Shown: positions 1 through 64,000 of the stretch, one piece after another
How the letters are laid out: each line of letters begins with the position of its first letter
Numbering within the stretch: position 1 is the stretch's first letter
Origin: Uloborus plumipes
Lineage: Eukaryota > Arthropoda > Arachnida > Araneae > Uloboridae
Assembly: GCA_038373865.1 (NCBI GenBank)
Contig: JAXGGA010005612.1
Span: 1 to 64,000 of the forward strand
DNA length: 64,000 nucleotides
Reading direction: 5' to 3'
Program-made: the position numbers and the translations under genes
Notes under the pieces: generated by a model
Told to the model about the DNA's origin: nothing
Seen by the model: only the letters and a program-made list of their open reading frames with translations
The model's database searches: none

Positions 1-475
1 CTTCCTTTTACGTGTAAATTTCTTAGTAGTTGCCTTAAGTGTTAAAAAAAGTGCTTGGAGTGAGCAAGGTAACAATTCAAATATTTACTCCCCTAATCTG
101 CCACGAAACAATGCAAAAGATATTTTACAGTGGTTATTTTTCTAAATATTGCTAATTTTAATATCATTCAGTGAATTTTTCGCAAAATATCACCAATAGC
201 GCCAAGTTGAACCCTATTCAAAAAATAATTTTTTCGCCAAATTTGTCCCCAACTTGGCGATATGTCGCCAAGTTGGCGTCAACCACTTGGCGACCAAAAG
301 CTTGGCGACATATCGCCAAGTGGTCGCGCCAATTCATATCACTTGAGTCTGCATTGAAATTAACACTGATTTACCCCAAAAAAGAGGTAAAACACCCCCT
401 TGGGAACATTCGAATGCAACCACACGGGGAGGTGCACAACCAGACCATCCTCAGAGCCTACATACCAAGCTAGAA
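1..475. repeat. Dispersed repeat copy, truncated by window edge
   Basis: It begins in the motif CTTCCTTTTACGTG and holds the alternating GGCGATATGTCGCC-type segments and the CACCCCCTTGGG-type tail that recur near 21365-21900, 23114-23560, 42150-42562 (reverse) and 42935-43440. The five copies define one family. No coding capacity is seen. Confidence 0.75.
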
Positions 476-506
476 GCTTCTACGGCACATAGTTTTTGAG
501 TTATGC

Positions 507-1560
507 GACCAGAGGCGGACTGGCCGTAGAAGCCACCTGCCCGCGGGCAGATGCGCCCTCCAGCCTGTGCGCCCTTGCGCCCTCAAAACGTGTGCGCCTT
601 CGGTTTTTTGTTTAATTTTAAAGGTTTGAAAGCAACCCATAACAGTTTGAACAGTAACCCCCCCCCCCCCACACACACACAGCCAGTGCGCCTTCAACTT
701 TAGTAAATTACTTATTTTTTACTTTTTTTCCCGTTTGGAACATGTAAAAAGTAGTCAATAAGCGTTATCAGAAGGCGATTCTTATTGTACCCCAGAAGTG
801 ATAGGTGGTCTTTAAGGGGGATCTCATCCAAAGTTAGCGCCCTCCGGTCTGTGCGTCCTTGCGTCGTGAACAACCCCCGCCCTTTTTTTTTAAATCTTAA
901 TGTTCGAAGCACGGAAAGCAATCTATAAAAGATTGAAGAAAATGGTTATACTCAATACTGTTAGAATTAACTTTTATTGATTGCATCGCAGACGTGATAA
1001 GAAGGGGGATCTTTGCCTTCCAGGTTGTACGCCCTTGCGCCCTCGAACCTGTGCGCCTTCGTTTTTTCTACCTTACTTTCAGAGGGTATGAAACAAGGCA
1101 GTCCAGTCGGAGAGGGGCGGGGGTCTTAATCCAAAGTGAGCGCCCTCCGGCCTATGTATCATTGCACCCTCGAATCTAGTTGACTTGGGTGCCCCCCTTC
1201 TTTTAATTCGAAGCGAATGAAACAGTCTATAAAAGTTTGCTGCAGAAGATTATAATTAATAATGTGCTATAATTCACTTTAATTCATTGCCCCCCCCCCC
1301 CCCCGCCTCCAGAGGTGATAGGTAGTCTGGAAGGAGGACCTTTAACAAAAAAAAAAAATCTTCCTCTGGGCTCTTTGCGCCTTCGAATCTGTGCTCCTTT
1401 GGTGTTTCTTTTTTTTTTTTTTTACTCGAAGCGCGTGAAGTACTTAATAAAGTTTCAGAACAAGGTTCAAATGAATAGCGTAAAAATAAACTTTGAATTC
1501 GTAACACCTCAAAAGGGATATGTTGTAGTATGCTCTTAAACCAAAGTGAGCGCTCGTACT
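507..1560. repeat. Cluster of degenerate repeats with a GCGCCCTCC-type motif
   Basis: Four to five degenerate units carry variants of GTGCGCCCTTGCGCCCTC, spaced roughly 200-270 bp apart (near 565, 835, 1030, 1140 and 1370), with poly-C tracts at about 660 and 1290. The left edge resembles a hAT-type end (CAGAGGCGGACTGGCC). A matching right-type end lies near 14849-14866, but no shared target duplication was found. No gene is seen. Confidence 0.55.
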
Positions 1561-1583
1561 TTTGTGCATTTTCCTCTCTCTTT

Positions 1584-1614
<31 letters not shown>

Positions 1615-1618
1615 GCGT
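1584..1618. repeat. (TG)n microsatellite
   Basis: An almost uninterrupted TG dinucleotide run with two CG interruptions at its right edge. Confidence 0.95.
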
Positions 1619-2925
1619 CAAGTCAAAGTATCAATCTATCTTGACTGAGGTTACGAATTCAAGTGTGGTGATGTTGGTTAGAGAAATCGGTTGTCAAAAG
1701 ATTCTTCAGGCAGGTACTTTTATGATGTCAGAAAGCTGCATGAGTAAGCAATTTAATTGTATTGCACTGAAAAACGTATACTACCGACAAAAATGTTTAG
1801 TTTTGCCAAAAATAAAATTAAATAATGATTTACTGAATATTGTGTTAGTTGATTGACTGGCTCCTTCCAATTTTCATGAGCATTTTAATAGTAAGCGGAT
1901 CATCAAAACAGCAGTAAGTAAGTAAAAATACAGCTGATAATACCCTTAAACCGCTGAATCTATATATACGCACACCATAATTCTTTTTTTCGCACAACTT
2001 TTCGAAGGCAAACAATAAATTGAAAAAAACAATTTCTGTATTTTAAACACAACAGCTAATATGTAACCATTTAGTGCAGGATAAAGCTCTGTGATGAAGC
2101 CCTTTTATTTGTGAATAATGGTTAAAATGGTATTTTATTTAAATCTATATACGTGTTTCATGGTGTGCATTATAAAGATCTTTTATTTTTTTACAAGATC
2201 GGTTTTAACACAATGAGGAGGGCTCGCAAATTATGAAAATTATTTTTTTTTTCAAACTTCCGAATTGCACATGACTTATCTGACTAATGAGAGATAACTT
2301 TGGAAAGTACTAGCAATGGTTTTGGAGGGTTTAACTCATAACAGTTAGGTCAGATTCTTAATTTGTTTAAGAATACCGAATCTAGAGTTTTTAAAAGCGT
2401 TTGAGACAGAAATCACAAATAAGTAATGCAATTTTTGTTAAGCACCAGAGGACAAAGAAATTGTAGCTAAGGAAGTAACTTTAATTTTTAATGAAAATAA
2501 ACGCGTTTAAATTAGAGCGAGATGTATTACTGTGAACAGAAAGTCTTATTTATTGTTGTATTATTTTAAAGGATTTCATCTCTTTAGCCTTAAATCAATT
2601 TAATAAAGATGATTTTATCTAGATTTTGCTTTTATTATTATTTACGCTTCATTGGAGACCCTGCATGAGAGTAAGTAACAAATTTCCGTAAAACATTTCA
2701 GAATGTAACCCGCTCGTATAAAATATAACTTTCACTGAGAAATGAGAGGAATAAACATCGTCATTGTTTATTACTATCTGTTTTCTTAGGCATTGCACGG
2801 TCTACCGTGAAAATGAAGTTTTGCCAAAAGACGCATGTTCACCAATTAGGCTCAAATAAAAAAAAAATTGTGTACAATTTCACGCCAACTTGAAGGAATA
2901 GCTATTTCAAAATTTAAATTGAGAC
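1619..2925. other. Intergenic AT-rich DNA, no gene seen
   Basis: No long open frame, RNA gene or clear repeat end was recognised here. Confidence 0.5.
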
Positions 2926-4781
2926 TAGAGATGGAACGAAGCTTCGGCCGAGCCGAAGCTTCGGCCATTTTGCTGAAGCTTCGGTCTGGCCGAAGCATGA
3001 GTTGTGATTCGGCCGCTTCGGCTGCTTCGGCCTGAAATTTATGCAGCAAATTTTCTGTTACAATTATTATCATATAAGATAGTCTTTTCAACTCAAAATT
3101 CTTCCTCATGATAAAGCATAATAGAAATTTATATTCAATTAAAAATATGTGCGTATTGAACATTTGAAGCCAGAATGCATTCAATAATTAATAAAATATT
3201 TATTAACAATATGTTCGTTTAAATATTACATTTCGTTATATTTGTTCAAAAAAACTTTAGTTTTAAAATAAAAGCTATATAAATATACTGCATTGAGTAT
3301 TTTTCAATGATTTCTAGCTTTGAAACTTTGAACAATGGTAATGGTTCTTATGTGTACAAGGGCAGATGTGCAACTATTATGCATCCTGAATTACTTTCTT
3401 TTAAAATTTTATATTTTTTGAAATTTATAGGTACACAATTTCAGTTTTTTTAAAGAGATGCATTAATCTATCAACATATATTAACTTATTATGTATTTCA
3501 TTGATCAAGATTCTAAACAACAAAATCAGGATATAGTAAAACAAATAAGTAATAGTTAATACATAACTTAAAGCTACATCTTATTTATTTATTTTTGTAT
3601 AAATCAAAATATGAGGAAGGGGTCCAGTCCATTAGTAGCACACATCCACCCAAGATCCGCATTTTAAGTATTTATAATTAAAAAAGAATAAATTCTTATT
3701 AGTTGATTAACTTTAAAAAAGATTCGTCATTTATTCTTGAATTAATAGAATAATACCTGCTCATTTGTCACACAACTTAGAATTATGATGCAAAAAAAAC
3801 CAATGTCTCAGCATTTTTAGGCAGAATCCTGCTTCTTTTCTTCTCGTATACATTACCAGCTTCGGAAAATGTTCTTTCACTGTATACACTGCTACATGGA
3901 GCAGATAAGTCGCGTTTGGCCAATTCTGATAATCATGGAAAAATTGTCTTAATTCCATCCACCAATTCAGTGGGCAATTTTTCCTATTTAAGAGTGGCTT
4001 GTATATGTACAGTTCTAGCTCTTTTTCTTTAGGCAACGAAAGTTCTATTACTTGTGATTCATTGCTTGTAATTTCCAAAACTCAACCTTGGAATGAATAG
4101 TTTCTTTGAACTTGTGACATTATTGAATAATCCTCTTAAAATAAATACCAAATGAAAGCCAAGTAAAAAAGAATGCATGATACTAATTTTTTGAATTCAC
4201 CAAAAACTGAAGCATTTTGCATTAAGAATATTAAGACATTTATAATATATAACACAACGTAAATAGTAGTAGATTGGGTAGTTATATGGTATAATACATG
4301 ATCATATCAGTTGTTTTATTATAAAACATCAACTGAACTGCAGACTGAGTTTTTCATGTTCCAAGTAGAGCTTCCTACTACTAATTTGCAATACAAAAAT
4401 AGTAATGTCGTCTTTTCTTGTACTAGCAGTACAAAGCAAAACAAAACAAGAAAACTTTTAATTGGTGATATTATTTTAAGAATGACTCAGTAAGCTGAAA
4501 ATGTTGCGTAATACTAAGAACATTAAAATAAAAACAACCAAAATAAAAATAAACTTTAATTAATGAAATCAATTTAAGAATGCTACACTATGCTGAAAAT
4601 ATTGTGTAACGCTAAGAATTAAGAATATTAAAACATATGGAGAAAAGTATAAAACTCTACGCATTTATTATGCATTTAATCCAAAAAATTCAATATGTGC
4701 GCCAGCCGAAGCTTCAGCCATTAGTTGGCCGAAGCTTCGGTATTCGGCGCTTCGGCCAAATTCCGCTTCGTTCCATCTCTA
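2926..4781. mobile_element. Decayed hAT-type DNA transposon
   Basis: The ends are inverted: TAGAGATGGAACGAAGC at the left and its complement at the right. Both are followed inward by GAAGCTTCGGCC-rich subterminal palindromes. The flanks ATTGAGAC (2918-2925) and ATTCAAAC (4782-4789) match at 6 of 8 positions, as expected for an old 8-bp hAT target duplication. A minus-strand remnant of the transposase C-terminus lies inside. Confidence 0.8.
3761..4078 (-). pseudogene. hAT transposase C-terminal (dimerisation) remnant
   Basis: The minus-strand frame contains CPLNWWMEL, followed by a hydrophobic run, TVKEHF and a terminal LRHWFFLHHN. This follows the order of the hAT C-terminal dimerisation domain (PLxWW, serine-rich SERxFS, LxFLHxN). 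The SERxFS core is corrupted and the frame is disrupted, so it is a relic. It belongs to the enclosing element at 2926-4781. Confidence 0.65.
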
Positions 4782-4860
4782 ATTCAAACCCATTTATTAT
4801 TGCAGGTTTAACTTGTAATTTAACTACGGTATACTCCCAATTATCCGCACAATTGGGTGG

Positions 4861-4866
4861 CACGGG
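4861..4866. repeat. Left target-site duplication CACGGG
   Basis: The hexamer CACGGG directly abuts the left terminal repeat and recurs exactly at 14588-14593. A 6-bp duplication is the hallmark of Polinton/Maverick integration. Confidence 0.93.
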
Positions 4867-5255
4867 AGTAGTGTTAAAAGGCCGTTTCTGCCGCAGGAGG
4901 TGCAGGTGCAGGGTGTGCAGGGTCCTGCACCTCCCAACACTTCCTCCCCCCACCTGCACCTCCCCCACCCTGGGTTGAGTTGTTTAGGGGCTGCTGCTTG
5001 GGGTTGAGTTGTTTTCAGGGCCGCCGGGAGTTTTACACGTTGAAGAAGGTTATGAGGCTTTTTTTCGAATGGCAACACCTTTTCTGGTTGCTATGACAAC
5101 CAAATATTTAGGTTTCTTTGAATGGCAACACTTGTTGCGTTTTTGGGGCCGCCGGGAGTTTTCGGTTGGCAACACGTTCTTGCTTACGCAAGACTACAAG
5201 GTGATGATCTGGTTGCTATGACAACCAAATATTTAGGTTTCTTTGAATGGCAACA
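4867..5255 (+). repeat. Left terminal inverted repeat, 389 bp
   Basis: It matches the reverse complement of 14199-14587 over 389 bp without indels. One mismatch was noticed (C against T within the CTGGTTGCTATGAC segment). It is C-rich in its outer 120 bp. It also carries the first copy and most of the second copy of a direct repeat of about 72 bp (5084 and 5209). Short open frames inside it are mirrored in both ends and are not regarded as genes. Confidence 0.93.
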
Positions 5256-5278
5256 CTTGTTGTGTTTTTGGGGCCGCC

Positions 5279-5339
5279 GGTTTAAATGAATCTCAATATA
5301 ATTTTTAATATCAAAGAACGATGATGGTGCCATCTGTTG
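5279..5339 (+). repeat. Subterminal inverted repeat block, left
   Basis: This 61-bp block is inverted relative to 13781-13841 with about four mismatches, all in an AT-rich patch. It includes the motif ATGGTGCCATCT. It is clearly more diverged than the terminal repeats. Confidence 0.8.
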
Positions 5340-5352
5340 CTGGAAATTTTAA

Positions 5353-5565
5353 GTGATGAATATAAAGTATTATAGTGTTGTCATATTCTTTTTATTTCTT
5401 GTAATGGCGTCAAGAGAGGAGGTTGTATGGATTACCGTCCTTTATATTAGTTTGTGTATTGTGATGTGTATAATATATATTCTGACAGGAAAATCAGATT
5501 TTGAAGTTGATTTTCTACTTAAACCGAATGACACGTCAAATTCCCTCATATCGTTTCGAGGATGA
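5353..5565 (+). CDS. Small putative membrane protein of the Polinton
   Basis: A 70-residue frame sits between the left terminal repeat and the integrase. Residues 6-18 (a run rich in V, I, F and L) and about 25-45 form two hydrophobic segments separated by a short charged stretch (SREE). A polar, acidic tail follows. It has no recognised family. Small membrane proteins are common in virion-forming elements, so a virion membrane or host-interaction role is possible but is inference only. It is in the same frame as the integrase, separated by one stop codon and 39 nt. A TATA-like AATATAAAG overlaps its start, so the region could instead be the integrase leader. Confidence that it is translated is moderate to low. 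Confidence 0.4.
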   Translation: MMNIKYYSVVIFFLFLVMASREEVVWITVLYISLCIVMCIIYILTGKSDFEVDFLLKPNDTSNSLISFRG

Positions 5566-5604
5566 TTCACATCAAAGTGTCGGATAATCATTTCTCCTGC
5601 TGCA

Positions 5605-6648
5605 ATGAAGAAAGCCTATCAGGAACCGGGTCGAGAAGCAAGTTTTGGTGGTGTCGATGCATTATATCGTGCTGCACGAGGAAAAGTGTCCAAAAAAGTC
5701 ATTCAGAAATATTTAACGGGAGTGGATGCATACACACTTCACCGTCCTGCAAGAAAGAGGTTCCCAACCAATCAGGTGATTGTTCATTCCAAGGATCACC
5801 AATGGCAAGCAGATCTCGCAGATCTTTCAAGTTTACAAAAACATAATCGAGGTTATCGATATATATTGACATGTATTGATATTTTCTCAAAGTATGCATG
5901 GGCAATACCTCTGAAAACGAAACAAGGGAGTGAGATTGTTGAAGCATTCAAGTCTATTTTTTCTGAGAGAAAGCCAAAGTTACTGCAAACGGATCAAGGA
6001 ACTGAATTTAAAAATGCACTCTTTCAAAAGTTTCTCCGAGAGAATCAAGTCAAGTTCTTTACGACTTTTAACGCCACAAAGGCCTCGGTCGTAGAAAGGT
6101 TCAATCGTACCCTGAAAACAAAAATGTGGAAGTATTTTACGAGTCAAAATACTTATAATTTTATAGATGTCATTGACGATTTGGTGAAAAGCTATAATAT
6201 CACTTACCATTCGACCATCAAGAGAGCACCTGCAGAAGTGAACGATGATAACGAGAGTGATGTGTATTTCGCAACCTATGGCGATAATCAAGATACAGAA
6301 GTGAAACCGTGCACTTTCAATGTTGGAGATGTCGTTCGTATTTCAAAGCAAAAACTCACCTTTGAAAAAGGGTATGAGTCAAATTGGACAGAAGAAATGT
6401 TCATTGTCACAGAGTGCGTGAGAAGATCCATTCCTGTATATCGTGTGAAAGATTTAATGGGCGAGGCCATTCAAGGTACTTTTTATCCTCAAGAATTACA
6501 AAAAGTGAAACTTAAAGAAGATTATACTGTTGAAAAAATATTGCGAAAGAGGAAAAAGGGAAATCAAACTGAATATTTTGTCAAGTTTCGTGGATACCCG
6601 GATAAATTCAACCAATGGATTCCAGCCTTGCAGCTGTCTGAACTATAA
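5605..6648 (+). CDS. INT: Polinton-type DDE integrase with C-terminal chromodomain
   Basis: This is a retrovirus-like integrase of 347 residues that would insert the linear element and create the 6-bp duplication. The rve core shows the catalytic triad: D70 (in WQADLADL), D130 (in LLQTDQGTEF) and E164 (in VVERFNRT). A C-terminal chromodomain spans about 307-344 (YTVEKIL, FVKFRGYP, NQWIP) and could direct insertion to marked chromatin. The N-terminal GVDALYRAARGK and AYTLHRPARKRFP segments resemble the conserved start of the family annotated as F54H12.3-like. The first ATG is at 5605, but the frame is open back to 5566. The stop codon lies inside a TATAAAT motif just before the next gene. The frame is complete, with catalytic residues kept. 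Confidence 0.93.
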   Translation: MKKAYQEPGREASFGGVDALYRAARGKVSKKVIQKYLTGVDAYTLHRPARKRFPTNQVIVHSKDHQWQADLADLSSLQKHNRGYRYILTCIDIFSKYAWAIPLKTKQGSEIVEAFKSIFSERKPKLLQTDQGTEFKNALFQKFLRENQVKFFTTFNATKASVVERFNRTLKTKMWKYFTSQNTYNFIDVIDDLVKSYNITYHSTIKRAPAEVNDDNESDVYFATYGDNQDTEVKPCTFNVGDVVRISKQKLTFEKGYESNWTEEMFIVTECVRRSIPVYRVKDLMGEAIQGTFYPQELQKVKLKEDYTVEKILRKRKKGNQTEYFVKFRGYPDKFNQWIPALQLSEL

Positions 6649-6650
6649 AT
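6644..6650 (+). promoter_or_regulatory. TATA-like box before the capsid gene block
   Basis: TATAAAT lies 38 nt upstream of the penton ATG at 6688 and contains the integrase stop codon. The same heptamer precedes the gene at 10361. It is a candidate promoter by position and motif only. Confidence 0.35.
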
Positions 6651-6687
6651 ATCGAGCACATGATATAATTTGCTCAGTCTTGTCGAG

Positions 6688-7434
6688 ATGTCGTTCTTCA
6701 TCACATTGCCGAGCGATAATTCCTTGAATTATTTTCCCGATAATAAGATATCGCATTTTATTACGCGACTACCAACACCCATTGAACTAACCGGCCAGTG
6801 GGAATGTGCCTTAGTCGAATTGATCTATCCTCATACTTGGTATAATGTGAACCGAGAGAATAACTTGATCGGATTTGATTTGGGTGATGGAAAAGAATTA
6901 GGCAGAAATATTCCACCTGGATGTTATGAAAATGTGCCTGACATTTTAAAAGCGATAAGTATACCAGACCATGATAATCGAATTTCATTCAACTATAATA
7001 CTGTAACAAAACGTGTGCGTATCAAAGTAAAAAACAAGGCGCGCGTTGTCTTTCATGAAGGATTATCACAGATGTTGGGATTTCCACCTATGGTCATCGG
7101 TGGCGAGAGCGACAAAAATGTAGAGCAGACAGCGTTCAGCCCTCAAATTGCAGATCCAAATGCTCATTTCAGAGTGTTGATGATTTATACAGATATTATC
7201 GAACATCAAATCGTGGGAGATGTGTATGCACCTCTCCTTCGAACAGTTACAGTAACAGGTACTGACGGAGAGATGGTCAGCGTTGAATATGAAAGACCTC
7301 ATTATCTGCCTGTGAGTCGAAAAATTATAGACACCATTGAAATCGTTATAAGGACCAACACTGGACTGTTAGTGCCATTCGAGCGTGGGAGATCGTACGT
7401 GAAACTTCACTTTCGCCAGAAGTACCTCTCATGA
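6688..7434 (+). CDS. Penton-like minor capsid protein
   Basis: The protein has 248 residues and begins MSFFITLPS; an upstream TTG in the same frame is not a credible start. The N-terminal pattern (ITLPSDNSLNYFPDN, then PIELTGQWECALVEL and YPHTWYNV) matches the protein regularly encoded beside F54H12.2-like capsid genes in animal Polintons. This protein is usually interpreted as the single-jelly-roll minor capsid or penton. The central part is beta-rich in character, and the C-terminus ends FERGRSYVKLHFRQKYLS, a motif typical of the family. It would sit at particle vertices. Its stop overlaps the next start in ATGA. Assignment rests on remembered family patterns and context. Confidence 0.75.
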   Translation: MSFFITLPSDNSLNYFPDNKISHFITRLPTPIELTGQWECALVELIYPHTWYNVNRENNLIGFDLGDGKELGRNIPPGCYENVPDILKAISIPDHDNRISFNYNTVTKRVRIKVKNKARVVFHEGLSQMLGFPPMVIGGESDKNVEQTAFSPQIADPNAHFRVLMIYTDIIEHQIVGDVYAPLLRTVTVTGTDGEMVSVEYERPHYLPVSRKIIDTIEIVIRTNTGLLVPFERGRSYVKLHFRQKYLS

Positions 7435-7856
7435 TGTATGTGCCATATCAATGCTGCCAAAAATCCTTCGAGGATTACTATACTCAACAAATTGGAAATG
7501 GACTTAATTATTATCAAGGTGCCCCATATCAAAGAGGATATGGTTTCGGTGGTCTCTTCAAATCTTTCTTCAGAGCTGCGGTCCCCCTATTCAAATCAGG
7601 GGCAAAGACGGTTGGAAAGCAAATTTTGAATAGTGGTGTTGACTTATTCAATGATGTGTCACGTGGTGAAAATCTGAAAGTGGCTGCGAAGCGTCGACTG
7701 AAAGAAGCTGGAAAAAATTTGACTGATAAAGCTGCAGTTAAAATTAAAACCATGATTGGATCTGGAAAAAAGAATAAAAAGCGTAAGCTTTATGAGAATC
7801 CAATCAGTTTTCGCAAAACCAAGAGAGTGAAAAGACATCACGATATCTTCTCCTAA
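7431..7856 (+). CDS. PX/core-like basic protein of the Polinton
   Basis: This 141-residue, strongly basic protein starts in the ATGA overlap with the penton gene. Residues 20-40 are rich in Gly and Tyr (NYYQGAPYQRGYGFGG). Residues 41-70 form an amphipathic segment (LFKSFFRAAVPLFKSG). The C-terminus from 112 is a run of Lys and Arg. This layout matches the Polinton PX family and resembles adenoviral minor core or pVI-type proteins that bind DNA or membranes inside the particle. M108-I-G-S111 followed by G112 fits the adenain consensus (M/I/L)xGx-G, which would release a 30-residue basic peptide. Five bases separate it from the major capsid gene. Confidence 0.7.
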   Translation: MMYVPYQCCQKSFEDYYTQQIGNGLNYYQGAPYQRGYGFGGLFKSFFRAAVPLFKSGAKTVGKQILNSGVDLFNDVSRGENLKVAAKRRLKEAGKNLTDKAAVKIKTMIGSGKKNKKRKLYENPISFRKTKRVKRHHDIFS

Positions 7857-7861
7857 GAAAA

Positions 7862-9169
7862 ATGGCCTCTCTCATCCATCGTGACTCCGAAGCATGTGTG
7901 AAATCGGAACTGGACTTATTTACGTTACCTCCTACTCAAGCTGCTATTGAAAAAGGAAACTTTGTCGAATATCATCCTATTGCCAGCGTGAAAGATGGTG
8001 GACCACTGGAGTACTTAATATCCGGATCCGGATCTGAATATACGGACCTCTCGGCATCTTACATCTATGTGAAAGCAAAAATAGTCAAGTCTGATGGATC
8101 TGCATTACCTGACAAAGAACCTGTTGTTCCAGCCAACTTATTCCTGCATTCTCTTTTTTCACAAATCGACGTCAGTTTGAACGAGCGAATCATTTCTTCA
8201 GCAAGCAATACATATCCTTATCGTGCATACATTGAAACTCTCTTGAATTATGGAGAAGATGCAAAGAAAAGTTTACTCACCTGTGAGATGTTTTACAAAG
8301 ACTCCAATCCTGCTAAAATCGATCCGACAGCCGAAGATGCAGATGATGGATTAAAAGCAAGATATGAACTCAGCAAAAATAGTAACCAGTTTGAACTCCT
8401 CGGAAAGCTCCATAGTGATATTTTCGAACAGAATCGACTTATGCTAAATTTGGTCGATATTAAAATTAAGATGATTCGAAGCAGTGCGCCATTCTGTCTC
8501 TTATCAAACAAAGACGGTGCCGACTATAAAGTGATATTGGATCATGCCTCTCTATTCATTCGAAAAGTACAAGTCAGCCCCGGAGTTTCTCTCGGACATG
8601 CAAAGGCTTTAGAAGAAAGTTCTGCCAAGTACCCCATCGATAGAGTTCTATGCAAGACCTACTCCATTTCGAAAGGAAGTTTTTCCTTCACACAAGATAA
8701 TGTATTTTTAGGTGTCATGCCTAAAAGAGTTGTGATTGGATGTGTGGAAAATGCTGCTATGAATGGACAATATCGCAAGAACCCATTTCAGTTTGCTCAT
8801 CATAATGCAAATTTTGTTGCTATTTACGTGGATGGACAACCCGTACCCAGTAAACCATTGGAATTAGATTTTGAAAATAATAATTACATCTGTGCTTACT
8901 ACAGCATGTTTGAAGGATTTAATAGTGATAAAGGCATTTATGTATCACGTGAACAATTTTCGAAAGGAAATGCATTATACTGTTTCGACCTCTCTGCTGA
9001 TATGTGTAATGGTCCACATTTAAATTTACAGCATCAAGGAAATTTGAGAGTTGAAATTAAATTTAGCAAAGCAATCGCCGAAACTCTATCACTACTAATC
9101 TACGCCGAATTTCAAAACGTGATCGAAATTACGAAATCTCGTCACGTGTTATGTGATTTCGCCAATTAG
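7862..9169 (+). CDS. MCP: Major capsid protein (double-jelly-roll/hexon-like, F54H12.2 family)
   Basis: This 435-residue protein of the family commonly annotated as F54H12.2-like is taken as the Polinton major capsid protein. Family-typical stretches include the N-terminal DLFTLPPTQAAIEKG, the ISGSGSEYTDLS segment near residue 53, LFSQIDVSLNERIIS near 105-119, the YPYRAYIETLLNYG segment that follows, and the KNPFQFAHHNANFVAIYVDG block in the second half. Residues near the end (LSLLIYAEFQNVIEI) form the usual terminal strand. Copies would form the icosahedral shell with the penton protein. It starts at the ATG at 7862 and is complete. The protease gene begins one base after its stop. Confidence 0.88.
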   Translation: MASLIHRDSEACVKSELDLFTLPPTQAAIEKGNFVEYHPIASVKDGGPLEYLISGSGSEYTDLSASYIYVKAKIVKSDGSALPDKEPVVPANLFLHSLFSQIDVSLNERIISSASNTYPYRAYIETLLNYGEDAKKSLLTCEMFYKDSNPAKIDPTAEDADDGLKARYELSKNSNQFELLGKLHSDIFEQNRLMLNLVDIKIKMIRSSAPFCLLSNKDGADYKVILDHASLFIRKVQVSPGVSLGHAKALEESSAKYPIDRVLCKTYSISKGSFSFTQDNVFLGVMPKRVVIGCVENAAMNGQYRKNPFQFAHHNANFVAIYVDGQPVPSKPLELDFENNNYICAYYSMFEGFNSDKGIYVSREQFSKGNALYCFDLSADMCNGPHLNLQHQGNLRVEIKFSKAIAETLSLLIYAEFQNVIEITKSRHVLCDFAN

Positions 9170-9170
9170 A

Positions 9171-9647
9171 ATGGATTCGAATCAAATACAGAGTATTCTA
9201 CAAAATGACTCATCCACCAAAAAATATTTCCTAGGTGTGTTTCCTAGTGATTATTTAAACGATGTCATTATTCATAAAACCCCTGCTTGTTTTGTTGCAA
9301 ACGTGGACACTTCGAACGAATCCGGAAGTCATTGGGTGGCCTTTTATATTGATCAGCATCAACTTGAATTTTTCGATTCTTATGGACATCCCCCATCTTT
9401 TTTCAAAGGACCTATTCATGATTTTGTATCACAATTTCCAACTGTGACTTATAACCCTATGACATTGCAGAGTAATGTCACGGCCGTGTGTGGTCAGTAT
9501 TGTATTTATTATTTATATTCAAAATGTCGCGGTCGTTCATTGAAAACAATATTATCAACTTTTGTAAACGGACACATGTGTAATGACAAAAGTGTCTATA
9601 ATTTTGTAGCCAATCATTTTCATGTATTTCCGAATTTCAATCAATAA
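9171..9647 (+). CDS. PRO: Adenain-type cysteine maturation protease
   Basis: The 158-residue protein is counted from ATG 9171, one base after the capsid stop; an in-frame GTG at 9153 lies inside the capsid gene and is rejected. It has the C5/Ulp1-like order of active residues: H54 in SGSHWVAFYID, D69 in LEFFDSYG, a Gln (Q101) before the nucleophile, and C107 in AVCGQYCIYYL. Adenains process capsid and core proteins during virion maturation. Candidate sites fitting (M/I/L)xGx-G occur in the PX-like protein and in the 117-residue protein encoded further downstream. The stop codon is embedded in an AATAAA at 9643-9648. The catalytic set is intact, so the enzyme should be active. Confidence 0.9.
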   Translation: MDSNQIQSILQNDSSTKKYFLGVFPSDYLNDVIIHKTPACFVANVDTSNESGSHWVAFYIDQHQLEFFDSYGHPPSFFKGPIHDFVSQFPTVTYNPMTLQSNVTAVCGQYCIYYLYSKCRGRSLKTILSTFVNGHMCNDKSVYNFVANHFHVFPNFNQ

Positions 9648-9648
9648 A
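9643..9648 (+). terminator. Poly(A) signal AATAAA overlapping the protease stop
   Basis: AATAAA contains the TAA stop codon of the protease gene and probably ends the capsid-block transcripts. Confidence 0.5.
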
Positions 9649-9692
9649 TTTATATTTAAATGAATATCATTCTTCTCTGTCTCTCATTCACG

Positions 9693-10322
9693 ATGGAATT
9701 TCCAAAGCTGCAAGTCAGCTTTACAATGGTAGCCAGTGGGCCAACCGGAAGTGGGAAAAGTCATTTCATATCAAATCTTCTGAAACATAGACATGAAATG
9801 TTTTCAAAAGTACCTGACAAAGTTGTATGGTTCTATGGTGTGTATCAGAGTTTGTATGATACGATACCGGATGTGACGTTCGTCGAAGGATTTCCTGCTA
9901 ATTATATGGACTTATTAGGAGATAATACATTGTTCATCATTGATGATTTGATGGCAGAGTGTGGAAAAAATGATGTCATCACTAAGTTATTTACTCGAGG
10001 CAGTCATCATCTCAACATTTCAGTTATATTCATAACGCAAAATTTCTTTCACAAGGGAAAAGAAATGCGTGAAATTACTTTAAATGCACATTATATCCTC
10101 CTTTTCAAAAATAGGAGAGATTTGAGTCAGGTGACTCATTTAGGAAACCAGATTTTTCCAAGACATTTGAAATTTTTCCAAGAAGTGTTTGAAGACGCGA
10201 CCAAGAAAAAGTTTTCTTATCTCTTGATCGACTTGAGAAATGAAACACCCGAACCAATGAGATTACGCACAAATATTCTTCCCTATGAGACTCAGTATAT
10301 ATATCAGAGAAGAGCAGTATAA
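9693..10322 (+). CDS. ATPase: Genome-packaging ATPase (FtsK/HerA type)
   Basis: The 209-residue protein is counted from the ATG at 9693 (MEFPKLQVSF), chosen because family members start near MEFP and its context is strong. An upstream in-frame ATG at 9660 would add 11 hydrophobic residues. Walker A is GPTGSGKS (16-23). Walker B is LFIIDD (80-85). A sensor-like SVIFITQNFF follows near 110-119, ending in the Gln-containing motif typical of A32/FtsK-like packaging enzymes. The role is to pump the linear genome into preformed capsids. The stop codon lies within a TATAAAA. The frame is complete, and gene order (protease then ATPase) is normal for Polintons. Confidence 0.9.
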   Translation: MEFPKLQVSFTMVASGPTGSGKSHFISNLLKHRHEMFSKVPDKVVWFYGVYQSLYDTIPDVTFVEGFPANYMDLLGDNTLFIIDDLMAECGKNDVITKLFTRGSHHLNISVIFITQNFFHKGKEMREITLNAHYILLFKNRRDLSQVTHLGNQIFPRHLKFFQEVFEDATKKKFSYLLIDLRNETPEPMRLRTNILPYETQYIYQRRAV

Positions 10323-10333
10323 AACAGACATGC

Positions 10334-10340
10334 TATAAAT
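10334..10340 (+). promoter_or_regulatory. TATA-like box before the 117-residue gene
   Basis: TATAAAT lies 21 nt before the ATG at 10361 and has the same CTATAAATA context as the motif at 6643-6651. A second TATAAAA at 10318 overlaps the ATPase stop. Candidate only. Confidence 0.3.
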
Positions 10341-10360
10341 AATGTGAATCATTTTCAATC

Positions 10361-10714
10361 ATGACAATCACGAAGCAACAGCTGAACGAGTTACATCTCT
10401 TGCAAATTTGTCCTGCAAAACTTCAGAAAGAGTTGTTGAAAAATATTGATATAGGTTGTATCAAAGCAATATGCGAGTGCAGTCATAATTTACTCTGTGG
10501 AAATATACCTATTTCGAAACATCAAAAGAAGAAATTATCAAAGCATAAGACGACCCTTCGCAAGTTGGCGAATAAAAAATTAGCTTTAGCTAAAAAACGA
10601 AAGTTGGTCGTTCAAAAAGGTGGCTTTCTTAGCTTTCTCATTCCTGCTGCCGTGAATATATTATCATCCATTTTCGGAAATGGAGCACGCCAAGAAATAC
10701 GCCCTGATTCCTGA
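10361..10714 (+). CDS. Polinton-associated small basic protein with hydrophobic tail
   Basis: The protein has 117 residues. A helical N-terminal half includes a Cys-rich IGCIKAICECSHNLLCGN segment (31-48). A Lys/Arg-rich helix follows (55-86). Then comes a Gly-Gly hinge and a hydrophobic stretch, FLSFLIPAAVNILSSIFG (89-106). This order (ICECAxNxLxGN, basic helix, GG, hydrophobic tail) recurs in animal Polinton gene clusters, but I know no tested function. The tail could be membrane-active, as in adenoviral pVI; that is inference. I104-F-G-N107 followed by G108 fits the adenain consensus. It overlaps the next gene by 35 bp. Confidence 0.65.
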   Translation: MTITKQQLNELHLLQICPAKLQKELLKNIDIGCIKAICECSHNLLCGNIPISKHQKKKLSKHKTTLRKLANKKLALAKKRKLVVQKGGFLSFLIPAAVNILSSIFGNGARQEIRPDS

Positions 10715-11327
10715 AGAAATGGTGTCAAAGCATACGGTTACACCTAAGCAGTTGAGTGAACTTGATACACAGATGATGAATATTTTGCAAAGCAATCTTG
10801 ATGAACATGAAAAATTGGCAAAGTATACAGAATTACTGCAAAAGAAATTGAATCTAGCAGAAAACAATCCTCCTTGGACCCCACCTCGAGAAGAAGAAGA
10901 AAGAAAAACAGAAGAAAACCGCCAGCAGTATGAACCCACCATATTCAGCACTATTAATAAACAATATTTGAATCAAGCCCAGAACTTGATGGATATTATG
11001 AAAAGGCGTCCGGATATTCTCACCTGGAATGATAAGGGTGAAGTCATTTACAAACATCAGAAGATTGAACATTCGAATATTGCTGATTTATTAAATTTAA
11101 TTTTCAGCCACAAGAAAAAAACTGTTGATGTGCCTTGGTCACATGAATTTTTAAATTCATTGCAAGAAATGAATGTCCCTAAATTTTTTGTGAAGAATAA
11201 AAATCTATACGAGAAGAAAATTGTCACTGAAGAATCAGATGTGAAACCTGTTCTTACACCTAAACTTGTAAATTCTCTTCCAAGAAGGAAGCGAAAATCA
11301 AATGCAAAATGGGATAATATGTATTAA
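10680..11327 (+). CDS. Element-specific protein, function unknown
   Basis: This is a 215-residue hydrophilic protein starting MEHAKKYALIPEEMV. Residues 25-60 are predicted coiled coil or helical (heptad-like Leu spacing in DEHEKLAKYTELLQKKLNL). A Pro/Glu/Arg-rich linker follows at 62-82. The second half has the pattern DILTWNDKGEVIYK (about 111-124) and SNIADLLNLIFSH. This resembles an unnamed protein I associate with arthropod Polintons, in which a target-strand or substrate segment precedes a basic C-terminus (PRRKRKS). It is the last gene on the + strand. Its start overlaps the preceding gene by 35 bp. Its stop lies in AATAAA at 11326-11331. Confidence 0.65.
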   Translation: MEHAKKYALIPEEMVSKHTVTPKQLSELDTQMMNILQSNLDEHEKLAKYTELLQKKLNLAENNPPWTPPREEEERKTEENRQQYEPTIFSTINKQYLNQAQNLMDIMKRRPDILTWNDKGEVIYKHQKIEHSNIADLLNLIFSHKKKTVDVPWSHEFLNSLQEMNVPKFFVKNKNLYEKKIVTEESDVKPVLTPKLVNSLPRRKRKSNAKWDNMY

Positions 11328-11331
11328 TAAA
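11326..11331 (+). terminator. Poly(A) signal ending the rightward genes
   Basis: AATAAA overlaps the TAA stop of the 215-residue gene and faces the minus-strand signal at 11426-11431. Confidence 0.55.
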
Positions 11332-11425
11332 AAAGTTATTATTATTGAATCATTGCCTCATCATTGACTTTTTCATCATTTTGATTAAATGAAAACAGAG
11401 AAACAAAGTTAAAGGAAATAATACA

Positions 11426-11431
11426 TTTATT
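11426..11431 (-). terminator. Poly(A) signal of the AlkB-fusion gene
   Basis: TTTATT on + (AATAAA on -) lies 32 nt beyond the stop of the convergent gene. Confidence 0.5.
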
Positions 11432-11462
11432 ATTCATTCACAATAATATTTGGAAAAAGTAC

Positions 11463-13265
11463 TTACAAATCATCCATTCGAGCTTTCAAATACTCCACAT
11501 TCATTTTTTGAATTTCGTTATCACTCATTTTCACCTTAGTAGCCAAATCATTTACAAGTTTTAAAAAGTCAATACAAATGAAAATGTTATCATCCATTGT
11601 GTAATATTTTTCTTTAACTGTTAATGACATGCATTCATGTCGCTTCTGTGAGGGATGATTATGTTTACATCCTGTGCACTCATAGTTCATGTTAATGCAT
11701 GCTCGCATTTCGGTGATAAAACAGTCAAAGATAATTTCAAATGTTTCTACTTCATCAGCAGGATTTTGAAAAACTTGCATTTCTTCGCATTTTAACATTT
11801 GTCGGAAATGGTCAAATACTGCCTCTAAAATTTTTTCATCAAAAATCATATTATCATCCTTTATTTTCTTTATATTGTATTCACTGAGGACGATACATCC
11901 TTTTTTCATCGAGAATTCTTCGACGGTTTCTACAAGTTGATAAATTTCACAGTCACCATTTCTACAAATAACAAGTGCATCGTTTCCTGCTACAAAGTTG
12001 CTGCTGGAGTATCTGGAATTGTATTCCCATATTTTTCTCTGAAAATGAAGCCAACTTAGTGGTTGAAAATTAATTTTTACACCTGAAGCACTATTTTCAA
12101 GCACAATCGCGATTTTTCCATTTTTTCGTAAACACACATTTATTTGGTGATCATTATCGAGCTCCAAAACGTTTAAGTTGCGCTCGTCAAAACGATTGAA
12201 GGCATTTTGTAAGAATACATCAAGCCAATCCACTGATTGTTCACGAGAGGATGGCTGAGAAGACGCTTTAAACACTGTATCACTTGGAGAGGAACTTTGC
12301 ACGGATTCGGTCTGGTTTGTTGAAGACACAGGGGGTAAAGGAAGAGGTTTCTCTAATGCTGGAACTTCAATCTTTTCCGCTCGGACACACGTCTCCGCTG
12401 GGTTGACCAAGGGCTCACCCATCTCCGCTGGGATGCGTGTCTCTGCTGGGGTGCATGTCTCCGCTGGGGCGCACATCGTCGTCGAGGCATTCTCGAGGTT
12501 TGATCCTCCGCTTTTAAAAACAGCTTGAGGGAGGGTAGTTATACGGGGAACTTTTCTTCGACGTGGAGAGCTAGTCGATACAATTTCCATTTCAGGCTGA
12601 TTGAAGAGAGGGAAATCATCCAAAGTCCACGTCTCGGACCATGAACGTTTCGCTGCAGGTGGGGTCACATCACTCATGATGTTTCGAAAGGTGATGCTGA
12701 TCCTCGGCAGAGTTACAGTTCTGTTGGGTTTAATCCCATGGGTGAAGAGTTCATTGGTTGGGGGTAGCATAACATATAAACTGCCATGGTGACACTCTAA
12801 TTCTTGAGGTTGAAATCCGGATCTTTCAAAGGAGAGGGTTCTGGAGGCTCCAAAGTTGACACATGCAACACCGCTGGATGGATCAATGCTCTTCTCATTG
12901 TCTTTATGCTGTCCGAGAGCTGCACTTCCATCTGGGTAGAAATTGAGCAGGGCATAGTTGTATGACTTTCCCGTAGTTTTTTCAACATCCTCTTTAATTT
13001 TCATCATCATCGGATTCCATATATGAGCCGGATTCGAGGTGCCGGAGTAACGATAGTCCAGTCCTTCATCACCAAAGGCATACGATTTGCGTTTCGGTGT
13101 ATAATGTCTTCCGTACACCACAACGTTAATGGGTTGAAATGGGATATTTAAAAGTTCATTGAATATAGCATCAGCTTCTGTACGAGTGTAAAAGCGTTCT
13201 TTAACTTGAACGTTCAGGGCATTTGAAGACAGCGTGTAATCCATTTTCAATTTCTCAAACAGCAT
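11463..13265 (-). CDS. AlkB-type Fe(II)/2-oxoglutarate dioxygenase fused to an unknown C-terminal region
   Basis: The protein has 600 residues from ATG 13265 (MLFEKLKMD). Residues about 10-200 form an ALKBH2/3-like domain. The substrate-lid pattern TPKRKSYAFGDEGLDYRYSG is followed by LLNFYPDG, then H120-K-D122, H176 and R188-x5-R194 (RISITFR). These are the two Fe-binding His, the Fe-binding Asp and the 2-oxoglutarate-binding Arg, so catalysis looks possible. Such enzymes remove 1-methyladenine or 3-methylcytosine from nucleic acid. Residues about 215-345 are a low-complexity linker with an NLS-like PRRRKVPR and short repeats of PAET. Residues 345-600 look folded and unrecognised, with C530, C533, H535, H537, H543 and C545 as a possible zinc site (CTGCKHNHPSQKRHEC). 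The gene occupies the place where a polymerase gene would be expected. Confidence 0.85.
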   Translation of the reverse strand: MLFEKLKMDYTLSSNALNVQVKERFYTRTEADAIFNELLNIPFQPINVVVYGRHYTPKRKSYAFGDEGLDYRYSGTSNPAHIWNPMMMKIKEDVEKTTGKSYNYALLNFYPDGSAALGQHKDNEKSIDPSSGVACVNFGASRTLSFERSGFQPQELECHHGSLYVMLPPTNELFTHGIKPNRTVTLPRISITFRNIMSDVTPPAAKRSWSETWTLDDFPLFNQPEMEIVSTSSPRRRKVPRITTLPQAVFKSGGSNLENASTTMCAPAETCTPAETRIPAEMGEPLVNPAETCVRAEKIEVPALEKPLPLPPVSSTNQTESVQSSSPSDTVFKASSQPSSREQSVDWLDVFLQNAFNRFDERNLNVLELDNDHQINVCLRKNGKIAIVLENSASGVKINFQPLSWLHFQRKIWEYNSRYSSSNFVAGNDALVICRNGDCEIYQLVETVEEFSMKKGCIVLSEYNIKKIKDDNMIFDEKILEAVFDHFRQMLKCEEMQVFQNPADEVETFEIIFDCFITEMRACINMNYECTGCKHNHPSQKRHECMSLTVKEKYYTMDDNIFICIDFLKLVNDLATKVKMSDNEIQKMNVEYLKARMDDL

Positions 13266-13780
13266 AAAACTAGCAACTGAACACAACGAAATCAGGAGTC
13301 AGAATGAATTTTTATCATGAAAATGGTCACAAAGAGATATCAGTTCGTGGCGCTGCAGTCGGATTGATTAAACATCACGTGTCATTTAATCTCAAGATAA
13401 TCACAAGAAAGTATGTGTAATCTCTTATCACATGAGGTGGGGACCCACTCTTGTTGACATTGAATCATCGACCTCTGACCGCAAGCTTATCAATATCATC
13501 CGGTGAACAATCATGTGGGTACGTGTAATCAACATTGTATCTGAACTCACTACTCTGATAAAAACTGTAACTGCGAAATTAGAGAAAATATTTAAATTTT
13601 CAAATGTTCGAAATTAATTTAATTTGTCAAATTACTAATTAAATTTTGTATGCAAATTAACTTCATTGAGTAATGAACAGAAAAAAATTAATTTTCATTG
13701 AGAAAGTATGATTTCGGTTTGAAAAATAAATCAAGTTCAAAGAAATAATTAGATTTGAAAAAAAAAAAATAAATCCCCGT

Positions 13781-13841
13781 CAACAGATGGCACCATCATC
13801 GTTCTTTAACACTGAAAATTATATTGAGATTCATTTAAACC
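13781..13841 (-). repeat. Subterminal inverted repeat block, right
   Basis: It is the inverted partner of 5279-5339, 61 bp with about four mismatches. It is separated from the right terminal repeat by 357 bp, against 23 bp on the left, so the right end carries extra sequence. Confidence 0.8.
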
Positions 13842-13863
13842 TTTACTTGAGTGAAAGCATTGG

Positions 13864-13937
13864 TGGCTCAATTGACAAAGCGCGCGGTCAATTGAAGCAT
13901 CAATACTTTTTGGATTCGAAGGCCGCATGTTCGAAAC
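13864..13937 (+). other. tRNA-like internal promoter pair (A box and B box)
   Basis: TGGCTCAATTG (13864) fits the A-box pattern TRGYNNARNNG. GTTCGAAAC (13929) fits the B-box core. The acceptor side shows ATTGG paired with CCAAT, but the T and anticodon stems do not fold well. This is a decayed tRNA, a SINE head or chance; it is not called as a functional tRNA. Confidence 0.25.
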
Positions 13938-14198
13938 TCACCCCAATCAGCGAAAAATATTCAAAGTCCCGAAATGAAAAAAAAGAATTAAATTCGTTCA
14001 CTCAATAGATGGCGCCATGAGCGCCTAGAATAAAATTAAATTCCAGAAAATATTCAGAGTCAGTAAAATAAAATAAAGTAATCTTAAGGTTAAACAAAAT
14101 CCTCGTAGATGGCGCCACGATTGAAATTAACTCTGTAAAATATTACACAAGTGTTGCCATTCCCTAAAAGAGAAACTCTGGTTGCTACGGTGATCTCC

Positions 14199-14587
14199 TG
14201 TTGCCATTCAAAGAAACCTAAATATTTGGTTGTCATAGCAACCAGATCATCACCTTGTAGTCTTGCGTAAGCAAGAACGTGTTGCCAACCGAAAACTCCC
14301 GGCGGCCCCAAAAACGCAACAAGTGTTGCCATTCAAAGAAACCTAAATATTTGGTTGTCATAACAACCAGAAAAGGTGTTGCCATTCGAAAAAAAGCCTC
14401 ATAACCTTCTTCAACGTGTAAAACTCCCGGCGGCCCTGAAAACAACTCAACCCCAAGCAGCAGCCCCTAAACAACTCAACCCAGGGTGGGGGAGGTGCAG
14501 GTGGGGGGAGGAAGTGTTGGGAGGTGCAGGACCCTGCACACCCTGCACCTGCACCTCCTGCGGCAGAAACGGCCTTTTAACACTACT
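14199..14587 (-). repeat. Right terminal inverted repeat, 389 bp
   Basis: It is the inverted partner of 4867-5255 with one mismatch noticed. It ends in CACTACT next to the right CACGGG duplication. Confidence 0.93.
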
Positions 14588-14593
14588 CACGGG
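14588..14593. repeat. Right target-site duplication CACGGG
   Basis: An exact copy of 4861-4866. Confidence 0.93.
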
Positions 14594-14963
14594 TATCGCG
14601 GATAACGAAAAAAAGCTAAAAATAAGTAATAAAAAGAATATAAAAATTGTGTTTTGCTTAAAATTAATCGTATTGTGCATAAAAAGTATTACAAACAATG
14701 AAGATAAGAACAGGATTACACATAACATACCAAACTTAATTTTGCTGTAAAAAAAACGAGACCCTTGCGGATAATAATTGCCGAAAAAGGGGGGGGGGTG
14801 CTATTTTGAAGTGCGTCCTTTGGAGGTTTGGGTTAGCGCCCTCATGGGGGAGCCAGTCCGCCCCTGGAAGCAGCCTAGAAATTGATTGTGTCTAATCAGT
14901 GAACAAACGCAATAGGATATTTGTTTTAAACCCAAGTTTTATTGAGGAATCTTCATATTATGG
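14594..14963. other. Flanking old repeat, no gene
   Basis: It continues the sequence interrupted by the Polinton (GCGGATAACG and a later GCGGATAATAATTG suggest an old inverted-repeat element). It ends with a poly-G tract and a hAT-end-like AGCCAGTCCGCCCCTGG. No coding signal. Confidence 0.5.
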
Positions 14964-16358
14964 CATGGGCGCCCATAAGGGGGGGCTCGAGGCCCCCCCC
15001 CCCTTGGAAATTAGAACTTTTTTTGCTTTCAGTACTTTTTTTAGGAAAACATTTTTTCTTCACTCATTAATGAATAAGTCATTAAAAATGCCAAATTTTA
15101 ATAACTGTAATCAGCACTGAAATCGCTTTCAGAATTATAACATTGTGTCTCTTCCTACATCCTTACATGGAAAAACAAAGGCAGATTCATGGGTCAACTG
15201 ACGGCAGATTCGCATGGAAAATTCCCCCATGTCTGCGAACTAGCAATTAAGAAAAAAAGTGGGCCGATCCGAGGATGACAAGACAATTCGACCTTTTCTA
15301 GAATTTGGAGAAAAGAAAAAATTCTTTTTTTTTCTGTCACATTACAAAATAGTCCAGGAGAGGGGGGGGGGCACGGGCCCGGTCCTGTTCTAGAGTCTTT
15401 AAAAATCATTAAATACCTTTTTGAAACTCCTTAAAAAGTGCTTCAATTATATATTCAATTATATAATTCAATTATATATATTTCTTATCAAATAAATATA
15501 CTTTATTTTTTATTAAAAAATATTATTCTCTCGTCAATCATTTTAAAAATCTTTACACTATTTCTTTTAAAGGATTTTAGGCGTTTCATACTATTGGTCA
15601 TTGTCTATTGAGTGCTGTTTCTGTCGGTGAGTTGGGAAACTGATTAAAAACAACTACGTAACTATACTGAAAATCGATGTAAGAAAGTGATTTTTGTTTA
15701 TATTTTCTCCTCCCTCGCTCTTCCTCTCTCGATTAATGTTAATTGTTTGTTTAACTACAAAAAAAAGAAAAAAAATTTTGATTGACCTTAGTTTGCAAAA
15801 GAATGCAGAACTTATAAATTTTTTGTTTGTCTATTTTTCCAACATATTTTTGATATTCCAATTGCCCCATACAAGGCCTCAAAATGCAGAATTTTAAAAC
15901 TCTTTTTCAAAAATGTCCAAGGGACACCGGACTCGCAAAAATTGCGAATATTCTACCCCATTTAAAAGAGTTCATTGCATCTTTCTTTTGATACCCTACC
16001 CCAATAAAGGTCAGTACAAACAATTAGCAACAAAAATATAAATTAAATAAAAATCACACACAAGAAACAGCAAGGGGAGGAGGAATCAGTGAGAAAAAAG
16101 ACTCATAACACACAAAAAATGTGTTTGTTTGGTCAATGTGCGAAATGGGCCTTCTCCGAAATGTTTTTCTGGATACGGCCTTGCGACGCACATAATGCAT
16201 TATCTGTAAGCAGTCAAAATGTGTTTGGTAATCTCAACAACAATTAAGTCAGAGTAAATTACAAAAATTTATGTCTTAGCGAGTCTAGTACTTTAATATT
16301 CTTAGTAAACTCAAGCAAAACTTTCTCAAGCAAAAACACACACACTTATATGTATATA

Positions 16359-17482
16359 CAGTCGAGTCTCCATATAACGAACACTCTATTTAGCGAAGTT
16401 CTCTATATAACGAAGCATGTTCTGTGACACAGAAAGTTTTAGTAAAAAAGCATGTAAATTTGTCTCCCTTTAACGAATATCAAATGGCCAAATTTCTCTA
16501 TTGCGAAGTTTTTATGGGAGAAAGTGTCAATGTTCTGTTGAAGAAAATCAATAGTTTTCTAAAACATACGTATGTTGACGTAAGAATGTGCATTTCAGAG
16601 CTGTCTAAAGCTTGGGAATTGAATGTAAAAGTCTCAACAATTTCGAATTCATTTAGAAAAGCTGGATTTAGAAAGGGTTCATCATCACAAGAGCAAGAAC
16701 TGGAGTCTAATGTGGATAGTGAGCCGGATGTTACAGAAATTTGGGACAGTTTCTGTAAAAAGAATGGTGTTCTAGATGATGTCAGTCTAGAAGATTTTTT
16801 GGCAGTTGATTCTTGCTTATCGACTTTTAGTCACTTGACTGAAGAAGAAATTCTGGACTCAGTTTTAATGAGTAATGATTACAATTGCGAACATGAAGAG
16901 CAAGATGTAGAAATGGACTATCCATCGAAACCATCGACATATGAAATCAGAACAGCTTTTGACACCATCCGTTGCGGACTGCAATACCAAGAAAATGTTC
17001 CAGAAGAGGTGTTTAAATCACTTCACACATGTGAAGAATTTTAAGAGCAAAGTGTTTCAAAGTGCAGCAAAAAATCACGGACTATTTTCAAAGTAAAATA
17101 GTGTCGTCGACCAAGTTCAGGTTTGATTCTTTCAATTTATTAATCTAAAAATTTGCTAAAATTCATCAATTATACTACAGATGCGAGTAGCATTCCTGAT
17201 ACAATTTAATAGGTTAATAAATTAATTTAATTGGTTTTATTTCTTAACTCATTCACTGCGTTACATTTATAATTTCAAAATATGCACAGTATTTATTTCT
17301 TGATAAAATGTATTTATACTAAAAATAGTAAAGTTAGAATCAACCTAGTGTTCTACTTACACATGTACAGCCCCTATTGAAAAAATAAGCACAGAAATTT
17401 ACTATTTCCTTTATAGCGAAGTTTCTATATAACGAACCTTTTCAATGGTCCCTTGCGACTTCGTTATATGGAGACTCGACTG
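16359..17482. mobile_element. Internally deleted pogo/Tigger-type element
   Basis: The inverted ends CAGTCGAGTCTCCATATAAC and GTTATATGGAGACTCGACTG are flanked by TA dinucleotides (16357-16358 and 17483-17484). Only the C-terminal third of a transposase remains inside. The element is nested in the 14964-21044 hAT element. Confidence 0.85.
16427..17044 (+). pseudogene. Tigger/pogo transposase C-terminal fragment
   Basis: An open frame of about 205 residues without a proper ATG. It resembles the end of jerky/Tigger transposases: LSKAWELNVKVSTISNSFRK, KAGF, then an acidic region with DVTEIWDSFCK, SLEDFLAVDS and LTEEEILDSVL. The DNA-binding and DDE parts are missing through internal deletion. The frame is uninterrupted to its TAA, so it is either young or kept open by chance. 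Confidence 0.7.
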
Positions 17483-17781
17483 TATGTGGCTTGGTTCTAA
17501 AAGGGCCAATGTCAATTTTTTCACATTCTGTGTTATTTACATCAAAAGTTTCCAATTTAGTAAAACTCTAATTCTACAAAGGTCAATGCCTAATATCAAG
17601 CAAAAATTGGTTATATTTTCATTATAATGTCAGCCAATGTCATAATATTTACATAAAATAGTAACAGGTTAAAAATTGCATATGATAAAATAATGTCTCT
17701 TTACACAAACAATAAACAAATACCAAAAAATAATAATGTGAATCTTAATGTAAGAAAGTTAGCTTACAATGCTTTGCTTAA

Positions 17782-20313
17782 TAGTCCGTGGAGTTAGTGC
17801 AAACATATTTCATTTCCGGATACCAGTCTGAAATTTTATGTGGGGCTTAAATTCACATAGGAGGACAAAAAAACGCCGGGAGACACTTGATCAGAGGTCA
17901 TGGTCATTCCGTGATGACGTCATCAAAATGGCCGCTTTTACAGGTAAATACGTTCGTTTAACTGCTTAAAACTCCATCATAGATTGAAATATTGCAAAAC
18001 ATAAATATATCATCTGAAAGCTCTTTAAAAGAGCTATTTAGAAAGATTTAATTTTCTTTCTGAGGTCAAGTTCTCCCCTGTAATGACGTCATCAAAATGG
18101 CCGTTTTTACAGGTAAATACGTTTGTTTAACTCCCCCTAAAACTCCATCATAGATTCAAATATTGCAAAACTCAAATATATCATCTGAAAGATCTTTAAA
18201 AGAGCTATTTAAAAGGCTTAATTTTTCTTTCTAAGGTCAAGGGCCCACCTGTGATAACGTCATCAAAATGGCCGCTTTTACAGGTAACTACGTTTGTTTA
18301 ACTCCCCCTAAAACTCCATCATAGATTAAAATATTGCAAAACTCAAATATATCATCTGAAAGCTCTTTAAAAGAGCTATTTAGAAAAAAATAATTTTTTT
18401 TTCTGAGGTCAAGGGCCCACCTGTAATGACGTCATCAAAATGGCCGCTTTTACAGGTAAATACGTTTGTTTAACTCCCCCTAAAATTCCATCATATATTT
18501 AAATATTTCAAAACTCAACTATATCAACTGAAAGCGCTTTAAAAGATCTATTTTTAAAGATATAATTTTTCTTTATGAGGTCAAGGGTTCACCTGTGATG
18601 ACGTCATCAAAATGGCCGCTTTTGCAGGTAAATACGTTCGTTTAACTGCTTAAAACTCCATCATAGATTCAAAAATTGCAAAACTCAAATACATCATCTG
18701 AAAGATCTTTAAAAGAGCTATTTAGAAAGATTTATTTATTCTTTCTAAGGTCAAGGGCCCACCTGCGATGACGTCATCAAAATGGCCGCTTTTACAGGTA
18801 AATACGTTTGTTTAACTCCCCATAAAACTTCATCATAGATTCAAATATTGCAAAACCCAAATACATCATCTGAAAGCTCTTTCAAAGAGCTATCTAGAAA
18901 AATTTAATTTTTCCTTCTAAGGTCAAGGGCCCACCTGTGATGACGTCATCAAAATGGCCGCTTTTACAGGTAAATACCTTTGTTTAACTCCCCCTAAAAC
19001 TCCATCATAGATTCATATATTACAAAGCTCAAATATATCATCTGAAAGCTCTTTAAAAGAGCTATTTCGAAAGATTTAATTTTTCTTTTTAAGGTCAAGG
19101 GCCCACCTGTGATGACGTCATCAAAATGGCCGCTTTTACAGGTAAATACGTTTGTTTAACTCTCCCTAAAACTTCATCATAGATTCAAATATTGCAAAAC
19201 TCAACTATATCATCTGAAATCTCTTTAAAAGAGCTATCTAGAAAGATTTAATTTTTATTTCTATGGTCAAGGGCCCACCTGTGATGACGTCATCAAAATG
19301 GCCGCTTTTACAGGTAAATACGTTTGTTTAACTCCCCCTAAAACTCCATCATAGATTCAAATGTAGCAAAACTCAAATGTATCATCTGAAAGCTCTTTAA
19401 AAGAGCTATTTATAAACATTTAATTTTTCTTTCTAAGGTGAAGGTCCCACCTGTAATGACGTCATCAAAATGGCCTCAAATGACGTCATCACAGGTGGGC
19501 CCTTGACCTTAGAAAGAAAAATTAAATCTTTCTAGATAGCTCTTTTAAAGAGCTTTTAGATGATATATTTGAGTTTTGCAATATTTGAATCTATGATGGA
19601 GTTTTAGGGGGAGTTAAAAAAACGTATTTACCTGTAAAAGCGGCCATTTTGATGACGTCAGTACAGGTGGGACCTTGACCTCAGAAAGAAAAATTAAATC
19701 TTTCTAAATAGCTCTTTTAAAGAGCTTTCAGATGATATATTTGAGTTTTGCAATATTTGTATCTATGATGGAGTTTTAAGCAGTTAAACGAACGTATTTA
19801 CTTGTAAAAGCGGCCATTTTGATGACGTCATCACAGGTGAGCCCTTGACCTCAGAAAGAAAAATTAAATCTTTCTAAATAGATCTTTTAAAGCGCTTTCA
19901 GATGATATAGTTGAGTTTTGAAATATTTAAATCTATGATGGAGTTTTAGGGGAAGTTAAACAAACGTATTTACCTGTAAAAGCGGCCATTTTGATGACGT
20001 CATTACAGGTGGGCCCTTGACCTCAGAAAGAAAAATTAAATATTTCTAAATAGCTCTTTTAAAGAGCTTTCAGATGATATATTTGAGTTTTGCAATATTT
20101 TAATCTATGATGGAGTTTAAGCAATTAAACGAACGTATTTACCTGTAAAAGCGGCCATCTTGATGACGTCATCACGGGAGTTCATGACCCCTGATCAAGT
20201 GTCTCCCGGCGGTTTTTTGTTCTTATATATGTACCTAAGCTCTGTACCAAATTTCACACTGGTATCCGAAAGTGAAATATTTCGGCTATTTTTGTCGCTA
20301 ACTCCACAGACTA
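17782..20313. repeat. Foldback element of ~172-bp tandem units with TGACGTCA sites
   Basis: The ends TAGTCCGTGGAGTTAG and its near-complement at 20298-20313 enclose two arms of tandem units: ten site positions forward and five reversed, meeting near 19472. Each unit carries TGACGTCATC, GGCCGCTTTTACAGGTAA and a small CTCTTTAAAAGAG palindrome. Perfect TGACGTCA occurs 14 times (17915, 18084, 18427, 18599, 18769, 18941, 19113, 19285, 19457, 19481, 19653, 19823, 19995, 20164), and one unit is mutated near 18254. There is no coding content. Confidence 0.9.
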
Positions 20314-20889
20314 TAAGGGAAAATTGCATTCTAAAAAATCTCAAATATCTTTCATCACCTTTTTCTCGAAACTAACATTTTTGACATAAAGATTTTTTGA
20401 TATAAAGTTTTTAATAAATTAATTCTACTTTGAATAAATATACACATAGACAATGTTGCAACATTTTTCATGTGGAGACAGTTTCCTCCTAGTACAGTGT
20501 TTTAGATAACCTCTAATTTTCACAAAGAATAAAAGTCTTGAATTAAATTGCTACAAATTATTAAAAAATTTAAATTAAAAGTACTCCTAAATTAGAGTAC
20601 AAACTTCCTTCCCCCTTTTCTGAATTTTTATGTCCAATTAACATAATTAACAATGCGTTAATGTAATGTTACACCTTTTCACGTTATTGTCACGTTATTT
20701 CATGTTATTGTCAATACACCCTGTGTATTGACAATAACATGAAAATTGGTTCTATGAAATTTGATAAAATGTTGAAATTATTTTGTGAAAATTTTGGAAA
20801 TAAATTACTTACTATTTCTAAACTCGGAATTGTACAAGAGAGAAAAACAGTGATGAAAAAATTGGTAGTGTTAAAAACAATCCTCCTTA

Positions 20890-20976
20890 TCATTAATCGG
20901 CTGAGCCGATTAATCGGCCTATTATCAGCAACCGATTAATCGGTAATCGGCCAATTTGCTTATCGGTGCATCTCTA
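20890..20976. repeat. Solo hAT-type right end
   Basis: Repeated CCGATTAATCGG palindromes end in TTATCGGTGCATCTCTA, the usual form of a hAT end. No matching left end was found, so this is a truncated remnant. Confidence 0.5.
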
Positions 20977-21209
20977 CTTTTAACTGTAATTTATAAGGAA
21001 AATATCTGAGCCCCCCCTTAAAATTTCGCATATGGGCGCCCATGTATTATGGAGTTATTTTACACCCATCTTTCATTTTACACTATCTACTCATTACACA
21101 TAAGGCACCTGGTCTTTTGTATTCCTTTCTTCTTTCTGCAAAGTTTTCTTTCATTGATTCCTTTTTCTCCCTTTCTTGTTTTAACTATCAGTATTATTTT
21201 ATGGAAATT

Positions 21210-22803
21210 ACTAGCGGTACCCGCACGGCTTTGCCCGTGGTATAAAATTAAAAGTTCATTTGTAAAATAATTAATATAGCAGAAAAAATACTCTATTTTA
21301 GTTATAATTCAACTACAATTCCTTCAAAGTATGATATAAAAATTTGGTATGGGCCCTACACTACTTCCTTTTACGTGTACATTTCTTAGTAGATGCCTTA
21401 AGTGCTAAAATAGTGCTTGGAGGGAGTAAGATAACAATTCGAACATTTATATCCCTAGTTTGCCACGGAAAAATGCAAAAAAATGTTTTACAATGATTAA
21501 TCTCCAAAATATCGCCGATTTTAACATCATTCAGTGAATTTTTCGCAAAATATCACCAATAGCGCCAAATTGAACCCCCCCCCCAAAAAAAAGTTTTTAA
21601 AAAAATCGCAAATTTGTCGCCAAATTGGCAAAATATCGCTAATAGCGCCAAATTGAGTCCAAATAAAAAAAAAAAAATTCGCCAACTTGGCGATATGTCG
21701 CCAAATTGGCGACAAATACTTCGCGACCAAAGGCTTGGCGATATATCGCCAAGTGGTCGCGCCAATTCATCTGCATTGAAATTAACACTGATTAACTCCA
21801 AAAAAAGGGGTAAAGCATCCCCTTGTGACATTCAAATGAAACCCCAACTGGAGATGCACAAAAATAAGCCAAAAGAGAAAATAAGAACAATTTTGTTGCT
21901 CACAGAAACCAACAGAAATCTTACCAAAATTTGAAAGAAGAAGAAAGTTTCCTTTCCCAGCTTTAAAAACAAAACAATACATTTTCCGAAATGAAACACT
22001 TTAAAAAGAACGTTGCAATGTCACAATTTATACGATATTTGGTTAATCTTTGTGCTTTGGGTACCCCTTTCTCGCTAAATGGGCGATAGACGCTCCTACT
22101 ACTGTTTCTAAACGTTGCCAAAATCAATATTGCTGAAATGCGAAATCTATAAAAATGGAAAAAAAATCCGCCAAATCTTTTAATTAAGTCATTAGTATAT
22201 TGGAAACAGGGTGGCCAGAAAAATACTACGCTCCTTATTTGGGCCGAAAAAATACTACCGTAGTATCAAAAATACTACTTCTGGCAACCCTGGAAAAAAA
22301 ACGAAACAAAAATAAGTATGAACACGTAACCATAGTAACAGCATGAAAAGTTGATTTCCGTTGATAAAATAATTCATTTCATTAACCATTTTAGAATCGT
22401 TTGGATTGCTTTACTGAAGGTAAGCCTTGAATTCCGGGATTCTAAAAACAATTGTTACAGCTCTCCTGATGATCGTAGAAACTTCGAAAAAACTTCATTT
22501 TGTGCAGAAAATTTCAAGCTTTCGAATGACATAAGACTTGAAAATGTGTATAAAATATTTCTTCCCTATTTTATCGAATTTCCGCTAAGAATTCGAATAG
22601 AAAAAGAACGAAATGGAATTTTCGAAAAATCGCTTCGAGGTGCAAAACTACATGCTACAAACTAATTTTGTACCAAGTGGCATGAAAATCGACCGAACGG
22701 TTTTGGCGCTACGCGCGTAACAGACAGACAGACAGAAGGAAAGACAGAAGGAAAGACAGAAGGAAAGACAGAGAGACAAACTTTCAGCTTTATTATTAGT
22801 AGA
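21210..22803. repeat. Dispersed repeat, copy 1 (ACTAGCGGTACC ... TTATTATTAGTAGAG)
   Basis: It shares its start (ACTAGCGGTACCCGCACGG), the CTTCCTTTTACGTG core and its end (a GACAGAAGGAAA microsatellite, then TTTATTATTAGTAGAG) with 22972-24770. The class is unclear; Helentron-like or non-LTR ends are both possible. No intact coding frame. Confidence 0.65.
22207..22292. mobile_element. 86-bp MITE nested in repeat copy 1
   Basis: The ends CAGGGTGGCCAGAA and TTCTGGCAACCCTG are inverted, with an internal ATACTAC/GTAGTAT hairpin. No clear target duplication. It is absent from copy 2. Confidence 0.55.
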
Positions 22804-22971
22804 GAAGAGAAGAGATTGCTTCCAATTCATCTAGAGAAAAACTTGAAACTGCTTTTGTTTTTTATATTATGAACTTTTAATTTATTGGGGTTTATGTTCA
22901 CTCTATGGTCGGGCTACCAATAAATAAATAGTACTTATTGATGTGTTTCATTTATTACTGTACTAGCGGTA

Positions 22972-24770
22972 CCCGCACGGCTTTGCCCGTGGTATAAAAT
23001 TAAAAGTTCATTTGTAAATAAATGATATAGCAGAAAAAAATACTCTATTTTAGTTATAATTCAACTATAATTCCTTCAAAGTATGATATAAAAATTTGGT
23101 ATGGACCCTACACTACTTCCTTTTACGTGTAAATTTCTTAGTAGATGCCTTAAGTGCTAAAATAGTGCTTGAAGTGAGTAAGATAACAATTCAAACATTT
23201 GCATCCCTAGTTTGCCACGAAACAATGCAAAAAAATGTTTTACAATGATTAATCTCCTAAATATCGCCGATTTTAACATCATTCAGTAGATTTTTCGCAA
23301 AATATCGCCAATAGCGCCAAATTGAACCCAAAAAAATTTTTTTTTCGCTAAATTGATTGCCAACTTGGCGATATGTCGCCAAATTGGCGTCAAACACTTG
23401 GTGACCAAAAGCTTGGCGAGATATCGCCAAGTGGTCGCGCCAATTCATATCACTTTGGTCTGCATTGAAAGCCCTGATTACCCCATAAAAGGGGTAAATC
23501 ACCCCCTTGGGGACATTCGAATGCAACCCCAAAGATAGGTGCACAAAAATAAGCCAAAAGAAAAAATAAGAAAAATTTTGTTGCTCACAGAAACCAACAG
23601 AAATCTTACCAAAGTTTAAAAGAAGAAGAAAGTTTTCTTTCCTAACTTCAAAAACAAAATAATACATTTTCCGAAATGACATACTTTAGAAAGAACGTTG
23701 CAATATCGCAATAAGATAGAAGTAAATATACTGAAATAGAATTGAATGCCAAATTGTAAAAAAGTCGCCAAAAAAATAATTTTTAATATTGTCTTTCATT
23801 ATTTATTAAATGCAATTATTGCTGCAAATTACAGTCCAACAATAAATAATCACATTGCAAAAGTATATTTGGAGCAATTTTTTCTTTTAAACTCAACTGA
23901 TCCTAAAAATTTTAAGTATTAGTCATAGAAATTTCGTGCATTATTCTTCACAATGATAATAAAAACAATAAACATCGACAAAGATCAACCAGCAAACGAT
24001 AAATTAAAAGCTAAATTCGTTCACTCAAGCCATTTGCTGCAATTTATATTGAAATAAATTAATAATGAAGTAAAATATGTTTTGCAGACGATAAATTTAG
24101 AATGGTATCCTGTATTTTAAGGAAAGGACTCGATTTCTCATTTGATTGACAGGTGCCATCTTATCACGGTTTTTAATATTTCATTTGACTAATTTTAATA
24201 AGGCTTGGAGTTTGGATTGTTACAAAAACAAATACATTTTTAAAATTATTAAGGGAAAAAGAACGAAATAAAAACGTAACCATGGTAACAACATGAAAAG
24301 TTGATTTCCGTTGATAAAATAATTCATTTCATCTCTATTTTCAAACAAATTTTATTCGCGAGCAAAGCCATTTTAGAATCGTTTGGCTTGCTTTACTGAA
24401 GGTAAGCCTTGAATTTCGGGATTCTAAAAACAATTGTTACAGCTCTCCTGATGATCGTAGAAACTTCGAAAAAACGTCATTTTGTGCAGAAAATTTCAAG
24501 CTTTCGAATGACATAAGACTTGAAAATGTGTATAAAATATTTCTTCCCTATTTTATCGAATTTCCGCTAAGAATTCGAATAGAAAAAGAACGAAATGGAA
24601 TTTTCGAAAAATCGCTTCGAGGTGCAAAACTACATGCTACAAACTAATTTTGTACCAAGTGGCATGAAAATCGACCGAACGGTTTTGGCGCTACGCGCGT
24701 AACAGACAGACAGAAGGAAAGACAGAAGGAAAGACAGAGAGACAAACTTTCAGCTTTATTATTAGTAGAG
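22972..24770. repeat. Dispersed repeat, copy 2
   Basis: A direct-orientation second copy of the 21210-22803 repeat, colinear at both ends but with a different middle (about 23700-24270). It has a shorter GACAGAAGGAAA tract. Confidence 0.65.
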
Positions 24771-24780
24771 AGAGATAGAG

Positions 24781-25350
24781 AAAGGCCATTAATTTCGCGG
24801 GCCGTAATTTTCGCGAAAATGAATATATCGGTGATTTCGCGGGCCGAAAAGTTCGCGAATTTTGCATGTACAGAACCGAAAGTTGAAAAAGTCCAAAGTA
24901 TGTCTTTCTCATAAAGCATTTTAAGATTTTTCCTTTTGTCCGAAAATTTTCTCCCCCCATCTCCTGGCCTCCTTTTGAATGGCTTCAAAGAAGCTGGTAT
25001 AAATATTTTAGGTGAATGAGCTGTGTTCGATTAATTTTATTATTTTATACTCGAGAAATATAGTTGTATATATTATTCAAGAAATAGCCAATCATAATCA
25101 AGTATGAGCTGCCTTCTGTTACTTATATTCGAGAAATATAGTTGTATATTATTCAAGAAATAGTTTTGTCAAGAGGAGGCTTGTAACTGTGCAATAAATC
25201 ATAAAATTTTGGGGTAAGTGAAACATTTCTGATTTTTTATTATTATTTGAGGCGGGAAAAAAAAAAAAAATTCGCGAGGCCTAAATTTTCGCGATTACGG
25301 AGGGCTCGCGAAATCGCGAAAATTAAGACCTCGCGAATAAAAAGGCCTTT
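24781..25350. mobile_element. MITE with TTCGCG-rich ends
   Basis: The ends AAAGGCC and GGCCTTT are followed inward by several TTCGCG, TTTTCGCGA and CGCGAAAAT motifs in inverted orientation. No target duplication was recognised. It lies 31 bp upstream of a HINT3 exon. Confidence 0.6.
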
Positions 25351-25381
25351 ACAGTACTTATTTTTATTATTCTTTATTTAG

Positions 25382-28300
25382 GACGACAATTTTGTAGCTT
25401 TTCCCAACATCACTCCTGCTGCTAAGCATCACTACCTCATCATCCCTAAAGAACACATTAGAGATGCGAGCAAGCTTTCTGTGGAATACATCCCCAAACG
25501 TGAGTACGCTCATTTAAATTATCCCTAATTTGTTTAGAGGGGGGGGGGGGATCAGCGAGTGAAATATTGTCAAGTTCGAGTTGGTCTTTACTTCAATTAA
25601 AGTCATAGACAAACATTTATCCATAAAAAAGTCAACATTTTTCTTTTTTTGAACTGATCCACTGTACACCAAAAAGTGAAAACAAAAAAAAAAGTGTACT
25701 TTTGTTAATAAAACCTAGCTTTTTTCTGACAAAGAAGAGTCTGATAAATGATTAGACCAAACTAACCGATAAAGTAGGGGAAAAAATCTGTAAACTCTCG
25801 ATTAACGGAATAGGGTGGCACGGTACAATAGGTAATCCGAAAAAATAGGTAAAAACGATACTACTGTATGCAATAGCTAAAAAATATCAATAACGCTCAC
25901 ATCTATATTTAAATTATAGCTAAAAACGATAACATTAAATAAAAAAAATATCTGTAAAAGCCAAAAACGAACAATAACACTCACACATTAATAATAATGG
26001 AATTAGTAACCATATTATTAGCACATATATGAAATTTTTACAGAGCAAAAAAAAAAAAAAAAATCGGTATTTTTTTTTTTTTTGTTTTGTTTTTTACTTC
26101 TCGATTTCTGATTGAAGTTTTTTTAGCAGTATCTTGTCACTTACTGCTTCTCTAAATATTTATTAAGTCCGTCGACCTGAGAGAGAACTGCTTCGTAGCT
26201 GATTTTAAAATGGGTGCAAGCTGGGCTAAGTAAAAATGGGTGCATTTTTTTTACATTCTGTTAATCATCACCGAAAGAAAAAAACAATGCAAAAGCTACG
26301 CGAAAAATCAGGAGTTTACTGTATCGAGAATAAAATCAATGGTTACTCAAGTGATATCAAATAATCATAAACAAAATACTGTGAATTAAAATTGATGAAT
26401 GACGTAGAATTCTTCAAACTATGTCAAAGGATTCTTCAAATAAATTTCCAATATTATTGTGGGGGTTCGATATCCGCATGGCAATTTTTTCATCTCACAA
26501 TTCAGTAAGGGTGATTTTTGAGGCAAATTAAACAAAGGCGATGTCAAGCTTTCTCATTGTGATGTTTTTTCTGTCTAGAAAACCTCCCTAAATCTTAATA
26601 AAAAGCTTTTGGCTGTTCTTCAAAATAGTGGTGCTCAATTTCCGGCCTGTGGGCCATAAGCAGCCAGTGAATCTAATCCATGTGTCCAGTTGTTATGCTG
26701 AGTGTTTCGAATCCAAAACTATTTTGCAAACCTTACAAATAGTCTATCATCATTCGGTATCAAGAAACTGATACAAATTTGGAGCCAAATAGTCAGAAAT
26801 GGGTATCTACAAAACAAACGGAAACTTTGGTTTAATAAAATAAGTATGAAGCAATATACAGAAAAAAAAATATTCTTGGTTTGTAATTTTCTTCCTTTTC
26901 CATGTTTTAACATGTCATCTAGACAAAAATTAAACAAGTTACCACTGCTTTAGAAAAATATCCATACTTTATTTTCTGGCGTATTTTTCCTCTTTATGTC
27001 TTTTTTGAGCTATCAAGATTGCTTATTGATTTCACTTTGCCTGAGAAAGGATATTTCTCAATCTATTGTCTTTGTAGTTGGTAGATAGTGAGTCACATAA
27101 TCCATTGTGGAGTGACTAGAGATGTAAAATTTCCGGAAATTTTGAAGTGATGGAAAAAACCGGTTTTTTTCCTGTTTTTTTCCGGAAAAATTGGAAAAAA
27201 ATGAAAAATTGACTTTTTTACAATTAAAAAGAGAGTTTTTTAATAGTTTTGTTTTTCTTGGACCATTTAAAAGGTTAATCATTAAAAATATATGCAATCA
27301 ACACATATTATTTTTCCTGATGGCAGAAATACGCATAATTAGGTAGGTTTTAAAAGGAAAAAAATAGCCCTTCTGTTTTATGACTCAAAGCTTTCTTGGT
27401 CAAACCCCACAAATGAATCATATCGTCATTTCACTGTTAATATTGGTCTAACCCTTAGAATTAAATTTTTTAATTTAGATTGTCTTTAAAACTTAAAATA
27501 ATAAGTAGATACTTTCAAACATCAGTAATAGTGTTTGAAAGAAAAATCAGAATGATTTTTCTCCCTTGCAATATAACCTCACTATCTAAAAATGAAAACT
27601 ATTGAGCTGTGGTTTTTCCCCACCCAATCTAAATCCAAAAAAAAATTAAATGACTTTTTTTTAAACCTTTCTAATAGAAAACTATAAACTGCGTAATGGT
27701 TTCTAAACCTGAACAAAATTTAAACTGGAGTTTTAACTTACTCTACTGCCTTGCTAAGCACTATAGTCGTACTCCAACTTTTCAACAAAACCAAAGTTAT
27801 TTACCAGAGGTTGCTCTCTGCTACGTATGTGTTATTAATAAAATGTTTTGTAGTCATTTGTGATTTGAAACTTTTTTTTTAATCTGCTGAATCAGTCATC
27901 ACAACGAAATATATGTAGACGCAGCTCTTTAAAATGCAATATGTCAGTTTGAGCTCAATTGCAGATTCTACTATGTGTTTAGCAAGCACGGCAATATACA
28001 TTTAGTTCGCATAGTCAGCGGAAACCTCGTTTTGTGGCTGAAGTTCATTTCATGAAGAAGTAAAATTAGTTTAGCTTATTCAGTAAAAGGACGTTGGTTT
28101 TGTTAAAGAAGTTTCTGTGTAGAGTTGTTGTTTTGAGAGAGTTTTAATAGTTGATAGCGTTGAATTCTGCTTGGAATTTGCAACAAAGGAAAGTATACTT
28201 ACTTTAATACAGTTTTTTATTACTATTTAGTTATTTATTTTATATTTTGTGCTACTTTAAATACACAGAACGTTAATAATTATTATCTTAGTACGATTTG

Positions 28301-31300
28301 AACTCTGAATTGTTAGACATAAAAAATCTTAGAAAGATATAAACTATTTAAATTAAGTTATTAAATTTTTTGTAAATATGCTGTCATAATGTTAGTAATA
28401 TTGCATATTAATATAAAATTTTGGAAAATATCTAAATACCAAAAGGAAATTAACAATTTTTAACAGAAAATTGATAAATCTATGATATAAAATTAAATAT
28501 GTATGTGACAGTTTATTTTATACATACACAAAGTAGAGGAAGTACATAAAGAAAATCAGTTAAAAAGTGAGGTAATGCATTTTGTATGAAAGAATTCATA
28601 TTAATAAATGAAAATTTTTGTGCATAAGCACTTATCAATAATGAAATAATTTTACCTTTCAGTGGCGATATGTAATTTTTCATAAGAAATAATTTATGTA
28701 CTTTTAATATCAAAAATACACTAATAGTAGGCCAATTATAAAATCTGTTGTGTTTACAAAAGTTGGAATTTAATCAGAATTATTTTTTTACCTAATTGAG
28801 CAGTGGTTCACTTATTACAAAATATTAAAATGTGTTTTTAACATAAATTTCTGTACTTATTTACTATTGCTTTAACATTTTCAATTAAAAATTGTGCTGT
28901 CCTAGAGTAGAGAACGTAATGTTTATAAAATGGCCAATATTCAAGTATTTCCTTAAAAACTGGATAAATTTTATTTATCTTTTTTTCTGCTTTCCAAGCT
29001 GAAAATTATCGGGGAGTATGACCAGAAATTGAACATTTTAGCACAATTTCAGTATCCAAATTTCATAATTATCCTAAAAAACTAGTATTTTGTACACGAT
29101 TAAAAAAAAAATGCTCTTTGATACCTGCAATGTAATTAAATAAGGAAAAAAAAAACGAAAATAATGGCTATATGCTTTTGCATCAAGATGTTTAGGGGAT
29201 TTAAATGAAAAACAAAAATGCAGGATTCAATAAATTAACGCTTCTAACAATTATACAAACAAAAGATTTTCGAGTCATTTCTTTCTTAAAAATTAAATGG
29301 AAAAATTCAATTTTTCCGGAATGGAAATAAACCTCCTCGGAAAAAAACGGAAAAAAAACGGTTTTTTTCCGAAAATTTCCAGTTTTTTTCCGACCATTTT
29401 CATCTCTAGGAGTGACTAATCAAGTTCATGAAAACAGTAGAAATAAATATCGTCTGTTTTTTTTTTTCACACATGTAAATGCACTCATTTTTAAAAACTA
29501 CTAAGTGGACAGCTGTTCTGAACACATGTGACAAACTGGCTTAATTGAGAGATACTGTCCCCTGTATCTCCACTTCCACGACTTGGACATGTGGTTGAAA
29601 TGTCTCCAGCCTCCTATATCTATGGTAAACTGCTTAATGACTGATGACAGGACTTTTGTGCCCACAGATTTAACCTGTAGCTTACCTGCATGTACTCAAA
29701 GGGTATTTAAAGCCCCTTGGGCATCAAACCTGTAATTTTCTGATTTAGTGGCATAGCCAGGAATTTTTTTTTTTTTGGGGGGGGGGGATATATTTAAATT
29801 TCAAAGGGGGATATGGCTTAGTTTTAGTTCTTTTCTATAGCCAAAAAAGAAAAAGTTCTGAGTTTAGGAGGGAGTTACATCCCCAAATTCTTTCCCCTGG
29901 ATACACTACTGCACTGATCACAAGTCTGATGCCCCAAACCACAAGGTCCACTCCCCCCCCCCCCTGCCTGAGTAACATATACAGCCGACGCTCGTTATAA
30001 CTGCCACACATTATAAAGAGCATCTCTATATAATGACCAGTGGGAAAAGTCCCAACTTTATCTCTATAAACTGCTCATCAAACGTCGACTGTATGACACA
30101 TGAGTTCACATATCACTACAGAGAACATCCTTATTATAAATGCAGAGACTGGCTGGAAAGAAAAGAGTGGAAAGCACAGGCCTAGATCATAAAATCAGAC
30201 AAAAGAAAACTCTAAAACTACTCGTAATACTAAATCCTATACAGATGTTTTCCACTAAAAAATTACAATGTACTTTTTAGGTAGATCACAAACCCATACA
30301 AGCTTCCTCGTTTTAATATAATACATTTTAATGAACTTTAATATTTATTGTTAAAAGTATGAACTAAAATTCAGGCTTTTTCTTTTTTTCATTAGTGCGA
30401 ATGATGGAAGCAATTGGGAGAAATGTACTTGCTCAACAAGGAGCTGGAGCAAAATCACAAAGGTAAAAATAAACATTTTTTAGTTTACAAATCAAATCAA
30501 GAATAGACTGTGATCTATTATTTTTAATTTTTTCACGTTTATATCCAGATGGTTTTGCCCTTTCAGTTTTGAAATTGATTGAATAATTTTTTTTCTGAGT
30601 ATCTTTGGTAATGGAGAGTCAGGTATTGCACCCTGAAATGTTATCCACGCGTCCAAAATAAACTTCCTCAGGATTGAACTAACGATAACTAATGATGATA
30701 CTAAGTTAGTTTGTATATGCTTCTATTGTGTGATTAAAAAAAAAGTTTTAATAACAAGTGCTGCAATTACTTGACATTGTTATTTTTAGTTTGATTTTAA
30801 AAAAGGGTACAGGATGTTCATTTCTCACGTACAGTTGAGTCTTGATAACTCAAAACTTTATAACTTGAACATTCCTTTATCTGGAAGGGCTTGTTGGGTC
30901 CACAGACGCTTGAGAAGGCAGAGGGAACTAACTTTCTATAACTCGAACTTTCAACAACTCGAAGCTCTCAGCCGGTCCCTTGGGACTTCGAGTTATCAAG
31001 ACTCAACTGTATGTTGTATGTGAACTATATACAGTAGACGCCAGTTAATTGAATCAGTCTCTATTGAAAAGTAAGACAGAAGCACTCATTTAGTTTTTAC
31101 TTATTTCAAAAAATTTTCTTTGGAATCAGGTTAGGCTAAATCTCCTTATAGCATTTGAAGTCGCTATACTCAAGATAATCCAACAGACATAGGTTGCCTA
31201 CATTTTTTTTAACAGTTTATATTTGAATACACACTATGATTGGTCCTCAACATAGTTTACATACATACAGATCAGAAATAGTTATGGCAAAGCTTAAAAT

Positions 31301-34300
31301 GCTTTAGAATTAATTAAAGACTCTCAAAAATCAATAAATAAAAATAATTCAATATTCTTTTAAACTACTTTTATTTTAAAAATGATAGATCTATATTCTG
31401 TACAATAACTTGGCATCTGTTACTTTTGGTCGCCATTAAAAAATACACGACATGTATTTTCATATAGTGTATCAGCCAACTCATTTATATCTTCTCCTCT
31501 AATGGCAGCCATCACTTCCAGTACTTGACTACAAAATTGAGAAAAATACTGATTAGTCTTTCTCCTTCTACATTCAGAAAACATCCAGTATTTTTGTACA
31601 AGGTGTTCAAAACTTATGAAATAACAAAGAATACATATCAATAATGTATATTATGGGTGTTTAATTTTTCATCAACTAAAGTCTAAGGTTCACCTACTGT
31701 CTAACATTTTTTCGCGAAACCTCCATCGAATCTGCGCACGCGCCAAGTCTCTTCTGACTTTCTCAAAATAGGGGGAAATGTAACGAGGAAGTAGCAAGCG
31801 AACAAAAGTGAAGGCATCGGGGAGTGTGTATCCTAAACCTATCTCCCCTCTTCCAAATGGAAGCATTTGTGGCTGCCAGGCGCACAATACGCAAACAGAC
31901 AGTACAGATAACTTTTAATATTGTCATGACCAGTGGCGTACGCAGATAAATCATTTCAGGGGGAGAGGGGGGCTGAGCCGAGACTTAGAGAGAAGAGGGC
32001 AGGTCACCTCATAAAATGTAGCTAAGACAAGTAAATTTTTCGAATTTCTGATATCAATGCTAATTTAAGATGACAAAAATACATCATGAATTTTTTTTAT
32101 CATGAAAATTGTTGTTGTGGCCAAGAAGTAAAGCGTTGTGATAAAAACGGGAAAAGATAAATTAAAATTTAAAAGTTCTCTAAATAAAAAAATGTGTTCC
32201 CCAACAAGTGCATGCAATATTTTGGCAAATTTGTGCTTCAATAACATTCATTTTGCGATTTATTTTACTGTTGTTCCTAATGTTATGTGTTGAAATGTAT
32301 TGAACAGAATCAAATGAATGAACAGGCATTAATCGATGTTTCTGAAACAAATTTGCTATAAAAATGAACAAAATTGAATTATAAGAGAGTCATAAATGTG
32401 ACAAACAGTAAAATGGACATGTCAAAAAAAAAAAAAAAAAAAGAAAGAAAGAATTTACTTCTTTTTTTCCTTTCTTTGAATTTTGTCCTATAATTAAATT
32501 TTTGCTACATAAAATTTTTCTCATGTCTCAATTTCAGAAAAAAGAAAAAAAAGGCAATAGCTAAAATGTTTAAAATTTTTTTTTTCATAATTTCGAAGAG
32601 GCTGTAGCCCTATTAGCCCACCCCCTGAATACGCCACTGGTCATGACGAAACATTAACCCAATGCATTCAAATTTAAATTTTGTTTGATGAACTATTCCA
32701 ATGTTGCCCAACCTGTTTACACCAGAGGCTGCACCTCGTATTAAAATGATTCTTGCAAATCAGAACATAGAAAAAATTTAAAAATATTTTTAAATACTCC
32801 AAATAGAATTGAAAAATATAAAATGGAAAATAATAAATAACAAAAATATTTCTTAACATTATCTGATGATTAATTTATTAAATGCATTTGTTTTTCAAAA
32901 ACTAAATTCTGAATTTTTGCTCCAAATTTGTAACATTGACATTAATCATGCTTTTCGATTTGTAACATTAAGAATAACAACGGGTCACACGAACTAGTTT
33001 CGCGGGCTGGATGTGGCCAGCGAGCAGCAGGTTGGGCACCACAGAACTAGGCAATTAAGCTTAGTATGTTCAAAAGAAACTAGATAATAACATGCACACA
33101 TCATTTCAGTTAACTTAATCCACTAATTTATTAGAATTTTTAAAGTTAAAAAAAGAGAAGACAACTAAGGAATACAGGGCTCGAAAATTATATTGCCCGA
33201 CATGCCCGGGGCATGTAAAATTTCGGATCGGGCATGAATCTTGCCCAGCTGACCATGTAATTTTACGATCAAATATTTCTTTCCTAAACTTTATTATTTC
33301 GTATTTTGGAAAAAAAAAAAAAAAAAAACCCCACATATGTTAAAATTAAAATAGTTCTTAATTCAGATACAAAACTGCTAATTTAATATTTTGTCTGATT
33401 AACATGTTGACTGCCCAAGTAGGAGATAACGATAATTTGTAGCATATCATTTTAGCTGACAGAATAGAATTTGAGTTAGCTTGTATGTGATTTGCTGTTT
33501 TCCTCCAGATTAGAATTTGTCTTTTACATTGACATTAATATCGATATTTGACTTCTGAGGAGATGAAAGTAAAAGCTAATTGACAGGTACATTGTGTTTA
33601 GCCCAGCTCATATGCTATGTATGTTTTGTAGCTTGGCAATCAACGTCTTAACACTGTACGACAAATTCAAATGTTTTTATTTATAAACAACAAAAATAAA
33701 ACTGGGCATGTAAAAATTTTATTCGGGCATGTACTTTTTAGACAAACATGCCCGACAGGGCATGTAAAATTTTAAATATTTTTCGAGCCCTGAAGGAACA
33801 AGAATTAAATAAAAAGCATCTTACACTATATTGGCAGGCTCATTACGTCCTTTGACTTGAAACCCAAATTCAAATTTTTCTTTCTTTTTGCATGGGAATG
33901 TGGTTCGTACAAGTTTGGCACCGGCATGTGTACTTCTGATTTCACACCAAGGAGAGTCTGTAAGGCATAACAATAATTGAACAAAAATTACACAAAACAC
34001 CAAGAATACTTAAAATTGTACAAAATTTACAACCAAAACTAAACTGGTTAATTTATTTGTACATAAATTTATAGAAACAAGTTATTATTTTTAAAAAAAT
34101 TTCGCTGAAATGTGAGCAGTCGATAACTAATGCCACACTGATAAAAGTCACACCTATAACATGCCACATGAGCAACATAAAATGATTATACTTTAAACAC
34201 ATACATATGTATAAAATTTCTTTGTTTGGTTAAATACTTTACTAAAATTTCATGAAAAATAGCTAAGTCATCTTCTTGTGTAAGATATAAACACCCCTTT

Positions 34301-37300
34301 TTGTTTTGGGTGTGATATAATTAACAGTAATTAAATTGCATTTTTTCACATATGAAAAAGAGTAAAATGTGTTCTAATATTGTTCCTAAGGTCACAAAGC
34401 TCAAAATGTACCTTAAAGCCTTCTTCTATTTGAATTATTAGCAGTTTTCAAGGGAAATACATTAGAATGAAGCAGGGCCTGGTTATGGCACAGGCCAGCT
34501 AGGCCTGGCAGAGCCCATCTTTCTAAGAGGCCCCAAATTCTATTAAAACTGATGCTCAGCCTAAAAGAATTGTGTATTTTTAAGAGAAAATAATAATTTA
34601 TTAACTGAAAAAAAAAAACCTCTTTTGATAATCACTTAGTATTTCTTAATAATTAGCTATAAAACTCTTAAGCTAAACTGAATGTAAGAAAGCAGTGTCA
34701 GTGCTAAACATAATGCGTAGACTACGACTGCATAGCTATATACAATGATCCCCAAAAGGGGCTAGCACTGACACTGCGATAAAGTTAAAAGATTATTTTT
34801 CCTTGATTTAGAAAGGTAGAATGTAGAGGGGGGGGGGGGGCAAATATTGCCAGCCTTGGCCTCACTTTTAGTTAGTCGGACCCTGGAATGAAGTAACATA
34901 TAATGATTGGAGTATATTTCATTTACCTGTTTCAATCATTAATTTGTCAGCTGGAAGACTAGCAACAACATCTAAGTTTTCTCTGGTCTTTAAAGAGCTA
35001 GAAAATATAAAGCTGTATCAATAGCATGTTTAAAATGATTTATCGCACTGTCACGAGAATCAGAACACTGGTTTGAAAAAATTCTGCTCACGCAGGTACT
35101 GCTACCCCCTTACCATCCCTTACCATCCGTTGATGCCAATGTAGAGTCCAAGGTCTAGAATTGATTTTGCTTCTTCTCTGGTGCCATCAAACGAATGCAC
35201 CTGTTCAACAAAAATACCGTTTTTAGTACTTATTATCATTCTTTTATACAATTCATAGCACATCTAACTAAATAAAGATGCAGATAAAATCAGGAGCAGC
35301 ATTTCAGGAGTTTCTTAAAGATGAATTAAATCCGAATTGAATGAAAGATATTTGGTAAATAGGAAGCGATCATAAAATGCATTTAATCTTAAGAAAAATA
35401 GGCTCATTAAAGCAATACACAGTGGGCGGAGAAATTAATGAGGACAATTAGAAAATTTCATGGTTTTCCATTTATGTATATTTTGCATGATTATTAGTGG
35501 TTCAAAGGATGCAAAACTTTATGTTATCATGTTAACTGTTCATGTTAAAGTGTCTTCATTTTCATCAACTATTATTGAAAATGAGCATTTTTATTTCCTT
35601 TTACATATGATCGATTTGTGATTTATATAAATTGAGTTTATCCATATTTTATTGTTCCGCGAATAAATTTTTTGCTGGTACTGCCGGCCCTCCCGCTCCC
35701 ATATTTGCTGCCCTTGGATAAAAGTTATATTAAGTTTCTTTTCTCCAATTATTTTTTTAAAATACGACACATTTTATTTAAACTGCAGTATAGTTTTTAA
35801 AAGTACTTACCACACCTGTCCTGAAGCGATCTCTATTTCGTCTTAACACGGCAAGCAAATCACTACATGCGTTACGACAGTGGAGGAACATAGGTAGCCT
35901 GCTTGTTTCGGCAATATCAAACTGACACTCGAAGTACCTATAAGCAATAGCAAGATAATTTATGTAAAAAAAATTAATGCTAACAAATGTAGAAAATAAA
36001 CAATACTTGGTACAATATTAAGATTTTGAAAGGTGCATTCTAAAAAATTTCAAACATTAATCTATCATTTAAACTTAAATTATTAGCAACAAAAGTATCA
36101 AAACACACATAACTATTATGGCAAAAGATGTTTTCCCTCAGAAAAATGTAAATAATTAAAATAGTAATAATAATAATTTTATTAAGGCATCTATATTGTT
36201 TAGAGCATTTTAATCAAGATTCAAAATAGAGGAAATAGCTTTTTTTTTTGTAAGTCTAAATCATTTATACAGAAAAAACATAAAACATAATACACTAAAA
36301 CCTTAATACGTTATCACACACACATAAGGCCACTTTGCTTAAGTCCTAGACAATTGAATAGGAATTCTATGTTATGCATTATCAGATATAGGGTCAGGTC
36401 TTCTGTATATGGTAATTGCTTATATAATTACTCGTCTGACTGCTTTTGAGTGATTACAGTAGCACGCACATTTAATTGCAAGAATTTTCCATGCTACTTC
36501 ATCCCACAATGTTGTTTATTTTAAAGATTATAAAATGTTATTTATTATATTAAAATATAATATTTACAGTACTTATTAATAGGTCATATATAATTCACAA
36601 AACAATTTTAACCTTTATTTTTTACTTTAGTCACACATTAATCTGTTTATTTATTATTTATTTTTATTGGTATTTTGAAACACTTCCTTTACTGAAAGTT
36701 GCAGACTTGAGTTTTTATTGGATTAAATTCAGTTTAAGTTAGAATATACGTCAGACTCTGAGTTTGGCATTCATGTTAAATATGAATAAAATAAGAAACT
36801 GCATAGCATTAAATTACTAAAACTACATAACTAAAAAGTATTACCTCAGTTGAGTTTCTTTAGGACAAAATTCTAAACGGTCATAATCTGAAATAAAACC
36901 AAGGTTAGAAGCTAGATTTATGAAAAGAATTAAGTCATGCATTAATTTTGTCACATACATTTAATTACGTAATCGTACTAATGCTATTTGGATACAAACC
37001 TGTCATTTTGTATACCATTGCCAGTACAGTAAGAGTCACACTAGTTTACAATACTGTAATAGCTTCTAACTAGCAAAATTGTTATATGTAGAGAAAAGAG
37101 GTGAAAAGTTTTAAAAGTTATGAAGAATCAAAGGAAAATTTCAAATTGTTTCATTTTTTTTCTTCAATTGATATAATAGGCCACAAGTTTGTTTTAGACA
37201 GTCTAGAATAAATAAATAGCTTATATGCACATGTTTCAGCATTATAGGCAAGCACTGTAGAAATACAAAGAACTATTTTTTTAATATTAAAGTAAAATAC

Positions 37301-40300
37301 TGCCTAGTATCAAGCATACTTCATTCAGCTTGTGGAGTACAATTAAAATACTGAAAGTTAGAGGCACATGTATACACATTCAGTTAAACATATTAAAGGT
37401 AAAGCTAACATTGGTTCTAATTTCATTACAAAGACAGCAGAAATTTGGTTTAGCCAATTGCAAGAGGGTAGCAAAGAGGGAAGGTCCCTATTGCCAATCC
37501 TAGTATGGCAGCACACAAGCTTCAAGATTAATCAGAATACGTTTAACCAGCCCTTTCCAGGCCGAAATTAATTGAAAAACAAGTAGTTAAAAGATTGAAT
37601 ATTTCATAATTATTTATTTTTATTACAAAATAAAAATAACTTTAAAAGGAAGAAACACTTTACAAGTGCATCACTCTCTTCTCAGTTAAAAAATACTTAT
37701 TATATAATAAAAATGTCATCGATATGGTTAACAATGTCTCCAACATCAATGACAGTGACCCGATAAAATCACGTAAGCGAGGATATGCAATAAAAATGGT
37801 AATATTCTACATATAGAACAACAAGTATCATCTTATTCCACTGATATCATGCTTTAAAAAATGGTGAAATTATGCACAAAGTCATTAGACTTTCCTCAGA
37901 AAAAAAGACTTATTTTTTAAACATTTTCTGTAATAAGATAAAAACACATTTTAAAATAAATTTGCACTTAATAAATGGTTATTTTACTTACTGTTTAAAT
38001 GCTTATAGCAAAGAACTGCATTTTCATCAATTAAATAATTATTTTTTCACTCTCCACTTCATCCCTCAATTCAACTACCCTGGTCCCATTTAAACCGGTC
38101 AGTAAGGGTCAATTGAACATATACCCCCCCCCCATGTAAAATCTGTAATTAATTCCCTTACCTAAAGCCTTGAGGAGACGTTTATGGTTATATTAGAGGC
38201 TCATTGCTTTTAACCCCACTGTGTGCAGTTGGGCAGTTCCAGAATTACATGTTAAATGGACATAATAAGACGTCAAGAACCGTCAGTCAGTTAAAATCCA
38301 TTGAACAAAAACAGAACGTTTTGGAAAGACATTTTTTCTCTAAGATTTTCCTGCATACATTTTTTAACACTACTTCCTATCATATGTAGCAGTGGTTTCG
38401 AATCAGCTTTATCCCGCAAGTCCCTCAACCGTCCTAAGAAGAGTTTGTGTTTGACCTGTTAACCAAAACCTAAATACATAAGATTCTTTGTTATTGGATT
38501 ACAGTCTGCGTTAACTTACCTAACCCACATTCTCCAACAGCCACTACATTAGATCTATTTTCCAGAGCCAGGAGCTTTAATTGTTGCAAATATCCGCCAG
38601 CATCCCCACAAGCTTCAAATTCTAAGCAGCGTGTTGGATGGCAACCAACGGTGCTCCAAAGCATATCTGTGTGAAGTAAAAAAAAAGTTGAAATATAAAA
38701 TATGAAACTTGCTTGCATAATAATATTTTGCATAATGTAGAGTTAAATGTCAAGCAACTTTTTTTTGCTAACGGAGAAAGGAAAGAACACACAAAGATCT
38801 GGTGCAAAATATCTTGAAAATATACCTAACTGAAGTCCACGCTAGTTATAACGACTTATCCTTATAAAGACCATCCTAATATATAACCACTGGTAGGAAA
38901 ACCCCCAACTTTATCCCAATATACTCTATGTTCTACCTCTTATAGCGACCACTTGTTATAAAGATACATAAATATTCAAATGATAAAAAAAATCCTTGAG
39001 TTTTTAAGGAGTACTTTCAATATTATATTAGTGCCACAGATTATTTAGCTATCACACCTAAAAATTTGGCCAACAAGTCACCAAATGCAGGGTTGCAACA
39101 CATTGATACACGAGACAATATTTTTTTACATGAAGAAATCAATCAAGTATTTTTTTAATCTATTTAACAAATGTAGAAACATAACTAAAATGTAAGTACA
39201 TTCTCTTTTACTTCTTGCATTTTAGAGAGAGAAAGTGTGTAGTTAAGATTTCTACAGCAAATATGCTTTTGTCTTCTTTATGACATTTAATATTTCAAAA
39301 TATGATAACGAAACAATGTTGGAGGAAGGCAGACACGTACCACATGATTTTGCAATTTGCAAAGCTGTTCTGCAGTCTTCTAAACTCCCTCCAGTAACAA
39401 AAATCTAAATGAAAAAATATTTTTTTTTAAAAATATATATATTAGATAAATTCTTTTATAAAGGAATGAAGCTCTATCAAACAGCCATCACCTTTTGAAC
39501 TCCATTAGCACAGGCCCTCCGTAAGACTTCGTGTAAATCATCTACATGCTTTCTTGTGCCATTATATATGCCCCGAAACATAGGATCTATAAAAGAGGAG
39601 TTGACGTGAAATTATAGTGCACCTTCTGAGCTAAAAATTTTGGATTAAGATGAAAGAAAAACTAGAATTTTCTATTTTCGAATGACTAAGTGTATGAGGA
39701 AATAATAAATTTCTCTGAAAATATTTCATTCATATCTACTGAAAATAGAAAAAAATTACCTGTTAGGTTAGCTCCAATGTCAATTATTCTTCTTCTAATT
39801 ACTGGAGTTGCCATCTTATAAGAGATTTCTACAATTTAAAAAAAAAAGGGGGAAACATATGACAATAAACATTGATATTACAAATTATTTTAATCAATTT
39901 TCATAATTTTGAAAGTGAAAATAAATGTTTAAATCTAAATAAATCTAACTGAATCATATTTTTGCAGTTAAATATCAGTATCACCAAGCAATGCTGCGCT
40001 CCATCATACGAGCTTGCAACAAAAGCAAAATTCTTTTGAAGGTAACATTATAGTAATAAGGATGGGCACACATATATCACAATCAGAGGCACTCTAGTGG
40101 AGGCCATTGTGACCTCCCATCCTTATTTGGCAAATTTTGTCAAACATTTGGAAAATATATCCAATATTGTAATTTTTTACTACACCCCATATGGCTTTTA
40201 TCATAGGGTGTGAAGCATGTGTGCAGTAATGTTTTTTATCGTCACAGTAAAATTTGGAGTTCTTTTCGGAAAATTGAGAAGTTTCTCCCTCTGAAAAATT

Positions 40301-43300
40301 TTATTTCAGGGCACTCCTGATCACAATGTTATCAAATGCAATAGAAAATTTCAGAGATATTTTTATGAAATAAATTAACAAGACAAATGAAAATCTATCA
40401 ATAATTAAATAACTAAAATCAAGAAAAATAGTTAAATAAAACAAAAAGTAAAATACATCCATGTAAGGTAGCATGTGTGAAAGTAATTATAAATTTAAAA
40501 ATAAAAAATTGAATCATTTATAGATTACAAAAGTATTAAGTTTTCAAATGAGCAATGTTTTAAGAGCCAGACATCAAGATGTAGGCAAAATTTCAACAAA
40601 AATAAAAATAAATAATAAAGATTTTATTTATACTTGTCACACACTACAAAACTGTATTTAAGCTACTTGAGGTACATTCATTAAAAGTTTATGAATATTA
40701 TTCTACTCTCTAATCCTCAAAATAAATCAAAATTTTATAAAATGCAAACAAGTAGAAAGAGAAGGAGTAATTTCCGGAAATACAGTATTTGATTGAAAAT
40801 TAATTGCCACTACATTAAGTTTATACCCTGTTTTTACTCTATCGCTGGATGGATAAAAAAGTAACAAAGAAAATCAGCGATGTGATATCTTTAAATGTAT
40901 CAGTTATTTTTTTTTATTGATATAACCACCTGTTTAAGGGTGCCAAGTCGATGGAAATCTCTTGAAAACAATATTTTTTTGACATACAAAGATCAGAGAG
41001 GATCAGGACAGAGAAGCATGGTTTGATGCGAAATGTGTCTCAGCAAAGTTAATACAGTTGCACCCATTTATAACGAAGTCAAACGGACTAATTACAGAAT
41101 TTTCGCTTTAAATACACAACAAGACATGAGGGGGAATTGAAATTTTTACCTTCCAGCCAAAAGGCCGTTACTTACGGCTTAGCTATAAATCGTACTGTAC
41201 ACAGTAACTCATTAAAAATTAGGTTTGTAGTGAACATCATATTAAGAGAGAAATCAGGAAGAGTCAAAAGTTGAAAAATCCTCTCCCTTTTTTTTTTAAT
41301 TTATGAACTAATTTGCATAGATCTCAAGAATAGCAAGAAAATCATTTTAAACAGAAGACCCCAATTAAAACACAGAAATATCACACTGCTCAAAATACAA
41401 ATTAATCCATTAACTTATTTAAATGAATAAACATAGTAGTGTTGCTTTGTTACTGAAATGGTGTACAAATTTGCATCGATCAAAAATATATTAAATTAAG
41501 GTGGAAAAATTACAGGTTACATAAAAAACATGAATAATTCGAGTGCACATGCACACATTTTGCAATAATGAAATTAAACTTTACGAAAAGTGATGTACAA
41601 ATTTTCATTTCCAAAAAAAATATATAGATCTGTATATAAATCTGCACATGGAGTTTGTAATAGTACAAAGAAATGATACAAAATTTCATATACACAAATT
41701 ATACATTGATAACAGGCTTGTTTCTAATATAGATTCACAATTACAGAATTGCATACATCAACGTGTATCATTGATCCTGAATCGCACACAGAAGGGATTT
41801 TGAAAATTACAAACACAGTTTGAGTTGCAGATTTATAAAATCTGTTTTTCAGTGTTATTAATCACATAGTTAAATCATCTTCGTAGAAAAAAAAAGGTAA
41901 TTTTTCTGAAATTAAGACTGAAACATAGATTTCAAGCAGACGATGGGGGAAAAAATTAGTTACAGTTACAGTTAAGTACATACGGAACAAGGTTGCCAAC
42001 TCCTAAAAATTATGATCACCTAACAAAACCACGTGACTTTTTGTAATGACGTCACTCATCGCTGTGCAAAACTTGCATCAAGCAGCAAAAACCGTTTTCC
42101 TTTGTGCCAAAACTGAGCGAAAGTAGGAGTGCCCTAATGGGAGGTCATTGGTTGCACTTGAATGTTCCTAAGGGGGTGTTTAATTCCTTTTTGGGGTAAA
42201 TCAGTGTTAATATCAATGCAGACTTAAGTGATATAAATTGGCGTTACGACTTGGCGATATATCGTCAAGCTTTTGGTCGCCAAGCGCTTGTCGCCAACTT
42301 GGTGACATATCGCTAAATTGCCGACAAATTTGGCGAAAAAAATTATTTTATGAGTTTGGGTTCAATTTAGCGCTATTGGCGGTATTTTGCGAAAAATCCA
42401 CTGAACGATGCTAAAATTGGCGATATTTAGAAAATGAACCGTTGTTTTGCATTGTTTCGTGGCACATTAGGGACGTAAATGTTTGAACTGTTATCTTGCT
42501 CATTCCAAGCACTATTTTAACACTTAAGGCATCTACTAAGAAATTTACACGTAAAAGGAAGTAGTGTTGGGGTCCATACCAGATTTTTTTCCTTCAAATG
42601 AAGTTTCTCTCCACTAGCAGACAATATTTTTCACGATTTCAAAGATACTTGGCGGACGACAAACAAAAATGCAGCAATGAAATGATTTTATTTACATTGT
42701 TTTGTTTTCTTTTAACTACAGTTGCTTTCATACTAACATACGATAGTTTTTGCAGTTTAATCCCTAGCTATTGCATTTTTAATAGTACTATGAAAAAAAT
42801 CGTCAGCACAACAAGCATTTCAAGCGCGCTTTTTCTCAAAGTGATTTCTTGTTTTGATGTAAAGTACAAAGTATTAACTGTAATTTTAAAAATTTTTCAC
42901 ACCAGACGTTAACGTCTAGTGTGAACGCCACACTACTTCCTTTTACGTTAAAATTCCATAATAAATGCCTCAAGTGTTAAAATAGTGCATTAGAGTGAGC
43001 AAGATAAAAATTCAAACATTTACACCCCCAATTTGTTACGACTCAATGCAAAATAATGCTTTGCAATGATTTATTTTCTAACTATCGCCGATTTTAACAC
43101 ATGATTCAGTGAAATTTTCGCAAAATGTGCATAATAGCGCCAAATTGAATCCAAATTTAAAAAAAAAAATAATTTTTTCGCCAAATTTGTCGCCAACTTT
43201 GCCCAAACTCTTGGCGACCAAAAGTTTGGCGATACATCGCCAAGTGGTTGCACCAAATGAAATTACTCAATCTGCATTGAAATTAACATTGATATACCCC

Positions 43301-46300
43301 ACAAAGGGGTAAAAGACCCCCTTGGGAACATTCGAATGCAACCACAAGGGAAGGTGCACAACTAGACCACCCTCAGAGTCCACATACCAAACTAGAAGCT
43401 TCTACGGCATATAGTTTTTGAGTTATGCGATATACATACATACATACGCACAAACATACATACGTACATACAGACGTCACGAGAAAACTCGTTGTAATTA
43501 ACTGGGGCATGTTCGAAAAGGATATTTCGACCGTTTATATGTTAGTAGGTACATATGCACGTGCTGATAGGTCGAAAAACTACTCAATATTCTTTCGGGG
43601 GTGAGCAAAATCAAAATTTAGACCAAATTAGTGAAATTTTCTTTGTGATCACAATATTTCCTTTACTAAGTAAAAGGAAGTAAAAATGGCTGAAGAATCA
43701 TCAAGTTTTGCTTCATATTTTGCATAATACAATACAGTTTCATTATATTTTTTAATTATAATTCGCGTTCGTTTATATCAAATCTATATCAAGTGGACAC
43801 ACGGTATTTATGTATATTTTTAAATAAAACATATAATTCACAATGCAATAATACGTTTCGTAATAACATACCTACTCCGCATGTTGTCGAATATGTAAAT
43901 ACTGAACATTTAGTAGCATACTGTGCAGTTACTGCCGACTGCCAGTCAATTCTGCATGACAATTAAAGTGAAAAAGGCAGGTAAACGGCAGTATCTGCTT
44001 TACCTCTCTCTGCGCTTGCAAAATCAAAATTCAATCGATTACCCAAAAAATATATCGGTATAAACATATAGTATCGCCTACACTGCGATTCAAAAGTTTA
44101 GACAAAATGCGAATATGTGAATAAAAAGAAAACTATTCAACGAAATGCTTTCAAATTTCTACTGCGGGTACACAATATGGTCCCAAATACGTGTCTGGAG
44201 TTCTTATAACTATAACTGGAATCAAATTTTGGATATTACAGAAGATAGTTTTTTACATTGTTGCAAAAGTTTAGACAATAGTCAGATTTTATGCAAATAT
44301 CCCTCGAAATGTGATTGGTGGAGGAAATGCGGGACTGTATTATTCATTTATAAAGTGCAGAGATTGCTGAACAAATAATCAAAATCTCAAAAGCTCTTTA
44401 GTTCTCGTGTAAAGAAGATGAGAAAGTTTTGAAGCCGAAATTTGAAAATGAACCTACTTTATTAATTTTTTGTCTTTTAAATCGGCTCTAGTATGGTAGT
44501 ACATTGTTTTTTACTTTGTGGAGAGCAAATTCAGACATGCGTATCGATCAAAAAGTCCAAGAAAAATGATATTTCTTAAGGATGAAGGAATTGAAAAAAC
44601 GGCTCAGACTGACGATTCGCCCCTTAATCCTACAAAACTTCAACTTGGGTCAAAAACAGCACGTGACAGCATAAGTAGATGAACATCTGAATCGGAATGC
44701 ATAAAAAAAACAAAGAATTGTGCCTGAGCCTTTTAGGACAGAGTGTCCCAAATAAGCCAGATTTTAATGTGAAAAGCAGCATATGTATCATCGTGACTAA
44801 AAAATGAATGGTACTTTCTTTGATAAAAATTATTAAAATTGGGATGGCCTAGATGGATTATAATTCTTTTCGCGGGACTTGAGAAATATCCAATGATCAT
44901 ATGCTGTGCTGCTTTTACCAATAAAATCTGGCTTATTTGGGACACTCTGTCCTAAAAGGCTCAGGCACAATTCTTTGTTTTTTTTATGCATTCCGATTCA
45001 GATGTTCATCTACTTATGCTGTCACGTGCTGTTTTTGACCCAAGTTGAAGTTTTGTAGGATTAAGGGGCGAATCGTCAGTCTGAGCCGTTTTTTCAATTC
45101 CTTCATCCTTAAGAAATATCATTTTTCTTGGACTTTTTGATCGATACGCATGTCTGAATTTGCTCTCCACAAAGTAAAAAACAATGTACTACCATACTAG
45201 AGCCGATTTAAAAGACAAAAAATTAATAAAGTAGGTTCATTTTCAAATTTCGGCTTCAAAACTTTCTCATCTTCTTTACACGAGAACTAAAGAGCTTTTG
45301 AGATTTTGATTATTTGTTCAGCAATCTCTGCACTTTATAAATGAATAATACAGTCCCGCATTTCCTCCACCAATCACATTTCAAGGGATATTTGCATAAA
45401 ATCTGACTATTGTCTAAACTTTTGCAACAATGTAAAAAACTATCTTCTGTAATATCCATAATCTGATTTCAGTTATAGTTATAAGAACTCCAGACACGTA
45501 TTTGGGACCATATTGTGTACTTGCAGTAGAAATTTGAAAGCATTTCGTTGAATAGTTTTCTTTTTATTCACATATTTGCATTTTGTCTAAACTTTTGAAT
45601 CGCAGTGTATATTCGAAGTTCAATGTTTTATTGATCTTCGTGGGAAATCAAAAACGAGTTTCTTCAAATATCTCGAAAACTCATTTTTGCAGATACTGCA
45701 GTTTACCTGCCCAGGGCAGTATTATCCTTACTATTATCCAATGGGTGAATGAGTGAACGCGTTTATTTGTATTTTTTGATTTTTTTTCTAGACAAAACAA
45801 AAGGTTTTAAAAATATTTTAATTCATAAATAAAATAAAACAGTCAAACATAGCCTAGAGTGGCCTAAAGTAATAAGTTGCTTAAGTCTTATGTCGAATTC
45901 TGGCTGTTATTGGGGCAAAAGGTAACCAAACTTCCTAAGTAAAGAAGATTTTTATTCTTACACAGGTGTTCCTATTATTTGTCTTATATCTATGAGTAGA
46001 AATTTTGTATAATATCTGTAACTATGATTTTTTTTCCAATGCAGGTTAGGATACCATTGGCCTCCATTTACGTCTGTCTCTCATATTCACCTTCATGCTA
46101 TTTCTCCTATTAGAGAAATGTCCCTTTACTCAAGACTAATATTTCGTTCAGGCACTCGATGGTTTCTTACAGTAAGTACAAATAAATATATATACATATA
46201 TTCAAGACAATTGACTAATTACAGCATTTCTCAAGTTTTCATGCCGACTCCTTAATTTTAAAATCCAACTTTTTCACGGCTGAAAAGAATTTTTAATTAC

Positions 46301-46969
46301 GTATTAAACATTTTAACTGCAATAGAACAATTCTAAAAATACTGCGAGCAGAAACTTTAGCACCCGATGGGAATTCACTGTGACCTCCTAAAATTTGCTC
46401 CTATCCGGCAAGTTTTGTCTTACGGAAAATTTGAAGATAGTCTTGCTATTAGATAGATATGTGCGTCTGTTCATATTTCATCATTCGAGAAATTTGAACT
46501 TTCCCCCCTTGAAAAATGTCAGTTCGAAGCGCCCCCTGAACATAAGCCATCATCATCACAAGCAGACTGCGTCCGTTTCCTCGGCAATACGTTTTTTTAA
46601 TGTGTGAGTTTAAAACTTTGATGTGTGTGTGTGCTCCTGAAACCAAATTTTATTATTTGTTCCATACATATGATATTTGAAATGCATTTCTATTTGTAAT
46701 TTGGTGGAGGGGGGGGGGGGGGCAATAAACTGCTCTCGTGCTGAGGGGACACAATAACATTTGAGGGGGGGTCCCCATCACTTGGGGGAGGAAAGGCACC
46801 AGTGATTATATATATATATACACATACATGTACATGTTGAATTATAACATGTACATGTGTGTGTTTTTTTGAATTATTATTTAATTCATTCACTGATAAC
46901 TTATTTCTTTTTCAGACAGAAGAAGTGATTGAAAAGTTAAAAGGAACCCATTTGGTATCTTCATTATGA
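25382..46969 (+). CDS. HINT3: HINT3-like histidine-triad nucleotide-binding protein, 3' exons
   Basis: A HIT-family nucleotide (adenosine phosphoramidate) hydrolase. Coding exons seen: 25382-25499, 30396-30462, 46045-46171 and 46916-46969, all with AG/GT borders and matching phases (1, 2, 0). They encode [20 protein letters not shown], a short [10 protein letters not shown] helix, [17 protein letters not shown] with the histidine triad H-x-H-x-H, and a C-terminal [14 protein letters not shown] like human HINT3. The 5' exon or exons encoding the N-terminal Cys motif were not found and probably lie to the left. The 15.6-kb intron 30463-46044 contains the antisense TATDN1 gene. A poly(A) signal is at 47015-47020. 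Confidence 0.85.
25500..27108. other. HINT3 intron segment, no gene seen
   Basis: AT-rich, with A-runs near 25255 and 26045 just around it. A hAT-end-like CTCAATTTCCGGCCTGTGGGCC occurs at about 26635. No coding signal. Confidence 0.5.
27117..29408. mobile_element. Non-autonomous hAT element, 2.3 kb, perfect TSD
   Basis: The ends TAGAGATGTAAAATTTCCGG and CCGACCATTTTCATCTCTA are inverted, with TTTTTTCCGG-type subterminal repeats at both ends. They are flanked by an exact 8-bp duplication GGAGTGAC (27109-27116 and 29409-29416). No transposase frame is seen. It lies in the HINT3 intron. Confidence 0.88.
29746..29911. mobile_element. Small hAT-like MITE
   Basis: TAGTGGCATAGCCAGGA at the left and CCTGGATACACTACTG at the right are inverted. 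The flanking octamers TCTGATTT and CACTGATC match at 5 of 8 positions. It includes a poly-T/poly-G tract. Confidence 0.55.
29982..30091. mobile_element. Short pogo/Tigger-like MITE, degenerate
   Basis: CAGCCGACGCTCGTTATAAC and a degenerate right end AACGTCGACTG are flanked by TA. It is related to the remnants near 38836-38970 and 41053. Confidence 0.55.
30832..31009. mobile_element. pogo/Tigger-type MITE, 178 bp
   Basis: The inverted ends CAGTTGAGTCTTGATAACTC and GAGTTATCAAGACTCAACTG are perfect over 20 bp and flanked by TA on both sides. Confidence 0.85.
31420..39814 (-). CDS. TATDN1: TATDN1, TatD-family deoxyribonuclease (10 exons)
   Basis: A metal-dependent 3'-5' DNase of the TatD family. 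Exons in transcript order: 39814-39760, 39586-39492, 39404-39341, 38666-38520, 36887-36845, 35937-35811, 35200-35124, 34997-34927, 33957-33825 and 31528-31420. All junctions are GT-AG and phases join. The total is 921 nt, giving 306 residues plus stop, close to the human length. Recognisable blocks are [40 protein letters not shown] (metal-binding Glu), [47 protein letters not shown] (Asp ligand), RNEPANIV and the terminal [11 protein letters not shown]. The whole gene is nested antisense in a HINT3 intron. Confidence 0.93.
31931..32639. mobile_element. hAT MITE with perfect TSD GTCATGAC
   Basis: The ends CAGTGGCGTACGCAG and AATACGCCACTG are inverted. Exact 8-bp duplication at 31923-31930 and 32640-32647. 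It lies in the last TATDN1 intron. Confidence 0.88.
32699..33044. mobile_element. Old hAT (Charlie-like) MITE
   Basis: CAATGTTGCCCAACCTG at the left and CAGGTTGGGCACCACAG at the right are inverted. The octamers AACTATTC and AACTAGGC match at 6 of 8 positions. Confidence 0.7.
33175..33792. mobile_element. hAT MITE, 618 bp
   Basis: The ends CAGGGCTCGAAAAT and ATTTTTCGAGCCCTG are inverted. Subterminal GGGCATGTAAAATTT repeats occur in both arms. The flanks AAGGAATA and AAGGAACA match at 7 of 8 positions. It ends 33 bp from a TATDN1 exon. Confidence 0.82.
34483..34885. mobile_element. hAT MITE with perfect TSD GAATGAAG
   Basis: CAGGGCCTGG at the left and TCGGACCCTG at the right. Exact 8-bp duplication at 34475-34482 and 34886-34893. 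It carries a poly-G run and a GCTAGCACTGACACTG/CAGTGTCAGTGCTA hairpin. Confidence 0.8.
38836..38970. repeat. Degenerate pogo/Tigger-like MITE remnant
   Basis: Shares TAGTTATAACGAC, a CCAACTTTATC segment and TTATAGCGACCACTTGTTATAA with the MITE at 29982-30091. The ends are worn. Confidence 0.45.
39815..42149. other. HINT3 intron / upstream of TATDN1, no gene seen
   Basis: AT-rich noncoding DNA containing the presumed TATDN1 5' flank. A Tigger-like ACAGTTGCACCCATTTATAAC fragment lies at about 41051. Nothing else was recognised. Confidence 0.5.
42150..42562 (-). repeat. Dispersed repeat copy, reverse orientation
   Basis: A reverse copy of the family at 1-475. It ends in GTAAAAGGAAGT, the complement of the start of the family consensus, and shows the GGCGATATATCG-type core. 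Confidence 0.75.
42935..43681. mobile_element. Most complete copy of the CTTCCTTTTAC family, with 12-bp inverted ends
   Basis: It starts ACTTCCTTTTAC and ends GTAAAAGGAAGT (perfect 12-bp inversion), suggesting a non-autonomous DNA transposon. A (CATA)n tract lies at about 43434-43470. No target duplication was recognised. It stands next to the reverse copy at 42150-42562, so the pair is inverted. Confidence 0.65.
44081..45607. mobile_element. 1.5-kb near-perfect hairpin element (mariner-like TA target)
   Basis: Two arms of roughly 715 bp (44081 to about 44795 and about 44893 to 45607) are inverted with very few mismatches around a loop of about 100 bp. The ends CACTGCGATTCAAAAGTTTA are flanked by TA (44079-44080 and 45608-45609). 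No long coding frame. It is in the HINT3 intron about 440 bp before exon 46045. Confidence 0.9.
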
Positions 46970-47014
46970 AACCTTTGTACAAATCAGAGCCAATCCTTTT
47001 TGAAAAGAAACAAA

Positions 47015-47020
47015 AATAAA
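47015..47020 (+). terminator. HINT3 poly(A) signal
   Basis: AATAAA lies 46 nt after the HINT3 stop codon. Confidence 0.7.
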
Positions 47021-47367
47021 ACCTTTTTTGATGCTTACGAAAAAATGCGATGGTGCAACAGTTTCCCAAATAAAAAATAAAAAGAAACATTTATTCAACA
47101 TCTTTCGTTCAGTTAATTTAACCTTATTCTTGAACTTACTTACCCTTAAAAAATAATTATAGTCGATTCTCATTAATTCGTACTAGTTTAAAACAAATTA
47201 CAGTAGAGCCTCTCAATAAAAGGAGACTGAACTTCTTATTCCTTAAATAGAGGTGTCTCTTGTTCAGAGGTACATTAACTGAAGCACGCCATAAATTACA
47301 CGCAGTATAATGTCCTAATAAACGTAAACTATTTACATTTAAGATTAAATTTTAAATGTTTCATATA

Positions 47368-49276
47368 CAGGGTGAGTTCGATCGAATCTGCAATACGAAA
47401 AGGGGTGATAGAAGAGCCCAAGTGGAGTATAGAACCACCCATTAGCGGTGTCAATTCGTAACCGTAACCGAGTTATGGTATATTTAAGGAAAATTCGCAA
47501 AAAAACAAAATTATGAGAAAAAGACCAATTTCTGAAGTTTCTGTTGGGTCTACGCACAAAATAAGCACATATTTCGAAAGAGCAGAAAAAATCCTTTAAA
47601 ATGACATATTTTTCATCAGGATAGTCGCACTTTATAGCGAGTTACAAGCTTTCAAACACTGGAAACACTCAAAAATGAAATTTCATCAAACTTTTCAGTC
47701 AAAAATTTCAGAAACAACCGTATGAGCTACAACCGGTCAAATGCTTTAAAAACTTTCCCATTTCACTAGCTTTCAGATGATACAACAGAAAATCATATTG
47801 GGCTTCAAGTTCAGCAGATATTCTGGCTTTTGTTTGAAACAGTATGAAAATCGTCCTTTGTCAGAATATGGAAACCAGCAAAGAGTCAGACTTTTATGTT
47901 CTAAATTTTCTATTTCATGTAAGTGTACTGGTTTATTTATTCAAGAAAAGGAAAATTTTATAACTAAATATTAAATTGTAACACTTTATTAAGTTAATAA
48001 TCACAACAGAAGATAACAACACGTAGAAACAAAGGAAGCATTACTTTAACGCGCTTTTCACAAAGAAAAATTCAAAATTAAATGAGTTACACTAACATCT
48101 ATGAGTACATTTACATGTAAACAATCCTCAACATTTCCCAGAGCTACTGAAATTATCATCCCCCACACCGGATAGATGCCCTTGGCCTTTTAAGAGCAAA
48201 AACTACCGTCGCTCTCAATGAAATTTCATTTCTCACTTTTGCTACTGCTCCATCAAGCCAAATGCGCAAGTCCTGCAAACTGGTTGCATCTGAGCAGTAA
48301 ACTGCTTGTTTCAAGAATCTCCAAACAAAGAAGTTCACTGGCGTCAGGTCTGGTGATCTAGGTGGCCAAGGAATAGGACCCAAATGACAGGATGAATGGA
48401 CTCTATGAAATGAAATTTCATAGAGAGCGACGGTAGTTCTCGCTCTTAAAAGGCCAAGGGCATCTATCCGGTGTGGGGGATGATAATTCCAGTAGCTCTG
48501 GGAAATTTTGAGGATTGCTTACATGTAAATGTACTCATAGATGTTAGTGTAACTCATTTAATTTTGAATTTTTTTTTTTTTGTCAAAAGCGCGTTAAAGT
48601 AATGCTGCCTTTGTTTCTACGTGTTGTTATCTTCTCTTGTGATTATTAATTTAATAAAGTGTTACAATTTAATATTTAGTTATAAAATTTTCCTTTTCTT
48701 GAATAAATAAACCAGTACACTTACATGAAATAGAAAATTTAGAACATAAAAGTCTGACTCTTTGCTGGTTTCCATATTCTGACAAAGGACGATTTTCATA
48801 CTGTTTCAAACAAAAGCCAGAATATCTGCTGAACTTGAAGCCCAATATGATTTTCTGTTGTATCATCTGAAAGCTAGTGAAATGGGAAAGTTTTTGGTGC
48901 ATTTGACCGGTTGTAGCTCATACGGTTGTTTCTGAAATTTTTGACTGAAAAGTTTGATGAAATTTCATTTTTGAGTGTTTCCAGTGTTTGAAAGCTTGTA
49001 ACTCGCTATAAAGTGCGACTATCTTGATGAAAAAGATGTCATTTTAAAGGATTTTTTTCTGCTCTTTCGAAATATGTGCTTATTTTGTGCGTAGACCCAA
49101 CAGAAACTTCAGAAATTGGTCTTTTTCTCAGAATTTTGTTTTTTTGCGAATTTTCCTTAAATATACCATAACTCGGTTACGGTTACGAATTGACACCGCT
49201 AATGGGTGGTTCTATACTCCACTTGGGCTCTTCTATCACCCCTTTTCGTATTGCAGATTCGATCGAACTCACCCTG
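47368..49276. mobile_element. 1.9-kb hairpin element with transposase remnant in the loop
   Basis: The ends CAGGGTGAGTTCGATCGAAT and their complement are flanked by TA (47366-47367 and 49277-49278). Arms of about 870 bp are inverted with few mismatches. The loop, and the part of the left arm next to it, hold an IS630/mariner-type transposase fragment on -. Confidence 0.88.
48156..48383 (-). pseudogene. IS630/Tc1-mariner-like transposase C-terminal fragment
   Basis: The frame begins PIPWPPRSPDLTPVNFFVWR and continues FLKQAVYCSDATSLQDLRIW. This is the WPxxSPDLxPxDFxLW block around the last catalytic acidic residue of the arthropod IS630/mariner superfamily. Asn replaces the usual catalytic Asp after TPV, and the rest of the protein is missing. 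Confidence 0.75.
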
Positions 49277-50970
49277 TATACTAAATAAAATCTAGATTTA
49301 TTCAAATCAAAAAATATTATTTTACAAATTAAAATGTAATAAAAAATTCATTAGAATCAAAGTTTTGCAATTTATAGAAATTATTTTGAAGCAATTGGTT
49401 GCATGGATTTGCTTCACATCATGTAATTAACAATGCAATACAGCATGTGAATAATCACCAATTAAGTTTTTTTTATAAAAACTTTGTCCTGGGTACTATC
49501 TGTCGAAGCTGAACCCACATGAATAAATAGGGAGAAGGATGACTGTAAATCTCAGCAAGAAGTTTAAAGTACAGTTTCTTTTTGTATGTCAGTGTCAAGA
49601 CGAATTTGTACTAGTTAATTTTTTCACTAAAAAATAATTTGAAACTTTAATAAATTAAATATTTATCTACTTATATTAAAAACTGAGTATCTTTCTAACT
49701 ATCTTTCTTTCTTTCTATCTATCTTTCCTTCTTTCTAACTATCTATGTCCTGCTTCTTTCCCCTGAACGCCAATGAACTGAAAGTCGAACCAGGTACGAT
49801 AGATAGGTAAATTTTTCAGGCTCCATTAGTTATAATTTATATTATTATACGATTTTAATTAACAAAGATATCAATAAGTAGTCAAATTTAAAGCGATTAG
49901 GCCTGAATGATTAAATACGAAATCCATTGTTGCAAAACGTGGTTGCTATGAAACAGTAATAAACAATGACTAACATTGAGTACTATTTTGACATCGCAAA
50001 CGTGCTTCCACACCTGAAAATCCAACCAAATCCTCATCGACAACACCTCACATCTAGCGGACGCTCACGTACGTTAGCAGAGTGTAGTAAATGAGAGCAC
50101 TATCTAAAACTTCAGTGGCGCGTTAAGATCCACTGCCCTAATCAGGGAAATGTGAATCGTATTCAACTGGGACCAGCAAAACTGTTCCTTAATTAGAGAG
50201 TCCTTAACTAGAGGAGTACTACTGTATTTCTAACAAACAAAATTTTTATACCCGTCTATTTGTATTTAGCCATAACACTATTTTCGTTTTTTTTTTTTGG
50301 ACAAGACAGACTATGTTAAAGACGAATTAATTTTGAAGGCTTCTTTGAGTTTGTTTTAACGAGATTCGACTGTATTAAAAATGTTTTCTTTTAACTATTT
50401 TTTTAGCATAATTTATGAGTATACGTTTATAAACTATGCTAAACAAAGTTGTTATATCATTTTAAAGCTTAGTATGTAATGTATCACTTTGGAAATCATC
50501 AATAAATATTGTTTTAAAAATGAAGAAAATCACAGCATTTTGTCTATGGTTTTGTGAAAACAATTATTAGATACAGACATTGCGATTTCCCCAATAATTA
50601 AAAGACTATTACCTCCGTTAACACATCCCATGTTGTTGGATTTTTGAAGGCAATGATTTTTTTTTCTTTAGCAGCGAAACTAAAACTACAAATACTTACC
50701 TCCTTAAAAAATTTAAGAACCTCACTTTATATTATGAATTTAATTCACTACTGTAATCTTCACGAAACCGGTTTGCAAAAAGAAATTTGCAGGCTTCAAA
50801 ATTAGGAGTTCTGAAATTTAACTTAGTGGAAGTAAAACTATTTACTATAACAGTAGGTTGTGATTTCATTACACAATTTGAAGAACCTAGAGGTTTACCC
50901 CTTTTGGTTTGTTGAGATGTCTACTGGAACTCTTAACTATTCGTTATAAAAGGAGATTAAAAACATATAA
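49277..50970. other. Intergenic DNA with a (TTTC/TATC)n microsatellite
   Basis: A CTTTCTTTCTATCTATC-type tract lies at about 49688-49745, next to a sequence resembling the retro/Helentron-like end family (GAACTGAAAGTCGAACCAGG). No gene seen. Confidence 0.5.
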
Positions 50971-51537
50971 CAGGGTTGTCACTCAATTCTGGGGGAAAAA
51001 TTCCATGTGTTTTCCCTGCATGAATATGCAGTATTACGAACGAGCGAACACTGATATTCTATATGAACATTAATATCCTGGCACAGAAAAAACATAGGGA
51101 GGCAAAGCAGAATTCATTAAAACTGAAATCATAATAACGGATTGATGACTAATCTCATACTCTAATTAAATTAGCATAAGCTTTAAAATGCATTTCAAAC
51201 TAAGTAATAAATATTTTTTGCCTATATAATACACAATTAAATATTTACTTATAAATAAATAAACTTAGCAAAAAAAAACTGTGAAGTAAAATTACTATTT
51301 ATTTTATTTATTATTATTAGTTTATTTATTTGTGCATAATTTATTAATTGGTAGTTTACATATTTTAGAATTCATTTTGGCAACTTGAACTTTTGGAAAA
51401 AAGTAAAATTCCTTGCACTTTCCAAATTTTTGAAGGAACTTTCAAAATTCCCTGGATTTTCCCTGTTTTTCTGTTGATTTTTCAATTCCCTGTATTTTCC
51501 CTGTTTTTTCAGGTTTCCATGTGGCGTGGCAACCCTG
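50971..51537. mobile_element. hAT-like MITE
   Basis: The ends CAGGGTTGTCACTCAATTCT and GGCGTGGCAACCCTG are inverted. TTCCCTG-rich segments lie inside both arms. It is flanked by TATAA on both sides; an 8-bp duplication is not clear. Confidence 0.65.
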
Positions 51538-54473
51538 TATAAATCATTTTGAAATAATTGAAACTGGTCTGCACGTTAGACTCCCCAATGGTAGGGGGGG
51601 AGTCCGAACTCCACTAACTGTCAGTCACATATACGGTTGAGATCATCAACTCTCCACCTCGGGATGAAAAACATTCCAGACAAAATGCCATTTCGTCCAT
51701 TTTTAGCAGTGAAATAAAAGTTCACACTAAAAACGCAGAAATTAAGAATAATGGAAAAAAAAAAAATACTGCAGTGGAACTCCGATTTTACGCTTTTTGT
51801 TAGAGCAATAATAAAAAAAGTACGCAGTAGGGAAAACTTAAAAGTCGGGGTCGATTATCAAAGCATGTGGTTTAAATTTGAAAGTTATCCAATGAACTGG
51901 TGAAAAATGTTATCTTTACTTTATTTTGTTTTGAGATACAATTTCCTTCATAGCATAAAAACAAAATTTTAAAGTTTCATTCATGCTTGGCATTCGCAAA
52001 AAAAAGTGTTTTTATGATTTGAATTGCTTAATCAGTTCTAGTTGTGAGCAATTGAGCATAACCTCTATAATTTCTTCTTTGCCTTCATTGTTTTATTACT
52101 ATCATCGGAAGCAAGTATTAAATCCTATGTTGTGAGAATCCGTGATGAGATGGAATACATGTGACACAGATTTCTGGGAGAATTTCAAGAAGAGTCCTTT
52201 TATTTCTCAGTTGCTCAGAAGGAAGCAGACTGGACTGGACGATCAGAGGAAACCCATTTATGTAGGACCTTAAGACAGAATAAAAGCTATATGCGGGAAG
52301 AATTTCCCGAAAATTAGTTTAACCCCCTTAAATGAACACGAACAAACTTCAATAACGATATAATTTCTGACAACCATTTAGAGATAATTCCCTATAGCCT
52401 GACTATTAAATAAAGGCTACAGTAAAAGTGAGCTTACATAAAAAGCGACGAGCGAAAACAACGACGACTCAATCTCAAAATTTACGATTCCATTAAAATT
52501 AGTGCTCGTCTGCTCGTTTTACAAAAAAATGAGTGTAATAAGGCAACAATAATTAGATAGAAACGCTAACTGAGTTATTTGGAATGCAAACAACAGCTGA
52601 CAAAACTAGCAGTAATAAAATGGAAGCTTAAAAAAAATTACGGTAGCAAAGACTCTTTAAAAAATCAAAATAAAATAATAATAGTTATATATAAAAAATA
52701 AATCAATCAACTTTTCTTACAAAATATGTCTATTACACATTTCTGATCGCAGAATATATTTATTATATTTTATTTTCCTAATTGTTAAACGCTTATTTTC
52801 AAAAAAACAAGTGTGGTAAAACGTTTTTGGTTTTATTTTGAAAAGTAGGGGTAAACTTACTAATTTTCAATTTTTGTAACCTACAAAAACAAAACTAGCT
52901 TTTATGGATTTAAATAGCTTCTTCACTAAAATATGTCGCTGTTTCTTTACAATTGATTGCAAACCAGCCGGTTTTGATAATATTTTAGGTGAAATAGTCG
53001 CTGTAGTCTCCTTTGCACCAAAATAGTAGCTTGAGTTGATTTTAATCACCAGTGACAACAGTCATTCTAAGACAGCTTTTTTACTCTATGTACAATGTCA
53101 TAACTCACCATGAAAAAGGTTACCATATTCCAAAATGAGGACGAATCCATTCACTCCATTCAGTTACCTGTTTCAAGATATGAACATAAAGCACATCACA
53201 GAAAAAAATTAAAATTTTTACCTTTATAATCTTTAAAAATACACTGAAGTTGAAAAAGTAAATTAAAACATTCATGCATTTTGAACTAATATTTAGATAC
53301 TTATCTGTTAGCTGGGCCGCGTAAAACCGCTAAATAATGTAGAATTCCGGCAAATTTCTTACAGCCATATTTGTTTACCGTTGAGCGTACTTTTGTTCCG
53401 TTGAGAGATTTGTCATTTGCTCTGCTTTGCAACATTAGCAGTTTTTTATTTTTCGCCTGTGCCCGGCTAACAGTTAAGTACTATTATTTATTTCAACCCA
53501 CAGTGTCTACATTGCCTTTATAGGATAGATAGATATGGCATGACTTCCCTATTAAAATCTAACTGAAAGTTAAAAATTGGTTCTTAATTACGACCATTAG
53601 CGCAGCGAGCATCTATGGGAAAGGGGGCCTTTACATGTATATAAAATACAATGTCACCTCTGGCAATGTTAATAAAGTTTTAGGAATTAACCTCCAATTC
53701 CTAAAGCTGGAGGCAGAAATTTTCAAATAGAAGGCGGCGTATTGCATGTCTCTGCCTTAGCCCTGGCTTAGGGGCAGTAACTTAATACCTGTAGCTCTGC
53801 CTTAAATTTACAAGTTGTACGGTACCACAGTGCGGTCTCTCGCTGGTGTTCTAAGTTTACATTAGCTACCAGTTTTTTGGCTCTCTTTGCTTCCATAAGA
53901 GGATGTCTGCCTCCAGTTCGGTTACTTCCTATTCCAGACTGATGAGTGCCAATAAGCACGAAACTGCAGTCGATGGATGGAATAACCGAGTTGGCGGTGT
54001 ATTATAAAAAAGGATGTCTTAAAATTTACTCAAAATTTTAATTAAATACATTAAGTTGGGGAGTAACAAAGGGTAAAACATCTTTGCTGGCAAAAAATAT
54101 TATTTTAAATTTTTAAGTCAATAATTGTTGTTACTTAATTAATTTTTAATTTATTCAAAGGTTTTCTTACCAAAAAGATTTGCGAATGCTGATCAATATT
54201 ATTCGATTCAGCAGGAATCCTTAACATTGTTCCTGTCAGGAAATATTCAGTTCTGGGGTTTCGATTCATATAAATGAAATATTTGATAATCCGTTATCCA
54301 ATTAAGCAGGGGAGGATAGTACTACCCCGCACTCGATGTATTTACTACTTTGTCAAATATGCTCCAACATGATTGAAATTTTCATGTACCGTACCAAAAA
54401 AGCTTTGAGCGCACATGTTATATGCAGAGAAGCAATGAAAATAAATCAAAATAGTTTAAATTAAATTGAAATC
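51538..54473. other. Intergenic DNA, no gene seen
   Basis: AT-rich with short open frames only. None shows a recognisable domain or splice-supported coding signal. Confidence 0.5.
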
Positions 54474-55280
54474 TATATACATAAAAGACTACTTTTGAAA
54501 ACGTATGTCCGGGGTAATCTTCCAAACTACTGAACCGATTTTAACCATTTTTTCACCGTAGATAGCTACAGTAACAAGGAGCAGGATAAGCTATAATTTA
54601 TTTCTAAAAAGCTTAGTTTAAAAAAGTTATTATGGAAAACAGTTAATTTTATGTCATTTCCCCATTAAATGATTAAATTTTCAACCCATTGTTGCAAAAA
54701 TTTGGTGCCATGCAGCAACAATATTGATTGTAATCATATTGAAAATTTTGAACCAAGGCTTCTCTGGAGTAAGTATGGAATTTATTGCCTTCTAAGGATT
54801 TTTGTATTTATCTGAGCCAACAATCGCTAACGGGTGAAATAAAAAAAAAATTGATTTTGGCAATAGTTAGAGAATAGAAAGTGTTTATAGTCAAAAAAAT
54901 TTCTAAATTAGGTACATAAGATGTTTTCACCTCACCAATGTTGTCACGAGGATAGAAACTAATAATGGGATTTATTTAACGAGCAATAGTTGGAAATGGT
55001 TAATTTCAGTACGATTGATACTGTAAATATATATTTATTTCAATATACCAAGCTTATAACATTTCCTATTTACTCAAACATTATTTGTAGCTTGCTATTT
55101 TTTTTTAGCTTACATTATTTTTTTTATAGTTTATCCATAACATAGCCATTGTTTACAGAAGTAGCCATTGTGTTTATAGATATGCACTTTAGTGTTAAGT
55201 AATTTATGAATGAGTTTCACTAAACCACCCTACACCCACAGAAACCCAGGCAGGGCCAGGTACCCGGCTAGTTTTGAAAT
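54474..55280. repeat. Dispersed repeat with ACCGATTTTAACC / GTACCCGGCTAGT ends
   Basis: It starts with CTATATACATAAAAGACTAC and a CTGAACCGATTTTAACCATT stretch and ends with GGCAGGGCCAGGTACCCGGC. This resembles the ends of a widespread invertebrate dispersed element (same style as 21210-22803, opposite sense). Class not resolved. Confidence 0.5.
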
Positions 55281-55320
55281 AAGAGGAATGTACAATATTT
55301 TGTTTTTTATTAGACAATTT

Positions 55321-57088
<1,768 letters not shown>

Positions 57089-57197
57089 CTAGAACCATTG
57101 AACGGTAACTCCTCCTACTTTCTCCATGAAGCTTAGCATGTTGTAAATTCCCCAAACTCCCGTCAAGCTGGTGCCAGTGGAGCTGAAGTCATAGACG
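57089..57197 (-). CDS. Probable terminal coding exon of an unidentified gene
   Basis: On - a pyrimidine-rich TTTTTTGTAG acceptor is followed by 109 nt that stay open from phase 1 to a TAG stop. The peptide is VYDFSSTGTSLTGVW, then IYNMLSFMEKVGG and VTVQWF. It is markedly richer in G and C and has more protein-like codon use than its surroundings; the other strand is full of stops. I do not recognise the protein and found no upstream exon. It may be the last exon of a gene whose body lies to the right, or a pseudo-exon. Confidence 0.4.
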
Positions 57198-58227
57198 CTA
57201 CAAAAAAGTTAGTAATATTTTCTTTGGTTTTGTATTTCTATTTTTGAAGTTGTGTAAAAAACTTGTTACTGTTTCAATGCTGTACTTGTGGAATAATATT
57301 AAACTGTGCACACATATTCCAATTGATCAATTAAGTGCTCTTCAATACATCCGACTGACTCAATTTATAAAAATAAAAAAGGCGAGGCGAACAATATTCC
57401 CCTTGTTTTAGAAGCGTAGTTAATTATTCTTAATTATATTGAAAAATAATTTTTTCTTTAACTTTCATTCATGTTATGGAATCAACTTAAGTTATATTTG
57501 TATGTAAAGAGACCTTGATTTCTTAACAGTAGGTAATTCTTTTTTCATCTGTTTATTGTATGGTGAATTTTGATTAGTGGTTTATCACTTATAAAATCTC
57601 GACGCGGTTTTACTCGAGTTGTTTTGTTGTGAAAGTGAAGAAGTTTAAATGTGTGGCTTAATAACTTGATGATTATTTGCCCTGACTAATAGGGATTTCC
57701 GAATGTAATGCAACATATTGCGCAATCCCACTGAATGCTATGGGACAAGCGTTTAAGTTCAATTTAGTTTCTAATTAAAAACTAGTTCACTGAAAAATAG
57801 CAATGTGGTCATTTTTATGTTTTGTTTATATCTGGAGGATCGAGATCATATCGATAAATAAAAATATGATCATTAAAATCGGAAATTTGGATTTTTATTT
57901 TGCTGTTTTAAATAGTTTTTTAAAACACAATGTTGAAAAGAAATTCAGAGTTAGTTTCCTGCATTTGCTTATGAACATGTATTAGCCAACTAAATGCTAC
58001 AATTAAATCTTTCGTAATATGCAGAATGCATATTTTTTGTTTGTGGAGGAAAGTAGCCTATTTTGATTTTTAATGCAGTAATCATTCATTGTATAGCAGT
58101 CAATTAATCCAGGTCATAAAAAACAAGGATTCAATTAACATAGAAATTAATCACATATGCCTCTAAAAAAAGATTAGTTTATCATCTTATTAAGACGATT
58201 TCCATCATGAAAATAAAATAAATCAGC
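57198..58227. other. Noncoding DNA, no gene seen
   Basis: AT-rich. It might be an intron of the unidentified minus-strand gene ending at 57089. Confidence 0.4.
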
Positions 58228-58231
58228 TTAA

Positions 58232-58812
58232 CCCTTTAAGCAGTTTGTCCGTACAGTGTACATGCTACTCGAAATTGGCCTCATCTGGTTTGCCCGTACG
58301 GCGTACGGGCATCGATATTTTCTGATTTCCTTTCCTGGTTTGCCCGAATTTTTCATTATTGAAAGAGACAGTTTAGTAGTATTATTTTTTAACAGATGGT
58401 GTGGCTTGTCCATGTAAATGAAATGCTTTTCATCCGAGTTTTTCTATGTAGCGGGAAAGCAGGAACTTTTTGTTCTACTGTATGCTGTGCTTGTGAATCT
58501 TGTGGAACTTATGGATGGAATATACGACGAAAATACTGTTTTGTTACATGATGAACTATATCCTGAGAGAAAGTTTTGCATAATTTGTAAACCATTCTTT
58601 ACTGCATGCAGAATGTACTTGAAAAAAGTAAACACTTAGGGACCAAAATTGTAAAATAGAAAGTGTTGTAAAAGCATTAAAAACAAAAAAAAAAAAAATT
58701 AAAAAATTCTTAATTATATTATTATTCTGTTAAGTGTGGTACTTAACTATATGCAAAAAAAAAATGCCTTTTTTGGAAGCATTTCAGGTAAAATAATTGA
58801 CTGCTTAAAGGG
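58232..58812. mobile_element. piggyBac-like MITE with TTAA duplication
   Basis: The ends CCCTTTAAGCAG and CTGCTTAAAGGG are perfectly inverted and flanked by TTAA on both sides (58228-58231 and 58813-58816). It contains the palindrome GCCCGTACGGCGTACGGGC near 58292. A 73-residue open frame inside (58418-58639) is not recognised. Confidence 0.85.
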
Positions 58813-59754
58813 TTAACAATTGTTCACTTGGAATTCGAAAAATTAATAAATTTTAAAAATATAACAAAATAAAACAGCTATTTCTATTATTTTATTTGGA
58901 ATATGAATTGAAAGTCACAAGAATTTAGGTGTATGGTAAAACACTAAAAGTTTGTTCATAGATTAGAAAAAAAAAAATAGTTTTGCTGAGAAATACAACT
59001 TTTTTCTTCTGATGCTATTTAAAAAAATGTATCTAAATTTTCGGAAGACAGAAGGAGAAGAGCGATGTATATCGATAATGAGGCAGATGTGATCAGGGCT
59101 TACTGTACATTATGTACGTACCTTTTTCAAATTGTACTGTAAAATCTATTTCAGGTCGCAAATCCTATCCAAAACTGTACACATGAATATTTTTTATGAT
59201 TGTTTTCATATCCCCCCCCCCCCGTTAAAATTAATATGTAAACATAAGTTTTTGCATTAGTGGTGAATTCTGACAGAAATTACATCATTTAGCAACTCTT
59301 TTATGAAATTCTGTGATTTAGAAACAGCCCCTTCCCAAAATTGTGTATTGAAAAAGCAACCTCTTCATAAGGTTTTTAATCTTGTTTCCCAAGATAGAAA
59401 AAAAAAAAAAAAAAAAAAGAAAAAACTAGCATCCAAGACATTCCTAATTCTTTTGGACTAAGGAATTTTGAATTGTGAGAATTAAAAATTCTCTTAATGA
59501 CTTGGTTATGGTAAGATTTTTTTTTCAAGGAAAATAACAAAAATAAAGTCATAACAATTTAAAAAATCAAGAACAAAAATTTCTTTTTTTCATAAAATAG
59601 ATTTAAATCTACCCCAGTTCACAAAAAATACCTTTTATTAAAGTCAAATAATTTTTTTTAAATATTTCAAATATTAATTCCTTTTTTCACTCTAAATTTT
59701 GCATTGATTTTCAATTACACATTTCTTATCCTTTCGATTTTGTTTTCTCAACAG

Positions 59755-61076
<1,322 letters not shown>

Positions 61077-61257
61077 TAGTTGTTTTCTGTGAGTAACAGA
61101 TTGGTTTCAAATTTTTTTCATGAAAAAAGAAAGTTATGGTTAACATTTAATTATATTTTCAATTGTTTGCAAACCTTTTTTAAAATTATTTTGTCGTGCA
61201 TTTATAATATGACCTTTTTCAAAAAATGTGCTTGAATGGTTAAGGTATCTATTTTAA

Positions 61258-61834
61258 CCTGTTAACTGGGTATGACAAAATATTTCGTCATACATAAAAG
61301 CCTACATCAATGGGCATGACGAAATATTTTGTCATACATAAAAGCCTACAGCAATGGGCATGACAAAATTTTTCGTCATGGAAATTAATCGTAATATATT
61401 GAACGCATCACGTTCTACGTTGTTCTTATCTATTAAATTTTAGAGTGGTTATATATATGCCATCATATTGTCGATGCGTCTTGAATTTTCATGTTCTTGT
61501 AATCTGTAACTTGAGCGCTATTAACGGAAAAACGGGCGCTGCATGATTTATATTTCGAGCTGCCAAAATTTGGATTCATTTTAGTCTGCATTTCAGTATC
61601 TTACATGTTAGTAATAACTTTCTGATTTGAATATTCTTATTGTGAATTTCAGTGTTTTATATATTTTTATTAGTAATAAATTTATAACTTAAGTACTTTT
61701 TGGTTACTATTTGAGGTGTGATATTACTTACTAAGGTGTGATTTATTGTTTGAGGTGTGATATTACTTATTGCTGCAAAAAAAAAGCCCCCATTGTGAAA
61801 CGAGTTGCTAATAGCTAATTCCCCGGTTAACGGG
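61258..61834. mobile_element. piggyBac-like MITE with nested palindromes, in Mad intron
   Basis: CCTGTTAACTGGG at the left and CCCCGGTTAACGGG at the right are inverted. The left flank is TTAA and the right flank TTAT (one change). The left arm holds about three units of 52 bp built on the palindrome ATGACRAAATATTTYGTCAT. Confidence 0.7.
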
Positions 61835-61926
61835 TTATTGTTGTTGCTTTCTCCTATGAATTTAAGCTCTTATCTTAGTTCCTGAATCTATTCATGTTAT
61901 CATTTTAAGTTTTATTAAAATACTGA

Positions 61927-62096
61927 CAGGCCCGTCATTTAGGGGGGGCAGGGGGGTCAATTGCCCCCCCCCCCCCCGACTTTGAGAAATCAATGTATTT
62001 GCATATAAGTGGGCGTGGTTTTTGATGTTTTCCGGTGAAATTGCATTGTGTTTGGACCCTTTGCCCCCCCTGGAAAAACTTGAAATGACGTCCCTG
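61927..62096. mobile_element. 170-bp hAT MITE
   Basis: CAGGCCCGTCATTTAGGGG at the left and GAAATGACGTCCCTG at the right are inverted, with poly-G/poly-C hairpin content. The octamers AATACTGA and AATACTGC match at 7 of 8 positions. Confidence 0.8.
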
Positions 62097-62934
62097 AATA
62101 CTGCATAAACTACTTAAAATTTTCAAATATTTATAGCATAGCTCTCAGGTGTTTTGTGCATTTTTATGCACTTTTGTACAATAAATTGATACTTTTAAAT
62201 TTCCAAATGTTCTACCGTGCTAATCGCAAATGTGGTATCTGCAGATGATCTCAAACTGTGATATTGCTCTTTAAAGTTTTGCTGCTCCATGCATTTGAAT
62301 CAGGAGGCTTATCAGAATTTTTTTTTTAAATATTTCTCGTTCTCAGATGACCATAAGACATTGCAAGTTACCAAGAATCGTCTGGTAGCAAAAGCTAAAT
62401 TTTATTAAAAAATACAGATACAACTTTTGTGCATAGCAAGCGCAGATTCCATTTGTTATTCTGGTTTGTGATAGGTTTGCAATAATCAGGGACGAAAATC
62501 TTCCACTGATCTGCGATTTTCTGCTTTTTTTATTTTTTCTTTCTTTTAGTAATCTAAAAGTTAATGTTGCATCATGTTTAGAAAAAAATATATGTTTTCA
62601 TTTATTATTAAAATAAAGCATGAAATAAGTCTAAAGTAGTAGAGGTTGAAATGACTTCCAACTTCCAAATAATGGAAATGTGTTTAGGATGCAGCAGGAT
62701 TGAAATCATAAAGGTGAAATGCAATTATTTTGGAACTATGCTTTCTATTTTGGCATGCTGCCAGAAACATAAGTTTCCGTCGTAGGAGGTAGAAATTGAG
62801 AAAATTCAGCTAAAATATTGCGAGATCTTAGCTGAAAAAATCGTGAAAATTATTTTAATCTTTAAAATTTATCAAAATAACTATAGACCATTCAATATTA
62901 GTGAGAGAATTCATTTCTTGAGATTAGGGATGCA

Positions 62935-64000
62935 CCGAGTAGCACTTTAGCCGAGTACCGAGTACCAATTGTTTTTAAAAAAATCATTGACATACAGCGG
63001 TACAGGGTTAGAAATCATTACAAAATTTTACTGGTCTTATCGACCAGTTCCCGCTGGTCGGACCTTTCCCGCTCAAAATCCATGCAAGAAAAGAAAAACA
63101 AAAAATGAAACCTCAGTTGATATTGATGTGGATGATCCACAAGAAATAGAAATGGAAGAAAGTTCGTCAACTTTCTAGGCAGTGCTTTGATGAAGTCTCA
63201 AATGCACAAGAAAATGTCAGTAGTGAAAATACCAACACTGAATTCGAATGTGAAGAGATGTTAAAGAAAGAGATGGAGTCTTTCTTTTCTGGAGAATTAC
63301 TAAATAGTCCTTTTGCCTGGTGGAAAAAAAAATGTTTCCTATCTTATGCAAACTAGCAAAAAAGTTTCTTAGTGCACCTTCAACTAGTGTGTACAGCGAG
63401 AGGGATTTTTCCAAGGCAGGTTATATTTGCAGCAGTCTGAGGAATAAGCTATCACCAGAAAATGCTGAAAGATTAGTTTTTTTGCACCATAATTTAAGAT
63501 ACAACAATTTTAATTATTATATATATTTTGCTGGCATTTTCCCTTTTTTCTTTAAATATTAGACAAGCTTTTTCTTACCCTAATAAAAATGACTTAATTT
63601 TACTCTGTGTTGTTATCACTATGCCACAAGTTTGAATCTGCAAAACCATGATTTTAAAAATTCGTAATCTAAATTTTTAAATGATTAGAAATATATTGGA
63701 ATATGATTGAAAGTTTCTTTTTAATGAGTTTATTAATATTCATCTTAAGGATCACTTGGACCAAAGGTAAGTTCCCCTACACCAATATGCGATATGAAAA
63801 AGTTAATTATATTTGAACATTCTTAGTTAATTTTTATACTGATTTGGTATTATAACTTTTAAAAAACTTATACTTAGAGTTTAGTCATATTTTATAAATA
63901 TATTAATTGTAAATGATTGCATTATATACATATTTACATATTATTAATTATTGAAAAATGTGCCTTGAACTATTCAATTTTCTACAACTACTCGGTATCG
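62935..64000. mobile_element. Decayed hAT transposon running to the window end
   Basis: The left end is TAGGGATGCACCGAGTAGC with CCGAGTACCGAGTACC subterminal repeats. The last bases of the window, CTACTCGGTATCG, look like the start of the inverted right end. A transposase remnant lies inside on +. Confidence 0.75.
62969..63562 (+). pseudogene. hAT transposase remnant with dimerisation domain
   Basis: A broken frame. The upstream part has an acidic spacer. After a frameshift near 63320 the C-terminal block reads FPILCKLAKKFLSAPSTSVY, then SERDFSKAGYI, LSPENAERLVFLHHN. This is the standard hAT C-terminal dimerisation domain, here with its serine-rich core preserved. A Trp pair (AWW) of the same domain lies just before the frameshift. 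Not functional as it stands. Confidence 0.85.

What the first reader, a model, noticed from the sequence alone, without database searches (positions are those of the whole stretch)
4867..14587. Intact Polinton/adintovirus-like element without a DNA polymerase
Seen directly: terminal repeats, 6-bp duplication and uninterrupted frames for integrase, major capsid, penton-like, PX-like, protease, ATPase, two small proteins and an AlkB fusion, in only 9.7 kb. Known: Polintons and adintoviruses normally encode a protein-primed type B polymerase, about 3-4 kb of coding DNA. No frame of that size or motif pattern exists here. Inference: this may be a compact lineage that replicates with host polymerases, by integrase-only movement, or as a satellite of a polymerase-bearing relative while keeping its own particle genes. 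The last would be unusual, because satellites normally drop capsid genes rather than the polymerase.
Basis: partly seen in the sequence, partly recalled or inferred. Interest (0 to 1): 0.92.

Follow-up and report, generated by a model that had tools for sequence, protein, structure and literature searches.

The report
Maverick split into two partner elements
A 9.7-kb virus-like element, present in about 20 closely similar copies in one (likely spider) genome, carries capsid and integrase genes but no DNA polymerase gene, and is likely copied by separate polymerase-carrying elements of the same genome that have nearly the same end sequences and in which no capsid gene was found.

Summary
In detail: 4867-14587 is an intact Maverick/Polinton-type element (AGTAGT...ACTACT ends, CACGGG duplication, 389-nt end repeats differing at 1 site) with eight of nine Maverick core genes plus an AlkB-type fusion, and no PolB. 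It is not a one-off deletion. In its own 1.42-Gb genome, 22 of 22 capsid matches at >=98% identity have the AlkB gene downstream and 0 of 22 have a scored PolB within 16 kb; 20 of 22 keep the same 2.3-kb spacing. A subfamily 11-14% diverged in DNA also lacks PolB, and five right-half genes show dN/dS 0.07-0.20. The genome also holds PolB-bearing relatives with capsid genes and, more tellingly, four elements whose PolB genes are 99-100% identical, whose end repeats are 96-97% identical to this element's, and in which no capsid gene was found; in the three examined no integrase was found either. One (C930) has TSD GTTGTT, identical arms and, in the stretches read, only an open 1277-codon PolB frame. 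So complementary parts of a Maverick, each lacking an enzyme the other has, inserted recently with near-identical ends. Best reading: the PolB part replicates the capsid part in trans and may borrow its integrase and capsid. Trans-action is inferred, not shown.

The parts
4861..4866 (.). left target-site duplication CACGGG
4867..5255 (+). left terminal inverted repeat, begins AGTAGT
   Evidence: 1 of 389 sites differs from the right arm
5279..5349 (+). inner inverted repeat, left copy (89% to 13771-13841)
5605..6648 (+). integrase, rve core + chromodomain, 347 aa
   Evidence: PF00665 E 6e-13, PF00385 E 3e-9
6670..7434 (+). penton-like / minor capsid protein, 254 aa
   Evidence: 37% to L001, same neighbours; name by position in the Maverick module
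7431..7856 (+). PX/PW-like small protein, 141 aa
   Evidence: name by position
7862..9169 (+). major capsid protein, 435 aa
   Evidence: 2067 homologues; 97 scored matches in own genome
9153..9647 (+). adenain-type maturation protease, 164 aa
   Evidence: PF00770 E 6e-4 (below Pfam cut-off)
9660..10322 (+). genome-packaging ATPase (A32 type), 220 aa
   Evidence: PF04665 E 9e-7
10361..10714 (+). PM-like small protein, 117 aa
   Evidence: L001, L002; name by position
10680..11327 (+). PZ-like protein, 215 aa
   Evidence: name by position
11463..13286 (-). AlkB (ALKBH2-like 2OG-Fe(II) dioxygenase) fused to a C-terminal half likely related to a PC4-domain accessory protein, 607 aa
   Evidence: PF13532 E 2e-23; human ALKBH2 E 6e-28; for the C-terminal half
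13771..13841 (-). inner inverted repeat, right copy
14199..14587 (-). right terminal inverted repeat, ends ACTACT
14588..14593 (.). right target-site duplication CACGGG

Best explanation
The element belongs to a multi-copy, PolB-less Maverick lineage that likely lost its polymerase gene and is likely replicated in trans by PolB-bearing elements of the same genome whose ends are 96-97% identical and in which no capsid gene was found. Shown: the gene set, the multi-copy PolB-less lineage, its recent independent insertions, purifying selection on five right-half genes, and PolB elements with near-identical end repeats. Inferred: PolB made by the partner starts protein-primed synthesis at the shared terminal repeats of the capsid element; the capsid element's integrase inserts both kinds of linear DNA; its capsid, protease and ATPase may package both. 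The two would then be obligate partners, each cut from a longer ancestor of the kind seen in C3906 (protease-ATPase-PM-PZ, then AlkB fusion on the other strand, then PolB; its part left of the MCP was not read). The AlkB protein, a predicted DNA-alkylation repair enzyme, is present beside PolB in C3906 too, so it is likely an inherited accessory gene and not a replacement polymerase.
For: 22 of 22 MCP matches at >=98% have the AlkB fusion downstream and 0 of 22 have a scored PolB within 16 kb (or to the contig end); 20 of 22 keep 2297-2300 nt spacing. 20 right halves read: no PolB at E<=10, no PolB N-terminus at E<=1. Frames intact in 20 of 20 ATPase, 19 of 20 protease (from its sixth codon), 19 of 20 PM, 19 of 20 PZ, 16 of 20 AlkB. 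A subfamily 11-14% diverged in DNA (C436 right half; C1242) also lacks PolB, with dN/dS 0.07-0.20 for C436 against the window at dS 0.29-0.82. The window's terminal repeat matches four PolB contigs (C930, C8813, C9254, C2253) at 96-97% (C2253 at one end only); their PolB genes are 99-100% identical, open for 1277 codons in three and 1048 in one; none of the four is among the 97 scored MCP rows. C930 and C9254 have TSDs GTTGTT and CACATG and arms with 0 of 380 differences; no integrase or MCP match in the stretches tested of C930, C8813 and C9254. C8813 and C9254 keep PZ remnants, and C9254 an AlkB fusion and C8813 an AlkB scrap, beside PolB, as expected of the right part of a C3906-type element.
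Against: No replication intermediate, particle or transcript was seen. PolB-bearing relatives with MCP 94% identical also exist (C9780, and by pairing C3906, C10017, C3239, C8773, C221) and could be the polymerase source. PolB elements of this end type are few (four seen) against 22 capsid matches. The exact AGTAGT/ACTACT end string was not found in the fetched ends of C8813 and C2253, so complete ends are verified for C930 and C9254 only. The integrase of the capsid elements alone might move them. The genome searches score only part of their candidates (repeat search 40 of 236, MCP 97 of 126, PolB 43 of 369), so a complete element with these same ends may have been missed or lie outside the assembly.
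Confidence: 0.55

Rival explanations
1. The PolB is supplied by complete Mavericks (endogenous or an infecting virus), and both the capsid elements and the PolB-only elements are non-autonomous deletion derivatives that do not need each other.
For: PolB-bearing relatives with MCP 94% identical are in the genome, and one of them, C9780, is 83-93% identical in DNA over integrase to MCP. C466 shows a PolB N-terminal frame beside an inverted copy of left-end DNA.
Against: The 3 kb after PolB in C10017 and 1.3 kb left of the integrase in C9780 hold no match to the window's terminal repeat (E<=1e-5; their true ends may lie further out), whereas the PolB-only elements match it at 96-97%. A free-rider would not be expected to keep protease and ATPase at dN/dS 0.15 and 0.07.
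Confidence: 0.25
2. The element moves by its own integrase alone: cut-and-paste or copying by host replication, with no protein-primed polymerase involved.
For: Open rve integrase frame, 6-bp duplications at distinct sites. Ginger transposons, whose transposase is related to this integrase type, are described as cut-and-paste (PMC2836005, passages).
Against: Near-identical long terminal repeats fit end-to-end DNA synthesis; PolB-only elements with near-identical ends have also inserted recently, which integrase-only movement of the capsid element does not explain; capsid-module genes would not need to be kept.
Confidence: 0.13
3. The copies are spread by segmental duplication, allelic splitting or assembly artefact, and the element is dead.
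For: The assembly has 25,906 contigs and head-to-head repeats; C1147 and C13184 have equal match statistics to the window and may be alleles.
Against: Three PolB-less loci read at both ends each carry their own 6-bp duplication (CACGGG, GTGAAC, CGTAAA); 17 of 20 right halves are collinear with the window; the window's arms differ at 1 of 389 sites.
Confidence: 0.05

Closest known systems
Vertebrate Mavericks/Polintons (PMC8097293, section 7 and passages read)
   Same: (AGT)2//(ACT)2 ends, 6-bp TSD, repeat length (389 nt against a mean of 402), the INT-mCP-PW-MCP-PRO module and the ATP-PM-PZ genes, accessory genes beside the core
   Different: No PolB; 9.7 kb against 12.7-24.6 kb for intact vertebrate elements; both modules on one strand (usual there: opposite strands)
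Adintoviruses (definition in PMC11071296, passages read)
   Same: rve integrase with C-terminal chromodomain, adenovirus-like virion genes
   Different: Adintoviruses are defined by their PolB; this element has none
Bidnaviruses (described in PMC11071296, passages read)
   Same: Adintovirus-type PolB, and some members have several genome segments; that PolB and capsid gene then sit on different DNAs is recalled
   Different: Parvovirus capsid and NS1; integrase not part of the definition given
Virophages and PLVs with a helper (PMC10120064, passages read)
   Same: Capsid-bearing DNA elements that depend on another virus
   Different: Here the likely helper is a partner element with nearly the same ends and, as far as read, only a polymerase gene
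Ginger DNA transposons (PMC2836005, passages read)
   Same: Related integrase/transposase moving without PolB
   Different: Single transposase gene; 4-5 bp TSDs in the passages read

Membership tests
Maverick/Polinton | protein-primed PolB | tested here: not met
Maverick/Polinton | rve integrase | tested here: met
Maverick/Polinton | Maverick MCP, protease and packaging ATPase | tested here: met
   protease match is under Pfam's cut-off but homologous and in the same order as in L001
Maverick/Polinton | terminal inverted repeats with (AGT)2//(ACT)2 ends and 6-bp TSD | tested here: met
Adintovirus | PolB with OTU-like domain | tested here: not met
   no PolB
Satellite of a PolB-bearing element | a polymerase source with compatible ends in the same genome | tested here: met
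   (similarity of ends; compatibility itself untested)
Satellite of a PolB-bearing element | replication shown to need that source | not testable with these tools
   needs biochemistry or intermediates
Two-part (bipartite) virus | each part lacks a function that the other has | tested here: met
   PolB absent from the capsid set; no integrase or MCP match in the stretches tested of C930, C8813, C9254, and no scored MCP row on C930, C8813, C9254, C2253
Two-part (bipartite) virus | both parts packaged in particles | not testable with these tools
   no particle data

The most novel reading that the evidence does not exclude
A Maverick virus has split into two obligate partner segments in one animal genome: a 9.7-kb capsid-integrase segment without polymerase and a polymerase segment without capsid or integrase, with shared ends, each mobilised by the other. 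It would be an endogenous bipartite Maverick caught shortly after the split.
Probability: 0.4. Interest if true: 0.95.

Novelty: new variant of a known kind. Interest (0 to 1): 0.85.

Why it matters
Mavericks are defined by, and often searched for with, PolB; the vertebrate survey required integrase and PolB on the same contig (PMC8097293, methods passage), so PolB-less lineages of this kind would be missed. A capsid element and a polymerase element with shared ends in one genome would make the origin of segmented and satellite DNA viruses directly testable: PolB-bearing capsid elements, PolB-less, PolB-only and recombinant forms stand side by side.

Tried and rejected
Single deletion derivative: rejected by copy number and by the diverged PolB-less subfamily. 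AlkB fusion as a replacement polymerase: rejected, since the PolB-bearing relative C3906 has it too. Structure predictions of the AlkB fusion and of its C-terminal half, from single sequences, had mean pLDDT 34.0 and 40.5 and were not used. Full-length AlkB fusion against 5.8 billion proteins: no match; the AlkB domain alone: 2 matches, best a Uloborus diversus ALKBH2-like protein at 57%. IMG/VR scans with the MCP, AlkB fusion and AlkB alignment: no relatives. Prokaryote genome contigs gave four loci encoding relatives, in MAG records (animal contamination inferred); three carry PolB sequence (L001 a long frame, L003 and L004 pieces). Intactness of the window's own frames is not evidence of selection, since arm divergence predicts only about 0.5 nonsense changes. 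dN/dS summed over the 19 closest copies is not informative (few, shared changes; 0 for ATPase to 1.0 for protease). The pairing used only scored candidates (PolB search: 43 scored of 369, plus six rows), so 'no PolB' by pairing is weaker than the 20 right halves read directly, and rows with neither gene (12 of 43 at 90-96%) are undecided. PolB placed about 7 kb from the MCP in five rows was read as the same element only for C3906; the other four were not read through.
Full report
WHAT IS THERE. The window carries a 9,721-bp element at 4867-14587 flanked by CACGGG. Its terminal 389 nt are inverted repeats differing at one site; they begin AGTAGT and end ACTACT, the commonest vertebrate Maverick end motif according to PMC8097293 (section 7). 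On the plus strand lie integrase, penton-like, PX/PW-like, MCP, protease, ATPase, PM-like and PZ-like genes, on the minus strand a 607-aa AlkB fusion. Gene names other than those with Pfam matches rest on order and on homology to a tubeworm-associated contig, L001, which has homologues of the same eight genes plus a PolB frame of 1,401 codons that runs off the contig. The window element has all of these but PolB. Protease stop and ATPase start are 12 nt apart.

HOST. The window is contig C5612 of an unnamed 1.42-Gb assembly of 25,906 contigs. The MCP is sister to one from the spider Uloborus diversus (support 99, 115-row tree, 81% identity), and the nearest AlkB domain is also from U. diversus (57%). 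A spider host is likely but was not established.

IT IS A LINEAGE. Searching the own genome with the MCP gave 97 scored matches (of 126 candidates), with the AlkB fusion 83 rows, with a native PolB piece 43 (43 of 369 candidates scored). Pairing them by place: at MCP >=98%, 22 of 22 have AlkB and 0 of 22 have PolB within 16 kb; at 90-96%, 24 of 43 have AlkB only, 6 PolB only, 1 both, 12 neither; at 77-84%, 4 of 8 have PolB and 4 neither; at 54-57%, 3 of 15 PolB and 12 neither; at 37-41%, 7 of 9 PolB and 2 neither. Twenty of the 22 keep 2,297-2,300 nt from MCP to AlkB. Rows include gene fragments, contigs that end early and perhaps alleles. I read 20 right halves directly: seventeen are collinear with the window over most of the right half at 97-100% (L015 is interrupted inside AlkB); L023 carries a large insert inside the protease, and L030 and L032 are rearranged. 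None of the 20 matches the native PolB piece at E<=10 or four PolB N-terminal stretches at E<=1. Three PolB-less loci read at both ends have different, perfect 6-bp duplications (window CACGGG, C35 GTGAAC, C1147 CGTAAA).

IT IS UNDER SELECTION. The window's own intact frames prove little. But C436, whose right half is mostly 81-93% identical in DNA, gives dS 0.29-0.82 and dN/dS 0.07 (ATPase), 0.09 (PM), 0.14 (PZ), 0.15 (protease) and 0.20 (AlkB) against the window. MCP and integrase were not tested this way. C1242, with AlkB at 85-87%, lacks PolB as well. If PolB was lost once before these split, packaging genes were kept under purifying selection afterwards; independent losses, or exchange of these genes with PolB-bearing elements, would weaken this step.

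THE PARTNERS. The window's terminal repeat gave 44 rows (40 of 236 candidates scored). Four of the contigs hit carry PolB: C930, C8813, C9254 (both ends each) and C2253 (one end). Their PolB genes are 99-100% identical, open for 1277 codons in three and 1048 in C9254, with NNAVYG and FTDTDS aligned to the corresponding stretches of the L001 PolB. Pfam's PolB profile did not reach E 0.1 on L038 or L039; the call rests on alignment to L001's protein (31.9% over 191 residues, E 2e-20), which matches PF03175 at E 3e-9. None of the four contigs is among the 97 MCP rows. C930 (9.4 kb) has TSD GTTGTT and arms identical over 380 nt; in the stretches fetched there is no recognised gene but PolB. C9254 has TSD CACATG, identical arms, PolB, an AlkB fusion and a PZ remnant; C8813 keeps PZ and AlkB scraps beside PolB. 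The exact end string was not found in the fetched ends of C8813 and C2253. No integrase or MCP match was found in the tested stretches of C930, C8813 or C9254 (E<=1e-4, E<=1e-3). These look like the right part of a longer element; the window lineage looks like its left part plus AlkB.

PolB-BEARING RELATIVES. In C3906 the order is protease-ATPase-PM-PZ, AlkB fusion on the other strand, then PolB (left of the MCP not read). C9780 has integrase to PZ, then PolB, then a minus-strand PC4-domain protein (PF02229 E 1.5e-8). The AlkB fusions of C466 and C3906 match the part of that protein beyond the PC4 domain (E 2e-7 and 2e-5), the window's own only weakly (E 0.002 over 54 residues), so its C-terminal half is likely of that family; the PC4 domain itself was not detected in it.

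RECOMBINATION. C9780 is 83-93% identical to the window over integrase to MCP, then 56-79%. C436 is 98-100% identical up to about 8,750 and 81-93% after. Modules have likely been exchanged between PolB-bearing and PolB-less elements. C466 has a PolB-like N-terminal frame of 148 residues next to an inverted copy of left-end DNA that includes the first integrase codons. The outer part of that right end matches the window's right end (92% over 293 nt), which suggests one route of PolB loss, replacement of the right end by an inverted left end. This is inference from one locus.

MECHANISM. Shown: two complementary gene sets, near-identical ends, recent insertion of both. Inferred: the partner PolB, protein-primed as in Mavericks generally, starts at the shared ends; the capsid element's integrase inserts both; particles may carry both. 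AlkB, related to ALKBH2, is predicted to repair alkylated DNA; it is likely an inherited accessory gene.

LITERATURE. The listings of searches showed no title or abstract start on PolB-less animal Mavericks paired with PolB-only partners. PMC11071296 (passages) reports genomes with adenovirus-class virion proteins lacking recognisable PolB and integrase, so missing PolB as such is not new. The nematode Maverick paper and the first adintovirus paper were not held, so priority is not settled.

Noticed in passing
G000:C1181:147040-156820, C677:164734-174534, C15359:11201-20422, C7603:24879-34041: Further 9-10 kb stretches bounded by the same terminal repeats with no scored MCP, AlkB or PolB row; the fetched right part of C1181 has no frame of 110 codons, and the fetched left part of C677 holds two opposed frames that look like the PolB N-terminus. 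Possibly passengers with the same ends.
   Followed up: partly
G000:C1562, C18898, C2288, C6501, C9930, C7213, C2289: Opposed copies of element genes (for example four AlkB pieces in alternating orientation between terminal repeats in C1562), as if palindromic dimers formed during replication, or assembly artefacts.
   Followed up: no
L048 (G000:C466:209300-219203): PolB-like N-terminal frame of 148 residues beside an inverted copy of left-end DNA including the first integrase codons: a possible snapshot of polymerase loss by end replacement.
   Followed up: partly
L030/L045 (G000:C436): Recombinant element: 98-100% identical to the window up to within the MCP gene, then a diverged subfamily.
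   Followed up: yes
L038, L039: The PolB frames of this genome match Pfam's recombination endonuclease VII (PF02945), and PolB N-termini of its relatives look like C2H2 zinc fingers (by eye).
   Followed up: no
L001-L004: Maverick-type sequence filed in bacterial MAG records from animal-associated samples, likely host contamination.
   Followed up: partly
window 55321-56289: Single open frame for an rRNA adenine dimethylase (PF00398 E 1e-67; DIMT1-like by recall), without introns.
   Followed up: no
window 59777-60088: Frame resembling a Smad MH1 exon (recalled, not tested).
   Followed up: no
window 48156-48518: Frame resembling a mariner transposase fragment (recalled, not tested).
   Followed up: no
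window 13842-14198: 357 nt in the right arm with no counterpart of that length in the left arm; 13679-14198 is 94% identical over 522 nt to the right end of C1181.
   Followed up: partly
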